Part shown: positions 1-64,000 of the stretch, one piece after another
How the letters are laid out: every line of letters begins with the position of its first letter
How positions within the stretch are numbered: the first letter of the stretch is position 1
NCBI GenBank assembly: GCA_030068145.1
Contig: JAPJBO010000070.1
Location: 397,165 to 461,164, forward strand
DNA from: Diplonema papillatum
Lineage: Eukaryota; Euglenozoa; Diplonemea; Diplonemida; Diplonemidae
DNA length: 64,000 nt
Direction of reading: 5' to 3'
The notes under the pieces: model-generated
Told to the model about the DNA's origin: nothing
The model's input: only the letters and a program-made list of their open reading frames with translations
Database searches by the model: none
Program-made: the position numbers and the translations under genes

Positions 1-2120
1 TGTTTTTTGATGGTTTTTTTTGGCAGAGATTTGCGGATTTGCACGGAAGCACGGGCGGAACGGATTCCTCCTTGTACAAGCAGCAAGGCCGCTTTGTCCG
101 AAATGCGAGCATTTTGAAGGATCGGTGTGCGTTAAAATCTTCGGTTGAACCGTCGATGTGTCGTGGGAAAGAGGGCGATGGTTTCCACAGCGAAACCTTG
201 TTGGGTGTCCCCTAACGCGTTTAGGGGGGGAAGCTTGGTCTTTCTTGGCTCTCTTTCTTCTGGATTTTGAAGGAGAAGGTTCTTCAAGAAGTGAAGTCCG
301 GTACTTCGGACTGGTTTCGAAAAGGAGGGCGACTTTCGTTCATTGTTTCGGTTTTCATTCTTCTGGTTCCTGCGAGAGACGCGAACACGAGTGTACCGGG
401 GAAAGCCTGCTACACGGGAGCCAAGCTTCACGTTTTCGACGGTACTGCAGAGCCACGGGCCTACGGGCCAAGTGGCTACCGATTTCCAAAACTAAAGCAT
501 CAAGGCGTGGCGCACCTTGGGGCTTGGCGCTTGCAGTGAACACAAGCTCGTCGAGGCGGTCAACCACAGGGCAGAACGGACGGGGTTGTAGCACTGTGCT
601 GCCTTCGACTCAAGCGTTACAAGCCGTGGTTGACCGTCACGTTCCTGGACCCGGTGCGGCCTTTTTCTTCTTCTTTCGGTTCCTGCGAGAGACCTTCCGG
701 TGCCACTTTTCAGTCGCCCAGGCGCGGCTGCGATAAGCACGCGCTGCGGGCGGGTCTGTCCCCTGTGTTCCATCGTTTACAGGAGGGTCATTTATTGCAA
801 ACTCTCTCACGTGGGAGAATGTGTGTAGGGTGTGTGTGTGTGTGGCACTGGGGAAGGACACTTGGCGCACCCGCGGGCGGGGGATGCAAGAAGTTCCACC
901 TGCGAATCGTAAGACGACTTCACCACATACGAACGAACTACGCCATACGGCGTAGTTAATTCATTAATTCGCGGGTATCTGCAAGACGCCACGGGTGCCC
1001 GTCCCGGGTCACTTCCATTTGTATTCATTCACGTCGAGGTGCGCATTTGAAAGATCTGCCACGATATCTTTCAAACGCGCCCCTCGGTTCCCATTTTTGA
1101 CCTACGAACCCCCTTTTGAGTATGGCCCAAGGGGTATACAGTCCATTTCCTCAAATTTATCACCACCCTCCGTCCGTAAGTGGTTAAGTATACGGTCAGA
1201 ACGGAGCAAAGCGCATGGCAGAACGAGCACACCACCCGAACCTACAACAGGAAGAGAATGCGGGTGGGTTCAGGCGGGTCTTGTAAGACTGAACTTTCCG
1301 ATGACGGATGATTACTTCGGATGGCGTGACGAACTCGATTACCCAGCCAAGATCTGAGTGCAAATGGCCGAAAACTCAAGCCGAGACCACTGTCAGGTGC
1401 CTAGGGGGTATGTACAGGACACAACATCTGGTGTGCTCAGTTTCAAGTTTTGTCGGGTTCGTCCCGATTTCTCACCGGGTCGGTTCTTAGCGGTACTCGT
1501 CGGCGAATGGGACTCCACGCCGTGTACTGGCACGTGAACCCGGCGGTCGAAGTAATTCGAAAGGTGTCCAGCCATACTTTTCTGCCAAAGCTGCATGTGT
1601 TGGAAGGTGACTCCTCGAGGGGGGGCTAACTTCCATGTCTTGCGGACTGGTTCGCCAGCAGGTCCATCAGCAAGGACGCAGCACACCGCAAAAATCGCGC
1701 AGCGCCAGAGAGGGAAAATACTCGAGGGGCTGCCTTGCTAGAGGGGGCCACAAATGGTTCTTCTTTAGACTGTTTTTTTTGTTGCACGCTTACGCCCGCC
1801 ACTAAACCCAGATGTACCTGCGTTTCGTGTGGGCCACAGCACGTTTACCTCCTTTTGAGATTGGACACTTATGTGCAGGTCGGGTCACGATACTCTACAA
1901 TCCACACGATGCCTCCTTTGAGATTTCGCAACTGGCAGCCCCAAGTATTTCCTACAAAGCAGGTGCTCATACAAAAAAGGAATCCCTCCCAACTGAAAGA
2001 GGGGGTCCGCTCTGACCCCAACACATCAAGGAGCAAAAGAGGAGGGGAGTCCGAAGCTCTTTGTTTCGATATTCTTTCATTTTCTTCCGCAGCGGTTTGG
2101 TGCACCTGATAGGGGATGAA
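1..2120. other. Gene-free repetitive debris
   Basis: No ORF here resembles a known protein, and the short open frames on both strands overlap and lack shared composition. The stretch contains a dispersed repeat (507-665). Near 1840-1980 it holds a copy of another dispersed repeat whose core words (acctcctttg, caactggca, caaagcaggtgct) recur at 18.05 kb and 25.87 kb. A short GT-rich stretch lies at 820-845. Nothing else is recognised. Confidence 0.5.
507..665 (+). repeat. Dispersed repeat, copy 1
   Basis: About 155 bp beginning GTGGCGCACCTTGGGGC is repeated with roughly 85-90% identity, by eye, at 6311-6480 on the same strand. Both copies end in a pyrimidine-rich TTTTTCTTCTT stretch, which could be the remains of a retroposon tail on the opposite strand. 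There is no coding capacity and the family is not recognised. Confidence 0.7.
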
Positions 2121-2296
2121 GACCGGGGAACCCCTGAGTGGAGGTCCGTTGCGGTGTTGACGTGCAATCGCTCGCCGACGCTAGGGTACACGAGCGAAAC
2201 ACCCGCTCGACCCATGTAATAACTGGTTAACTCCCCGAGGTTTTCTCTCAAGATAGCTAGAACCAGAAGGGGAGTCACGCCAGGTAAAAGAGCGGA
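2121..2296 (+). rRNA. Large-subunit (28S) rRNA fragment, displaced
   Basis: The stretch GTGGAGGTCCGTTGCGG, then TTGACGTGCAATCGCTCG, then an altered form of the stretch that reads CATCTAGTAGCTGG in functional 28S rRNA, then TCTCAAGATAGCTAGA and GCCAGGTAAA, follows the order of a central domain of eukaryotic 28S rRNA. It is diverged and short, with no flanking rRNA, so it is a relic and not a working gene. It covers the same LSU part as the minus-strand fragment at 33.62-33.95 kb. Confidence 0.75.
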
Positions 2297-2399
2297 GGCG
2301 GCGGGGAAGCAAAATGGCAATCCAAAGAGTGGGAGAGAAGGGCATTGTAAACGGACAACTTTGGACTCCAAAGGTCGAAAAGGGGCAGCACTCCGAGAA

Positions 2400-2520
2400 A
2401 CGTCGAGCGCGAACGCAACTCGACAGAACGCTGGTAGCATGCTGGGGAGGCGAATAGCCTTTGACAAAATGCACTCACGAAAAACAGACTAAAACTTCTC
2501 CTGGCACGTAAACAGCGAAC
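2400..2520 (+). repeat. Dispersed repeat, copy at 2.4 kb
   Basis: The words AACGCTGGTAGCATGCTGGG, CACTCACGAAAAAC and CTCCTGGCACGTAAACAGCG align with 3290-3400 (same strand, AACGCTGGCAGCGCGCTTGG ... CCCGGCACGTACAAACGAAC) and with the reverse complement of 19085-19200. This makes a three-copy dispersed family of about 110 bp with no coding sequence. Confidence 0.6.
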
Positions 2521-3284
2521 TCACGCACATTCGTTTTCTTTAACTTGTTTTATAAGTGTTATTTTCCTTTTCTTCGTCGACCGGAAAGCGAGGTGCAAGC
2601 TCTGACCTCGGCCCTGAAGCTGGAAACTGGTCTTCTGGCAAGACCCTGCAAAGAAGAGCCCACTGCGCTGCTCTCACCGGTCAATAACGTTTTTAGCCAG
2701 TTTCTTAGAGTTAAAGTTCGCTTAAAATTCCGGGGGTTTAGGGTCTCCGTGTGACCGTCATGAATGTGTTCTCTTCGAGCAAGAAAGGGCTATATGGTTA
2801 CGGGTTGTAAATTTGGTGCACGCTTTCGTTATGGGTTATGGCTAGCCATGTCGGGGACTGTTTGTGACCGACACCAAGTACATTCCTTCGTGGAGTGTAG
2901 TCTTGGGCCCCCCATGTTCTACAAGTTGAGCGTTGCCTTGTAGCCCGTATCGGTCTGTTGTCCGCGTTTTTATGTATTTTCTCGTAGAGTAGTTTTGTGA
3001 AGTTGGATCGGGGGCTGTGGCGTAGGATTTGGGATAGCAATTTCGCACGATATGGATACGTGTACGTAACATGTACTTTACAACGTGGGTCGCTTTCGCT
3101 CTTCTTCATTTTTCCAAAGGGTCAAACCCCAGGCTTCAACCCAGAAAACACCCCCCGCCGCCTCTAGTAGGGTACCGCAGGAAAGCCAGGAATATCCTGC
3201 ATGCTCAACAAGATTTTCCATTGGGGCCGTAGAATGCCCATGGTCCTTCGAACAAAAGGGGAAAAGACAGCTTTTTCGCAATAA

Positions 3285-3400
3285 ACACGAAAGAGAACGC
3301 TGGCAGCGCGCTTGGGAGAAGACTAACCTACCGATCATATTGCGAACACTCACTAACAGGCTAATCCTCCCCCGGCACGTACAAACGAACACCGCGCCTA
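3285..3400 (+). repeat. Dispersed repeat, copy at 3.3 kb
   Basis: Best matched to the reverse complement of 19085-19200. The shared words, in order, are CACGAAAGAGAACGC, TTGGGAGAAGA, TAACCTACCGATCATAT, CACTCACTAACAGG and GGCACGTACAAAC. It is also related to 2400-2520. The class is unknown. Confidence 0.7.
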
Positions 3401-4037
3401 TTCTTTTTTTTTTATATGGTTCGCCTCCATAGGCAGGCTATTAGCTTCATTTTTCCTCAGTTTTCCTAATTCCGTCTCAATAGCCAATTTGCTTTTTCCA
3501 CTCTGAAATCGAGAAGCCTCCGTCCAGGCCACCCGAACCTTCCAAAAGGGGGGGTCGGGGGGGCGGAGCCCCCCGGCAAACGGTACGGTACATTCAGGTG
3601 GAGAAATTAAACATATCGACCAACGTACTGGTGGCACTGTTTGCCATCTGTGTGACCCTCGCCCCGCTCCCCCTGGTGCACACTCCTGAAGCCAACAGCC
3701 CATTTCAAATTCATCCACCACTCAGATACTGTGTGCTGGTAAATCATTGGCATGAGTAGATGCAGACCGGAGATCACACGGAACCAGGCACTTGTGTCAA
3801 CTCGGAGAGAATCTGTCAAGAATTCCGGGCTGCTTCTGAGCTTCGACTCTCTCACTCAGCACCCACAGCAGCCCCAAACTTCTGCCAGCCAGCCCACCAT
3901 GCCCAGCGGCGACCCACCGATGGCCAGCCCCTGACCGCCAGCCAGCTGGCACAGCTACGCCTCCACCGGACCCCCACGACTTTTTTCATCGAAGGTCGTT
4001 TTTTGCACTTTTTTTTTATTTTTTGAGCCGCCCGGAT

Positions 4038-4069
4038 TTCCAAATTCCGTCAGCTGACGGAATTTGGAA
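4038..4069. repeat. Perfect 32-bp palindrome
   Basis: The 16-base half TTCCAAATTCCGTCAG is followed immediately by its exact reverse complement, with no spacer. It sits just after a T-rich stretch. It could be the core of a small foldback element or a recombination product. No binding protein can be named. Confidence 0.85.
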
Positions 4070-4200
4070 TGGGAAGCTAATGCCCTGTCCACAGGCGTCT
4101 CCGTAAATCCTTGGACGAGTTAACTCCAGGACAGGCAGTGCTTTAACGCGTTATGTGCACAGTTTCAAGTCGCCCTATGGAAAACGCTTTCACCCCACCA

Positions 4201-4509
4201 CACGGTGAGGGCCTCAAAAGCTGGGACAACGAAAAGCAAAAGAATAAACCAAAACTACGCACTTATTTCTTGCTTTTCGCCGCAGTCGGGAAGAAAAATG
4301 TACACTCCCGGAAAAACTGACGCCCGAGGGGAAAACACTTTTTCGGGCCAACTTTTCCCCCTCGGGCTGTTTTCGCCCTCGCACTAAAGAGGGTGTCCCC
4401 GAGTCACACCCGAAAAGCCCGCGTGCTACAACCAAAAACGCGGGGAAGTCCACACCCGAAAAGCGGGTGTGAGCTTCAACTCCAGCTCTTGAGGCTGGAC
4501 CTCACCGTG
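4201..4509. mobile_element. MITE-like element, CACGGTGAGG family, copy 1
   Basis: A 309-bp element with imperfect inverted ends: CACGGTGAGGGCCTC on the left and GAGGCTGGACCTCACCGTG on the right. The interior holds short palindromes such as CACACCCGAAAAGCGGGTGTG. A related 175-bp element lies at 13052-13226 in the opposite orientation and shares the ends and the CACACCCG/CGGGTGTG words. It has no coding capacity and no convincing target duplication, so the superfamily cannot be set. Confidence 0.65.
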
Positions 4510-5186
4510 CATGTGCACGGCGACAGGCGTGCAGCAACAGCATTACTACGCGTGTGCCTTTTCGGGTTGACAAGTTCACAACAGTTGTCGACCCCGAGAA
4601 CCCCATGCATTTCTCTAGATTAGAAGGGTCTTGGCGTAGATGGCGCAAACCCGCCATAATCCAGCGGTATCAGCAGCGGTAGCGTCATGGCACTGATCCC
4701 GTATCGGCCGAGGGGGTTTCTCCCGTGGGGCGGCGACTAGCACTGGCACTAGCGAGGGCACTGCTTCCTCTCGAACAGCGCCATGTTCGCACGGGAGGAG
4801 AGAGACGCGACGTACGATGGGAGCAGAGAGGAGAGCTTCGATACTTCCCTCTTTTTCCTACGCGCGCTCTTTGTTTCCGCAATGACGAATACTACGTCTC
4901 CTACGTATGAAAAAAAAAAAACAAGGCAAAAAAAACGAAAACAGGTAACAGATACTGCGGGAGGGCTGAATGAAGCTCATAACGGAAAAAAAGAAGGGGA
5001 AGTTTATGCCGCGCGCACTGGGGAGGAAAAGCAATACTGGGATGGTGTACGAAGAGGAGGGAGGGAGTGACGTTTCTTCGGGTGACAGATGTGAAACTAG
5101 GCGGGGAAAAGTGCGCCCGCGGCTACGACGCGCCGGCCACTCGGGGATCACATGTCTGGTTGTGTGAATCGCTTCAGCCCACCGCT

Positions 5187-5516
5187 CCTGTCTAATCACC
5201 ACACGCTGTGTATGATTGGAGAGAAAAGGCGAAGCCAGGAAGCTTCTATGATCTTGCTGTCCCGTCTAATCCCGTCCTGTCTAATCACCACACGCTGTAG
5301 AGAAAAGGTGAAGCCAGGAAGCTTCTGATCTTGATGTCCCGTCTATTCCCGTCCTGTCTAATCACCACACGCTGTGTACGATTGGAGAGAAAAGGTGAAG
5401 CCAGGAAGCTTATGATCTTGCTGTCCCGTCGAATCCCGTCCTGTCTAATCACCACACGCTGTGTATGATTGGAGAGAAAAGGTGAAGCCAGGAACCTTAC
5501 GATCTTGCTGTCCCGA
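5187..5516 (+). repeat. Tandem repeat, about 77-88 bp x 4
   Basis: Four units start with CCTGTCTAATCACCACACGC at about 5187, 5275, 5352 and 5439. Each continues through GGAGAGAAAAGG and GAAGCCAGGAAGC to a TTGATGTCCCG/TTGCTGTCCCG word. One unit lacks the GTATGATTGG segment, so unit length varies. The small ORFs over it are repeat artefacts. Confidence 0.85.
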
Positions 5517-6310
5517 CCGCAGCCCAAAAATTTTGGGCCCGGGGGTGGGTGGATCAAGCCCGGGCACCCTTCGGTCGGACGACGAAAGCGCGTCTTTTGC
5601 CTCGGGGGTGAAATTAGTTGTGAGGAGTTCAGCCAGGTGGCTTTCGGTTGGTGTGCGCAGGGGGTTCACATCTCCAGTCGCGAACATGTACATCGTCTTG
5701 AGGATGGTACGCGGAACCCAGATGACTTCCAGACCTCGACGAACTTCATCCTCATGGCCCGGGTGTGGAACCTTTTCCCCATCCCGATGCACAACTTGAA
5801 CGCCTTGTCGACATCCTCCTGGAGGCGGCGGTCGCTCGGTGGCAGCTTGAATACCAAGCTCTTGCCCCCAGTTAAGGTGGCCGCTTGAGCGGCACTCATC
5901 CGAGCGCACATAGCAGCAGAGACGCGTCGGCAGTAAGCGTCGGCAGTATTTGCACTTCAGGATGGGGCTGCCGTCATGAGCGTCGTCCCGAGCGGTTTCG
6001 GGCTAAAAAAGAAAGAAATGCGTAGGTTTGCTTTAGAAAGAAGTGCAGCTCGGAACCGGCTTGTGCACTGCTCCCGCGTACCACCCGTTTGCTCTGCACC
6101 ACCATGCTGCACTAAAGAAGAGCCAAAAGGTGGACGGCAACCCCCGGGAAACCCGGGCATAGAGCTTTAAAGAAGACCTCAAACTACCCCCTGTTGGTAA
6201 CACACGAAAGAAAGGTTGAGTCGTAGCTCTTTACGGAACGGGTGGTTTAAAAAAAGAGGGTAATTTGGGTTTCCAACGATCCCGCGGGACACTTTCGCAT
6301 TTATTCTTGC
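5517..6310. other. No recognisable feature
   Basis: Between the tandem repeat and the dispersed repeat at 6311 several overlapping short ORFs exist on both strands, but none has a motif, a matching neighbour or a plausible length. I see no RNA gene or mobile-element end here. Confidence 0.4.
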
Positions 6311-6480
6311 GTGGCGCACCTTGGGGCTTGGCGCTCGCGCTGAACATAAGCTCGTCGAGACGGTCAGCCGCAGGGCAGAGCGGACGGGGTTGTAGCACTG
6401 TGCTGCCTCCGACTCAAGGTTTGCAAGCTGTGGTTGACCGTCACGTTCCTGGACCAGGAGCGGCCTATTTCTTTTTCTTT
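6311..6480 (+). repeat. Dispersed repeat, copy 2
   Basis: Partner of 507-665. It starts at the same GTGGCGCACCTTGGGGC word and runs through GGTTGTAGCACTGTGCTGCC and GGTTGACCGTCACGTTCC into a CTTTTTCTTTC tail. Flanking sequences differ, so this is a dispersed copy and not a segmental duplication. Confidence 0.7.
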
Positions 6481-8194
6481 CTTCTTGTTTCTACGGATTT
6501 CTTTTCGCGGGTGTGGGGTCGGTCCTGCGTTCGTACACTCAGGTATTCCGACTCCCGCAGTCGTGAGTCAACCGGTCAACTATTTCCGCAGTATTTGCAT
6601 ACTTTGAACAAACTAAAAAAGGAAAAGGTAAGGTAAGGAAACTGACGCGAGCCGAAAAGGAAGAGGTGGAACTGTGCTCTTGGCAGCTGAAGAATAGTTG
6701 AGTCGCAGCTCGGACAAAACAGAATGAAAAAGAAAGGGTGCGCTTATTCTCTGCTTTTCGTTCATGGGCGGGAGGGTCAGATCTGCTTTGTTGTGCTCCG
6801 ACTCCCGGAATTGTGAGCAGCGCAACCTCAAGAGGCCTAGTCAACTATTCCCTGCAGGATTTGCAAAATTTCAAGAAAGAACTGCGTAGTTTTGTTTTAT
6901 TCTTTTACTTGTTAGTTGTCGACAACTTGTTTTTGTGTTGAGGTGTCATTCAGATGTAAATCTAAAGCCGCCCACGTCAAATTTTGTTAAGCAGCGGCTG
7001 TCAAAACTTGCCGTGACACCTATGATCAAAGTAAAGTGGAGAAGAGAATAGAAGGTTGTCTAAAAGAGAAAGGGGGGGGTAGTGAATATTTTTTGACCCT
7101 CGTAGCTCGCTGGGTCAGGCGCGCCAGGCAGGTGCTGGGCTAATTTCGGTCTGGGCTTGGACTTTGCAGTCCTCCCATATTCCATACATACGGGACGACA
7201 TTGGTGTTCTTTCTCTGCTTGTCCCCTTCGCTGTGGATTTGTTCAGCTAGCAGTTGCACGATGTGTTGTTGTTTAGACATAGCTTATTCAGAATGGTTCT
7301 TATTTGGGTTAGACGGACGTAGTAGAAAAGTCTGTCCTCCCTCTTTTTGGACTGGTTTTAGACGGTTTCGTGTTGTGTTTTCAAAGAAGCCGGTGTTTTA
7401 TTTTGCCGGCGGTTTCCTTTCCCTCCACCCGCCCCCCAATTTAGGCCGCGGGTCTTCTTTTCTCAAAGAACCAACCGTTGCGTTGCGATAGCGATTCTTG
7501 GAAGTATCCTTTCTTTTTTTTTTTTCCCCCCCTTTTTTGACCTGGGGCGGGGGGGGGGGGGGGGTTGTTGGGAAAATACGCCGGTCGCAACTAGTTTGTT
7601 TGCTGTTTGCGCCGAACTCCCAACACTGGCACACGCTTTTTTTTTTTTGTCTTTTCTTTTTCTCTTCTTAAATCAGGGCATTAGCTTGGTCTCCGGTACA
7701 CTTTTCCAAATTTGGACCGCTCACGGGTTTTTGCGTCCTCACTCAGGAACGGCACACAGCGCGACGCGACGTATCTTCACGACAATGCTGGGCCCTGAGT
7801 GCCTCGGATTGCACACAGGCCACCTCTGCCGGGGGCCTGGGTGATGGTGTAGTGCCATTTTTTTTCTTCTTTTTCCCCGCCGGCAGGGGACTTTAGTTCT
7901 TTGTCTGACCGAGCAAAAATGCCGGTTTCAGCGAAAACCCCGGTTTTTGGGCTCTGTGGTGCGGTGGGTGGCATGGGGCCCCGCGGTGTCCGTTTGTGTC
8001 GTCAAGCCGATACCATTATACCTGCCTCGTCTCTCCTCTGTCTGATCCCCCGCAGGCAGTCAATGTAGCGATGCATGGACGATGACTGCAAACGTCAACT
8101 TGTCCCTCGTAACTCGTCATTGCTGCATAAGCAGTCGTCATCGAGTAGATACGAATGATGCCTGCATATCCAGCCTTGTTTGATGCTTGAAGGG
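6481..8194. other. Gene-free, homopolymer-rich stretch
   Basis: Contains runs of T and C (7509-7535), a G run (7546-7564) and T-rich segments near 7636 and 7858. The ORFs are short and without motifs. I see no coding gene, rRNA or transposon ends. Confidence 0.4.
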
Positions 8195-8442
8195 GACGCG
8201 TATCTATCTTGGAGAGCTTCAAATGCAAGTGTACACAGTGTGGTCGGAGTCTGAAATGCAGACAGGTGCAATTAATCTCGAGAGCTTGGTGCACGTGCAT
8301 TTGGCTCGAGGTGTTTGTAAGTGACGCGTATCGAGAGTTTGGAGAGCTTCAAGTGTACACAGTGTGGTCGGAGTCTGAAATGCTGACAGCTGCAATTAAT
8401 CTCGAGAGCTTGGTGCACGTGCATTTGGCTCGAGGTGTTTGT
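8195..8442 (+). repeat. Tandem duplication, 128-bp unit x 2
   Basis: Two units start GACGCGTATC at 8195 and 8323. They share GGAGAGCTTCAA, ACACAGTGTGGTCGGAGTCT, AATTAATCTCGAGAGC and CATTTGGCTCGAGGTGTTTG. The second lacks a few bases near its start. The phrase GAGCTTCAAATGCAAGTG also appears near 9380, hinting at a wider family. Confidence 0.85.
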
Positions 8443-9034
8443 TGAAATAGTATGTGAAAATAGCACAAAAGAGCTTGAGCCGCGAACGCACTTTGCCAGC
8501 ATCTTTCCGAAACTAAACTGACCCCCTCTTTTTGGCAACGTCTCATATTGCGTCCGGGTCAGATTGGTACGCACCTGTTTGCACTTTTTGGCTGATTTGC
8601 GTTTGGTGCACGTCAGATCCAAGTGCGCTCGCGGTTCAGTCTCATTTCCTTTGCAGGCGCGCCTGGGGCACGCGCCCTGTTAAGGTTCTGTAGAGCGCTC
8701 AGAAAGGCTTGCCGGATGGAGCAGGGGTCCACTTCGGAATCGGAATACGGGTTCTGGGTGTAGACCGCATGCATAGCATCATTTTCATGTCGGGATAGTT
8801 CTGCCCAAACTATTTTTCCCCCTCCTTTCTTTTTGGTACTTGGGTCAGAGCGCAGAATCGAACGCTGGGATTTTGCACGATGCGCCTCCCAGGGTGAAGA
8901 CAGTCAGAAAGGATCTCTGGTTGCCGCTTGTGAATAGATGTGTCCCGGAAAATGGCTTTCCAAGCCCGAATTCCCATTTAGGAATAGGAATCCTCTACCT
9001 CCGACCCAGCCCAGAGGTCGTTCTGCGCCGTGGA

Positions 9035-9339
9035 CAGGGCTTACGCTCCGTTTTCGGTCTCAGAGAAAATACGTGTGGACCACGTGTGGGCGCTTAAGGT
9101 TCGAGGGGAAAAAAACCCTTCCCCCTCATGTGCGACGGCCAAAAAAAATAGTGTCGCTACTGACTTGGCGACACCTGGCTGTGCGGCCTTGACCGCTGGT
9201 GGGCCTAGACTCCCCTGCATGTGGACCAATAAATCAAAATCCACATGTGGTACCTGTGGATCCACACGTGGGGGAACAAAATCCAAAAAGAATTAACGTG
9301 TGGAAATCCACACGTTCCACACGTGGAGCGTGAGCCCTG
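9035..9339. mobile_element. hAT-type MITE, copy 1, with 8-bp target duplication
   Basis: A 305-bp non-coding element with terminal inverted repeats CAGGGCTTACGCTCC and GGAGCGTGAGCCCTG. It is flanked on both sides by the exact 8-bp word GCCGTGGA (9027-9034 and 9340-9347). An 8-bp duplication with ends starting CAGGG is the signature of hAT elements. The interior carries repeated CCACACGTG/CACATGTGG palindromes. A second copy lies at 10763-11051. A hAT transposase remnant exists at 42.0-42.4 kb, but its link to this MITE is unproven. Confidence 0.85.
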
Positions 9340-9519
9340 GCCGTGGAAGAACCCGGCTCCGTCTGTAACGCGTAATGAGCTTCAAATGCAAGTGCGCAGG
9401 CGGACTTAATTCAGCCGGAGAACTTGAAAATGCAGGGTACAAAAAACGCAGAAGCTCGAAAAGGTCGGCGAGGACCACGTCGTGAACGAAGGCTGCCGCA
9501 TTCAATGAAAAAGGTTTCG

Positions 9520-9526
9520 GGTGTGT

Positions 9527-9569
<43 letters not shown>

Positions 9570-9570
9570 T
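9520..9570 (+). repeat. (GT)n microsatellite
   Basis: About 50 bases of GT repeat, slightly interrupted by GGG, equal to (AC)n on the other strand. No retroelement starts at it. It is relevant because LINE-A copies in this window sit at AC tracts and this one is unoccupied. Confidence 0.95.
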
Positions 9571-10762
9571 AACGTGTAAAGAGCTTGAAAAGACAAAGCG
9601 CCTTGTCCACTTGGAGAACCTGAAAACGCAGGATGAAGGTTGCCGCGACGGAGAAGCTTTCATGGCTTTCCGCCCTGCAGGGCTTGGCTTCTTCGGATGC
9701 GCGTCGGTGGTTTATTTTTTTGGATGAGGGGCATTCTTAGTTGGCGGGGAGGGGGGGGTTGAACCCTTGAACCCGGCGGTTCGTGGTTCTTTGTGCTCGG
9801 TCTCGCAAGCTATGGCACAGAGACGCACTAAGGCGTGGCGCGGGTTGAGCGTCGCACATGTCGAGGGCATTCGCTTAACTCTCAGCCGTGCATACGGTTG
9901 ACCCAAAACGCTCACCCGGAACGAGCTGTTGCTCTATTCTCCCATGCGGTAGCAGAAGGCCAGTTTGAAGAGCCAAATCGAGGAACTGCTACCACCACTA
10001 CACGAGTCGCGTGGTGTGTTTCGACACGCGTGTGCGAGTGATCGAGTGATCGCTTCTCGGAAGCAGGACGGTGGCCGTATGATGATGGGTTGTGTGGCAC
10101 CATTCTCACCGTGCCGAATATGCACCGCCCCCGAAAACTGGACGCCCGAGTAGCACCCATACTAGGTCGCGTACTGGGTGTCCCGTGGCGCGACGCGTAG
10201 GGAGAGAGGTGCAAAGTTCTAAAGCGGGACCTTTCGGTGAGCAGGACTCCGCGTGCGAGGCGTCGGAGTCAGGAGCTGACTTCAGTGCCCCTGCTACTAC
10301 TAGAATACTAGCCAGTCGGACATGCAGGACAGTGGCCGTGGTCTGCAGGCGGCGGTCAACAATTTCGTCTTGTGTACGTGTGTAAACCCTGTTTTGAGTG
10401 ATTTATAGACAAGCAAGCTTGTTACCATAAAAAAACCCTGGGTGGGAAATCTTAGTCTGATGCTTCGACAGATTTGCTGCCAGCACCGCATCGAACGTCA
10501 ACATTTGAACAAAAAAGAAGGGGAATGCATCCCAGGGTAATAAACTGCAGTTCCACCGCCTGACCTGCTTGAAGCAGCGGAAGCGAACACCCTGGTGACA
10601 TGTCACGACGACAGTCGCTTGCTTGCGGGATCGGCATGGGACACAGAAAAGATGTGCGTGGGGGAGAATCGTATGTCCAATGCGTAGGCAGAACACTCTT
10701 TCGTGCAATGTTTGAACAAAAAAAGGGAGTGCAAGACTCCGTACAAGGAATGAATCCAGGGG

Positions 10763-11051
10763 CAGGGCTTACGCTCCGTTTTCGGTCTTGTGGGCCTCGA
10801 CTCCCTGCATGTGGAGTCAACCTGTGGTAAGCACATGTGGGGTAAAAAATAAAGAAAAATCCACATGTGGTACCTGTGAGTCCACACGTGGAAGCACACG
10901 TGGGGGGGGAAAACTTAGCTTAATGTTTAGGCAGAACACTGTCTCGCATGCATGTTTGATGCTTGCATCAAGTCTTTGTCGAAGAAAGTGTAAAATAAAA
11001 TAGGGGGGATCAAAAAACGTGTGGAAATCCACACCTGGAGCGTAAGCCCTG
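10763..11051. mobile_element. hAT-type MITE, copy 2
   Basis: A 289-bp element with the same ends as 9035-9339 (CAGGGCTTACGCTCCGTTTT left, GGAGCGTAAGCCCTG right) and the same internal words (GTGGGCCT, CCACATGTGGTACCTGTG, AACGTGTGGAAATCCACAC). Middle segments differ. No clean 8-bp duplication is visible here, so it is probably older or its flanks have changed. Confidence 0.8.
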
Positions 11052-11128
11052 CCCAGGATGGACGGGAACCCTGTGTTTTTTTGTGTTACCGTCGATTTTT
11101 TTTTTCTTTTTTCGGACTTAACCATAAG

Positions 11129-12810
11129 GGAAGCACTTAAGTCGGGAAAATATATAACGGAAGCTGCTTCCGTTATATATTTTTCCCAGCTTCCGGTATA
11201 TATTTTTTCTGCTTCCGTTATATATATTCCAGCTTCCGTTATATATTTTCCAGCTTCCGTTATATATTTTCCAGCTTCCGCTATATATTTTCCAGCTTCC
11301 GCTATATATTTTCCAGCTTCCGTTATATATGCTATGTTCTGATAAAGTCCATAAGGTACGATGCCAAAAGGGGGGGGTCGGGGGGGGTTTGGGCGGAAAA
11401 ATCCCCGCATAGTTCACCAGGGTCTGACGGGTACTGAGGCCCCATACCCTTCCTAAAACATCATTCTGCGTTCAAATACGCCCTCAGAAGCCTCCGGAGA
11501 GCCTTCTATGATGTCCCAAATGCGATTTTGTGGGTTTTTAGGGGGTCCCCCCGTCTGCTGGCCGTAAACCGCCATAGTAGAAACATATGCAACCTGAAGC
11601 TGGGTCGCTTCTCTGTGCAAGATCCCAGCCCAAACACACGTTTTCGGCGTTCTCTAGCACTCTCCAGGCGCATTCGACCCTCGGGCTTCGTGGTTTCTTT
11701 CACTCACAGGTGTTCCGGGACGTGCAAAGATAAGGAGAATGGCCCCCTGCATTGGGGACAGACCGAACTACGCCCTGCCTGTCTATACAGGCTTTGGGGT
11801 CAAATTGCACCGGCTTTGGCGCCACATCCACCGTTTCGGGCTTCGGTTGTGCTGCTTTGGGGTCCATTAAGAACTCTGGTCTGATTTGCGGGACGCTTTC
11901 CTCGGTTTTGGCGCCCACTTTCACTGTTCTAAGGCCTGTTCAGGCTTCTACCTGCATCATGTTATGCTATTCTGGTGATTCTGCAAGGCTTGGTGAACGA
12001 AGTAGGACAAGCGTTAAGTAACAGGCGATCATCAGCCGTTCTCAATCGTCGTCGAAGCGGTTGACTACGACGCGTTCACTTCATGATTTTGAAGCAGGCT
12101 TCACCGCTTTCAGGGCAGGCTTTCAGAGCTTCCCTGGCAATGTCTTCCCTTCTGGCACCTTTCTCACCCATGGCTGCAAAGTGCTTCTCGCTGGATGACT
12201 TTGCACAGGCGGCACATGACCCGAGGGATGTGTGGCAAGCTCCTGTGCAGTGAGCTTGGTCAGACAAACTGTGTGGCGCACACACCCGCCATGGTCGGCA
12301 GTATCACCTGGGCCAGTTTGAGTCCTGTTCCGAGACCCGCTCACGGTGAAGTGGCGCCTACTGGGTCGCTTCCTCTCCAGCTTCGGCGCAAAGTCTTCAC
12401 CACTGGATGCACTTTGAACGGTGAAAGTGGGCACCAAAACCGAGCAAAGCGTCCCGCAAATCAGACCAGAGTTCTTAAAGGATCCCAAAGCAGCACAAAC
12501 GAGACCAAAACGGTGCACACGGCGCCAAGGCGGCGCAATTCGACCCCAAAGCCTGTATAGACAGGCAGGGCGTGGTACGGTCTGTAGGGTCCATTCGCCT
12601 TGTTTTTGCACACCCCGGAACACCTGTAAGCGAGATAATTTATGAAGAATGCACCTGGAGAATGATAGAGAACGCCGAAAACGTGTGTTTAGGCCGAGAT
12701 TTTGCTCCGAGGAGCGACCCAGCATCAGGTTGCATATGTGTCTTCTATGGCGGGGAAAAATATATAACGGAAGCAGTTCCGATATATATTTTCCCGACTT
12801 AAGTGCTTCC
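11129..12810. mobile_element. 1.7-kb foldback (long inverted repeat) element
   Basis: Both ends carry the same inverted sequence: GGAAGCACTTAAGTCGGG then AAAATATATAACGG from 11129, with its near-perfect reverse complement ending at 12810. The arms continue inward as a long diverged inverted repeat. 11575-11700 matches the reverse complement of 12600-12740 (words CATATGCAACCTGA, GAACGCCGAAAACG). 11700-11930 matches the reverse complement of 12420-12640. The middle (about 11935-12420) is unique. There is no transposase ORF, so it would be non-autonomous. A possible ATAAG flank on both sides is too weak to call a target duplication. Confidence 0.75.
11149..11335 (+). repeat. 21-bp minisatellite inside the foldback element
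   Basis: Repeats of CCAGCTTCCGTTATATATTTT, about 21 bp, run from the left terminal inverted repeat. The first unit is present in inverted form, so the end can form a hairpin. The right arm of the element has only one unit, so this expansion is specific to the left arm. Confidence 0.85.
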
Positions 12811-13051
12811 GATAAGCTTAGTCCTCTTCTTTTTTTGGTTCGTGTCAGAACTTCGTCCTCTTTTTTTTGAGAGGAGGGGGGATGCGGTGGGGAGGTGGGT
12901 CGGGGTTCGACATACATAGAACAAACTAACAAGTATTCCTTCAGACTAAAAGATTTTAGTTCGAGGTGGTGGGCTTCCTTCCTCTTATGCTGTGCTTCAA
13001 GAGACGCGCGGGACATCCGACATTTCGTGACTCAGACTACTGGTGACGTCT

Positions 13052-13226
13052 CACGGTGAAGTCCAGCCTCAGAAGCTGGAGTGAAAGCTGGAGTTAAAAA
13101 AGCGGGTGTCACACCCGCTTTTCGGGTGTGGATTTACACACGTTTTGATTGTAGCACACCCGCGTTTCGGGTGTGACTCGGGCACACCCTCTGTAACTCC
13201 AGCCTCTGAGGCTGGACCTCACCGTG
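13052..13226. mobile_element. MITE-like element, CACGGTGAGG family, copy 2
   Basis: A 175-bp element with ends CACGGTGAAGTCCAGCCTC and GAGGCTGGACCTCACCGTG. It contains the CACACCCGCTTTTCGGGTGTG palindrome also seen, in the other orientation, within 4201-4509. It has no coding sequence and no clear target duplication. Confidence 0.7.
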
Positions 13227-14810
13227 CAGGACGGGTAGCGGGGAGGAGGGGTTTTTTTCGATGCGAAGCGCTTTCCGGAAAAGAATATGCCAGGGGCTGG
13301 GGGGTAGGCGAGGACCGAAGAGGCGCCCTGTTACCCGCGCAACCTCTGATGCTCAGGGGGTGCACGGTACCAGGGGAGCCAGCTTTGGTCACGAACAGCC
13401 TTCCTCGGGCGATGGCCAGATTTCCTTGAACAACGCATCAACCGGGGGGAAGTGTCATACGAATAAGAATGAAACGCTTGAGAACACGATGGTTTCTGTT
13501 CGCGTACGAAGAGCAAAGTAAGCGAGACCTGTCAGGTCCTGCTGATTGTATTGTATTCACAGACAATGACCACTGGATGAAGCGGGATCCTCTCGGATTG
13601 CAGCGGGTGGCGGGTAGCATCTGGTGGGCAAGGAACGCTTACTTTTTGCCGCACGGTCGCGGTGTTAGTTTCAGAAACAGAACTGCATGGTTCGCCGAGA
13701 AGCAGCGCTTCTCGCGATGGTTTCAGCCCACATGCCGTCGCCGTCCACCCCTTGCACAACGCTTCCGAAGACCTCCTTTCCCAGCGGGTCGGTCGGGGGG
13801 CCTTTACCAGTCATTCGGCGGGCCAAATGAAGTGCGTAGTCTTGGTTTGTTTTTCGTCGACTATTTAGTTTGGTGAGTGGTGGTATACGTGGGTTCATCC
13901 GCAAATATAGCCGTCCACGTCAAAACTTGTTGGCCGTTGAGACCTTTTTACGTGCATGGATCACGCACGGATTTGTTTCGCAAATGATGGCTACCTCGAG
14001 TGTGCGCAATCGGAAGAAATGACGAGACGGCTTCCAATAGCATTTACCGGAAGTGGTCCGCAGAACCGGGGTTCTTCGCCAGGACAGCGGATGGCTACCA
14101 GCAAAGTAGCTCTGTAGCTTGGTCGCTGGACACAGGTATAGGTTCAGTGGATGCTAACCAGAAGCGCACACTAGCGGTAAGTTGGAGAACGGGAAGCTAA
14201 TGGCGCACCTGCTGGCAGAATTCCGCCTCCTGCGAGCTGCAAGTGCAGTGCACCTTTTTCTTCCCCTGAGAACCTTTCGTGCGCTCACTACTCGACTTTC
14301 CTTTGAGTTGAAGTGGGGTTTTGGCGTGCCTGGCGGCACGGTCTTAGCTGGCGTGACGGAGAGAGCTGATGTCGTCAAAATAACACAAGAAAACAGAAGA
14401 ACCCCAGTCCCAGGGGGAGTGTGCGAAGCTTGAGAAATGTGCCCAGAAATACTCGACGTAGCTGCTTTGACTCCGGGGTAGAAGGGCAATACAATGCAAA
14501 CGCAATCTAAACCCCCCCCCCCCCCCCCCCCGCTTAAGGTTTACTTTTTTTTTTAATGTTAAGAGACTGTAAATATTAAGCGATGGGGGGGGGGGGTTTA
14601 ATTTGTTCTTCGCTTATGCCACCGTGTGTTTTTTTTCACTCGGGACTTTTTATCCGTGTGTTGTTTGTGTGTCGTGTAGCGTAGGGGTAGACCCGCATGA
14701 CCTCACGTCCGTTCAACGCGTGTTCGGTAGTTACAGCACTCGGGATCCCTTCGGTTCTTTGTCTGGCAGCTTCGTCGCGCATTTCCTTCCAAGCTGGCAC
14801 ATATGTGCAG
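13227..14810. other. No recognisable gene
   Basis: Short ORFs only. A C run lies at 14513-14531 and a G run at 14585-14597. No motif, RNA gene or element end was found. The stretch ends at the start of an rRNA fragment. Confidence 0.4.
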
Positions 14811-15062
14811 GACAATCGTTGCTCTCAAACTTTAAATGGGCGTGAGCTCGGGGTTACTACATTGAACCCTGACGTAGAATCCTGGCGACGCGGGATGAAC
14901 CGAGAGCTGACTTAAGGTGTCCGAGTGATCGCTCATCAGATTCCACAAAGGGTGTCGGTTCATCTTGACAGCAGGACGGTGGCCATGGAAGTTTGCATCC
15001 GATAATGAGTGTGTAATAACTCACCTGCCGAATGCACCAGTCGGCAATCGCATTTAGACTGC
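14811..15062 (+). rRNA. Large-subunit (28S) rRNA fragment, displaced
   Basis: The words CTCAAACTTTAAATGGGCG, GACGCGGGATGAACCGA, CGCTCATCAGA, GACAGCAGGACGGTGGCCAT and GAGTGTGTAATAACTCACC, then CTGCCGAAT, occur in the order and spacing of the eukaryotic 28S central domain. Eukaryotic 28S normally has GTAACAACTCACCTGCC, so a few substitutions are visible. It is truncated on both sides, hence a relic. It overlaps the LSU segment also present at 33.6 kb on the minus strand. Confidence 0.85.
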
Positions 15063-16769
15063 TCCGCAGCTTGTTAATGGGCCGGTGCTTTGAAGTCTCC
15101 GTTGGCGGTTGAGACGGGAGGCGTTTGGGCGCAACTCGGTCAAACAGTCGCGGAGTTTTAACGGTCTGGTCCGGTTGACCATTGGCTGGGTACCGGGTAA
15201 GGGAGGCGAAGACATCTTCGTACGTATGCTTTCACTTTGGCTGGCCAAAGTGAAAGTGTGTAATTGTGACGAATGTGGCCGAGACCAGAGCCCCCACTTT
15301 TCCCCGCTCAGCCAGAATGGTGGCTTCGGCTGAACTTCTGTCACCCTGCTTCTCGGATTCGTAATAAGAAGTTGAAGCTGTTCGATAGTATGGCAAAGAC
15401 GCGATGCGGCTTTGTCTCGGATCAACAATAAGAGAACCCATATACCTAGAAGGAACCAACCCCCTGGGTGGTCTAGTCTGACACCAGCTTTTCCACCCAA
15501 GAAAAACGCGTAACGGTGTGTGGGCGTGTGTGTTGTATGAGAAGGGCACCCCCCTTGAAAGGGGACGTATGTTTGAGAAATGGCACATGTTGTGAGGCAG
15601 CCCACCTTTCTGATACTACCCGACGGTGGACGTGAAGGCCCGGTGTGTGTGAAAGCAACAAGCGTGGTTGAGGATGCAACGCTGAAGCGTCTCGCGCAAG
15701 CATACGGTTTCTTCGTGCCACTTGAAACAAGATAGTCCCTGATGGCTTGGCGCGGAGCTTACAATTATTTGTTTTGAGGGTGAAATTGCAGTGCTTCCCC
15801 AAGCCATCTGTCTATTCTGGTTTCAGCGACTCACAACCTTCCACTGGCCTTCTTTATCGTGGTGCAGTGTGCGGAAGCCATCACGGACGCTGAAAATACG
15901 ACTCAAAGCAGTCACGTGAGTGATTAATGCAGGCTATCCGCTGGCGTTCTAACCACAAGGCGATCAGGGTCTGCCAACGTGCATTGTGGGGCCGATCACG
16001 TCCTTTCTCCGTGCGGCACGGTCGTTTTTCCGTCTCTGTCGGAAAGCGGTGAACTGACTCAATTGGAAGAGCAAGAGTGGCTGTCGTCAAGCGAAGCCCG
16101 GAAACTTGACACATTCGTTCGCTGGGAGTACCCTCCCGATCACGACAGGCTAAAATAACCACGTCAAAGCCCCAGGTAAATGAACGGGTTCGATCGCATG
16201 TAGGCCGGCCGCTCTGGTGCGAGGGGACCGGAGCTGCCACCACTTCAGACCGCCTTCCGGAGCCGGCTGAGGGTTTTCTGCTTGGAACTCCAATTTGTAA
16301 TAAAACAAAGGGCTGGGTTTAGAGAGGGAAAGAGAGGACTTATCAAAACAATCCGAAGGGGCGGCTCCCTGGGTGGGCGGTGGCCACGCCTTAGCAATCG
16401 CAGGGCCTCTCCTCCACGCACCCGCATGCGTCCTCGTAGTCACCGCTACCGCGCTGACCTTTTCCGAGAGAGAGAGAGAAGGGGCGAGAGGAGGTGATGG
16501 TAGCCGATGGTCTTTTGTAAAAGCATCGCTGTTTTGGTGCGCGTCTTCTTTTAGAGTTCTCTTCTTTGAGTTGCAGGGTCCGGAACTTTAGAGTCCCCCG
16601 GGTGACCATCTTTTTGAAGCGTGAAAGGTTTCTTCTTTGTCTTCGTTCTGTCCCTTGGCAAAACCGCTTTGACAACAATGTGGATACTTTACTTTTTCTC
16701 TAAACTGGGGTGCCGGCGTCATTTTCAGAGTTATAGTAGAATCGATACAACATATTATGCCACTGGATA

Positions 16770-17045
16770 CCGTCCAGCCTCTAATTTATAGGCCAATGAT
16801 ATGCGTGGTTTATAATTTATCGGTCGCTAATTTACAATTAATTATTATTCTCGGTGTCACACTCTTTGTGGATCAATGAACTAATTTCTTTTTGGCGGCG
16901 CCGCAGGCCCACGGTACGGTGCAGTGTGTGGCGCGCTTCTGTTTTACAGGCCTTTGTTTTATGTATTTTTTTAATTTATAAATCAATATCTATTTACTTT
17001 CAAATTTCCCAATATTTATAAATTAAAAACTACACGAATTAGGAG
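16770..17045. other. AT-rich island
   Basis: A stretch dominated by A and T (TTTATAATTTATCGG, AATTTACAATTAATTATTA, then TTTTTTAATTTATAAATC and ATTTATAAATTAAAAAC). It contrasts with the roughly 50% GC of its surroundings. It contains short inverted repeats around AATTTATAAAT. It could be an insertion of foreign or organellar DNA, an element end, or an origin-like region. No coding sequence is visible. Confidence 0.5.
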
Positions 17046-19084
17046 CCAGACGGTACAACACTACTTGGAAGATCAACGGCCGCCTAATACTTTTTGTGGT
17101 TTGACCTCTCGTGAGAACGTTTCAGAAGAAATGTGAAAACGGGGTTTTGCCTAGAGGCTTTTCGTGTTATTTTGCAAATTCTGCAAGAAATAACGGACAA
17201 AAACGAGAGCGGTGCACCCTACACGAGGCAAGAGCGTCGGTTCCGTTTACCCAGTTGACTTGGTGCACAACTTCCAGTTGAACGACGTCGGTACGTTTTC
17301 GCATCCGCGCAGCTGGTACCGCGGCTAAAGACTGAGCACTCAGCAAACAATCATTGATCAACAGGGCGCCGTACATACTCGATTACTGTAATCAGGAATT
17401 CCCTGCACTGGATGTGTTGGTGCAGTCGGAAATGCTCCCCCGGAACAAACTGTCGTGGAGCATCGGTCTGGACCATACAGATGCTGTTGATTGGTCTACT
17501 CTCCACACAATTGTTGTTGTCATGTAGCTCGTAACGTAGCCTGGTGTGCTACATCTTCTGTTAATCGGTCTGCTGTTCATACAATTACTTGGTATATCGC
17601 GGTCTATCAGGAGACCGGCTTGTAGACCGGATCGGTCTGTGGTCCATACAGTTACGTTCATCGTGATGCAGGGAACGGGGCGTGAGGGGGGGTGTGGCAA
17701 CAAAAAGAACTTCTACTCAAAACACATTTGAAGCGGGCAAAAGCATGCGTAGGCGCTTTTCGTCGTAAGGGTCACGACCACGTAATTAGTAGCTTGTATT
17801 GTTTTTGTTTTGTTTTGTTTGCTTTCTTGGTTTTGTGTTGCCGACTTCTTTTTAAAAAATAAAATGTGTCGTTGGCTTTGGAAATACCTGAATTATTCTT
17901 ACATCGTGCAACTGCTATTTCACGTCATCCACAGTCTTCTTTTGTTTTCTTCTTCTGAGCGTTTTGCCTTTGTTGGAAACACTCGAGGAATCAACAGTCG
18001 CAAAAGACAAAGGGGGAGATGCGCTAAGCACGCCGGGGGGCCCTTCGAGTATTTCACACCAAGCAGGTGCTGATACTAGAGAAAGACACACCTCCTTTGT
18101 GATTTGCAACTGGCACCCATCGAAGGTACGTTTTCCAGGGGATTTAGTTTACATTGTAGATTCAGACCGACGGTCGAAATCTGCAAGCCGGGGTCGGCCG
18201 GGGGAAAACACGAAAACTGTCGGAAAAACGCAGCGTTTCCAGGAAAGATGGGTTGGGGGGGGGGGGGGGGGGGGGGGGGTTGTTTCTAAAACGGTGCGCG
18301 CGAAAGGCGCCGGGGACGTGACACAAGCCGCGGAGGTGTGCCAGCTCCGCCCCGAGCCACAAAAAACAACGCGTTGACAAAAACGCCCTCAGAACCACCT
18401 TCCCGTAATCGATCTGCAAACCCCAGAGAACCTCTGAACCAATGCCCTGGCTTTTTCAACCAAAAAAGAAAACAAAAGGAACATTTCCGGAGTTGGGGCT
18501 TGCACAAGCAACGGACGATCAGCATCAACTGACCAAAGGTGATGAAAATGATAAGGCAAAAGTTTTCTGTTCTTCGCGTGTACAGGGTATAAACCTCTCA
18601 ACCGTTGTTCCGGAAATGTTCCCGTCAGTACAGATGTACTATTAAAAAAAAATCGCGACGTGGGATATTAAACAAGTGTGAGTCTCCGAGCGTGAGCACT
18701 TGCCGGGTTTGCTTTGCTTCCCGTGTCCTTTGTCTTGCTTTTTTTGAAGGATGCTAAACTCGTGAGCTCCCCCCTCCCCCCCTCTGGATGGACAACGTCA
18801 TAGAGAAATATCAACGTCGTAGAGAAATATAATTGGCCGCTGTTTGACAAATCGAGTTCTGTCGACGAAACTGTAAGACGAGAAAAAAAACGGAAGCCTT
18901 GAACAAGAGAGTTGAAGTGGGCTAAAGATAAAGTGGTGTCATCTGAGGGAGTAATCTCAGGGCCGCCCAGAAGACAGAAGGTCGGCAGAAATCGCGCGCA
19001 CACGCACCCACACGCACGCGTGTTCGCAGGCAGGCATAAGAGTGGAGGTTAAGTACAGGGAGGGAAGCAACTGATTTGACAGCT

Positions 19085-19200
19085 TGCGGTGTTTGTTTGT
19101 ACGTGCCGGGGAGGATTCGCCTGTTAGTGAGTGGATATGATCGGTAGGTTAATCTTCTCCCAAATACGCTGCGAGCGCTCTCTTTCGTGGTTACAATTAC
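19085..19200 (-). repeat. Dispersed repeat, inverted copy
   Basis: Reverse complement of the 3285-3400 repeat: GTACGTGCCGGGGAGGAT, CCTGTTAGTGAGTG, ATGATCGGTAGGTTA and CTCTCTTTCGTGG match its words in reverse order. Non-coding. Confidence 0.7.
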
Positions 19201-19730
19201 AATTAATTGTTATTACAAAAAAAGCTAGCGCGCAGGTTTGAATACCGCGCTACTTCCCGGAACCCGATAGATGTGCCGCGCTACTTTCTCCATGTGTGGG
19301 GCTCTTGCATTCCGCGCGATTTCACTTTACTTTGGATTGGACCACCGTCTTGCCCGCTTGTGTGCAACGCACAGCAGATCTTTTCAAAGGGTAAAAGAAG
19401 GCGAGAACGACACAGAACCCAGCGCGAATCGGCCCCGCTAGACGAACGAGTACAATAAAATAGCCTCGTCGCAAAAACCGAAACGGCTGCGAGACTACCC
19501 TCGGTTTGAGGTTAGAGTGCAGAGACGATGGTCTGCGTTAACCACTCGGGTGGCTACCTCTTCGTACGCACCGAGTCGTGTTTCCGACGCTTGCGCTCAT
19601 TTCGCCCAATCGCAAGACTTTCGGGGGCTCTTTCTCACGGCCCATGGGCATCAGCGACGGGCTGTCTTCAGCAGGTCGCAGTACCGCTTGTGTGCAGTGT
19701 TTCAGCGACCAATTGCTCATATGCCGGTGC

Positions 19731-20135
19731 TACTGCGTGGAGACGTGTTTCAACTGCAGGCTGCTGCTGGTTAAGCGGTACTGCACTGCTGGTGTGCAGC
19801 GTTGCTCACAGAATGTCGCGCTGCTTCGTGCGCAGGATTGCTACTGCGCGGAGACGTGTTTCAACTGCAGAGGGCTGCTGGTAGGCGGTACGGCACTGCT
19901 GGTGCAGCGTTGCTCACAGAATGTCGCGCTGCTTTTGTGCGCAGGATTGCTACTACGCGGAGATGTGTTCCAACTGCAAGGTGCTGCTGCGGCGGCACTG
20001 CACTGCCGGTGTGCATTGCGTTGCTCACAGAATGTCGCGCTGCATCGTGCGCACGATTGCTACTGCGTGGAGACGTGTTTCAACTGCAGGGGTGCTGCCG
20101 CTGGTGGGCGGTGCTGCGCTGCTGGTGTGCACTGC
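19731..20135 (+). repeat. Tandem repeat, about 110-bp unit x 4
   Basis: Four units contain GAGACGTGTTTCAACTGCAG followed by GCTGCTG, a GCACTGCTGGTGTGC-like word and TTGCTCACAGAATGTCGCGC. The Cys-rich ORFs over this stretch come from the repeat and are not a protein family. Confidence 0.85.
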
Positions 20136-20490
20136 GTCGCCGCCGCGCCAGCGCGGTGCGCCCGCGCGAACGAAGGATCAAAGGCAGCGTACGACGAAAC
20201 AGGAAAGGGTTCCTCCAGGTTGGGGCACGCGCTGCCTACATGACGCAGCATTTCTCGTTCCGCTTTTTGGGTGCTTTCGTCTCGTCGGGTCGCGGCCTGT
20301 CGGGGGGTGTTGCGGAAGATATAGCCTTCCGTTGGGCAGGTTCAACTGAACAGCGGCCGCCGGAGAGTAAAGTAGAAGGTGTTCGAGCTGAGCCACGACT
20401 CCGCCCTCTTCGGAATACGGCTGTTCGGTCGAATCGAGTCCAAGAGATCAAGAGCATTGTTGACTTGTTAACTTGCGTTTTGTTGCTTTG

Positions 20491-20594
20491 TCTCATTGCA
20501 TTCTGTCGCTGTATCTCATTGCATTCTGTCGCTGTACCGCATTGCATTCTGTCGCTGTATCTCATTGCATTCTGTCGCTGTATCTCATTGCGTA
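20491..20594 (+). repeat. 23-bp tandem repeat
   Basis: Between four and five copies of TCTCATTGCATTCTGTCGCT plus GTA, period 23, immediately before an (AG)n tract (20639-20668) and the left end of the retroelement at 20666. Confidence 0.9.
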
Positions 20595-20636
20595 AAGGGC
20601 AGAGAGCAGGTAGGGCAGGGGCAAAAAAGCTTGAAC

Positions 20637-20672
<36 letters not shown>

Positions 20673-20833
20673 AATAGAGCATCTATTTGGTATCGGAAAG
20701 TAGGTGCGAGATCAGGCAAACCTTGTGCGCTAGCTTCGTTTAACCGTGAATCTAATAATCAGGGCTTACCCCACACTTTCGCTTTCATTTTATTTCCATT
20801 CTCCTCCTAATCATACACTACCCTCCGGGAAAA

Positions 20834-21031
20834 ATGCCGGTACACACGGGTAGCACGCGCCGCCGGGCCGCACGGACCAGCCGTCGGCTGATGGATCCTG
20901 ACTGGGCGGCGGCTGAGGAAGCTGCCGACAAGGCCACCCGGGAGTGGCGGGTATGGAACCCTTGCGAGCCCGGGGAGTCGGCGGCCCCCCGTTCGCCGGC
21001 GGGAAAGGGGGAGAAAGCCGGTCGGAGCTGA
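20834..21031 (+). CDS. Short ORF1 of retroelement copy 1 (65 aa)
   Basis: Starts MPVHTGSTRRRAARTSRR and contains MDPDWAAAEEAADKATREWR then WNPCEPGE. It is collinear with the ORF1 of copy 2 (23466-23663), including its stop position. The Arg-rich start and acidic/aromatic middle have no recognised domain. In the position of a Gag-like protein it is very short. It shares GCG GGA AAG near its end with copy 2, where a -1 frameshift would enter the RT frame. The function is unknown. Conservation of both the sequence and the stop supports a real ORF. Confidence 0.55.
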   Translation: MPVHTGSTRRRAARTSRRLMDPDWAAAEEAADKATREWRVWNPCEPGESAAPRSPAGKGEKAGRS

Positions 21032-22818
21032 AGACCGGCATGGAACGGTCGTCTGGGGACTGGCCGACTGCAGACTTGAAGGACCTGGCGGGAGTACGAC
21101 GGAGGCTCTACTCCCGCCTCCGGCTGGCAACGCCGCACAACGCGAAGACCCGGGAAGCGCTTCCACGAATGCACCCGGGCACTCGGAATTAGCTCATCCT
21201 ACCCTTTGCGACAGCCGTTTCCCGACACGACAGAAACAACCCTTGCCCGACGCCGGCTTCTCGCCTCGGCAGGTCAGGGGGTTGAAGTCGCGAAGGTCCA
21301 GGTTGCTCAGGGGGAGGAGGCTTTTCCTCCGGCTCCACCCCCATTTCTACGACCCTCCTACCGCAGTTCCTCTCGGGTACCTCCCACCAGAAACGAGAGG
21401 TCTCATTCCGGGCATCGGTGCCCCGAGATCTGCGAGGCCGCTAGACGTCACGGCAGTGCCGCCGATCGATCTCCGCAAGCTCCGGAGCCTCGCCGGCCCC
21501 GGGGCCCGCTTGCACGGCTTGCTTGACCTCCTAACGGACGGGCACTCCTTCCGACGGAAGTTGTTGGGCACTCCTCTCGTGCCGGGTCGGAAGAGCGACG
21601 CGTTTGCCCGCCATGCGCAGACGCTGGAAAGCGTTGGGTTTGTGGAGCGCGTCCCCCGTTCGGAGCCGCTGAAGTGCGTCCTTCCGGCTTTTGCTGTTGA
21701 AAAGGGCGAACAGCACTCGCGGGCCATCGTTGACGGCCGCCCGCTGAACGAGCTGATGGAGCCCCCGCCGAAGTTCAGCCTCTTGCGTGTCGACGAGGTC
21801 ATCGCCAAGATGATGTCGAAGTCGTACGCAGTCGTCGTTGACCTGAAGTCCTACTTCTTCCAGTTCCCAGTAGGACGGTCGACGTCAGCTTTCTTCGGGC
21901 TCCGCACAAGGAAGCTCGACGGGGGCGTGGCTCTGTATAGGTGGCGCCGGCTGACGATGGGCTGGTCTTTCTCGCCCGTGATTGCGCAGGACTCGGCGCT
22001 TGTCATCACGGAGCCTGCCGGGGACGATAAGATAGTCTGGTACGAAGACTGGGCCCTCGTTGAATACTGTCCGGATGCGCTTCGCGCCGTGCGCGACCGA
22101 GTTTTGCGGCGTGCCCGCAAGGTGCGCATGACAGTCAACGACGAGAAGTCCGTCCTCGAGCCCAGCTCGAAACCAGTCGTCCTCGGGGTAGAATTCGACC
22201 TCGCGGCGAAGACGTACAGGCTGAAACAGGAGTGGGCGAGAAAAGCGCACCTGCTGTTTTGCTCAGCTGAGTCGGCACAGATGACCGTTCCTAACAGGCA
22301 CCCTGGGCTGGGAGTCGCTGGTTCGAGTGAGCGACGACGTCCTTCCTTTCCTTGCTGGGGTGAGGCGGCGTCTGTCGGGGAACCGGTGGGTCACGTTCGA
22401 CATGCAGCAGCGGGATACCCTCGTCGAGGCATGGTCCGACGCCAGCATGCAGGGATGGGCCTGGCTAGTGGATTCCATGGCAATGTGGGGACCGTGGAGA
22501 GATATCCCGCAGCATATCTTCTTTGCCGAATTAACGGCGGCAAAGTTTGCTATTGCGTACGCGGCTTCGCGCTCTCCGCTATCGACAATAAGAATCTTTG
22601 TCGACAACTTGCCCGCCGTGAACTGTCTGAGGAATTGGAAGTCGAAGACCCAACTCGGGAACTTCATCCTCTGCCAGGTCCGCGACGTGTTGGAAGAACA
22701 CCAATGTGTTCTCGAGACTGTGTGGGTTCCGACCGCTGAGCAATTAGCGGACGTATGGACACGAGACCCATACAGGCAAGGCATTCCGCCTCCTCGCGTC
22801 CCTTTCTGCATTGCGTGA
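20944..22818 (+). pseudogene. RT/RNase H ORF of copy 1, broken
   Basis: Matches the 663-residue ORF of copy 2. 20944-21192 gives the N-terminal part in one frame, then the frame changes (the open frame from 21243 onward carries RT). The fingers/palm region is collinear with copy 2 (RAIVDGRPLNELMEPPPKFS, then YFFQFPVGRSTSAFFGLRT). The catalytic box reads W-Y-E-D (codons from 22038) where copy 2 has W-Y-D-D. Just after, about 160 bp present in copy 2 are missing (junction near 22280) and the frame changes again. The RNase H domain continues in the frame ending at 22818. This copy cannot make an active enzyme. Confidence 0.8.
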
Positions 22819-23103
22819 TGTCGGCCTATTTCTATTTTCTCACGTCTGAGGACGTTGCTAGAGGATTACGGGAAGTGCGTCCAGCCACCCTGTCGTCCAT
22901 CTCAGTGTTAGCGCTCCGCGCAGCACCATTGTTTTGTGAGCACGCCCGAGGGCGCTGTTTATCTGTTTTGAGCTACCCGGAGGCAGCCGGATGTCAGCTC
23001 CTTTAGTTTCACGTCCAGGGATCCTATTCCACATTCTCGCTTTCATTTCACCAACCCTGTGACAATTATCATCTTCACCGTTTCTGCCAACGCGACCTTT
23101 TCC

Positions 23104-23470
23104 GAGTTTGAATAGAGCATCTATTTGGTATCGGAAAGTAGGTGGTTAAACGAAGCAGCGCAAAGGTTTGCCTGATCTCGCACCTACTTTCCGATACCAA
23201 ATAATACTCTATTCAAATTCTCTCTCTCTCTCGGAAAGGTCGCGTTGGCAGAAACGGTGAAGATGATAATTGTCACAGGGTTGGTGAAATGAAAGCGAGA
23301 ATGTGGAAATGAAAGCGAGAATGTGGAAATGAAAGCGAGAATGTGGGGTAAGCCCTGATTATTAGATTCACGGTTAAACGAAGCTAGCGCACAAGGTTGA
23401 ATCTAATAATCAGGGCTTACCCCACATTCTCGCTTTCATTTTATTTCCATTCTCCCCAAGTAATAATGCC
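23104..23470. repeat. Inverted end fragment between the two retroelement copies
   Basis: From about 23145 to 23394 the sequence is the reverse complement of a retroelement end: reversed TGAAATGAAAGCGAGAATGTGG repeated three times, reversed CAGGGCTTACCCC, and the reversed end word of the direct repeat. It abuts the right end of copy 1 and the left part of copy 2, forming two large palindromes around GTGGGGTAAGCCCTGATT / AATCAGGGCTTACCCCAC (23340-23430) and around the TTTGAATAGAG...CTCTATTCAAA word (23106-23218). This looks like aberrant retrotransposition or end-joining. Confidence 0.75.
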
Positions 23471-23663
23471 GATCCGCAAGGATAGCCGCACGCGCCGGGC
23501 CGCGCTGAACCGTCGACGGGTGATGGATCCTGACTGGGCGGCTGCTGAGGAAGCGGCGGACGGGGCCACGCGGGAGTGGCGCATGTGGAACCCGTGCGAG
23601 CCCGGGGAGACGATGCACGCCCCTCCTCTTGCGGGAAAGGAAGGAAGGACCGGTCGCTGCTGA
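23466..23663 (+). CDS. Short ORF1 of retroelement copy 2 (65 aa)
   Basis: Starts at ATG 23466, begins MPIRKDSRTRRAALNRRR and contains MDPDWAAAEEAADGATREWR and WNPCEPGE, collinear with ORF1 of copy 1 over its whole length. It overlaps the RT frame by about 115 nt. The heptamer G GGA AAG at 23633-23639 is in phase for a -1 shift into the RT frame. No domain is recognised. Confidence 0.6.
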   Translation: MPIRKDSRTRRAALNRRRVMDPDWAAAEEAADGATREWRMWNPCEPGETMHAPPLAGKEGRTGRC

Positions 23664-25567
23664 GGACCGGCTTGGAACGGTCGCCTGGGGGCTGGTCCCC
23701 CCCAGCCGACTCCGAACTTGAAAGACCTGGCGGGAGCATGACGACTGCTCTGCTCTCGTCGCCTGCTGACGATGGCGGAAAGCAGGAAGACCCGGGAAGC
23801 GCACCGACCAATGCTCCCGGGCACCACCCAGCTCGCCCCTCCTTCTGCGACAGTCGTTTCCCAACGCGACAGAAACCCTTGCCCGACGCCGGCTTTTTGC
23901 CTCGGCAGGTCAGGGGGTTGAAGTCGCGAAGGTCGAGACTGCTCAGGGGGAGGCAGCTTTTCCTGCGGCTCCACCCCCACTTCTACGACCCCCCGACCGC
24001 AGTTCCCCTCGGCTACCTGCCACCGGAGACGAGGGGCCTCACTCCGGGAATCGGTGCCCCGAGATCGACGAGGCCGCTCGACGTCACGGCTGTGCCGCCG
24101 ATCGATCTCCGCGGCCTCCGGAGCCTAGCTGGCCCCGGGGCCCGCTTGCACGGCCTGCTCGACCTCCTGACGGACGGACACTCCTTCCGTCGGAAGTTGT
24201 TGGAAGTGCCTGTCCTGCCGGGTCGGAAGAGCGACGCATTTGCCCGGCATGCGGTGACGCTGGAAGGTGTCGGGTTTGTGGAGCGGGTTCCTCGGTCGCA
24301 GCCGCTGAAGTGCGTCCTGCCGGCATTCGCCGTCGAGAAGGGCGAGCAGCACTCGCGCGCCATCGTCGACGGCCGCCCGCTGAACGAGCTGATGGAGCCC
24401 CCGCCGAAGTTCAGCCTCTTGCGTGTCGACGAGGTCATCAAGAAGATGATGTCGAAGTCACACGCAGTCGTAGTTGACCTGAAGTCCTACTTTTTCCAAT
24501 TCCCAGTAGGACGGTCGACGTCGGCATTCTTCGGGCTTCGAACGAAGAGGCCGGACGGGGGCGTGGCCCTGTATCGGTGGCGCCGTCTGACGATGGGCTG
24601 GTCGTACTCGCCGGTGATTGCGCAGGACTCCGCACTCGTCGTCACGGAGCCTGCGAAGGACGACAGGGTCGTCTGGTACGACGACTGGGCCCTCGTCGGT
24701 GACTGTCCGGACGCGCTTCGCGCAGTGCGCGACCGAGTCCTGCGACGCGCCCGCCAGGTGCGCATGACGGTCAACGACGAGAAGTCCGTCCTCGAGCCCA
24801 GCTCGACGCCGGTTGTCTTGGGGGTCGAGTTTGACCTCGCGGCGAAGAGGTACCGACTGAAGCAGGAGTGGGCGAGGAAGGCGCACCTCCTCTTTTGCTC
24901 GGTCGGTTCGATGCAGATGACTTTGCGTGGCGTTTGGAAGGTCGTCGGAACCGCCATTTGGGCATGGACGGTGTGGGGCACGCCACTCTGCAGAGTGAGC
25001 CCGGTGCTTGCCTGGATGGGGACCCTGGCGCACCAAGTCCTGACCGGTTCCCTGGGCTGGGAGTCGCTGGTCCGCGTGAGCGACGACGTTCTTCCGTTCC
25101 TGGCGGGGGTGAGGCGGCGCCTGTCGGGCAATCGATGGGTCGTTTTCGACTCGAAGCAGCGGGACACCCTCGTGGAGGCGTGGTCCGACGCCAGCATGCA
25201 GGGATGGGCCTGGCTAGTGGGTTCCATGGCGATGTGGGGCCCATGGAGGGATGCACCGCAGCACATCTTCTTCGCCGAGCTTACGGCGGCCAAGTTTGCG
25301 GTTGCGTATGCGGCTTCGCGGTCTCCGCTGTCGACAATCAGAATATTTGTCGACAACTTGCCCGCCGTCAACTGCCTGAAGAACTGGAAGTCGAAGACCG
25401 AGCTCGGGAACCTCATCCTGTGCCAGGTGCGCGACGTCTTGGAGGAACACCAGTGTATCCTCGAGACTGTATGGGTCCCGACTGCTGAACAACTGGCAGA
25501 CGTCTGGACACGGGATCCATACAGGCGGGGTATCCGGCCGCCCCGGACCCCGTTCTGTGTTGCATGA
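23549..25567 (+). CDS. Reverse transcriptase / RNase H polyprotein, copy 2
   Basis: The frame is open from just after a TGA at 23546-23548 to the TGA at 25565. The first in-frame ATG is at 23738, and earlier residues would need a -1 frameshift from ORF1. Numbering from 23576: a leader of about 200 residues, then RT with LPAFAVEKGEQHSRAIVDGR, VVVDLKSYFFQFPV, RRLTMGWSYSPVIAQDSALV and the active-site box W-Y-D-D at residues 367-370 (usually Y-x-D-D). RNase H follows with likely catalytic residues D538 (WSDAS), E568 (FFAELTAA), D593 (IFVDNLPAVN) and D642 (EQLADVW). It makes cDNA from the element RNA and removes the RNA strand. No protease, integrase or recombinase is present. Confidence 0.85.
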   Translation, partial: GSGGRGHAGVAHVEPVRARGDDARPSSCGKGRKDRSLLRTGLERSPGGWSPPADSELERPGGSMTTALLSSPADDGGKQEDPGSAPTNAPGHHPARPSFCDSRFPTRQKPLPDAGFLPRQVRGLKSRRSRLLRGRQLFLRLHPHFYDPPTAVPLGYLPPETRGLTPGIGAPRSTRPLDVTAVPPIDLRGLRSLAGPGARLHGLLDLLTDGHSFRRKLLEVPVLPGRKSDAFARHAVTLEGVGFVERVPRSQPLKCVLPAFAVEKGEQHSRAIVDGRPLNELMEPPPKFSLLRVDEVIKKMMSKSHAVVVDLKSYFFQFPVGRSTSAFFGLRTKRPDGGVALYRWRRLTMGWSYSPVIAQDSALVVTEPAKDDRVVWYDDWALVGDCPDALRAVRDRVLRRARQVRMTVNDEKSVLEPSSTPVVLGVEFDLAAKRYRLKQEWARKAHLLFCSVGSMQMTLRGVWKVVGTAIWAWTVWGTPLCRVSPVLAWMGTLAHQVLTGSLGWESLVRVSDDVLPFLAGVRRRLSGNRWVVFDSKQRDTLVEAWSDASMQGWAWLVGSMAMWGPWRDAPQHIFFAELTAAKFAVAYAASRSPLSTIRIFVDNLPAVNCLKNWKSKTELGNLILCQVRDVLEEHQCILETVWVPTAEQLADVWTRDPYRRGIRPPRTPFCVA

Positions 25568-25757
25568 GGTTCCTTACCTCGAAGGTTTTGTATTTGCGCT
25601 CCTGATAGCGCTGTCTTCTTTTTGCGAGACCCGGAGGCAGCGGGATCTCAGCTCATTGAGTTTCACGTCCAGGGATTTTTATTCCACTTTCTCGCTTTCA
25701 TTTCACCAACCCTGCGACCTTTATTATTTCACCGTTTCTGCCAGCGCGACCTTTTCC

Positions 25758-25865
25758 GAGTTTGAATAGAGTATCTATTTGGTATCGGAAAGTAGGTGCG
25801 AGATCAGGCAAACCTTGTGCGCTAGCTTCGTTTAACCGTGAATCTAATAATCAGGGCTTACCCCA
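25758..25865 (+). repeat. 108-bp terminal direct repeat
   Basis: Nearly identical to 20666-20773: GAGTTTGAATAGAG, ATCTATTTGGTATCGGAAAG, TAGGTGCGAGATCAGGC, AACCTTGTGCGCTAGCTTCG, AATCTAATAATCAGGGCTTA and CCCCA. Partial and inverted pieces occur at 23104-23400. The short length, without TG...CA ends, differs from ordinary LTRs and fits the split or short direct repeats of DIRS/VIPER-type elements. Confidence 0.85.
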
Positions 25866-27386
25866 GGGCTACAGCACATTTACCTCCTTTGTCTATCGCA
25901 ACTGGCAGTCTCCTCAAGCATTTCCTACAAAGCAGGTGCTTATACAAAAAAATAAACGGGCATACCCAGAACTCCAGGAAAGCACAGCGTCCTCGTGAAC
26001 TGATATGAGGTGGTTGCTGCCGGCAAAAAGCTGCGTGTGTGAGAAGGTGCGTGGCTGTTCAGTCGAACCGAGTCTGGGGTTGGACCACCCCACCTTTTTT
26101 TCGTGTCAGAAAAGCGAAAAGGACGGCAAGGTGAGCCTCTGCGCATTGCCGTCCGGTGCGAAATCATTCATTTTCTCGACACCAGATGCCACCAAATACG
26201 GACCGACACCGCCCGTGAAGAATATGCCGCTCCGGGCCAACTGCAGCGTGCGCAATTTACTTGAGGGCGTTGCTCAGGGTAGTCGAAGGCCTGACAATCA
26301 CACTAACGCACGCGCGAATTTACCTACTTTAGGATATTCAGCACGGTGCCACTACCCTCCGCCTGCCAAGCCCAAACGACCAACGTGCTTTGGTTGCAGG
26401 CGCCAGACACACAAGGGAATTCTCCGTCCCGGGCCGAGCTTTGAATCGCTTCCGGCGTGAACAGGCCCTAACCATATTCGAAGCTTCATTTTTTCTAGCG
26501 CTAGTCTTTCGGGTTCGCCGCCGGGGAACGATGGTACATGATGGTATAAAAGGTCGACAAACCAGTTTTTTGCTTCGACCGGCGTCTTTGCTCGGAACGA
26601 ACAAGTCATGGAGGTTCTCGAGCGTTGTCATCGTCAGCCGCGTGAACTGGACGTTGACTGCATTTGCTACCGCTACAATCACTGTGTGGAGTTGGGTGGG
26701 CCTGTGCGTGCCGGTTCATCGGCATCCTTCCTGTCTGTTGCCTTGGTTCACTTTCAAGTCTGGGACTCTGATACGGCTGCCTGCGTCGTTTTAATCTTCA
26801 CAGTCCATTGCAGGGCAACCCGCAAGATTGTTCGTACTGAGAGATCAACTTCCAGTTTGAGTGATGATGCCGAGTCGTGCTCAGTCGCTAGAGAGGTTCG
26901 CCCGTATAGGGTATCTAACCCTGAGAGACCATCAACTACTCATCATGTAGGTCTGACGCTGACGCTGACTGCTTCTGTTTCTGTTTCTATTTTTAGACTG
27001 TTTCTTGTAGTAAGTGGTCGGGGTTTTGAAGTCTCCGTTTGACTTGTGAGGCGGAGGGGCAAGGGGGGGTTTTCCTTTTGTGCTATTTCTGTTTCTGTTT
27101 CTATTTCTATATCTGTTTCCGGTTTGGTTGGCTCGGTCACTGCTCAACTCGGCTATTCGCAAAATTCTGATTGCGAACTTGTCGCCAACTACCGGTGTCG
27201 CTTGGGTGACCCTTCCGGAAGTGTGGTGCTCATATGCGTGCAAACGACCTCCCACGCAAGCAACAAGAGCCCGCGAGCGGGCAAGAAAACGTGCTTCGCA
27301 GCACCTCTCCCCCCCCTATTGTTCAGAACGAACGTCGTGCGCAAACAGCGGGCGGGTAAAAGCTGGGGGGAAACCTTACTTTAAAC
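25866..27386. other. Gene-free flank of the retroelement
   Basis: The first 80 bases are the third copy of the dispersed repeat seen at 1.9 and 18.05 kb (ACCTCC, GCAACTGGCAG, CCTACAAAGCAGGTGCT, ATACAAAAAA), so the element may have inserted into that repeat. Near 26970 and 27080 there are (TTTCTG)n-like pyrimidine repeats. No convincing gene. Confidence 0.4.
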
Positions 27387-28118
27387 CTTAGTCCAAAGTT
27401 TGAGCAGAGCTGGGGGAAAATCTTAGTCCAAAGTTTGGGCAGAGCTGGGGGAAAATATTAGTCCAAAGTTTGGGCAGAGCTGGGGGAAAACCTTAGTCCA
27501 AAGTTTGGGCAGAGCTGGGGGAAAACCTTAGTCCAAAGTTTGGGCAGAGCTGGGGGAAAATCTTAGTCCAAAGTTTGGGCAGAGCTGGGGGAAAATCTTA
27601 GTCCAAAGTTTGGGCAGAGCTGGGGGAAAATCTTAGTCCAAAGTTTGGGCAGAGCTGGGGGAAAATCTTAGTCCAAAGTTTGGGCAGAGCTGGGGGAAAA
27701 TCTTAGTCCAAAGTTTGGGCAGAGCTGGGGGAAAATCTTAGTCCAAAGTTTGGGCAGAGCTGGGGGAAAATCTTAGTCCAAAGTTTGGGCAGAGCTGGGG
27801 GAAAATCTTAGTCCAAAGTTTGGGCAGAGCTGGGGGAAAATCTTAGTCCAAAGTTTGGGCAGAGCTGGGGGAAAATCTTAGTCCAAAGTTTGGGCAGAGC
27901 TGGGGGAAAATCTTAGTCCAAAGTTTGGGCAGAGCTGGGGGAAAATCTTAGTCCAAAGTTTGGGCAGAGCTGGGGGAAAATCTTAGTCCAAAGTTTGGGC
28001 AGAGCTGGGGGAAAATCTTAGTCCAAAGTTTGGGCAGAGCTGGGGGAAAATCTTAGTCCAAAGTTTGGGCAGAGCTGGGGGAAAACCTTAGTCCAAAGTT
28101 TGGGCAGAGCTGGGGGAG
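27387..28118 (+). repeat. 35-bp minisatellite, about 21 copies
   Basis: Unit GGGGGAAAATCTTAGTCC + AAAGTTTGGGCAGAGCT, exactly 35 bp. It is almost homogeneous, with only a few TCTTAG/CCTTAG/TATTAG and GGGC/GAGC variants. There are no unique spacers, so it is not a CRISPR. 35 is not a multiple of 3, so open frames across it are not proteins. Homogeneity indicates recent expansion. Confidence 0.97.
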
Positions 28119-28448
28119 GGTGGCCAAAAGAATGCGATGCATACTGTCGTCTGGGTTGCCAATCACCGACACGCTGACCGGAGACTGGCTTTCGCGCTTC
28201 CACGTAGCCCTGACCTTGCCCGTGCGCGGGTCGCAGATGCTGACGTGGTTCCACGTGTTTTCGCTCATGTGAATGCAGATCGAGCCTGTGGGGATGAGTG
28301 TTGCTTCGTGAGTTGCGTTTCGACTCCAAATATGACAACGGGGATTTGTACAGGGCTCGAAAGCAGATTCAGGAAGACGGCAGGTTGCAGGACGATCCGT
28401 GATGACTGAGTGCGCACCGTCCCCCGGATGACAGGCGGCACACTTCGC

Positions 28449-28556
28449 CATCAACACATCAACACATCAACACATCAACGCATCAACACATCAACACATC
28501 AACACATCAACACATCAACACATCAACACATCAACACATCAACACATCAACACATC
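28449..28556 (+). repeat. 8-bp microsatellite (ATCAACAC)n
   Basis: About 13 tandem units of ATCAACAC with a single CACG variant, between the minisatellite flank and the start of the host-gene stretch. No coding role. Confidence 0.95.
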
Positions 28557-28936
28557 TGCGCTTGACCGGTTCTACCCATTGCCGGGGTTCAATTCAGGGG
28601 ACAGACGCCGTTAGCCAGATAACGTATGAGTGGCGTGCTCCTAGCGCGCAGTTTTAGAGCGCGTAGCCTGTACACTAAAGCGAGGTGCCCCGAATAACAA
28701 CTAATGTGGGATGCATGCTTTACGTGGTCTTATTCTCCTTCACCCCGGATAGACCACAGGGAAGTGTACCACACCACCACGCGCACTATTCTCCTACTCT
28801 ACCCCGATTATTGATATCCGAGGCCCTTTCTTGCAAGGCAGCTGCCTATCGTTCTTCTCGTGCACAGTGCATACACCTCTCCGAGGGGGCTCCTGTATTT
28901 TTTGCAATTGTTCGTTGGCTTCATTTTTCTCTGGGA

Positions 28937-31711
28937 CTACGTTACTTTCGGTACGAAATTGCACTGTGTTCGGAGTAAAAGCACACCGGCGCAGAGGACC
29001 GCCGAGTGGTGGTGCAAGTCATCCTGGGCGGGTCGCGCGCCTATGAGGACGCCGGGTGTGGCGCGGTCGGTGGACCAGACGAAGAGGGCGTTGTCCTGCG
29101 ATACGGCCACGACGAAGTTTTGGTCGACGGACACAGAGCGCCAGGGTCGCACGGCTTTGCCCGACCCCGCGAGGAGTGTCCTCGTCTCGAACCGAGCGGA
29201 GGTCTGCTGGTACCACAGCTCGCCGTCCCTCCCGCCGACGACCAGGTGCCCGCCGCCGGCGGCGAGGGTTTGGTACAGGTCGGTCTTGACGGACCACACG
29301 ACGCCCTTCTGCTTCATGTCGTAGCACAGCAGCGTCTGCTTCCCGCCGATGACCAGGTACTCCTCGTCGGCCGCCACCGCGCGCGGCGACACGAACGCGA
29401 CGGATTCGTACGCCTGCGACTCCTTGTTCAAGTGGTATACCCGCACCGCATCCGCAACGCACGCGCAGTACACCGACTTGTCGTCGAAGTGGCTGGTCGT
29501 GAACGACGCGCGGGGCCAGTCGCTCCGGAGTTCCACCCGGACCGAGCGCCAGTCACCGGCTGCCTTGTCCATGTCGATCAGCTGGTACGCGGGCGCCTCT
29601 CCGACGGTCGAGATGCACCCGAAATCGGACTCCGTGCACTCTTCGTTCGAGACGACCGACCCGTCCCACACGGACGGCGGCTTCGCCGCTGAGTCGGACT
29701 CCTTCAAAAAAGTGTCGTGGATCATCGCCTTCGCGGCGCTCCGCTCGGCCGGCGTCGCCGCGAGCCGGTCCCCCGACTGCGTCCGCACGCTGACCGCTCT
29801 GTCCGCTGCCGGCTGCCGCTGCACGAGCTCCGCGCCCTCCGGCGCCGAAACGCCCCCGCCCTTCCCCGCCAGCCCGGCAGTGGTGGTGGTGGACCCGTCG
29901 GCGCAGATCGTGATCGACTCGACGGTTCCGATGGCGACCTTCGAACCGGCGCGGCGCCGGGCGGCCGCCCCTTTTTGCCGCAGGCTCGGCTTCGCCGGCT
30001 TCACCCCGGCCTCCGCCGCTGCGGCGGCGGCGGCGTCGTAGCGCGGCGTCGAGTTCTCCGACGGGTTCGCCGCCGACAAGTCGCCCTCCGAGGTCTCGTC
30101 GCTGCGGTCCGACCCAGCGGCGGCGTGGCCCGGCGGCAGCCCGCACGCGGACGGCGCCGAGTGCGCGTCGCTCCCGCCGCTCTGCCGGCGGCCCGCCGCC
30201 GGCTTCGCCGCCGTCGGCGGCACCCACTTGGGGGCACGCGCGACCAAGCTGCAGCGGCCAGGCGGTGCGGGCGGCGGCGCTTTGCCGCCGCCCCACGGGG
30301 CGGGCCGGCAGAGCGCGTTGACATTCGGCGTCGGGCCCAGCGGCGAGCCGGGGCTCGCGACCGTGAACGCGGCGCCGAACGCGGCCTTCGGCGACGGCCG
30401 CGACGCGAGGGAGTCGTTCATGTTGACAGACCCCCCGTGGCTGTACGGCGCGTGCGCGTCGTCCATCTCCGACAGGTTGCTCGACGTCCTCCTGATGCCC
30501 TCATACGCCAGGGTATACTGCGACAGACAGCCGTGGGGACTGGGGGCGGGATAGTCGGTACAGTCGGTGTAGGCTTCAGGGATTTCGCGCATCGAGAGGC
30601 AGATTTCAGGCGGAGACCGAGAGTGTGCGGGCTGCCTGAGCAGGGCGTCGTGCTCGATCCCGGCAAGCTCCTCAGCGTCGGAGAGGACGCGGGAGCCGAG
30701 CGAGATCTCCTGGCGCTTCGCGCAGACCCGCGTCTTCTCTTGGACCGCGAGTTTGAGGTCGCGCACGGTGCGGAACGCGCGGATGTCGAACCGCTCGGGC
30801 TGCGGCATCTTCACGACGAGCCCCGCCGGCTCGCGGCGGGCCGGCAGCGTCTGCCACAGCCGGCCGCTCTGAGACCCAAGCGGGTGGCTCCAGCTGTTGG
30901 AGCTGGCGCCCAGGTCGACGGCGGACAGGTTGTCGCCGCCGCCGCCGCCGCCGCCGGGCGACGTCGGCGAACGGGCGCCGGCGAGCGTGAAGCTCGCGCA
31001 CCGGCGCACGTCGGTGACGACCCGCTGCTTGCTCGGCGGCAGCGCCGTTCCCGCCTTCGCCGGGAACGGCCGCGCGTCGCCCGCCGCGGCGGCGAGGGCC
31101 GGCGCATGCGACGCTAGGGGCGAGGCCCGGGGCGTCGTCGCGAACGAGCTCGCGAGCAGCGGCGCGTCGAAGCTGTTGCAGTTCGTCGGCGGGCAGCCGT
31201 TCGTAGACGCGGAGCCGAGGCTCGTCGGGTGAGGCGACCCACTCGTCGTCGCGGGCGACGTGACCGACTGCAACGCAGCGTTGCTCGCATCAGCGGTGGA
31301 CGGAAACTGGGGCAGGCCGACCCTCAGGTTCTGCGACGAGAGCTGCAACGACGCCGGCATCGGCGTCCTCAGCGAGCTACCAGACCGGTGGATCGACGAA
31401 GCAGTCGGGCTGACTGAAGCCCTGTCCACGGAGCCTGCCGGTTTCGACAGCAAACTCGCGATCATCGGCGACGCGGAAGGCCTGCGGCTGCTCGGAGAGC
31501 CCAGCAGCAAGCTCCCCGAAGGCGATGGAGACTGCCTCACGCCGCCGCCGCCGCTGGTTCCGAGCCACGCGTTGGGGCTGCACGTCGGGGTGCAGCCGGG
31601 CGCCGGGTAGACGCCGTCGACCTCCCCGTTTATAATGCGCATGGCCTTCGCGATGACCGACGCCGAGCTGGTGTCTTCTAGCAGCATCCTCGGCTCGACG
31701 AGGCCCTGCAT
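28937..31711 (-). CDS. Ubiquitin-like and beta-propeller domain protein (924 aa)
   Basis: I chose the ATG at 31709-31711 because upstream residues are only a translated (GA)n tract. The first 290 residues are Ser/Pro/Ala-rich and probably disordered. Residues about 300-365 (VKMPQPERFDIRAFRTVRDL, LAVQEKTRVCAKRQEISLG, then SRVLSDAEELAG) look like a ubiquitin-fold segment. Another low-complexity stretch follows. Residues about 740-905 form repeated strands typical of WD40/PQQ propellers (VYCACVADAVRVYHLNKES, EEYLVIGGKQTLLCYD, GGHLVVGGRDGELWYQQ, NFVVAVSQDNALFVWSTD). High GC and long openness support a real host gene. A cytoplasmic or nuclear adaptor role is inference. I recognise no specific family. 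Confidence 0.7.
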   Translation of the reverse strand: MQGLVEPRMLLEDTSSASVIAKAMRIINGEVDGVYPAPGCTPTCSPNAWLGTSGGGGVRQSPSPSGSLLLGSPSSRRPSASPMIASLLSKPAGSVDRASVSPTASSIHRSGSSLRTPMPASLQLSSQNLRVGLPQFPSTADASNAALQSVTSPATTSGSPHPTSLGSASTNGCPPTNCNSFDAPLLASSFATTPRASPLASHAPALAAAAGDARPFPAKAGTALPPSKQRVVTDVRRCASFTLAGARSPTSPGGGGGGGDNLSAVDLGASSNSWSHPLGSQSGRLWQTLPARREPAGLVVKMPQPERFDIRAFRTVRDLKLAVQEKTRVCAKRQEISLGSRVLSDAEELAGIEHDALLRQPAHSRSPPEICLSMREIPEAYTDCTDYPAPSPHGCLSQYTLAYEGIRRTSSNLSEMDDAHAPYSHGGSVNMNDSLASRPSPKAAFGAAFTVASPGSPLGPTPNVNALCRPAPWGGGKAPPPAPPGRCSLVARAPKWVPPTAAKPAAGRRQSGGSDAHSAPSACGLPPGHAAAGSDRSDETSEGDLSAANPSENSTPRYDAAAAAAAEAGVKPAKPSLRQKGAAARRRAGSKVAIGTVESITICADGSTTTTAGLAGKGGGVSAPEGAELVQRQPAADRAVSVRTQSGDRLAATPAERSAAKAMIHDTFLKESDSAAKPPSVWDGSVVSNEECTESDFGCISTVGEAPAYQLIDMDKAAGDWRSVRVELRSDWPRASFTTSHFDDKSVYCACVADAVRVYHLNKESQAYESVAFVSPRAVAADEEYLVIGGKQTLLCYDMKQKGVVWSVKTDLYQTLAAGGGHLVVGGRDGELWYQQTSARFETRTLLAGSGKAVRPWRSVSVDQNFVVAVSQDNALFVWSTDRATPGVLIGARPAQDDLHHHSAVLCAGVLLLRTQCNFVPKVT

Positions 31712-31756
31712 GACATCTCCTATCACGTGAATTGTTACCGACTCCTCTCCCTCGCT

Positions 31757-31912
<156 letters not shown>

Positions 31913-31915
31913 CAC

Positions 31916-33619
31916 AAGACACGCGACAACTACAAACGCCGACTATACAGTCGAGCAAACGAGTCCCCGCTGAAACGGCTGATAAAGGGTTGCTTTCTTG
32001 CTTCTTTATTTGTTTACCCGCTTTCTCGGAACAAACCGACCAGTGGGACAAACTGCGTGAGAGCTCAAGCGCGGTCGGCGGTGGTATTATTTCGGTCCTT
32101 TTTTTGTTATTGTTGTTGTTTGTTCTTTTTTTTTGTTGTTTTGTGGACGGTTTTTCTTCCTTTTTTTTTGCGTGTTGTTGCTATTGGTTGTGCCTTTTTG
32201 TTTTTCTTCTCAGGCTGAGAATTCCTTTGGAAAAGTTCTTCTTCTATTCCGGTTTCTTGTGGGCTTTGTGGCACTACGAAGGCCGGCAGGTTTTCTACTT
32301 CTCTTATTTCGAGTTGGTTCTTTTGCTGCTGTGTGTCGGTGTGTGTTGTGGGTGCTTTGTGTGTGGGTGCGTGAAGTGTATTCTTTTGAATCCTGCTGTG
32401 TAGTGATGTTGGGGGAATAGAGGTCTGCACTTCCGAAGCCTTGGTAGTGTGCAAAGGGTAGCAGCGCCTTCCCTAAATGCTGCAAGGAAGCAGGTAAGTC
32501 GTTCAAAAAGCTAAAAGATGCTGCCATCTTTCTGCGGTTGCAACCGCACGAAGACGACGATTTGGGTGAATTCGGGCTAACGCCTGAAGCATGACACCGT
32601 GCGATCGAAGAGGTGACTAAGGCCATCGCTACAGATGTTCTGCATTATAGCCCCAACTATCTGTGGTTGGACCGCTCTGAGGACGAGTTCGAGCGGTCGC
32701 TATGCTGACACACTTCTTCAACAGCGCGTAGAGAGTGCTTGTGCGTGGAATTTAATGCTGGGTAACACCTGACGCGGAGGACAGCCCGGTGTGTTTGTAT
32801 TCTAGAGCGCGCCCTCACTTCCTTTTTGGAGAGAGGCCGCATGTTGTCTTTCCGCTGGCTCCTGGTGATTCGTGACGCCTTACCCATTCCAAAAAGCTTC
32901 GGTGCTCGTGTGAAGAAAAGGAGACGAACCGGGACCATCGGGCATCTACTCTGTCCTGACGACGGAAGCCGCAGAAGACGAGAAAGCCGGAAGCTCCAGA
33001 ATTATTGGTTCGGGAAGCGCGAGGCCCCTGAAAAAGCGGAGAGGGCCGTGCACGACCGCCTCTGCCTGAGCCGGCGGCGCCAGGGCGCCCGTGTGGAGGT
33101 GCCAACCCGGCTGGAAGACGGGCATCGCCGCTCATATCCACGAGCAGGTCGTGAGGGTCAACGCGAAGCAGCTGTGTTCATCCGAAAAGGGAAACGACCC
33201 CACTGTCCCTCTCGACATCGGGCACACACAAACGATGCGTATACGGCGGCTCGTGATGCACTAACAGTTTTGTACAGCCAAGCTCAGGCTAAGTTGCAGA
33301 AGTATTGGGCTGAATGCCGCCACTTCGGAGACGAAGCTCGGGTGCACTCAGACAGGTGCGGACGGGTGTAGTAGCGGTCGTACGCTACCCTCAGAGCTCC
33401 AGCTTTCCCCGTTGTGGCCGCTGGGAAAGCGCCCGAAGCAGAACTAAGACTAGTCCGGGAAGCGCGAGACCCCTGAAAAGGCGGGAAGAGGACCCGGCAC
33501 GACCGCCTCTGTCTGAGCCGGCGGCGTGCCCTTCCCCGCAGCTCAGGGCAAGCACACGGTGATGCCTCTAATGCCAGCCTCGGTAAGTGAGGGGGGCAGA
33601 CAGGGAGCGCGCATGTGGG
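31916..33619. other. No recognised gene; internal duplicated segment
   Basis: T-rich between 32090 and 32200. A segment of about 80 bp is duplicated: GGGAAGCGCGAGGCCCCTG ... GACCGCCTCTGCCTGAGCC (about 33015) and GGGAAGCGCGAGACCCCTG ... GACCGCCTCTGTCTGAGCC (about 33457). The ORFs here lack motifs. Confidence 0.4.
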
Positions 33620-33945
33620 GTTGACGAGTCCTGCTTACCAGAAGTGGCCCACTTAGAACCAGGATTCTACGTTAGGGTTCAATGAAGTAACCCTGAGCTC
33701 ACGCCCATTTAAAGTTTGAGAATAGGTCGAGAAAGCGATTTCCCCAATGCCTTCAATCATTCGCTTTACCTGGCGTAACTCCTGTTTTGGCTCTAGCTAT
33801 CCTGAGGGAAACTTCGGAGTGAACCAGCTACTAGATGGTTCGATGGGTCTTTCGCCCCTAAACCCAGCTTTGACGAGCGATTTGCACGTCAACACCGCAA
33901 CGGGGTTTCCCCGCTACTCCGCTCTTGCCCCATCTTTGTCACTGT
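33620..33945 (-). rRNA. Large-subunit (28S) rRNA fragment, displaced
   Basis: Read on the minus strand it gives TTGCGGTGTTGACGTGCAAA, GGGCGAAAGACCCATCGAAC, CATCTAGTAGCTGGTTCAC, CTCCGAAGTTTCCCTCAGG, ATAGCTAGAGCC, CCAGGTAAAGCGAATGATTG, CTATTCTCAAACTTTAAATG and GTGGGCCACTTCTGGTAAGC, all in 28S order. It is the best preserved of the three LSU pieces. It overlaps the LSU parts present at 2.1 and 14.8 kb. It is truncated at both ends and next to unrelated DNA, so it is probably not transcribed as rRNA. Confidence 0.9.
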
Positions 33946-34183
33946 TCGCTGCCGCTGAGGCGAGCTGAATTTCAAAGCCAGTCAGAACCCGATCGTTGTT
34001 GCAGGGCTCTACTGCGAAGAACCGTGAAACGGGAGTTTGCCCGGAGGCTTTCCGTATTCCGTAGATGCTTCTAGCTGTAGTAGTGTCCAAGCTTTCACTC
34101 GTCTTGACCACGGTTAAGTGCGCTATTGGTGTGTCGAAGCAGGTGGAACAAGCCAAGCCAGGGTTGCTACTCGACCCGCATTT

Positions 34184-35020
34184 TCAGGGCAGGTAAGCAG
34201 CCGAGGCCCTGATGTCGGACGTGTCTGTGAGGGGTCGCTTGGTGCGCGCCGCCGGTTGAAGGAGCGAGAGCCGCAGCTCTTGCGACAGGGGCACGCGGGC
34301 CGCGGGGCGGAAGCCGGCCGCTTTGCCGGCGTGCGGTGCGAACGGCGTCCGCGCGAACGGAAAGGGAACGAGCCGCCTGCGGCTGCCGCTGCGCGGGAAG
34401 GGGTCCGACGACCCATCGACCGCCAGCGGCAAGTCCAAACCGGGCGCGCCGTACTTCGCGCACCGCTTCCTCGCCGCCGTCGCGAACGACCGCAGCAGGT
34501 TGCGGACTACCTTGCTCCGCTCGTTCGCCTTGTGCCCCTTCAGGTGGTACGCGGTGTGTCGTCCCTGCACCGGGATAGCCGGAGGCACCTCGTAATAAAC
34601 GGAAGGCGCCAACTTCACAGGCAGCGGCTCGAGCTTCAACGGGGATGCCGGCCTGCAACGATACCGAGGGCTTCCTCTCGGGCTCACAGACAGGCCGGAC
34701 ACCGCCTGTTCGGACATGCCTTCACACTCAGCCTCGTCCCACGAACAAGGCGGCAACGGAGTGCCTCGGGTCGTCTGTGCGGTGCCCCATGTACGGTGCC
34801 GACTGCCCGACAGCTGCGAGCACACGTTGCCGCTGTTGTAGAACCCGAACTGGTCGGGCGCCATGCCGCGGATGGTGCGCGGGGCCGGCTTCTCCGGCGC
34901 GCGGGTCGCCGCCAGCCGCTCGCATTCTTTCGACAGGCGCGCCGCTTCTTCGAGGTCGACGGCATCCTGCGTGCAAAGGGGCCTGCGGCATCGGATGACG
35001 TGGCCCCCGCGTGATATCAT
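34184..35020 (-). CDS. Hypothetical protein (278 aa)
   Basis: An open frame starting MISRGGHVIRCRRPLCTQDA, with an acidic helical part (VDLEEAARLSKECERLAATR) and a basic, Arg/Pro-rich C-terminal half. GC-rich composition resembles the neighbouring host genes on the same strand, which supports coding. The segment around FYNSGNVCSQLSGS is repeated in degraded form at 35400-35460, so this locus has been duplicated. No domain is recognised; it may be a decayed gene or one exon. Confidence 0.4.
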   Translation of the reverse strand: MISRGGHVIRCRRPLCTQDAVDLEEAARLSKECERLAATRAPEKPAPRTIRGMAPDQFGFYNSGNVCSQLSGSRHRTWGTAQTTRGTPLPPCSWDEAECEGMSEQAVSGLSVSPRGSPRYRCRPASPLKLEPLPVKLAPSVYYEVPPAIPVQGRHTAYHLKGHKANERSKVVRNLLRSFATAARKRCAKYGAPGLDLPLAVDGSSDPFPRSGSRRRLVPFPFARTPFAPHAGKAAGFRPAARVPLSQELRLSLLQPAARTKRPLTDTSDIRASAAYLP

Positions 35021-35399
35021 GCCTTGCGCATTCAGCCGACGTTTCTTTGTGTTTCCGGCAATAATCGCGCAGTCAGTTGCCTGGGACGGTGATACTTTTG
35101 ATTGTCGTTCATAGTATCAGGTTGCTTAGATTCGTTGCATGTATAGTGCAGTGATGACGGAGCGGTGGTGGAATGATGCGGAGGTTGGGAGGGTTTTGTG
35201 CAGTGCATTTTCGCTTGGTTGACCGGAATGAAGCCTTAATATAGGGGCCGCGCAAAGCACATCCCACACTGTGTGTGTGGGTGCAACTTGAACTGGAGCT
35301 TGGCATAGGTGGTATAGACTAATACTGAGACGGGCTGGCAAAATGAAAGACGCGCATGGAAGGACGTTGAAGTATGGCTAAAGACCAATGAGGTTCCTG

Positions 35400-35768
35400 C
35401 TGCCCCCCTACCTACGCCGACTCCCCGACAGCTGCGAGCACGCGTTGCCGCTGTTGTAGAACACATACCATGCCTTGCGTATGCAGCCGACTTCCTTTTT
35501 CGCTTGGTTGCCTTCTGTGGACGAAGCAGTGCCCTGCCGGCTTCGACAGGCATGCTCCTATGAGACGAAAGAAGCCCGTGGCCACTTGACCCTGAGATTG
35601 AGGACCCGGAGCATGCAGTCCGCAAGGTGGTCCTCACCTGCTCTGCTGCCGGCTTCGACAGGCATGCTCCTATGAGACGAAAGAAGCCCGTGGCCGCTTG
35701 ACCCTGAGTTTGAGGACCCGGAGCATGCAGTCCGCAAGGTGGTCCTCACCTGCTCTGCTGCCGGCTTC
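35400..35768. repeat. 111-bp tandem repeat and a copied gene segment
   Basis: 35400-35460 repeats a piece of the hypothetical ORF (CCCGACAGCTGCGAGCAC, GTTGCCGCTGTTGTAGAAC, also at 34807-34850). From 35534 two full units and a partial third of 111 bp follow, each beginning CTGCCGGCTTCGACAGGC and containing GAGGACCCGGAGCATGCAG. The short minus-strand ORFs across it are repeat artefacts. Confidence 0.85.
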
Positions 35769-36499
35769 TGCATGGTTGACAGTGCTTGGACAATTGGATT
35801 GGACCCGCCTGGGCCTTAATAGCTTTCCAAAGTTGTTGGATGGACTGAGGATCGCCGGAGGAAAACGAAGAGAGCGGGCGTGTTTTGTTTTCTTCTTTTT
35901 TTGGTGATCTCCTGATCCAACGGAGGCAAGGGGGTCGTCGAGTGACAAAGCTGCGGACAGGTGGGGACAAAAAATGATGACTCAAAGGTGCCACAAACGC
36001 TCGTCGCACGGGCCTGGGCCCCTCCGATGCGCCGGTGGCTATTCCACCTGGGCCCCCGTACGTGCACGTGGAACAACGCGTGACGCTTCTTGAGAAGTGC
36101 GGCTTTCTCCTCCGAAGAACTGGCACGATCTGGAAGAATCCCCTTACCAAAGACTCCTTTTTGGGGGCTCGAAGGACTCTCAAGAGCTGGGTTTTGGGTC
36201 GCCGAAGTACAGGGAAGAAGAGAAGAATGAAGAAGTTCAGTCCTGGCAAGAGCGTAACGTGGCAACCGCGGCACACAAAGCTTTGAGCTGTAGTCGGCAC
36301 GGTCCCACTCCGGCGTGCTCGGGACAGAAGAATGAAAGCGGCTGGCTGCCCACTCAGCCCAGAGGCGTTCAGTTAACTACGGCATGCAAAGTTTGTAGTC
36401 GGAGACTCTGTCCGTTCTACCCCGTGGGTAGATGCCCTCTACGGAAAACGCCAGGCAGAGCGGGCAGTCACTTGATTCGCCAGGCCACTACGCATTTTT
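35769..36499. other. No recognised gene
   Basis: Short overlapping ORFs on both strands without motifs. The G+C level is intermediate. There is no element end, rRNA or splice-supported exon that I can identify. Confidence 0.35.
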
Positions 36500-37180
36500 T
36501 TTAAGAGGGGCATCGCAACTTCGAGCCCTTCCCCACTTTCGTAGTGGCAAGCCATCCTCGAGCACTGGTCTGAGGGAGTGAGGGATCGAGTTTCCCCTGA
36601 ACGCCAACTCGGAGGGTAGACTTGCCGGTGCAAAACCGCAGTTGTAATGTAAGTATTGTCGTTTCTCCAGCTGCGCCGCTGATGCTTGCTTGCTGGCACA
36701 AGGAAACCAAAGGGGAATGTCCTTCCGAATCGCCTTCCTGTGCGTGTCTGTCAGGCGGCTGATGTATCGCTTTGAAAAGCAGCGTGCACCTTCGGCGGTG
36801 GCTTTTATCGGCCTCGTTGCCCGCTGCCGACGTCGGGCCAGCCTGCTCGTTGTCACCACCGTCCGCTGCCGCCGATAGCTTTCTGCGGTCGATACTTTCT
36901 AGCGCTGTACGTCTTACCGGCCCGGGATAGGTTGGACAGCATTCGCGACTTGCTCCAAGGTTGTTGAAGCCCCAAGGGAAGAAGCTGTCCTCCGCCTTCC
37001 CGGCGGCTGCCGGATGCCGGCGTCTTGCGAGTAGCGAGCCGCCCTTCGCTGCATTGCCTTCAACGGCAGCTGCGCGCGCCGTTTTGTCGGTGGCCTTCCG
37101 CGCTGGCTCTTCCACCTCGTTGCTCGCTGCCGGTGAGGGGTCTGCTTCCGCGTAGTGGGCACAACCGGTTGCTTTGACAG
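36500..37180 (-). pseudogene. Decayed copies of the NSA1/WDR74 3' end
   Basis: Minus-strand frames contain EVEEPARKATDKTARA and a following basic Ala-rich stretch, matching EAEEPARKAAGKTAQLLLKA of the intact gene just upstream. The words CTTGCTGGCACAAGG and GGGGAATGTCCTTCC near 36690 match CTTGCTGGTGCAAGG and GGGGAACGTCCTTCG near 37340, just past the stop of the intact gene. So the 3' end and 3' flank were copied at least twice downstream and have lost their frames. Confidence 0.6.
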
Positions 37181-37397
37181 AGTGAGCCAATGCCCTCATC
37201 TCATCTCACCTTGAAGATGCGGCTGTGCCACGCATGGTATTGAGAGACGCTAGCACCGACATTGTGCATGTGTGTCACGGTCTTTCTGCTAGTGTAGACC
37301 AGCGTTCGAAAATTAATCCGGACACCAGCTGACGCTTACTTGCTGGTGCAAGGAAGCGTCCCGAAGCGGGGGAACGTCCTTCGCCTATCCGCGGCCG

Positions 37398-38669
37398 TCA
37401 GGCGGCGGTCGCCTTGCGAGCCGCCCTCCGCTTCTTCGCTTTCAACAGCAGCTGCGCCGTTTTGCCGGCAGCCTTCCGCGCCGGCTCCTCCGCCTCCGGC
37501 GCGGGGTCGGCCTCCTCGCCGTCGTCTCCGGCTTCCTCCTCGATTTCCTCCGCCGGCCGCTTTCGGCGGTGGACCTTCTTGAGGTCGAACCACGCTTCGT
37601 TGGCGACGTCTTCCTTGGTTCTGCCTTCCGTCGCGTCGTCGTGCGAGTAGCGGTCCAGGAACGGATCGGGGTGCAGGAAGAGGACCGCGTTCATGACCTG
37701 CTTGAGGTAGAGGACGGACACTTGTTTGCTGGTGTTGATGTCGAAGACGTGGACCTTCCGCGACAAACCGGCCACCGCGAGAAAAGGCAGCGAAGGGTGG
37801 AGGGAGAGGGCGCGCGGCGTTCCCGAGACGCCGCGGTACTTCGCGAGCAGCTTTTTTCCCACTGCGTCGACTCGGTACACGCTGCCGGTGTTGTCCGCGA
37901 GGAACACCTCCGCCTCGCCGCGTGCCTGCGCGCAGAAGAATCGGACGGAGTCGAGCCATTCGGGGGACCAGTTCATCGCCGGGCGGCGGTTCTTCTTGTC
38001 GGCCAGGTCGTACCGTCGCAGCTCCAGGTACCCCGTCGCGACGAAGAGCTCGCCGTTGCCGAGGATGCACGCCGCGCTGGGGAACACTTTTTCCCGCAGC
38101 CCGAGCACGTTGTGCGGCAGCTCCTTCGCCTGCCACACGCGCCTCCCGTTGGCCACCCGGTACACGGCCACCTCATTCGACCGCCCCCCTATCACCACGA
38201 ACACCCCGCCGCCGAAGTGCGTGTCCGTTTTGAAGAAGTGAACGACGGTGATGGGCGCCTGCACTTCGAACCCACCGACGCTAACTAACTTCGTCTCGCC
38301 GGTCTCCTCGTCATCGTCGAGCCGGGCTGTCTGCACGTGGCCGTCGCAGTCGACGGTTGAGAGCTGCGCAGTGTCCGGATCGAAGAACAGCGCGGTGGGT
38401 GTGGCCGACGGCAGCAGCGTGCCTTCGATCTGCTTCGCGTCCGTCGGGACGCCCCCTTCCTCCGCCGGCACGCCGCCGCGCAGGACGGTGACGGAGCCGT
38501 TCGCGTGGCCCACGATCCATTCGGACCGCTCCTTCCGCCCCTGGACGATGCCGCACACGCCTTGGTTCCGCTCCTGCACGCCCACTTGGTACGACACCTT
38601 CGGCAGCGACGCGCGCGTCAGGTCGACGACCTTCAGCAGCCCGGTTTCGTCGCCGGTGATGCACGCCAT
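37398..38669 (-). CDS. NSA1: WD-repeat ribosome biogenesis protein NSA1/WDR74 (423 aa)
   Basis: In eukaryotes NSA1/WDR74 is a seven-blade propeller on nucleolar pre-60S particles and works with the NVL/Rix7 ATPase. The sequence starts MACITGDETGLLKVVDLTRA and carries propeller strands (WIVGHANGSVTVLRGG, VFVVIGGRSNEVAVYRV, ELFVATGYLELRRYDLADKK), then the family-typical block: GEAEVFLADNTGSVYRVDA, KYRGVSGTPRALSLHPSLPF, LAVAGLSRKVHVFDI and VLYLKQVMNAVLF. The tail is acidic then Lys/Arg/Ala-rich, as in the family. I chose ATG 38667-38669 because the partial duplicate preserves the same start and upstream flank. It appears intronless. Confidence 0.88.
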   Translation of the reverse strand: MACITGDETGLLKVVDLTRASLPKVSYQVGVQERNQGVCGIVQGRKERSEWIVGHANGSVTVLRGGVPAEEGGVPTDAKQIEGTLLPSATPTALFFDPDTAQLSTVDCDGHVQTARLDDDEETGETKLVSVGGFEVQAPITVVHFFKTDTHFGGGVFVVIGGRSNEVAVYRVANGRRVWQAKELPHNVLGLREKVFPSAACILGNGELFVATGYLELRRYDLADKKNRRPAMNWSPEWLDSVRFFCAQARGEAEVFLADNTGSVYRVDAVGKKLLAKYRGVSGTPRALSLHPSLPFLAVAGLSRKVHVFDINTSKQVSVLYLKQVMNAVLFLHPDPFLDRYSHDDATEGRTKEDVANEAWFDLKKVHRRKRPAEEIEEEAGDDGEEADPAPEAEEPARKAAGKTAQLLLKAKKRRAARKATAA

Positions 38670-38892
38670 GCGCGGCGCGCTCTTGTCCCCTTTTTTTTGG
38701 TTTGCCTGTCTTTTTTTGAGTGATGCGGTGATGATGGTATGGGTGGGGGTCAGGAGGATTTTGACACGCATGGGGGCGGATAGCTTGTTGGAATAGAGCT
38801 GACGTGGTGGCGGGTATGGAGGGAGTGGGAATGATTGAGTGATTCTAGTTAACGGGATGCATTTCTGATGGGGGAGATGATGCTGATAGACG

Positions 38893-39121
38893 TCGTTGGG
38901 ACGCCCCCTTCCCCCGCCGGCGCGCCGCCGCGCAGGACGGTGACGGAGCCGTTCGCGTGGCCCACGATCCATTCAGACCGCTCCTTCCGCCCCTGGACGA
39001 TGCCGCACACGCCTTGGTTCCGCTCCTGCACGCCCACTTGGTACGACACCTTCGGCAGCGACGCGCGCGCCAGGTCGACGACCTCCAGCAGCCCGGTTTC
39101 GTCGCCGGTGATGCACGCCAT
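38893..39121 (-). pseudogene. Truncated tandem copy of the NSA1 5' end
   Basis: Starting at 39121 the minus strand repeats the first 70 or so residues of the NSA1 protein (MACITGDETGLLEVVDLARA ... GNGSVTV-type block) with a few changes (K to E, T to A), then departs after GEGGVPT into unrelated sequence. The 5' flank is duplicated too: 38690-38890 and 39140-39345 share GGCGGAT, GCTTGTTGG, ATAGAGCTGACG, GTGATTCTAGTTAACGGGAT and GCTGATAGACG. It is a tandem duplication of about 450 bp that leaves the intact gene with a second promoter-plus-start upstream. Confidence 0.85.
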
Positions 39122-39540
39122 GTGCGGTACGCTCTTGTCTCCTTTGATTTTAGACTGTTTTTTAGTTTTGCCTGTCTTGACGCGGTGACGATGGTATGAG
39201 TGGGGGAGGATTCTGACACTCAGCCATGCGGGAGGGGGCGGATGGCTTGTTGGCATAGAGCTGACGGTGGCGGGTATGGGAGGAGTGGGAACGGTTGGGT
39301 GATTCTAGTTAACGGGATGAATTCCTGATGGGGAAGATGCTGATAGACGGACATCTTTCGTAGTGTCGGAGAGTCTCAGGTTTTTGTCGAGCCAGCCTGG
39401 TTTGATTGGCAAGGAACCTGGTTGATCCCGCAGTAATTACGCAGATGCCGTGCATCGGAGGACCTCGGGATGGATATCCACTCACGCGGTGTTGGTATCC
39501 ACTCACCTCCTGATGCACGTGGTACCACATCACCACATAC

Positions 39541-39811
39541 CACCACCACGGTATACCTGTACATGGTATACCTAGGGTATGTAGGTAGTGTGTACGTATG
39601 TATGCATACATCAACCACGTAGGTGTAGATGCCACGTCGTAGTACCACCACGTACATGGTATACCTTGGAGTATGTACGTACCTATGCATACATCAACCA
39701 CGTGGGTGTAGATGCCACGTCGTAGTACCACCACGGTATACCTGTACACGGTATACCTTGGGTATGTAGGTAGTATGTACGTACCTATGCATACACCAAC
39801 CACGTAGGTGG
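39541..39811 (+). repeat. Tandem repeat, about 85-100 bp x 3
   Basis: Three units begin CCACCACGGTATACCTGTAC or CCACCACGTACATGG and contain GGTATACCT, ATGCATACATCAACCACG and AGATGCCACGTCGTAGTA. They are rich in the short palindromes GTATAC and GTACGTAC. Non-coding. Confidence 0.85.
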
Positions 39812-40595
39812 CACGAAAAGCGGAGCGCAGTGCGGTACTGGCTGATTTGGCGGTGGCTCGTCCAGTGCCACACTGCCCAGGATTAACGCTTCGTGGTGGA
39901 CTGAGGCGAGGCGGGTTTTGTTTAGCCAATCCTCGAAACCTCTGATTTTCCCGGGGTCGATGAGTAAGTAACAGAAGGGGGGAACCGAATTCTGGTCGCG
40001 CCGAGAGAGGAAGAAAGCAAGCGCAGAAGTCGTTGATCATGAAAATGGTCAACGAACCTCATTTGAAGGCCAGGGGGTGGGAGAGGGAATGCAAGGTATA
40101 TCCGGCTTTGGCATAGGGGGGGCGATGGACGGGCAGCTCGCGCCACGTCTCTCTGCCGTCACTTTCTGACAGGTTTGCGCGCGGGGTGATTGTAAGAACG
40201 CGCGAATGGGTATGTCCTCATGTCCCATCTCCTCGCTCGTCGTGGGACGGGGAAAAGACAGGCGCTTCGCTTTGGATATGCGTGTCAGTTGATCCTCATC
40301 CCACTTGTTTTTTTAGGGATTCCGATCGACCGCCGAAACACGCTGTTTACGTCTTTTTAGCCATCGCAATACATTGTTGGGCTATCTGCAAGAATGTTAG
40401 CACGAAAAGGACTAAATGTCGCAGGCATCAGCGCATCGGCAGCTTTGTGGAATGCGCGGAGCCACGCATGGTTAGATCGGCTCTTCGCAGTCGCAGTGCG
40501 AAATTGTATACCGTCGGCGACTCTTGCCTCCAGTCGGCGACGCGGTGCATTTCGCCCTCGGATCGCAGAGTTCTCCCTCGCGGCGACGCCCGATC

Positions 40596-40814
40596 TCACG
40601 CATTCGTGTTGTAAGAATTTATCTTTTCTGCGTGCTCGAACCAGTCATAGTTGAAGTCTTTTTCGAAGTTGCGAGCGCGGAACTCGTCCTCGAGCCAGGT
40701 AATGTATAAGTCGTAGTTGGGTTTGGCTTCGAATGCTAGAGACTTCAACGTTTTGAGCATCGAATGGTAGCACCGGGGCAGCTTGCCCATTATATCGTCG
40801 ACGGGGAGTGTAAC
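40596..40814 (-). CDS. Casein kinase 1-like C-terminal exon (72 residues)
   Basis: The minus strand has an acceptor (ACACAG) before 40814, then encodes VTLPVDDIMGKLPRCYHSML, KTLKSLAFEAKPNYD, LYITWLEDEF and a YDWFEHAEK-type end with a TGA stop. This fits the last part of a CK1 kinase domain (LP..F..ML....L.FE.KPNYD...L...F.....YDW). Three CK1 exons on the same strand lie at 47.8-48.9 kb. Exon 3 ends in phase 1 and this one starts in phase 0, and the expected exon with the LPWQG motif is missing between them. So either a small exon is hidden in about 7 kb of repeats or this is a separate relic. Confidence 0.7.
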   Translation of the reverse strand, partial: VTLPVDDIMGKLPRCYHSMLKTLKSLAFEAKPNYDLYITWLEDEFRARNFEKDFNYDWFEHAEKINSYNTNA

Positions 40815-40945
40815 CTGTGTTGAAGGTCTCTAATCGACTCTTGCGGTGCAGCGAAACTGTGAGAAGCGTAGACTACTTGCAACCGGGATGCTGCTTAGCT
40901 GGGGGAATTCAACAAACAAGTAAATGAATAAAACAAAGGTGAATT

Positions 40946-41107
40946 TCCCTTATATCCCACCACTTCAAATTTTGTTCCCTTATATCCCAATGGGACAACA
41001 AATTTTGTTCCCTTATATCCCAATGGGATTACCTTGGGCAAGGCAATCCCAGTGGGATATAAGGGAACAAAATTTGTTGGTTGGGATATAAGGGAACAAA
41101 ATTTGTG
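40946..41107. mobile_element. Palindromic MITE-like element, TTATATCCC family, copy 1
   Basis: A foldback structure of repeated TTCCCTTATATCCC words on the left and GGGATATAAGGGAAC words on the right, around a core ATTACCTTGGGCAAGGCAATC. A second copy at 44119-44255 shares the full design and orientation. It is small, non-coding and repeated, like a foldback MITE. No transposase family can be assigned. Confidence 0.8.
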
Positions 41108-41535
41108 GTCATGGCGATTTTTGGGGGACCCCTTTAAAACTTTTTCTAGACCCCTCAAAGTCACTATTCGGGGGTGTTTAGTGCCGTTGAAACAAAAAAA
41201 ATTCCAAATCTGAGCCTGCGATTGCCTCCAAAATGAGGGTTCTATTTCTCAAATGTCACTGCCACTTCGACCTTTGTGGTCATGACGATTTTGGGGGGGG
41301 GGCCTCTTTCCGGGGGGGTCAAAGTGACTATTAGGGGACGCCTGGTGCGTTGAAACAAAAGTTTTCCAAATCTGAGCCTGCGATTACCTCTGAAACGAGG
41401 TTTCAATTTCTCAAAATTCACTGCTGCTTCAACCCTATGTGACCTAAGGGCTCTTTTTCCAATTTCGTTCGGGGTCGAATTGACGATTTGGTGGCGTGCT
41501 GAGCTATGGGAACAAAACTCTTCCAATTCTGAGGC
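41108..41535. repeat. Imperfect tandem repeat, about 150 bp x 3
   Basis: Three diverged units share GTGGTCAT..CGATTTT, CAAAGT.ACTATT, GTTGAAACAAAA, TCCAAATCTGAGCCTGCGAT and TTTCTCAAA. The third unit (about 41440-41535) is the most diverged. Non-coding. Confidence 0.75.
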
Positions 41536-42004
41536 TGCCGAATGTCTGAGTTCGTGAAATGCTCCAATCCGAAGCGTCGTAACAAGACTGCTGTACGAAC
41601 CTGCAGCAGGATCAGTACCAGCAATTTCAATTATGGAAGCTGTCAGCACACGTTCAGCACTGTCCTCGGTTGCGCTGCAGCTTCTTGCATGTTCGTGTGT
41701 TTTACGTTACGGATAAATTGGCCGATTTTTTCCATGTGCATGAGTCCCGTGCGCTCGTGCACCCGTATCCTTTTTTTTTTTTTTTCGGGAGGGCAAAGAG
41801 CAGCGTACTAGCTCTGACCTCGACCCCCGAGCCCGGAACTGGTAAACTGGTCTGTATCCAGATTTTGTGCACAGGGGGAGGGCAGACACCCCCGTTCGGC
41901 AACGAATGCCTGCAGAGCGAAGTCGTACCGGATAGCGGTGGGATGGTGGACAAAGAACGAAGAAAGCCATACGCCTGCTACGGGAAACGAAGGGACGAGT
42001 GGGC

Positions 42005-42405
42005 CTACAACAGTGTCAGTGAAGGGCTTGGGTTAGTCATCATATCTTTGCGCATGACCCCCACTTTGTCGACGCACGCTTCATACTCCGGCCACGTGGC
42101 GAAGTTCAGTGTTCTTGGGCTCGCAATCCACGCATTGAGGTACGCCTCCATAGCGCTCCTCGGGATGCCACTGCCACGTTCATACGGGCCATTGAGCCCG
42201 AGCATTAGCACGTCGGTCAGCGTCTGCTCGTGAAGCCTCTTCCTGGCTTTTGTCAACACCCTTTTCATGTTTGAAAAGACACGCTCGACCGATGCTGTCC
42301 CCATTGGCAGGACAACAGCAATGGCAAACAGATTGTTTGTCTCTGGAAATGCCGTCGAAAGGTTCGATGACTTCAGCAGCCCCAGCATGACGTCTTCCAA
42401 TGCAC
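42005..42405 (-). pseudogene. hAT transposase C-terminal remnant
   Basis: The minus strand encodes LPMGTASVERVFSNMKRVLT, KARKRLHEQTLTDVLMLG and LNGP, the conserved C-terminal dimerisation block of hAT transposases (S-x-E-R-x-F-S ... L ... R-x-x-L). A NLFAIAVV stretch precedes it. The 5' part runs into a GTGGTA minisatellite and the catalytic residues are absent, so it cannot move DNA. It fits the hAT-type MITEs at 9.0 and 10.8 kb by superfamily only. Confidence 0.85.
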
Positions 42406-42409
42406 CCGG

Positions 42410-43100
42410 TGGTTGAACACGGTGGTAGTACACTGTGGTACCCCGTGGTAGCACACTGTGGTACCCCGTGGTGCACGGTGGTAGTACACTGTGGTACCCT
42501 GTACACACTGTAGTAGTACACTGTGGGTAGCCGGTTTCTCCGGGAAAACAATAATAGCTGAGATTTTTTTTTTTTTTTGACCCAGACCCAGGGATTTATA
42601 AGGGGATTTCGGCCTAGAGCAATAGTCCATGTAGATGGACGGGTACCCGTCTTTTGCACCGGGGTGCCGAGCACGTGTTTGTCGACCCCCCAGACCCCCC
42701 CCCCCCCAGTGGTGGTCCAGCCTGTCCAGCCACCCCAGCCAGCCCTGCAAAGTCGTTGAGGGCCCGAAAATTAGTGCCACCACTGTCCTCCACTGTGGAT
42801 CACTATGCACCACCATGCGCTATCGTGTCACTGTGCACACCGCACTAGCGTGGATCACTGTGCATCACCGTGCATCACTGCGCACCGTGTATAGATTCCG
42901 AGCCAGATGTTCCAGAGGGTGGAGGGTGCAGCAGAGAGGTGGGAGAACCAGCAGTTGTCCGGCAAAGGGCGCGTGAGGTTGACGCCGGGTTGGGCCGCTT
43001 GCTCGCCTCCATGACCCCCCCCCCCCCCCCCCTGGGACCCCCTATGGACCCCCCCATGACCCCCCTATGGACCCCCTATGGGCCCCCCCATGACCCCCTA
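42410..43100. repeat. Cluster of GTGGTA, CACTGTGC and CCCCCTATGGA minisatellites
   Basis: Three simple arrays: GTGGTACCCCGTGGTAGCAC-type units (42416-42530), CACTGTGGATCACTATGCAC-type units (42780-42890) and CCCCCTATGGACCCCCC-type units (43015-43100). A C run lies between. A poly-T run follows at 43141-43162. ORFs across these are artefacts. Confidence 0.8.
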
Positions 43101-43619
43101 TGACTGCTGTGGTAGCCTACCCACACCCGCCAGCCCGTGGGTTTTTTTTTTTTTTTTTTTTTGAGGATGGACGGGTGACCCGCCCATCTAGACCGGCGTA
43201 TAAATCCCTGCCCAGACCAGTTTCCAGACCAACTCTGGTCTGGCGACCAGCTGACCCCCCCCAAGCTAGTAGGCTGGCAAAGAGGAAGGGAGGGGTAATA
43301 TTGCATCATCCTGCGTAAAGTCATCTGCACCATGATCGACGGAATTCGCTCTCTAAGTACGGAGTCAAGTCTCGTCTGTATACGCGATGCGGTTTACCGA
43401 AGCCATCGAGCGCCACGGCCAGGGATGGATACGTTTACTCGCTGATCGATGCTACGGCAGTTCCGCAAACCCACTATGCAGCCTGAGTTCATCCCCGCGC
43501 ATCTACGCTCACAAGGCAACCCATGATCACTTCGGTGTGAGGGATCAGTCCTGACCGAGCCTATTGCCTGCCGGGCGCCTGCTCCGTTGCGGTGTTTTGA
43601 AAACTTGGTAACTTTGTGC

Positions 43620-43710
43620 TCAGCGGTCCTACGAATCATGTTCCACGTCCTGTGATTCGTACTTTCAAACTTATCCATGAATCATGTTCTACCTCCTGTG
43701 ATTCGTGTGG
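43620..43710 (+). repeat. Short tandem duplication, about 53 bp
   Basis: GAATCATGTTCCACGTCC then TGTGATTCGTACTTTC is repeated as GAATCATGTTCTACCTCC then TGTGATTCGTGTGGAC. Two units, no coding meaning. Confidence 0.7.
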
Positions 43711-43854
43711 ACTTTTAACAACCTTGTACCTTCCTACTGCATGACAGGTTCTGCATCTGTTCATTGGGTAACTTATTTTGTTCCCGTTTTTCCGTTGAAA
43801 GAAACCAAGGACCCAGAAGACCCACCCTTCCTGTTGATCTTGCAGCACCAACCG

Positions 43855-44110
43855 CCGGTCAGGCAGTCCAGGCTGGTCGGACTCTGGTCAGCCGGACTAG
43901 ACTGGTCAGGCTGTCCAGCCTCCAGCCTGCCCCCGCTGGTCAGGCAGTCCGGGCTGGTCGACTGTCTGGTCAGGCTGTCCAGGCTGTCTGGTTTGTCCAG
44001 GCTATTTGGACTGTCTGGTCTGTTCAGGCTGTCCAGGCTGTCCAGGCTGTCTAGACTGTCCAGGCTGTCTGGTCAGTCCGGCTGGTCGGACTGGCTGGTC
44101 GGGTCAGGTT
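43855..44110 (+). repeat. Minisatellite of CAGGCTGTC words
   Basis: Irregular tandem copies of CAGGCTGTCC / GGTCAGGC / CAGTCCGGCTGGTC over about 250 bp, ending just before the palindromic MITE. The Leu/Ser/Gly-rich ORFs here are translation of the repeat. Confidence 0.85.
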
Positions 44111-44118
44111 CTGTGGTC

Positions 44119-44255
44119 AACAATTTTTGTTCCCTTATATCCCAATGGGACAACAAATTTTGTTCCCTTATATCCCAATGGGATTGCCTTGCCCAAGGCA
44201 ATCCCATTGGGATATAAGGGAACAAAATTTCAAGTGTTCGGATATAAGGGAATTA
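44119..44255. mobile_element. Palindromic MITE-like element, TTATATCCC family, copy 2
   Basis: Contains a perfect inverted repeat with 37-base arms (44155-44191 and 44194-44230) and a 2-base loop. The left arm runs AAATTTTGTTCCC ... ATTGCCTTG. A further outward GTTCCCTTATATCCC copy lies at 44129. It shares layout with 40946-41107 and is much better paired, suggesting more recent activity. Non-coding. Confidence 0.85.
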
Positions 44256-46009
44256 CACCTAAAACAAAACTACGCATCTTTCGAACTAACCACCAGGTTT
44301 TCTGCATCCTAGATGTCCGTAAGGGGTGAAGAAGCCGGTGTTTTTGTGCCTCCGTCTACTTATTTGTCCGCCAGAATTAAAAACGCCACAATTAACGCCG
44401 CCACAATTAAAAGCGCCAGGGGTTCGCTTCGTTCGTTCTGTAAGCCTGCCGTCTTCTACCCCCGGAATCCAAACTGAGACTGGAAGAATTCCCGCAAAGA
44501 CTCGGTACGCATCGAAGCTCGCACCTCAGTGAGGAAGGGAGTACACTGCGGAGATGGGGCGCATGAGGAGCAGTTGATGAAGGACTTCACCGACACCGTG
44601 CTCAACGCTAAGCAGGACAGGAAGAATGGGTGTGGTTGGATTATTCGTGCCATCTGGAACTATGTGCCTACCATCCACTACGGCCAGTTGTGCTTGCGCA
44701 AGGCCCACACAAGAGAACCCAATTACCAATCAGCGCAAAGCAGCACACCGTGCGCACGGCAGCAAAAACAGTGCAGAAGCGCCTGAGAATAGTTCTCCAA
44801 ATACTGAGTCTTCGGGCTACCGCAAAGAGCATCTGGCGGACATTGATTGACGAACCAGAACACTGAACAATGACGAGGTTTCCCCCACAGGACACCCAGA
44901 TTGATTTCTTGATGAAAAGCAACGCCCGCCCGCTAGTTAGGCTCCTCCTCCAGCTCCTCGGAGCCAAATAAATAAGTGAAAAGAAAATTCGGGAAAACTG
45001 GATCCGCCAGAAATAAAAACGCCACTATTAAAGACGACGTAGTTAAAGCCGCCAGAAGGACCGTCTCCTGTAAACGTGATTCGGAAAAGAAAAGGCGAGT
45101 GGGCAAGGCATGCAGTGTTTTCTACGTTCTGCCGTTTCACACAATCTTGGTTGTACATACGCTTTCTTTTTTTACATGAACGTCAGCTCGGAAGAAATGC
45201 TCGACGAAGCTGCCAGACAAAGAACTGAAGGGATCCCGAGTGCTGTACCTACCGAACCACGTGTTGAACAGCCGTGAGGTCATGCGGGTCTACCCCTGCA
45301 CGACAAGACACACGAACACAACAGGGGAAAAAAGTAGCGAAAAAAACAACACACGGTGAAGAACAAAGTCCTACGAGGAATAGGTGCGAGGCCTTGGCCT
45401 GTTTAGGTATCTCACCTTTGGTACGGATGCATCCCGCCTCTGCCAGCTTCTGGGTTTCGATGAAATGCTGGTGATAACCGCCCCATCATGACCTGCGTCG
45501 TGACCTTGCACGACCACCGTGCCCAATGGGCGACCACTGTAAAACGAGTAGGGCTGCATACCTTTTTTTCTTGGATGATTCTCTTGCGGTGCTGTCGATC
45601 TGGAGCCGCGACACCCTGCCACGGAAGCGAGCCGTTCCCTGGTGGTTAGTGTGGTGTGAACACAAATGCTCACAAATGTCGTTTGTCCTTCGAAAATGAC
45701 CCTGGCTGTTCCACGAGCGAGAGGATCCGTTGTTCTTCGTGTTAACAATGCATGGTTGGGACCGGGGATTAGTAGTTGGCAGCGTACTACATGAAACTTA
45801 CCAAAGCAGGTGAGTTCAAAGGATATCGTCCCTTGGCTGCCAAAACGCGGGAGCACGAGCTTCTGACTGTGGCGAGCCATGGCCAGATCTCGTCGAGTGA
45901 CCTACTGCCACATGCAAAGCCTGCGCCCGCACCCTGGCAAAAAGACAGGCGCTTCGTTTTGTTGGTGCGTGCCGGTTGATCGTGTTCCCACTTGTATTAC
46001 CGTATTTCT
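44256..46009. other. No recognised gene; small repeats
   Basis: Repeated ATTAAAAACGCCAC / GCCGCCACAATTAAAAGCGC words at 44380-44425 and a related set at 45005-45055. A sequence with CCCTGGCAAAAAGACAGGCG near 45930 resembles GGGGAAAAGACAGGCGC near 40250, another dispersed repeat. No protein-like ORF. Confidence 0.35.
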
Positions 46010-46132
46010 AAAAATGTTGGACCCCCTAAAAAGTTGGCCGGAAAAAATGTTGGCCGGAAACAAACCTGGCGGTTTTGGGGGGGCGCCAGGTTTATTTCCG
46101 GCCAACATTTTTTCCAACCAACATTTTTTTTG
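46010..46132. mobile_element. Small foldback element, TTGGCCGG type
   Basis: Inverted repeats around a G-rich centre: AAAATGTTGG ... TTGGCCGGAAACAAACCTGG on the left and CCAGGTTTATTTCCGGCCAA ... CCAACATTTTTTTT on the right, with GCGGTTTTGGGGGGGCG between. It resembles a foldback MITE of about 120 bp. There is no coding sequence and no second copy is visible in this window. Confidence 0.65.
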
Positions 46133-46446
46133 GTAAAAGCAAGTTGTACTTAGCAGATTTCATACTACACCTAGTTAGGGCAGGGCCTTCACCGGAAGCT
46201 GTTCTCCCGCCTACAGGGATAGCGCGTTTGCTGGGATCGCCGACGGCTTAGATACACGGGCCGTCATGATCGCCATCACCGACGGCTTCTTAGCCTCCAA
46301 AAAGCACGTGCAAGTTTACGTATAAGAGCGGGAATCCAGTTGAGGAGCCACGTCGTTGCCGAACTTACCGTCATGATGCTCATTGTCGACCCGAGTTTCG
46401 TCGGCTCTCCGCAGGCTTTTGCCACAGCGAACGAACCCGCCAGCGA

Positions 46447-46486
46447 CCGCGCCCGACCTCGCTCCCGTGAGCGAGGTCGGGCGCGG
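46447..46486. repeat. Perfect hairpin, 18-bp GC-rich stem
   Basis: Arm CCGCGCCCGACCTCGCTC (46447-46464), loop CCGT, arm GAGCGAGGTCGGGCGCGG (46469-46486). The pairing is exact. It has no T run after it on either side, so it is not a bacterial-type terminator. It may be a small palindromic element or a structured RNA segment. Confidence 0.9.
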
Positions 46487-47811
46487 TGACATGAATCGAT
46501 CAAAAATATTGCATGTCTAATACTCTCCAGGGAAAATACTTTCGGAAAGGGGGACTATGGACCTACGGAAGTGGCTGGTGGTACCACGTGGGTTGTTGCC
46601 GCCTCCGGCCCCAGGGACGGCGAGCGATTCTAGCATCACAAAGAAAGCCGGATATTGGCTTTGGGGAGGCGGGTTATCTTCCGCGTGCGCTACGTTCCAG
46701 CTGCCGTCTTTTAGCCTGCGCAATACATTCAAGGGCGACCCACAAGATTGTTAGCACTAACAACCTCCCAAAACTGTGCGAACATGATGATGTGTTTGCA
46801 TGTACCTCTCAGTCGCTGTGGTGCTGCTACTCAATAAAGTACTCCAGGTTCGTCACTCGGTGATGTCAAGCAGTGGTCGAGAATCACCGACCAGCTTAAA
46901 TACGACCGAGAAGGAGAGCCACTCAGTAGGCCGAGGCATTCCCGCAGCGGCAACATTCTTCGTTTATAACTAACACTCTACATTCCGCGTACCGCATGCT
47001 TTCTTCACTTTCAAAAAGTGCGCCACTCGCAGTGTATCGAAGACAGCTGACAGACATTCTAACATTTAACATGAAGTAATGATATCTTCTTGTCTCAAGA
47101 AGTTGTTTTCTTGCTCTCGAGCTTCCAGATTGCCACGAAAGCCCTACGGGCTGTTAAACTCTCGTACAAGAAAACAACGTTCTCTCGGCGAATAAATAGC
47201 TGTTAATCAAGAGCTGCAGTGCCCTTGCAGCATGGCCCCCGTAATTGCGAAAGGCCAGCAACTCCAGTTCTTCCTAAGGAATCCTGGATGCTCCGATTGA
47301 GGGCTGTGGGAAGCCCGGCAACATGCCGTGCGACAGGAACACACAATCGACGATGACGCTTTTTCTGAGTCTGAAATGGGCTGTTGTTCGGATTGAACAA
47401 CGATCGCGTCCTCCCACGGGCTGTCAGACTTTCCGAGCTGCAGCCTCAGGTTGCCTCACGACGACTGCGCGGCAAAAGTAAATATTACAAGGCTGGCACC
47501 GTCTGGAAATCCTTCATCCAGCCTTGCACAACGCAGTTTCCACCTGAATATGGCAGGCGGGTCTGCATTTGGCTTGGAAGCCCTTCGCATTCCGTCGAAA
47601 GGGTTCGTTTCAAGGCAGGTTTGAGCTTCCCAACAACAAAATGTGGTGACCGGCCCCGAAAGGAAAGCTGATGTCACGTGGAAGGCGTGCCGCAGGGGAA
47701 TCCGCTCGATCCAACTGCTGCTGGTCGCTCAGCCCACGAAGCGTGCATCTACGTGATATGGTAGGGGTGCGATTGACTTTCTCTGAAGCTTCGAGCTGGC
47801 GAAATACATAC
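46487..47811. other. No confident coding exon; expected site of a missing kinase exon
   Basis: Downstream (minus strand) of CK1 exon 3 one would expect the G..LPWQG exon. A frame near 47.7 kb gives no such motif, and the acceptor-like ATCAG at about 47670 does not lead to kinase sequence. Short ORFs on both strands are without motifs. The word CGACCCACAAGATTGTTAGC at 46735 recalls similar words at 26.8 and 40.39 kb, a dispersed repeat. Confidence 0.35.
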
Positions 47812-47989
47812 CAAGATATGCAAATAAGTAGCACAGCGCTTCCATATCGTCTCTTCGCGCTTGCTCGTGGCCGAGGTGAGAGGCGATCGACGAGTACCGT
47901 GCGGTCCCGATGAATCCTTTGTCCATCTTGAAACAGATATGGGATCCTGTCTTCGGGTCGCAGTACTGCTTCGCAAGGCCGAAGTCGAT
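47812..47989 (-). CDS. Casein kinase 1-like exon 3 (DFG to helix F)
   Basis: The minus strand begins after an acceptor CATCAG with [18 protein letters not shown] and continues [39 protein letters not shown], then a GTATGT donor. This is the CK1 activation segment (DFG; GTARY.S...H.G.EQ.RRDD.E...Y). It follows exon 2 in phase (VYM-IDFG). It ends in phase 1, and the next exon is not identified. All motif residues needed for this part are present. Confidence 0.88.
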
Positions 47990-48253
47990 CTGATGGCGGT
48001 TGGCAGAGTTTCGGGTTAAGGACTACCGACCCTGTCGGAAGTGCCTTTTCTGTCTCACGAAAGTGGTGGCTGCAGGTGAAGGCCCACCTAATGGCGGAGG
48101 CCCACATTCTTTGACTTGTTTTGATCTGTACTGCCGTGCACAAATTGCGCAGGCGACGGCTGCAGGTTGGGCCCTCAACATTCCATCTCACGAAATAGAA
48201 AACTACTCAACGACGTCTGGGTGTTGGCCTCACAAAAATGGGATGTTGCATAC

Positions 48254-48369
48254 CATATACACGATGTTCGCTTTCGCCTGCATGCCCATCACGAAGTTCT
48301 CGGGTTTGATGTCTCGGTGAATGAAGCCAGTGCGGTGCACAACTTCCACAAGACGAACCATCTGCATGC
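48254..48369 (-). CDS. Casein kinase 1-like exon 2 (catalytic loop)
   Basis: The acceptor TCAG precedes 48369, and the exon encodes MQMVRLVEVVHRTGFIHRDI, KPENFVMGMQAKANIVYM, followed by a GTATGC donor. HRDIKPENF is the catalytic loop of CK1 kinases, with the catalytic Asp present. It joins exon 1 (MMI-S-M-QMV) and exon 3 in frame, giving intron 1 of about 243 bp and intron 2 of about 264 bp. Confidence 0.88.
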
Positions 48370-48612
48370 CTGACGGATTGAAGAGTGATGCGATGCATCG
48401 AGGATATCCCTCTGCGCCGACGGCGTGTAAAATATGAATGAATAGCAGACTCGGACAGGAGAAGTATATCAACCGCTTCATGTCTCAACCCGAAATCCAC
48501 ACTGCCATGGAAGATAATGAAGCCGATGAAAAGCCCATCTTAACATATGCCGAGATCCTGCTATCGAGACGAAGGATGATGCGAAATGAGAGAGCTAAAT
48601 ACGTTCACATAC

Positions 48613-48877
48613 TGATCATCATCACGGTCTTGAGCGACAGATGGCGGTTGCAGTACGTCAGGAGATCCTCGATGCTCGGTCCGAGCAGGTCCATCGCTAT
48701 TATGCGAAACGGTCCTTCATGTCCTTTGTACATGACCTCAGGGATACCGGGTGCCCGACGCCTCGCAAGCAGTTTGTAAGTTCGGTACTCCATCTCAAGT
48801 TGCGAGTGGGAGACGGTTTTCCGTTCTAACTTCAGGGCGACATCTCTACCCGTAATAAGGTCCAGGGCATGATACAC
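48613..48877 (-). CDS. Casein kinase 1-like exon 1 of the visible part (ATP-binding lobe)
   Basis: After an acceptor TTGCAG at 48878-48883 the minus strand encodes VYHALDLITGRDVALKLERK, then EMEYRTYKLLARRRAPGIPE, VMYKGHEGPFRIIAMDLLGP, SIEDLLTYCNRHLSLKTVMM and a GTATGT donor. It has the ATP-binding Lys (ALKLE) and the CK1 signature LLGPSIEDLL. CK1 enzymes are Ser/Thr kinases in many signalling and trafficking pathways. The glycine-rich loop and start Met must be in an upstream exon, which I cannot find in the 400 bp before the LINE begins. Confidence 0.9.
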
Positions 48878-49266
48878 CTGCAAGTGTTTTGATATGCTCT
48901 ATTAGTTGCCCCAATCGGCGAAAGTCCAAGAAATGCATGATCGCGGTTGAAGTGTGCCCAGTTCTAGACTGTTTCGTGCTGGTTAACCGATACGGACGGG
49001 AGACCTATATTGATGTCAAGAAATGGTGTTTAGACTTGCTGCTGTGAACCGACGCGTTATGAAAGCATTTCGAGGAGCCCATTATGTAGCCGTGAGCGTC
49101 TTGAGCCATTTCTCATGGAGTCGGAAGGCAAGGACTACCCGTCCGAACATCCGACAGGGATCGCTACAACCGATTCTCAATACCTGTATCGCTGCTTCCA
49201 GAGCCAATGCCAGCAAGAAGGACCCCCATCCCGCCTCAGCGTCGACCGGAGGCTCGAAAACACGGA

Positions 49267-49296
49267 CCCCACACACACACACACACACACACACAT
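49267..49296 (+). repeat. (AC)n tract at the 5' junction of LINE-A copy 1
   Basis: About 28 bases of CA repeat end directly before the first LINE-A homologous codons (CAG AAG TGG at 49303). The same kind of tract lies before copies 2 and 3. Confidence 0.95.
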
Positions 49297-49681
49297 GCAC
49301 CACAGAAGTGGGAGTCCGCGAGATCTCTGTCACAGACAGCGTGGGAGCACAGCGACTCGCTTGCGACATTGCATGGACCTTTCGCCTTCTTCAAAGAAGC
49401 GCTAGACGGACTCGGGTGGCGATGGGTGGCACCAACCAGCATCGCCTACACGAACGAAGCCGGAGACGAGGTAGTGCATGATGCAGCGGCACAGGACAAC
49501 ACGAAGCTTCTACAGCACGACCTGCGATACGCTTTGAGACTACGCGAAATGGCTCAGCTTGCGGCAAGGCGGGGAGGAGACTTCGGGGGAGTGCGGGACG
49601 GGGTGGATTACCAGACAACCCGGCACCTGCTGGAGATGCACGATTTCCCACTCACCGCGTATCAAGCCGGCATGCTGAAAG

Positions 49682-51767
49682 TCGGGCTGGCGATGAGGAG
49701 CATGGAGGAGTGTGGACACATATGGGAACCTATCTCGCACGCTACGACGGAATGGTACAGTGTTCGACCCGCTGACCTCGTCGCCCTCGAAGAGGGGGCA
49801 CGAAGTGAGGGCGGACCTGAGAACGAGGACGTGGGCCCGACTGATGGCGAGAAGGCCAGGATATCAGGGGCTGGAAAGAGCCGACTTGGAGCGCACGAAT
49901 GCGTTCTGGAAGACGAGGGAATGTTCCGCGCACACGGCGAAGCTAATTCGAGTCGCGATTGCGGGGGGTGTGAACACGGCGGAGTTCACGTCGCGGATGA
50001 GGCAGGCCGGAGCTGAGCCGCAGGCGCCCAGCTGCAAGCACTGTGGGAGCGGCGTGACGGAGAACGAACAGCATATCTACTGGGACTGCGACGCATACTC
50101 ACACATTCGCCGGCGGGAAGCATACGCCGGGCTGATGGCGGCCAACCGAACCGAGTGGCCCCGATGCACGCTGGAACATGGTGTGGTTGTACCGGAGAAC
50201 GCCCACTTATCGAGGCGGCTCCAGGAGATGATGGCTGAAATCCTTGCGGAACGGGCAGGGCTCGAAGCACGTGGCTGGGTAGCCAGGAACCCCACGACCC
50301 CCTGGTCGAGAGCGGATGCGATGCCTGCCGAGAAATTTGACCACCCCTTTGCGCGGATTGCCCCGGCATGGACGTGGGAGCGAAACAAGACCTGGGGACT
50401 ACCGACGTTTTATGCGTTGGTAGCGTGGCTGTCTGACATGCAGTGGACCGAGAGCGGGCAGGCGTCAATGCTAGAGCTTGCGATCGACTTTGAACTCTTC
50501 TCGGGCCTCAGCATGCCGCTGCACGGGAATGCGCCGAAGGGGGTGAGAGAACGGGGAAACGTCCTGCGCTGCATGATGAGCGCGTTGGACAAGCTGGCGG
50601 CACAGCAAGGGCTGGGAAGCTGCATGAGAGGGGAGAGGGTGTGCCCGACGACGTCGCTGTCGTTCATGGGCATCTCGGGGATATCGGGTATACGGCCCAG
50701 GCCACGCTTTCGCGAGGCACACACGGGGACGATACTTGAGGAACAAGTGAAAGGAAGCGATGTAGGGACGCAGTGCCCGGCGTACCCTGACTGGACGATC
50801 GGGAGAGCGGCGAGGTGGGCCCTGCCTGCCCCACCACAACTGCACCCAGACCCCGTGCATATGCCGGGTGTCGATATAGAGAAGGCACTCGTCACGTGCG
50901 CGACCCATCACAAAGGGAAGTGTGAGGCGTGCAGAGCACTCGTCCGAAGGGACGTTCCCACGGTAGAGATGTGCTGCCGGCACCATCACCACGCGAACGA
51001 TGGGCAGCCGATCGCGGTGTGCACAGAGCACAGCACGACGAAGTGCGGCGAGTGCAAGACGGCGGCGGCGTGTTGCCGCAGCGGGCATCATGCCTGCCGC
51101 ACGCATGGCAGAGGAACCTGCCAAGAGTGCAAAAGGCTCCCTACGCTGACGCAGAGGCGACCGGCGGCATGTTGCAGCCGCGGCCACCACCAGTCCAACG
51201 AACCGAACGTCCCGTCAACCCCCGGACGCAACAAGAAGAAGAGGCCCTCCTCACCCACCCAGGTGGGCGTACAACGGGGAACGCCAGTAGGAAAGCGAGC
51301 GGCGCAAGCGCCGCCCGCGGCAACGAAAAAGGAGACGGCGGCAACCGGACGGGCGACCAAGAGGCCGCCACCAACGCCAGGAACCAGCGAACGACCAGCG
51401 CTGAAGAAGAGGGTGCTTGGCACCCCGAAGGAAGGCCCGATCGCCGGCCGCAAGCGGAAGAAGACGAAGGCGACTACCCCCGACTCAGGGGTGCATCGAA
51501 GGAAGAAGAAGGTTCCGAGGGCAAGCAGCTCTCAGAAACGACCGGGGACCACGGGCACGCCAATGCCCTCGAAAGTGAAAAACGGGCACACGTGCCCGCC
51601 CTCGTACTCGCCGACTCAGTCTCTGGAATCGCAAGAAAGCCAAACCCCGCTAGCTCCACAAATGCTCGACCTTGACGACGCAATGGCAGGTGACGACGTC
51701 ATCCGATAACCTGACTTTCAAGGCAGTGCATGTTAATCCGTGTGGTTCATGTACTTAAAAGAACTCA
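49682..51767 (+). mobile_element. LINE-B, 5'-truncated insertion in LINE-A copy 1
   Basis: Bounded by a 10-bp target-site duplication ATGCTGAAAG (49672-49681 and 51768-51777) that lies within the LINE-A codons for M-L-K. The inserted 2086 bp begin inside coding sequence (5' truncation) and end with a 58-nt 3' UTR, TAACCTGACTTTCAAGGC ... TTAAAAGAACTC, with no poly-A or AC tail. It is related to LINE-A but a distinct family. Confidence 0.85.
49697..51709 (+). CDS. LINE-B ORF2 C-terminal fragment with Cys/His repeats
   Basis: The frame is open from just after a TGA at 49694. There is no reason to believe a true start here; it is the 3' part of an ORF2. It carries a knuckle (CKHCGSGVTENEQHIYWDCD), a linker domain similar to LINE-A (TWGLPTFYALVAWLSDMQWT ... 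LELAIDFELFSGLSMP) and about 120 residues where LINE-A has RNase H but no RNase H motif. Three Cys/His units follow (CATHHKGKCEACRAL...CCRHHHH; CTEHSTTKCGECKT..CCRSGHH; CRTHGRGTCQECKR...CCSRGHH), then a Lys/Pro/Thr-rich tail with several basic clusters and an acidic end. It is presumably a nucleic-acid-binding C-terminus. Confidence 0.75.
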   Translation, partial: GAWRSVDTYGNLSRTLRRNGTVFDPLTSSPSKRGHEVRADLRTRTWARLMARRPGYQGLERADLERTNAFWKTRECSAHTAKLIRVAIAGGVNTAEFTSRMRQAGAEPQAPSCKHCGSGVTENEQHIYWDCDAYSHIRRREAYAGLMAANRTEWPRCTLEHGVVVPENAHLSRRLQEMMAEILAERAGLEARGWVARNPTTPWSRADAMPAEKFDHPFARIAPAWTWERNKTWGLPTFYALVAWLSDMQWTESGQASMLELAIDFELFSGLSMPLHGNAPKGVRERGNVLRCMMSALDKLAAQQGLGSCMRGERVCPTTSLSFMGISGISGIRPRPRFREAHTGTILEEQVKGSDVGTQCPAYPDWTIGRAARWALPAPPQLHPDPVHMPGVDIEKALVTCATHHKGKCEACRALVRRDVPTVEMCCRHHHHANDGQPIAVCTEHSTTKCGECKTAAACCRSGHHACRTHGRGTCQECKRLPTLTQRRPAACCSRGHHQSNEPNVPSTPGRNKKKRPSSPTQVGVQRGTPVGKRAAQAPPAATKKETAATGRATKRPPPTPGTSERPALKKRVLGTPKEGPIAGRKRKKTKATTPDSGVHRRKKKVPRASSSQKRPGTTGTPMPSKVKNGHTCPPSYSPTQSLESQESQTPLAPQMLDLDDAMAGDDVIR

Positions 51768-53649
51768 ATGCTGAAAGCAGTGATTGTGGGAGCCACGCCG
51801 GCGGCTGGACGAACAGGGGCCGGTGAAGAAAGCTGTCTATACTGCAACACGGAGGAACGAGAAACGGTGGAACACCTTTTCTGGAGCTGCCCCGCTTGGG
51901 AGCACTTGCGCGCGAAGTCCGAAGACATAAGGACCATGCAGGTAAACTGGCCCCCGTGTCTGCGCTTGTGCGGGATAGCCCCAGCCCCTCAGGTAGACGA
52001 AAGCATCTCCGTGCTGCCGGCAGAAAAGGAGAAAAGGCGGCATGTAGTGAAGCGACTGCAACTGTTCTTTGTCGAAGTGCTGAGGGAACGCCAGGGTGCC
52101 GACGGCCTGCTCGACAGGTCAGCCCGGCATCACAGGACAGAGAGCTACCCGCGAGGCTGGAGACCAACTGAACCCTGCCGACTTGCAGTCCCTTTCATTG
52201 CACCATCCGCCGTGACAACGAAATGGAAATACGGACGGGAAATGTGGATGGCGTTCACCGACTGGCTGCGGCAGGTGAAATGGGCACCCCCGGGACACGA
52301 CGAGCTGGGCATCAGCTTCATCGAGTTAGCTGTAGAGTTCGAAATGCACACCGGACAGCGGCTCCCTGACCTCAAAAGCAGGTACTATACAGCAGTACCT
52401 CAAGCACAGACAGGCAAGGTGACAGCAGCTCGCACAACGCTAGCGGATGGGGAAATGGGCGACAGCAGGTTGCTTGTGTGCTTCGATGGTGGGGCGAGAG
52501 CGAACGGAACCGCCTTCGCCGTTGCTGGCGCAGGGGCGGTAATGTACCGAGACGGCGTCAAGGTGTCGGAAGTAATACTGCCGCTGCCCACCGTGCGCAG
52601 CAATAACGTGGCAGAGTATGAAGCGGTGCTAGCGGGCCTGCATCTGCTGAACGAAGCGAACGATGCGGACGGCACGCAGTGTACGGTGCGGGGGGACTCG
52701 GCACTGGTAGTGGGGCAGCTTTTGCGACGCCTGGCATGTTCCGAGGAGCTCAAGCCATACCAGACACGCGCTGCCAGAATGGTTTCTTCCCTGCAGCGAC
52801 GGATGACAGTGCGCATCGAGCACGTCAAGCGCGAGAGGAACACGGACGCTGATGCCCTGAGTAACGCCGCCATGGACTTGGTGCAGCGCCAGCGGCCGAC
52901 TCCTCGAAGGCAAGAGAAGATGCTGGCCGACTTTCGCCGGCCCGCCCTGGGCAAAGCGCTTAGCCTCGTTGAGATGGGGAAGGCGTACAAGAAGGTGACG
53001 GGACAGCCGTGGTTCTATGGCCATGAGTACTCCTCCACCGTGCTGACATCCCTGGGAGGGACGGTAGTACGGGGCGTCGCAGTTGTCAGAGGCGACAGAA
53101 GGCATCATCGTGGGGATACGCGAACACGCGCAGGCGGGACTCGCGGACGAACAAGAGAGCAGCCCTTACCCGCCACACCTGAATTGGGCCGCAACCTTCT
53201 TGCCAGAGGAGGCTTACCCGGCAGGATGGACACAGGGAAAACCCGACTGGAAAGGCAGAACGGAAGAGGCCGAGAGGGGTTCAAGCACAGATCCAGAAGG
53301 CGCTGCCAACACTTCCCGCCCTGGAGTGGTTTGCTCGCTCCACAAAAAGCCGCGATGCAGTGAGTGCGTAAAAAAGCGTCTACCGGCGGAGACCTGCTGT
53401 CGCCTCAAGCAGCATCATCACGGATCGGATGGTCTAAGGCCCCGGATGCACTTCTGCACAGCTCACAGACTAGGACGTTGCGGCGATTGTGTGGCTGAAA
53501 ACGAAGCATTAGCCAGCTGCTGCACAAAGCATCACGCAAACAGGAGAGCAAATGGAGGCCCCCACTCCCAGCCCGGGGGTGCATCGGCCGTCACCTAGCC
53601 TAATCTGAGCGTGGTCGTACTTTCGTGAAGGGAGGCACCACGTTAAAAC

Positions 53650-53655
53650 AGGTCC

Positions 53656-53721
<66 letters not shown>
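53650..53721 (+). repeat. (AC)n junction between LINE-A copies 1 and 2
   Basis: About 64 bases of AC. On the left is the LINE-A 3' end (GGTCCGTAAC), on the right the 5' UTR start (AGGGGGAAAAATCCACAC). The junction between copies 2 and 3 has the same order, with GGTCCGCAAC and AGGGGGGAAATCCACAAC. Confidence 0.95.
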
Positions 53722-53723
<2 letters not shown>

Positions 53724-53763
53724 GGGAAAAATCCACACTACACACAAAATCACTAACGAAAAG

Positions 53764-54957
53764 ATGAGCACGGGCGACCTCCACGCGGTTCCCCTGGAAC
53801 CCGGTGCCAGAGCTTCGGGTGACCAACAGCCCATGCCAGTGGTACGTGTGGTGCACTTGCCTGTCTTCAGGCAGTTCTCTCTACATTTGGGAGGACTCAA
53901 AGGCAGGGCAGGGGCGTACGAGGCTGTCATCGAACAGCTCGGATGGGCGGGGGCGCGCGTGAGGATGAGGCGCGGTGTCGCTATCATCGAAGCCGCCACC
54001 CCGCCGCCGGTGACGAGGGTGCGGGTGGGAGACGAGGAGGCCGACGTGGTCGACCTGGAAGAGCGGGAAAAACAGCGCCAAGAGGAGCTGAGGCGGGAGA
54101 AGGTCCAGCGGCTCAAAGGCCACATCGAGCGCCTCGCAGCGCCGGAACACCCGCTACGCCTCCCTGACAACAACATCCCTCGGGGGCCGAGGTACACGAA
54201 GGCCGAGTTTGTCTCGGAGTTCGGAAAGAAGGAGGGCGAGAGAGAGTGGCGCACGGCGGTGAAAGCGCACACCGAGGCAAGGAAGAGGCAAGTGGCGAGG
54301 CTCCAACAGCAGCTTGACGAGTTGCAACCGACTGCCAAAGCCGAGTCGGACGTCGAGATGCAGCAGGATGCAGTACCCACCGGCGCGGAGACCGCAGTTG
54401 CCTGGGAAGCTTGGGCCCAACAGCAGAAGCAGCAACGCCAAGCGTGGGAGAAGGAACGGGCCGTGGCGCGAGCGACATGGGAGCACTCGTACGAGCAGCG
54501 GTTTCTGAAGTGGGCGGAAGCCCAGACCCAGATAGCGAAGGAGCGGTACGACGAAACGTACAAACAGCAGCTGCTCTGGATGGGGGACGTCGAACGCCGC
54601 TTACTCGCGTTCGAAGACGAAACGAACGCGCGAATCGAATCGATGCGCAGGATCCCGAGTGAAGCGCCTCCAGCGCCAGCAATCGGCAATCCCGCGCCCG
54701 CACCCGTTTCACCTCCTGACGACGAACCTCCACGTCAGCCTCTTTCAAGCCAGACATCGTCGCAAACGAGCAAGAAGGGGAAGAAACAAGCAGCAAAGAA
54801 GGAAGCGGAAGAGCAAGAGGCCGAGCTGCTCCGGCAGATGAGCGAGGTTACAAAGAAGGCCGGGAAAGCCAAGGGTGCCAAGGGAAGCGGGAAGCAGCAG
54901 TCCCTTGTGGACATGATGTCCACCGGCGCCAACCGATACAGTCCAATTGAGAAGTAG
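53764..54957 (+). CDS. LINE-A copy 2 ORF1, coiled-coil protein (397 aa)
   Basis: The ATG at 53764 starts MSTGDLHAVPLEPGARASGD. After a DEEADVVDLEEREKQRQEEL segment it is strongly charged and helical (REKVQRLKGHIERL, KRQVARLQQQLDEL, WEAWAQQQKQQRQAWEKERA), so it probably forms a coiled-coil trimer or dimer like other LINE ORF1 proteins. The end is Pro-rich then basic (KKGKKQAAKKEAEEQEAELL) and stops at UAG 54955-54957 after SPIEK. No CCHC knuckle or RRM is seen. Its role would be element RNA binding in the RNP. The stop is in the same frame as ORF2. Confidence 0.85.
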   Translation: MSTGDLHAVPLEPGARASGDQQPMPVVRVVHLPVFRQFSLHLGGLKGRAGAYEAVIEQLGWAGARVRMRRGVAIIEAATPPPVTRVRVGDEEADVVDLEEREKQRQEELRREKVQRLKGHIERLAAPEHPLRLPDNNIPRGPRYTKAEFVSEFGKKEGEREWRTAVKAHTEARKRQVARLQQQLDELQPTAKAESDVEMQQDAVPTGAETAVAWEAWAQQQKQQRQAWEKERAVARATWEHSYEQRFLKWAEAQTQIAKERYDETYKQQLLWMGDVERRLLAFEDETNARIESMRRIPSEAPPAPAIGNPAPAPVSPPDDEPPRQPLSSQTSSQTSKKGKKQAAKKEAEEQEAELLRQMSEVTKKAGKAKGAKGSGKQQSLVDMMSTGANRYSPIEK

Positions 54958-54990
54958 GGCCCCGGGCGTCCTGGACAGGGTGTCGGAGAA
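54955..54990 (+). promoter_or_regulatory. Candidate UAG readthrough site, LINE-A copy 2
   Basis: AAG-UAG-GGC with a GC-rich stretch (CCCCGGGCGTCC) directly after it. ORF2 continues in the same frame with no further stop and no AUG until inside the OTU domain. A 7-bp pairing of GCCCCGG (54959-54965) with CCGGGGC (55089-55095) is possible but far apart, so structural support is weaker than in copy 3. Confidence 0.55.
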
Positions 54991-57900
54991 GTGTGTAAAC
55001 GAGAACCGTCGGCAACAAAATCATCATCATCAGCATCAGTATCATCATCAGATCCAAACAACCGACGACCGAAGACTGTGCACACTGACCGGGGCGCCGA
55101 TCTACACCTGGCAAACAAACCAAGTGCGACAAGGGCGACACAACAAGCCCCATCGCCGGAAGGCACCCTTGGCCTTGGACAACTCCCAACATCACCAGCC
55201 GACAACCAAACCACGCCAGCCCGACGCGGCGACAATCCAAAACCCCAGTCGGCCGGGTCCAAGGCCGCTCAACGTCATCAGCTAACGCGAGCGGAGAGCG
55301 ACGACAAATATATTGATAGTGTGGCCGAGGCGCTGGCCGCAAAGCGCGTGTCGGTGGAGAAGGACGGGAATTGCCAATTCGCAGCTCTGGTAAGAGGGAG
55401 CAAGCTGAGCATCACGGCGGCTTCCATGCGACAGAAAGTGACGTGGCAACTTCGCAATTCAACACCAACCGCATTCGAGACCCAACCATTCTCCGAATAC
55501 CTCTTTGCAGTCGCACAGGATGGTACATACGGGGACCAGATCACGCTGCAGGCCGCCGCAGTAGTTCTAAAGGCGAGCATATGGGTGCTCTCAACGGGGG
55601 ACCTGCAGCATCTAAGGCGAGCGGGGAGAGCTGAGAACCCGTCGCGGGTAATCGTGCTAACCTACCGCCCGCAGCACTATGACGCGCTCATGCTTCCCCA
55701 CACAGGGTATCGGTTACTGGCTTCCTTGCCCCCCGAGACGTCCCGAGTAAGCGTACGAGAGCTAACGTCTGCTGCCGTGTTGCACCCCACCGACGTGGAG
55801 CACGCACCTAAGGACGCAATTGTGTTAGCAACAGTTAATCTTGGCTCCATGAGCACAAAGTATCGAACTGTCGCGACGCTGCCCGCGGACATTGTGGCCT
55901 GTCAGGAAACCCGAGTGGGCCCAGAGGGGAAGAGGACGTGTGAGATGTTTCTCGGAGCGTACGGCAAGAAGTGCTGCTGGGGAGAAGACGTCCCGACAGT
56001 GGTTGGGGCAAACGGAAGAGGACAGAGGGCACCAGGCGGCTCCGCAGTGGTGATAAACAACAGCGTGGTCGCCGCAAACGCACGCCCGAAGACTGAACTG
56101 GAGACTAGACTGGCGAAAAGCACACGGGTGGCTCACGCCGTCGTAGCGACAGGCAATGCTCGTTGCGTTTTGCACGTAATCTCGATTTATGCGCAAGTAG
56201 GGAGAGAAGCAGAGGTTGTCAGGGAACGGGAAAAGTTTATATCGGACGTATTTGAAATGGCGGCAGGGCTCGGGCAGGTACCAGTAGCCATCTTGGGAGA
56301 TTTCAACACACCAGTAGAGGAGAGCGTGTCCCTAATGGCTGCCTGCCGGAGCGGGTGGACAGACGCGGCAGCAGCCGCGGCACATCAAACGTCGCGAGAC
56401 GCACCACCCACCTGCTGGGCAGGAGCGGCAGGCACAAGGATCGATATGTGTTTCCTAAACGCAAACGCGTCGCAAGCACTCGTCGACACCCGGACAGCGA
56501 ACCCGCACGAGTACGACATACCGACTCACTGTCCACTTTTCGTGACCCTAGACATGCGGGCAGCCTCACACCCGAAGCGGACGCATTGGATACCGGCTCC
56601 CTTTCCGAAGAAGGTGCCGCTGTCGACGAAGAAGGAGGAGCAGGACGCACTCGAGGCGGCACTACGCCGGAAACGTTCGGTAGATGGGGCAGAAGCAGCT
56701 CTGCGCAATGCATCAGAAGTGGCGGAGATGTACCTGCTCGAGCTCCACAAGAAGGGCCTTTCTCAGAAAGACGCAGACGGCTGCAAAGGCAGGGCCGAAG
56801 GATATTCCGTTCGGGACGCACATGTCTCTGCACGACAGGCGGTCTCGGCGCGGGGTGCTGTTGATAGGACCACCAGGCAGCGGGACAAGGTACTAGGAAT
56901 GCTGCGAACAGTGGTAGCCGAGGCGAGTCAAAGGCTAGAAAGAGAGCAGCCCGGGGCGATGACTTTGGCCGAGAGAAATGCAAGAGGCGCACTTCAAAAG
57001 AAGGTATCCAGGGGGTACCTGCCGCAGAATGGTCCTACAAGCCACGACGAAGGCGGACGCGACGAGCTGGAGCGGTTATTGGAAATGGTAGAGGTGCTGG
57101 AAGGTTCGCAGCGCGAAGCGGTCTCCGCATTGAAGCAGCAGCGAACGCGGCGGTGGAAAGACCAGATGCAGAAGGCGTGGAACAGCGGTGACAAAGGCGA
57201 CATATACCGGTTTCTTGCGGGAAGTCGAGAAAGCCCATCGGTGTTCCTGCGGCGACGAGACGGATCTCTGACGGCGTGTCCGGGAGAGATCGACGAGATG
57301 TTGAGGGGCCCCGAAGCATGGGGTGGTATCTTTCAGAGGTACACCGACATCCAGGAACCGCAGTGGGAGGCTTTTAAGACGCACTACGCGCGGTACCTGC
57401 CGGCCCCCCAACAAATGGAACACAAGACCATCGGCGCGGCAGACGTTAGCGCAGCACTCAAGCGAATGAAGACGACCTCTTCGCCCGGACTGCACGCGTG
57501 GCGTGTCTTCGAGCTGCGACAACTACCCGCCGAAGTCCTGCAACTAATGGCTGAAGCGATGAACCGAGTCGAGAGCGAGGGGCAATGGCCAGAACAACTG
57601 ATGCACGCGATTCTGCACCTCTTGCCGAAGCCCGAGAGCACAGGAGACCCGCTATCGCAGCGGCCAATATCTGTCACACCGGTACTGTACAGAGTCTGGG
57701 CGGCGATCCGTGCACAAGAGGCCTTGGAATGGATGGATAAGGTAGCGCCCAGCGGGCTGCACGGGTGCCGGAAGAAACATGGGACGGACGACCTAGTCTG
57801 GCACCTCGCAGGTCTCATAGAGCAGGCGCACGTGACGGGGGATCCCCTCTACGGTCTTGGGCTGGACTTTAAGAAGTGCTTCGACTCGGTGCCGATAGAT

Positions 57901-60900
57901 ATCGCCTTCCGGCTAGCGGAGGAGCTCGGGTTCCACCCAACAGTGCTGAGAACTCTGCGAGCGGCCTACTCCAGCATGCAGCGCCATTTCCGAATTGGAG
58001 CCGTGGTCGGAGAAGGCTTCGTACCGACTAATGGAATTATGCAGGGGTGTCCATTGAGCGTGATACTGATAAACGTTCTTATCAGTGTCTGGATGCGGCA
58101 CGTAGCAGACATCGAGGCGACCATTCCGTTGTCTTACGTTGATGACGTTTACGCGTTGATGAAGAGCCTCGCGAAGCTGCAAGAGGCAGCCAAGAGGTCA
58201 GGAACATTTGCGGGGCTGACAGGAATGAAGGTGTGTACGCAGTCGAAGTCCCTGTGGTTCACAACTGCGCGGGACGCTCCGGAGCAGATAGTGTACGCCG
58301 AGAGCAAAGGGAACGAAGAGGCGGACGTACAGCCGGAGACGATAGCAAGGCGAACAACCTTTGACGTACTTGGAGTAATGCTCACGACGAAGCAAGTTGA
58401 ACCGAGCAAGCCGCTCCGACCGTCAAAGCGGGTGGCGCAGCGAAACGCGATGGCCGAGACAGTGTTGAAGAGAGCGGCCTGCCTCCCGCTACCGGCTAGT
58501 GCGCGAGACCTTGCCGTAAGCATGACAGCAGGGGCAAAGAGGTTCTACGGTGCAGCCGTAACGGCGATTGGCAAAGGGGAAGTCGACCGCTTGAGAAGGG
58601 GATTTACGGAGGCGGTATGGACGGGGCCGCCACGACGAGCTCAGGAAGCAGTGCTACACATCCTACACCACGGGCACAGGCTGGACCCGGGAGTCGTACC
58701 GGCCTACAGGAGAGTCACAACCTGGGCCGAACAGGTCCAAAAGTGGGACTACGCCCGAGCGTTGGCGGAAACAGCATGGGCCCACAACGACGAACTGGCA
58801 AGGCTACATGGGCCCTTCGCTTTCCTGAAAGAAGCGCTCAACGTACTCCAGTGGAGGTGGGTGACCCCGACAAGCGTCGCGTACGTGAATGAGGTAGGAG
58901 AAGGAGTCGTGCATGATGCAGCGGTCCTGGGTAATTCGCGCCTCCTGCAACATGACTTGAGACATGCCCTGCGTTTGCGGGAAATGGCGCGACTGGCGAC
59001 AAGGAGGGGAAATGACTATGGAGGCGTCCAGGGCGGAGTCGATTTCGCAGCAACGAGGCACGTTCTGGAAATGCGGAACTCACCACTCACCGCGTACCAG
59101 GCCGGTCTGCTGAGATCGGTAATCGCAGGAGCCACGCCGGTCACGGGACGAACAGGACTAAACGCAAGCGAGTGCCCTTACTGTGACACACAGGTCCCGG
59201 AGACGGTGGAACACCTGTTTTGGGAATGCCCCGCCTGGGAGACAATACGCTCAAAGTACGGGGAGCTAAGAACCGTGCAACACAGGTGGCCGCCATGCTT
59301 ACGGTTGTGCGGGGTGGCTCCCGCTTTCCACGACCCGAATCTCTTACCCACCGAACAGGGAAAGAGGCTTCAGCTGCTTGAGAAACTGCACTTTTACTTC
59401 GTGGAGGTGCTGTCTGCACGTCAAGGGGCAGATGACATGCTGGACAGGTCTACACGGCACCACCGAACGCTTGAGTATCCGCGACGATGGAAACCAGCAG
59501 AACCACACAAACTGGCTGTGCCGGACGTTGCGCCTTCGGCAGTACTCACCCAGTGGAAGTACGGCCCGGAGATGTGGATGGCGTTCACGGATTGGCTGAG
59601 GGAATTGAAATGGGCGCCGCCGGGGCACGAACTCGGGGTAAGCTTTGTGGAGTTGGCGGTGGACTTCGAGTTGCGCACCGGACGCCGCCTCCCAACGCTC
59701 AAAAGTAGATACTACACGGCGGTGCCACAACACACGAAGAAGGCCACAACAGCACGACAGACTCTGCCAGAAGACGCCGCAGCTAGTTGCGATGTTGCAA
59801 TCTACTTTGACGGAGGAGCGAGGGCCAACGGGACTGCCTTTGCCGTGGCGGGCGCAGGAGCGGTACTGTACAAGGAGGGCGTCAAGTACGCACAAATAGT
59901 GCTCCCGCTGCCAAACGTGCGCAGTAACAACGTGGCCGAGTACGAGGGATTTCTCGCGGGGCTGCAGCTCCTGGAGGATGCTGAAGGAACGGAAGGAGCG
60001 CAGTGTGTAATTCGCGGAGACTCGGCGCTGGTAGTCGGGCAAACCACGCGGCAATTGGCGTGTTCAGAAGACTTGAAGCCATTGCTGACGCGAGCGGTGG
60101 CAAAAATAGTGGCCCTGCGACAGCGGCTTTCCCTGCGGGTAGAACACGTGAAGCGCGAGCAAAACACCGATGCGGATGCTCTGAGCAACGCGGCAATGGA
60201 CCTCGTGCAAGGCCAACGACCAACGCGGGAGCAGCAGGAAGCGGAGCTGCAGTCCTTCCGTGCCTCCGCACTCGGAAAAGCGATGAGCCTAATTGAGTTA
60301 GGCTCAGCATTCAAGAAGGTAACTGGACGACAGTGGTTCAGTGGCCACGAAGCAACAACAACGATCTTAACTGCCGTCGGAGGATCAGTTGTAAGGGGAG
60401 CGTCGCGGCGGGCGCAACTTTCGGATGAGACGGACGAGGTGATCCTAGGCATACGGGAACATGTGCAGAAGATGGGCACAGCGCAGGCGGAGACCAACTT
60501 GTACCCGCAGCACCTGACGTGGGCGGCAACCTATCTGCCGGAGAAAGCCTACCCTGCAGGATGGGAACAAGGAAAGACTAACTGGAAACAGAGAGTGGAG
60601 ATGGTAGAGAGAGTAACAGGCGCTGGACCTCGCAGAGGGTCACCACCCAAGAAGGCACCGGAAGACGCGGTGAACACATCCCGCCCTGGAGAAATATGTG
60701 TGCAACACCGGAAACCACGCTGCAAGGACTGTACAAAGAAGCGTTTGCCGGCGGAAACCTGTTGCCGGTTCAAACAGCACCACCGTGAGGGGGACGGCCT
60801 GCGACCACGAATGCTCTTCTGCCCTGCCCACAGATTGGGACGCTGCGGTGATTGCACAGCGGGCGGCCTGGAGATCGTGCATTGCTGCCAAAGGCATCAC

Positions 60901-60957
60901 CCACAGAAAAACACAGACCCCCACGCACAGCCTGGGGGAGCATCTGCAGTAACGTGA
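54958..60957 (+). CDS. LINE-A copy 2 ORF2: OTU-endonuclease-RT-RNase H polyprotein
   Basis: Open from the codon after the ORF1 UAG to a TGA. Residues are numbered from 54991, a GTG that is not a credible start. OTU protease: D125-G-N-C128 and H229. APE-like endonuclease: N283 (ATVNLGS), E306 (CQETR), D437 and N439 (GDFN), D509 and H513 (DIPTHCP). RT: D959 (LGLDFKKCFDS) and Y1049-V-D-D. Knuckle: C1395, C1398, H1408, C1413. Conserved linker: MWMAFTDWLRELKWAPPGH. RNase H: D1607, E1650, D1677, D1729. Cys/His-rich tail: two units from about 1900. It nicks the target, primes and copies the RNA. The OTU part may remove ubiquitin or cut the fusion. The first AUG lies after the OTU Cys, so expression probably needs readthrough. 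Confidence 0.9.
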   Translation, partial: GPGRPGQGVGEVCKREPSATKSSSSASVSSSDPNNRRPKTVHTDRGADLHLANKPSATRATQQAPSPEGTLGLGQLPTSPADNQTTPARRGDNPKPQSAGSKAAQRHQLTRAESDDKYIDSVAEALAAKRVSVEKDGNCQFAALVRGSKLSITAASMRQKVTWQLRNSTPTAFETQPFSEYLFAVAQDGTYGDQITLQAAAVVLKASIWVLSTGDLQHLRRAGRAENPSRVIVLTYRPQHYDALMLPHTGYRLLASLPPETSRVSVRELTSAAVLHPTDVEHAPKDAIVLATVNLGSMSTKYRTVATLPADIVACQETRVGPEGKRTCEMFLGAYGKKCCWGEDVPTVVGANGRGQRAPGGSAVVINNSVVAANARPKTELETRLAKSTRVAHAVVATGNARCVLHVISIYAQVGREAEVVREREKFISDVFEMAAGLGQVPVAILGDFNTPVEESVSLMAACRSGWTDAAAAAAHQTSRDAPPTCWAGAAGTRIDMCFLNANASQALVDTRTANPHEYDIPTHCPLFVTLDMRAASHPKRTHWIPAPFPKKVPLSTKKEEQDALEAALRRKRSVDGAEAALRNASEVAEMYLLELHKKGLSQKDADGCKGRAEGYSVRDAHVSARQAVSARGAVDRTTRQRDKVLGMLRTVVAEASQRLEREQPGAMTLAERNARGALQKKVSRGYLPQNGPTSHDEGGRDELERLLEMVEVLEGSQREAVSALKQQRTRRWKDQMQKAWNSGDKGDIYRFLAGSRESPSVFLRRRDGSLTACPGEIDEMLRGPEAWGGIFQRYTDIQEPQWEAFKTHYARYLPAPQQMEHKTIGAADVSAALKRMKTTSSPGLHAWRVFELRQLPAEVLQLMAEAMNRVESEGQWPEQLMHAILHLLPKPESTGDPLSQRPISVTPVLYRVWAAIRAQEALEWMDKVAPSGLHGCRKKHGTDDLVWHLAGLIEQAHVTGDPLYGLGLDFKKCFDSVPIDIAFRLAEELGFHPTVLRTLRAAYSSMQRHFRIGAVVGEGFVPTNGIMQGCPLSVILINVLISVWMRHVADIEATIPLSYVDDVYALMKSLAKLQEAAKRSGTFAGLTGMKVCTQSKSLWFTTARDAPEQIVYAESKGNEEADVQPETIARRTTFDVLGVMLTTKQVEPSKPLRPSKRVAQRNAMAETVLKRAACLPLPASARDLAVSMTAGAKRFYGAAVTAIGKGEVDRLRRGFTEAVWTGPPRRAQEAVLHILHHGHRLDPGVVPAYRRVTTWAEQVQKWDYARALAETAWAHNDELARLHGPFAFLKEALNVLQWRWVTPTSVAYVNEVGEGVVHDAAVLGNSRLLQHDLRHALRLREMARLATRRGNDYGGVQGGVDFAATRHVLEMRNSPLTAYQAGLLRSVIAGATPVTGRTGLNASECPYCDTQVPETVEHLFWECPAWETIRSKYGELRTVQHRWPPCLRLCGVAPAFHDPNLLPTEQGKRLQLLEKLHFYFVEVLSARQGADDMLDRSTRHHRTLEYPRRWKPAEPHKLAVPDVAPSAVLTQWKYGPEMWMAFTDWLRELKWAPPGHELGVSFVELAVDFELRTGRRLPTLKSRYYTAVPQHTKKATTARQTLPEDAAASCDVAIYFDGGARANGTAFAVAGAGAVLYKEGVKYAQIVLPLPNVRSNNVAEYEGFLAGLQLLEDAEGTEGAQCVIRGDSALVVGQTTRQLACSEDLKPLLTRAVAKIVALRQRLSLRVEHVKREQNTDADALSNAAMDLVQGQRPTREQQEAELQSFRASALGKAMSLIELGSAFKKVTGRQWFSGHEATTTILTAVGGSVVRGASRRAQLSDETDEVILGIREHVQKMGTAQAETNLYPQHLTWAATYLPEKAYPAGWEQGKTNWKQRVEMVERVTGAGPRRGSPPKKAPEDAVNTSRPGEICVQHRKPRCKDCTKKRLPAETCCRFKQHHREGDGLRPRMLFCPAHRLGRCGDCTAGGLEIVHCCQRHHPQKNTDPHAQPGGASAVT

Positions 60958-61016
60958 AACCGGAAGAAGCGTGGACGTCTCTCGTACAGGAAGGCACCAC
61001 GTTAAAACGGGTCCGC

Positions 61017-61017
<1 letters not shown>

Positions 61018-61075
<58 letters not shown>
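61018..61075 (+). repeat. (AC)n junction between LINE-A copies 2 and 3
   Basis: About 57 bases of AC between the copy 2 3' end (GGTCCGCAAC) and the copy 3 5' UTR (AGGGGGGAAATCCACAAC), the same arrangement as at 53650-53721. Confidence 0.95.
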
Positions 61076-61076
<1 letters not shown>

Positions 61077-61113
61077 GGGGAAATCCACAACGCACTACAC
61101 AAACTTTAAAATT

Positions 61114-62342
61114 ATGGATGCGAACAACCTCCACGCGGTCCCCCTGGAACCCGGGGTGAACGCCCCGGGCAACGAAAGGTTCGCAGGAGTGCGGGTGGTG
61201 CACCTGCCCCTGATTGAGCAGTTGGGTGGTCCGGAGCGCGTGTGCGGGTTAGGCGAGGCACCGCGCACGTAGAAGCGACGGCACCCCCGCCTGCCAAGAA
61301 GGTGCGGGTCGGCGATGAAGAGGCCGAGATCGTTGACGTGGAAGAGCGAATTCTCGCTGAACAGGAAGCGAAGAAGGAGGAGCGGGTCCGCAAGCTCCAG
61401 GAGGAGATTGAACGCCTGGCAGCGGCCGGGCCTCCGAGCCGGCTGCCGGACAACAAGCAGCCAAGGGGCCCCAGATACACCAAGACGGAATTCTTGGTAG
61501 AGTTCGGGAAGAAGAGGGGAGAGGCCGAATGGAGACAGGCGGTCAAGGCCGATGGAGAGACCAAGAAAAGGCAGCAGAAGCGCCTTCAGGCCCAACTTGA
61601 TGAGCTGCAGCCCGCAACGCGTGACACCAACGACGTAGAGATGCGGAACGAAATCCGCAGCGACGTGACAACGGCAGCCTGGACTGCATGGGAGGAGCAG
61701 CAGAGGAGGCAGCGTGAGGTGTGGGAGAAGGAGCGGGCTAACGCCCGCGTAACCTGGGAGCTAGCGTTCGAGAAGCGCTTGATGAGCTGGGCAGACGCAC
61801 AGTCCCAAATCGCGACGCAACGCGAGGAAGCGGCGTACGCACGCCAGCTGCTATGGATGGCGGATGTCGAGCAGAAACTGGCCGGCGTGACCGAAGAAAT
61901 GAACGCCCGCGTTGAATCGCTGCTCGTGAGACTAATGGCACTTCCACAGCCGGCGGTACCCCCGCAGCTAGCGGCTTCCTCACAGCCAGCAGTTTCCTCA
62001 CAGCCAGAACCTTCCTCACAGCCAGCAGCCCCCTCACAGCCACCACCGCCCGTCGAAGCCTCACAGCCGGCTGTCTCGCCGCCCGAGCCTTTAGAAGGCG
62101 CCGCACAGGAGCCACTCCCAGGCCAAGCCGCTGCTCAAAGCCCAAGCACGAGGAAAGGGAAGAAGGCAAGGAAAGAGGCAGACGCGAGGGAGCTGGACGA
62201 GCAACTCAAACAGCTGACCGAGGCGACAAGGCGGCCGGTGCCAGCTGGAAAGGCGAAAGGAGGAAAAGGCGGCGGCAAGCAGCAGCTGCTCACTGAGATG
62301 ATTGGCACCGCCAATCGTTTCAGCCCGTTGGAGAAGAAGTAG
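61114..62342 (+). pseudogene. LINE-A copy 3 ORF1, with a deletion and frameshift near the start
   Basis: Starts MDANNLHAVPLEPGVNAPGN, equal to copy 2, then lacks about 20 codons found in copy 2 after VVHLP, and the frame shifts near 61243 (the first frame stops at 61261). From 61242 the second frame is open to the UAG at 62340: acidic segment DEEAEIVDVEERILAEQEAK, long charged helices, a Pro/Ser repeat (ASSQPAVSSQPEPSSQPAAP), then a basic end to FSPLEKK. Unless one base is an assembly error, this copy cannot make full ORF1, although the part joined to ORF2 is open. Confidence 0.75.
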
Positions 62343-62414
62343 GGAGCTGGGCGCACCGGGCAAGAACTGACGGCAAACAATACAAACACGTCAACTGGCG
62401 CTACCCGGTGCGCC
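62340..62414 (+). promoter_or_regulatory. Candidate UAG readthrough site with downstream stem, LINE-A copy 3
   Basis: UAG at 62340-62342 is followed by GGAGCTG and then an exact 11-bp stem: GGCGCACCGGG (62350-62360) pairs with CCCGGTGCGCC (62404-62414), with a 43-nt loop that could form a pseudoknot. The 7-nt spacing and the UAG-G context resemble the known gammaretroviral type of stop readthrough signal. Downstream the same frame is open through the OTU and endonuclease. Confidence 0.6.
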
Positions 62415-64000
62415 AACTCTGGTACAAACAACCAAACCCGACGAGAAGGGGAAGTCGCGAGTGCGAGGCCATCATCATCATCACTTTTTCAAGCCGCAGT
62501 TTATCAACCAACGCCAGCGGAAAGCGGCGACGCGCAGCTGGACGAGGCGGCTGCGACCATTTGTGCGAGACGGGTCCCAGTTGAGAAAGATGGTAATTGC
62601 CAGTTTGCCGCTTTGCTCCGTGGGAGTAAGCTGAGTCTTTCGGCTACTTCCTTACGGCAGAAGGTCACCTGGCAGCTTCGTCACAACCCGCCGGTAGCGT
62701 TCATCCCCGCTGATGTGACGCTATCGGAATACCTCTTCACCGTAGCCGGAGACGGGCAATACGGTGACCACCTCACGTTGCAAGCAGCTGCTGAGGTGCT
62801 CAGAGCGACAGTGTGGGTGCTCTCAACAACGCACCCGGCACTCCTCAGGTGTGAGGGACGGGCGCCAAATGCGTCACGCGTAATAGTCTTGACCTACCGG
62901 CCGCAACATTACGACGCATTGAACGTGCCGCATACCATCCTCCGGCAACTGGCGACAACCGCCCCCGAGGTGTCTCAGATTCCCTTGAGCAGGCTAACAG
63001 CCGTGGAGCAAGCGCCTCGCCACCCAGTTCGCAATGGAGATGCGTCCTGTAAGGATATAGTGCTCGCGACGGCGAACATTGGGTCCATAAGCGCGAGGTG
63101 TCGGACGGTGGCGAACCTGCCGGCGGACATTGTTGCCCTACAAGAAACCAGGGCGGGCCCAGAAGCGAAGAGGACGAGTGAGCTCTTTCTAGGAGCGTAC
63201 GGATGGGACTGCCACTGGGGAGAAGACGTACCGATTGTTGTCGGCGCGAACGGAATCGGACAGCGGGTGCCGGGCGGCACAGCGGTCACCACCCGCGGGT
63301 TAGTTGCCAAAACCACACAGCCTACCACGGAGTTGGAGAAGCGGTTGGCGAAAAGCACACGGGTCGCACATGCCGTTGTAGCAACAGGCAATGCGCGAAT
63401 GGTTCTACATGTTCTATCGGTGTACGCGCCTGTTGGCAGGGAGCAAGCGGTAGTCCAGGAACGGGAGAAGCTCCTTGCCGATGTGTTCGAGATGGCTGCA
63501 GGACTCGGGCAAGTGCCGATAGCTGTCTTGGGCGATTTTAACACACCAACAGGGGAAAGCATGTCCCTGGCGGCTGCCTGCCAAAATGGATGGGTAGATG
63601 CGGCAGCAGCCGCCCAGGAGGGCTCAAATGCCCCTCCATCCACTTGCTGGGCGGGGGCAGCAGGCTCTCGCATAGACATGTGTTTTCTCAACGCCGTAGC
63701 AGCGCGGACGTTGGTGACGGTGGAAACCGCCAAGGCAGGAGAACACGACATCCCGACACACTGTCCAGTGTTTGTTACACTCAGCATCCCGGCATCTACA
63801 CCGCCCGAGCGCGGTCACTGGATACCCACTCCTTTCCCGAAGAAGCCGCCGTTGATGACGCAGGAGGAGATGAGGAGTGTACTAACCACGGCCTTGGACC
63901 GCAACCGCGCGGTCAGCGGAGCAGACGGGGCGCTGAGAAACGCATCGGAAGTGGCGGAAGCCTACCTGACTGGCCTGCACTGGAAGAGCCTCCCGCCAGG
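62343..64000 (+). CDS. LINE-A copy 3 ORF2, 5' part (OTU and endonuclease)
   Basis: The frame is open from the codon after UAG to the window end. There is no AUG until GNARMVLHVLSVYAP, well inside the endonuclease. The linker is Thr/Ser-rich with a Ser run from (TCA)n. OTU: VEKDGNCQFAALLRGSKLS with the catalytic Cys, and the His in YRPQHYDAL. Endonuclease: ATANIGSISARC, LQETRAGPEAKRTSE, VLGDFNTPTGES, SRIDMCFLN and HDIPTHCPVFVT. It is diverged from copy 2 but has every catalytic residue of these two domains, and no stop over 1658 nt. Confidence 0.88.

Follow-up and report, generated by a model that had tools for sequence, protein, structure and literature searches.

How the RNA of a bicistronic LINE yields little ORF2 protein is a long-standing question, and a locus of the free-living marine protist Diplonema papillatum poses it in a particular form, with the two ORFs of one element lying in a single reading frame on either side of a lone UAG. 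The window analyzed here is the whole 64,000-nucleotide stretch of contig JAPJBO010000070.1 from position 397,165 to 461,164, and positions are counted from its first letter. The element of main concern, copy 2, is laid out as follows.

53764 to 54957, forward strand: ORF1, 397 codons from the ATG, plus the UAG; C terminus GKQQSLVDMMSTGANRYSPIEK
54955 to 54957, forward strand: in-frame UAG at the border of ORF1 and ORF2, context AAG UAG G
54958 to 54964, forward strand: 7-nt spacer from the UAG to the stem
54958 to 55362, forward strand: AUG-free linker, 135 codons in the frame common to ORF1 and ORF2
54965 to 54974, forward strand: 5' arm of the conserved stem, GGCGTCCTGG
55089 to 55098, forward strand: 3' arm of the conserved stem, CCGGGGCGCC
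55312 to 55815, forward strand: OTU cysteine-protease-like domain, with Cys in DGNC (codon 55372 to 55374) and His in PQHYD
55870 to 56466, forward strand: AP-type endonuclease domain (PF03372, 2.2e-10, over the cut-off)
57628 to 58377, forward strand: reverse transcriptase domain (PF00078, 3.6e-18, over the cut-off)
59848 to 60195, forward strand: RNase H-like domain (PF13456)
60955 to 60957, forward strand: final stop of ORF2, TGA

The two stop-to-stop ORFs of copy 2, at 53647 to 54957 and at 54958 to 60957 (1999 aa), abut in the same frame, and the translation of 53764 to 60960 is open apart from the TAG at 54955 to 54957 and the final TGA at 60955 to 60957. These coordinates bear out the preliminary description of the locus, according to which the ORF1 stop is in frame with ORF2 and the frame stays open for about 6 kb. 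ORF2 alone holds both the reverse transcriptase and the AP-type endonuclease that mark a LINE. No LTRs were found in 53364 to 61250, where the sole family of direct repeats of at least 40 nt consists of the 3' end plus (CA)n, and the upstream copy of that repeat belongs to the element preceding copy 2. The element is a non-LTR retrotransposon (LINE) from a family that has recently multiplied in D. papillatum.

A further element, copy 3, lies downstream and belongs to subfamily C.

61114 to 62342, forward strand: ORF1 from the ATG at 61114, internally deleted and changed in frame near the N terminus
62340 to 62342, forward strand: in-frame UAG, context AAG UAG G
62350 to 62360, forward strand: 5' arm of the stem, GGCGCACCGGG
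62404 to 62414, forward strand: 3' arm of the stem, CCCGGTGCGCC
62343 to 63998, forward strand: ORF2, open up to the end of the window, which cuts it; OTU and endonuclease domains found

The claim that copy 3 is arranged like copy 2 holds for the junction, with its TAG at 62340 to 62342; its ORF1 is damaged in comparison with the intact subfamily C element L023, and only the C-terminal part is in frame with the UAG.

The explanation that we favor, and consider very probable from the sequence features set out below, is that ORF2 owes its expression to programmed readthrough at the UAG, which would give ORF1 protein together with a little ORF1-ORF2 fusion.

Copies 2 and 3 are members of group I, as it is called here, which has many copies in at least four diverged subfamilies (A, C, D, and E). 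The dS over the endonuclease-reverse transcriptase-RNase H region is 1.16 between C and D and is >2 or saturated for the remaining pairs of subfamilies; by this measure the subfamilies are old and the junction arrangement has outlasted strong synonymous divergence. Junctions were counted by hand in tables of the best ~150 matches of those scored. Exactly one in-frame UAG was present at 180 of the 190 non-redundant group I junctions among the matches listed (A, 29 of 31; C/D-like, 96 of 103; E, 55 of 56), with the reservation that copies within a subfamily are near-identical, so that four or five subfamilies, all from one genome, count as independent. The A count leaves aside 116 of 150 rows that do not span the stop, and three C/D-type rows were left to the C/D count; the C/D-like count leaves aside 6 of 150 rows not spanning the stop and 41 E rows; and the E count uses the first 58 rows, which are of E type, two of them not spanning the stop. 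Out-of-frame copies of C type would be expected to outrank the distant E rows, so the ranking should not hide them. Conservation of the single UAG and its frame, which the preliminary description proposed to test, is upheld by these counts.

Ten of the 190 junctions among the matches listed do not have exactly one TAG. The UAG was lost at C571:92594 through a frame-breaking change and at C75:11332 through a deletion that took the stretch containing it, and at C11:310 the TAG is present, yet a TAA shows in the shifted frame. At the group I loci examined individually, the junction is intact in 10 of the 11 A elements, in both D elements, and in two of three elements of each of C and E; L004 (A) is frame-shifted, and linker indels in L022 (C) and L026 (E) put the OTU domain out of frame. 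Loci L012 to L020 fall outside these types, being group II, chimeric, or 5'-replaced. Beyond these copies, the ENA relatives P0005 and P0006 are proteins that begin shortly before the OTU motif, with the junction outside them; a search of viral contigs for relatives found nothing; and no relatives with fused ORF1 and ORF2 were found at E 0.01 in a search that also missed known relatives and is weak either way.

The frame would simply continue if this organism had reassigned UAG or had a suppressor tRNA dedicated to it, or if editing turned the codon into sense. The trypanosomatid relative Blastocrithidia has reassigned stop codons (excerpts of PMC12153298), and D. papillatum is reported to have tRNA deaminase homologues (excerpts of PMC10161547). 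However, 69 of 70 tubulin-family matches, representing one gene family only, are free of internal stops (the one that is not is a partial match of 57 residues), and general reassignment was rejected on these matches. The elements' own final stops point the same way: after GGASAVT, the ORF2 end that copies 1 and 2 share, copy 1 (GGASAVT from 53575) has TAG and copy 2 has TGA, just as first described, and the C, D, and E elements close ORF2 with TAG. Together, the tubulin matches and these ORF2 ends speak for UAG being a genuine stop in D. papillatum, in keeping with the preliminary description. A codon read as sense would also have no need for the stem described below, and we regard this explanation as very unlikely.

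Beyond the UAG, there is a long leader with no in-frame AUG. The observation that no AUG precedes the OTU Cys was confirmed for copy 2, where none occurs in any frame over the 414 nt after the UAG, and for the subfamily of copy 3 (L023), where the 255 nt from the UAG to the OTU Cys include a single AUG, out of frame; in-frame AUG is absent up to the OTU Cys in all four subfamilies. The linkers, of 135 (A), 82 (C), 76 (D), and 82 (E) codons, keep the frame in every case and contain no in-frame stop in 375 codons, compared to 6 and 11 stops in the other two frames. The first in-frame AUG after the UAG comes at codon 157 (A), 353 (C), 314 (D), or 237 (E), so that group I has no stop-start overlap of the SART1 kind. 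The endonuclease begins, at QETR, at codon 316 (A), 267 (C), 261 (D), and 266 (E), and in C and D the first in-frame AUG lies beyond this motif. Were ORF2 translated separately, from an mRNA made by spliced-leader trans-splicing or by internal ribosome entry, a start codon would be required upstream of the OTU and endonuclease motifs, where C and D have no in-frame AUG, and the conservation of frame would be left unexplained. Although an extra 5' end is feasible, as essentially all mRNAs of D. papillatum are trans-spliced (excerpts of PMC10161547), separate expression seems to us extremely unlikely.

The dN/dS across the linker, proposed earlier as a check, gave a mixed answer. The frame is open, with the absence of stops noted above, but at 0.33 to 0.63 the constraint is only moderately below 1, and overlapping stem arms lower dS; strong coding constraint is seen from the OTU domain onward. 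A conserved GxGRxG-like peptide follows the UAG, and its conservation may reflect the RNA instead of translation, since the stem arms overlap its codons.

In all four subfamilies, the stem begins exactly 7 nt beyond the UAG; it has 10 to 13 bp and is found at the same offset in two further variants, E2 L060 and a broken D-type copy, L067; the loops range from 39 to 114 nt across variants. Changes on both sides are seen at two pairs, i.e., pair 6 (C-G, A-U, or G-U) and pair 11 (G-C or A-U). Ranked among all positions of its element, the helix is 8th of 6941 in A, 1st of 6893 in C, 1st of 6821 in D, and 4th of 6731 in E, and it was matched in 2 (A), 1 (C), 0 (D), and 1 (E) of 2000 codon shuffles. 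Folds as good as the native one arose in none of 200 shuffles for C (90 nt), 4 of 200 for D (90 nt), and none of 200 for E (120 nt), with a signal in D that depends on length (z of -2.35 at 90 nt, -1.06 at 120 nt, and 0.01 at 150 nt). The whole leader of A folds no better than its shuffles (z of 0.21; 115 of 200 as good), and there the helix alone stands out. The pattern of UAG plus 5' arm has 193 matches in the genome, compared to 7 for the reversed pattern. A chance open frame was ruled out by the junction counts over subfamilies and the stem statistics.

A structure downstream of a stop also invites a different interpretation, in which ribosomes terminate at the UAG and reinitiate, aided by the structure, at a non-AUG codon, much as in SART1 with the AUG missing. 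Reinitiation is the documented route in SART1, which needs structure downstream of the stop, and has been proposed in L1 (excerpts of PMC5972666). A candidate codon is ACG, the only near-cognate start found conserved in all four aligned linkers, 57 codons into that of subfamily C; its conservation is weak evidence, given how often ACG encodes Thr here, and no start-like codon is conserved at the first seven aligned positions past the UAG. Reinitiation would also leave unexplained the frame shared by ORF1 and ORF2, the open linker in four subfamilies, and the placement of the stem 7 nt after the UAG, and we think it unlikely.

Readthrough, as first proposed for this locus, is supported by the single UAG, the AUG-free leader, the use of UAG as a stop, and the stem 7 nt downstream. 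The covarying stem, absent from the preliminary description, is in our judgment the strongest evidence for it, and we infer that it stimulates the process. At the UAG, most ribosomes would terminate, giving ORF1 protein. The rest, a minority assisted by the stem-loop that begins to pair 7 nt further on, would decode the UAG with a near-cognate tRNA, adding an amino acid there, and translate another ~2,000 codons. They would thereby make a rare ORF1-linker-OTU-endonuclease-reverse transcriptase-RNase H fusion, serving as a ratio device like Gag-Pol. The efficiency of readthrough, the residue inserted, and any role of the OTU domain belong to what we infer.

A second group of LINEs has one in-frame UGA instead, in 131 of the 138 stop-spanning rows among the matches listed (12 of 150 rows, not spanning the stop, were left out). 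The stop reads UGA-CU in three subfamilies whose junctions were read; group III elements carry UGA-CU, and the triplets read after their UGA are CUG and CUC. Two group II elements, with UGA and a nearby AUG, showed no stem like that of group I when folded. Because an AUG is sometimes near the UGA, reinitiation may be the route to ORF2 in the UGA group. P0004 is a group II-type protein. In the tree, I_E was entered whole rather than cut at the endonuclease start. We lean slightly toward a broader view, in which a diplonemid superfamily of OTU-encoding LINEs would make ORF2 only as a readthrough fusion, with signals that differ by branch (UAG-G plus stem, or UGA-CU) and with the whole 5' module swapped in some elements, signal included; Gag-Pol-like control would then have evolved independently.

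ORF1 homologues are annotated in D. papillatum, and in P0014 to P0017 (two E-like, one C, and one D) the annotated ORF1s end with the residues preceding the UAG in their subfamilies; on the readthrough reading, annotating ORF1 and ORF2 of such elements as independent genes would be inadvisable. The UAG-stem and UGA-CU variants in one genome, the natural variants of loop length, and the broken copies amount to ready-made reporter constructs.

In domain content, the element resembles the Dualen/RandI LINEs, which have OTU-like and RNase H domains; Dualen has an additional restriction-like endonuclease. Like SART1 and L1, it has ORF1 followed by ORF2 on one RNA, and, as in SART1, a structure lies downstream of the stop, but those elements use an overlapping stop-start or a proposed reinitiation at the ORF2 AUG, whereas here the stop has no AUG nearby and ORF2 is in frame. 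The routes to LINE ORF2 given in the reviews consulted are reinitiation, stop-start coupling, 2A-like StopGo, and possibly frameshifting or bypassing (excerpts, including PMC5972666), and no LINE precedent for stop-codon readthrough was found in the literature searched. Among the classes of readthrough signal, type I (UAG CARYYA) does not apply, as G follows the UAG in all four subfamilies. Type II combines UGA-CGG or UGA-CUA with a stem-loop 6 to 12 nt downstream (excerpts of PMC11166343); the group I stem falls within that spacing and group III has UGA-CU, but the group I stop is UAG and the group III triplets are neither CUA nor CGG. In type III, the gammaretroviral gag-pol, a UAG is read through with a 3' RNA structure after an 8-nt spacer (excerpts of PMC8310308). 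The present elements differ in being LINEs with an APE endonuclease and no LTR found, in the structure recognized, a long-loop stem where type III has a compact pseudoknot, and, for A and E, in spacers (GGCCCCG and GTCGCGG) that are not purine-rich like the gammaretroviral octanucleotide. They are alike in having a single in-frame UAG between structural and polymerase genes, here with a spacer of 7 nt, and, if our reading is true, a LINE family that relies on stop-codon readthrough and a covarying RNA signal would have a solution of its own, parallel to that of the retroviruses.

Copy 2 and copy 3 of the LINE family (subfamilies A and C, respectively) share one junction, in which ORF1 ends at a UAG and ORF2 continues in the same frame.

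Junctions of copies 2 and 3
53764-60957, + strand: copy 2, with ORF1, UAG at 54955-54957, then 1,999 codons in the same frame, and a TGA end
62340-62342, + strand: UAG of copy 3, junction as in copy 2

The preliminary description had placed the copy 2 stop in a long open ORF2 frame, as the layout bears out, and the equal arrangement it claimed for copy 3 is present even though the ORF1 start of that copy is damaged. Copy 2 ORF2 has endonuclease (EN), reverse transcriptase (RT), and RNase H domains above the Pfam cut-off and an OTU-like domain that scores below it. The OTU assignment is strengthened by relatives, since the OTU of element L024 and the two in L015 score above the cut-off (that of L027 is slightly under) and the Cys and His are invariant in 8/8 aligned domains. 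Short motifs at the ORF1 C termini (54889-54954 and related loci; QxxLxxMM, QSTLVGFM) may represent a PCNA-binding PIP box.

The D. papillatum genome (271 Mb) was searched with junction-spanning queries, the stop being read as a residue. Among the matches listed, exactly one TAG was present in 29/31 rows for A, 96/103 C/D-like rows (41 E rows left out), and 55/56 for E, so that the single UAG and its frame, whose conservation the preliminary description proposed to check, are kept in 180 of 190 spanning rows listed. Because many copies are identical, the independent evidence is that of subfamilies A, C, D, and E (and the E variant, E2), here called group I. Protein identity between subfamilies is 53-65% in ORF1 and 58-78% in ORF2; across EN-RT-RNase H, dS is 1.16 between C and D, 2.3-3.3 between A and each of the other three, and saturated between E and either C or D. 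Since E branches outside C+D and A in the ORF2 tree (supports of at least 98), the UAG arrangement is most likely older than all four subfamilies. Named D. papillatum ORF1 proteins have C-terminal residues identical to the C, D, and E ORF1 ends. At L023 (contig C1480) and on contig C216, the read-through frame is ~3,600 aa (3584 and 3625), compared to the usual 2,400. Reassignment of UAG in this organism is probably not the explanation, and UAG is probably a true stop, as had been supposed, because 69/70 tubulin matches lack internal stops and ORF2 of C, D, and E terminates at TAG.

The linker between the UAG and the OTU domain offers no in-frame AUG, in agreement with the earlier claim that none precedes the OTU catalytic Cys. 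The first lies at codon 157, 353, 314, and 237 after the UAG in A, C, D, and E, beyond the start of the OTU motif DGNC (136, 83, 77, and 83); the EN motif QETR starts at 316, 267, 261, and 266. AUG-initiated ORF2 in C and D would lack the OTU and an N-terminal portion of the EN domain. Across the 375 linker codons there are 0 stops in frame versus 6 and 11 in the other two frames, and a single near-cognate ACG codon is common to all four linkers.

Of the helices scored around the UAG, the strongest begins at the eighth nucleotide past it in every subfamily, and this helix is also kept in E2 (L060) and in a broken D-type copy (L067).

Stem arms (5'/3')
A: GGCGTCCTGG/CCGGGGCGCC
C: GGCGCACCGGG/CCCGGTGCGCC
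D: GGCGTGCCGGACA/TGTCCGGTGCGCC
E: GGCGCCCCGG/CCGGGGCGCC

Pair 6 is C-G in A, A-U in C, G-U in D, and C-G in E; pair 11 differs between C (G-C) and D (A-U). The loops span 39 to 114 nt. Against all other nucleotide positions of its own element, the helix ranks 8/6941 (A), 1/6893 (C), 1/6821 (D), and 4/6731 (E), and codon-shuffled downstream sequence attained it 2, 1, 0, and 1 times in 2000, respectively; owing to their common ancestry, the subfamilies do not provide four independent tests. When the whole leader is folded, the signal is significant in C (90 nt, z -3.8) and E (120 nt, z -5.2), modest in D (90 nt, z -2.3), and absent in A (150 nt, z 0.2); it is weaker at other lengths, with D at 150 nt down to z 0.01. 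The C-D linker dS of 0.45 is far under the EN-RT value of 1.16, a difference that constraint on the RNA itself would predict. The pattern UAG-G-N5-GGGCG-NN-CYGG has 193 genomic matches versus 7 for its reversed form; the strings listed, which do not cover every match, comprise the four subfamily forms (A, C, D, and E), two near variants, and an unrelated match on contig C311.

Related LINEs carry a UGA in the place of the UAG, with exactly one TGA in 131/138 junction-spanning rows among the matches listed; their ORF1 matches that of group I weakly (hhalign E 1.5e-4, probability 51). Read directly, the stop context is AAA/AAG UGA AG in L015, L019 (both group II), and C297, and UGA CUG or CUC in contigs C9, C145, and C902; the C36 stop falls outside the sequence read. 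An ORF1 C-terminus pattern gave 210 matches (control, 30), many of them unrelated, and those listed with the forms of the UGA-CU subfamilies have TGACT. Reinitiation after the UGA may serve this second group, as L015 and L019 have an in-frame AUG at most 5 codons from the UGA and a Met immediately upstream of the OTU is common among the UGA relatives. UGA readthrough is suggested by the retention of one in-frame TGA and by the other codons found at the position of the group II AUG (C297, CUG; C9, CUG; C36, CTC). Group II bodies nest beside A in the ORF2 tree, a placement suggesting that their 5' half was replaced; P0004, a named D. papillatum protein, sits at zero branch length beside group II ORF2. 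L015 and L019 also have a second OTU domain, and their tandem OTUs, together with a group I body joined to a 5' half resembling that of a different LINE group, are an apparent case of modular recombination.

The elements are arranged head to tail: (CA)n arrays at 53659-53721 and 61018-61074 separate the 3' end of an element from the 5' end of its successor, and at L018 CA repeats occupy the expected place of the 5' part, as if the elements insert into CA repeats. The window also holds pieces of 28S rRNA, in agreement with the ~3600 scattered 28S pieces reported in the available text of the genome paper (PMC10161547).

28S rRNA fragments
14917-15067, + strand: 28S rRNA fragment
33621-33811, - strand: 28S rRNA fragment
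33828-33937, - strand: 28S rRNA fragment

Full-text literature searches, with most subscription papers outside their scope, found no report of stop-codon readthrough in a LINE. The available portions of reviews on frameshifting (PMC5009743) and reinitiation (PMC5972666) treat LINEs without it, and those of the D. papillatum genome paper mention LINE-1-like models and no stop-codon readthrough (PMC10161547). Programmed UAG readthrough is the best-supported mechanism for group I as judged from sequence; stimulated by the stem, it would yield ORF1 plus a minor ORF1-ORF2 fusion. As summarized in the accessible part of PMC11166343, type II readthrough has a stem 6-12 nt after a UGA, and type III combines a UAG with a purine-rich octamer and a pseudoknot. 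Group I mixes features of both, its stem following a UAG at 7 nt.
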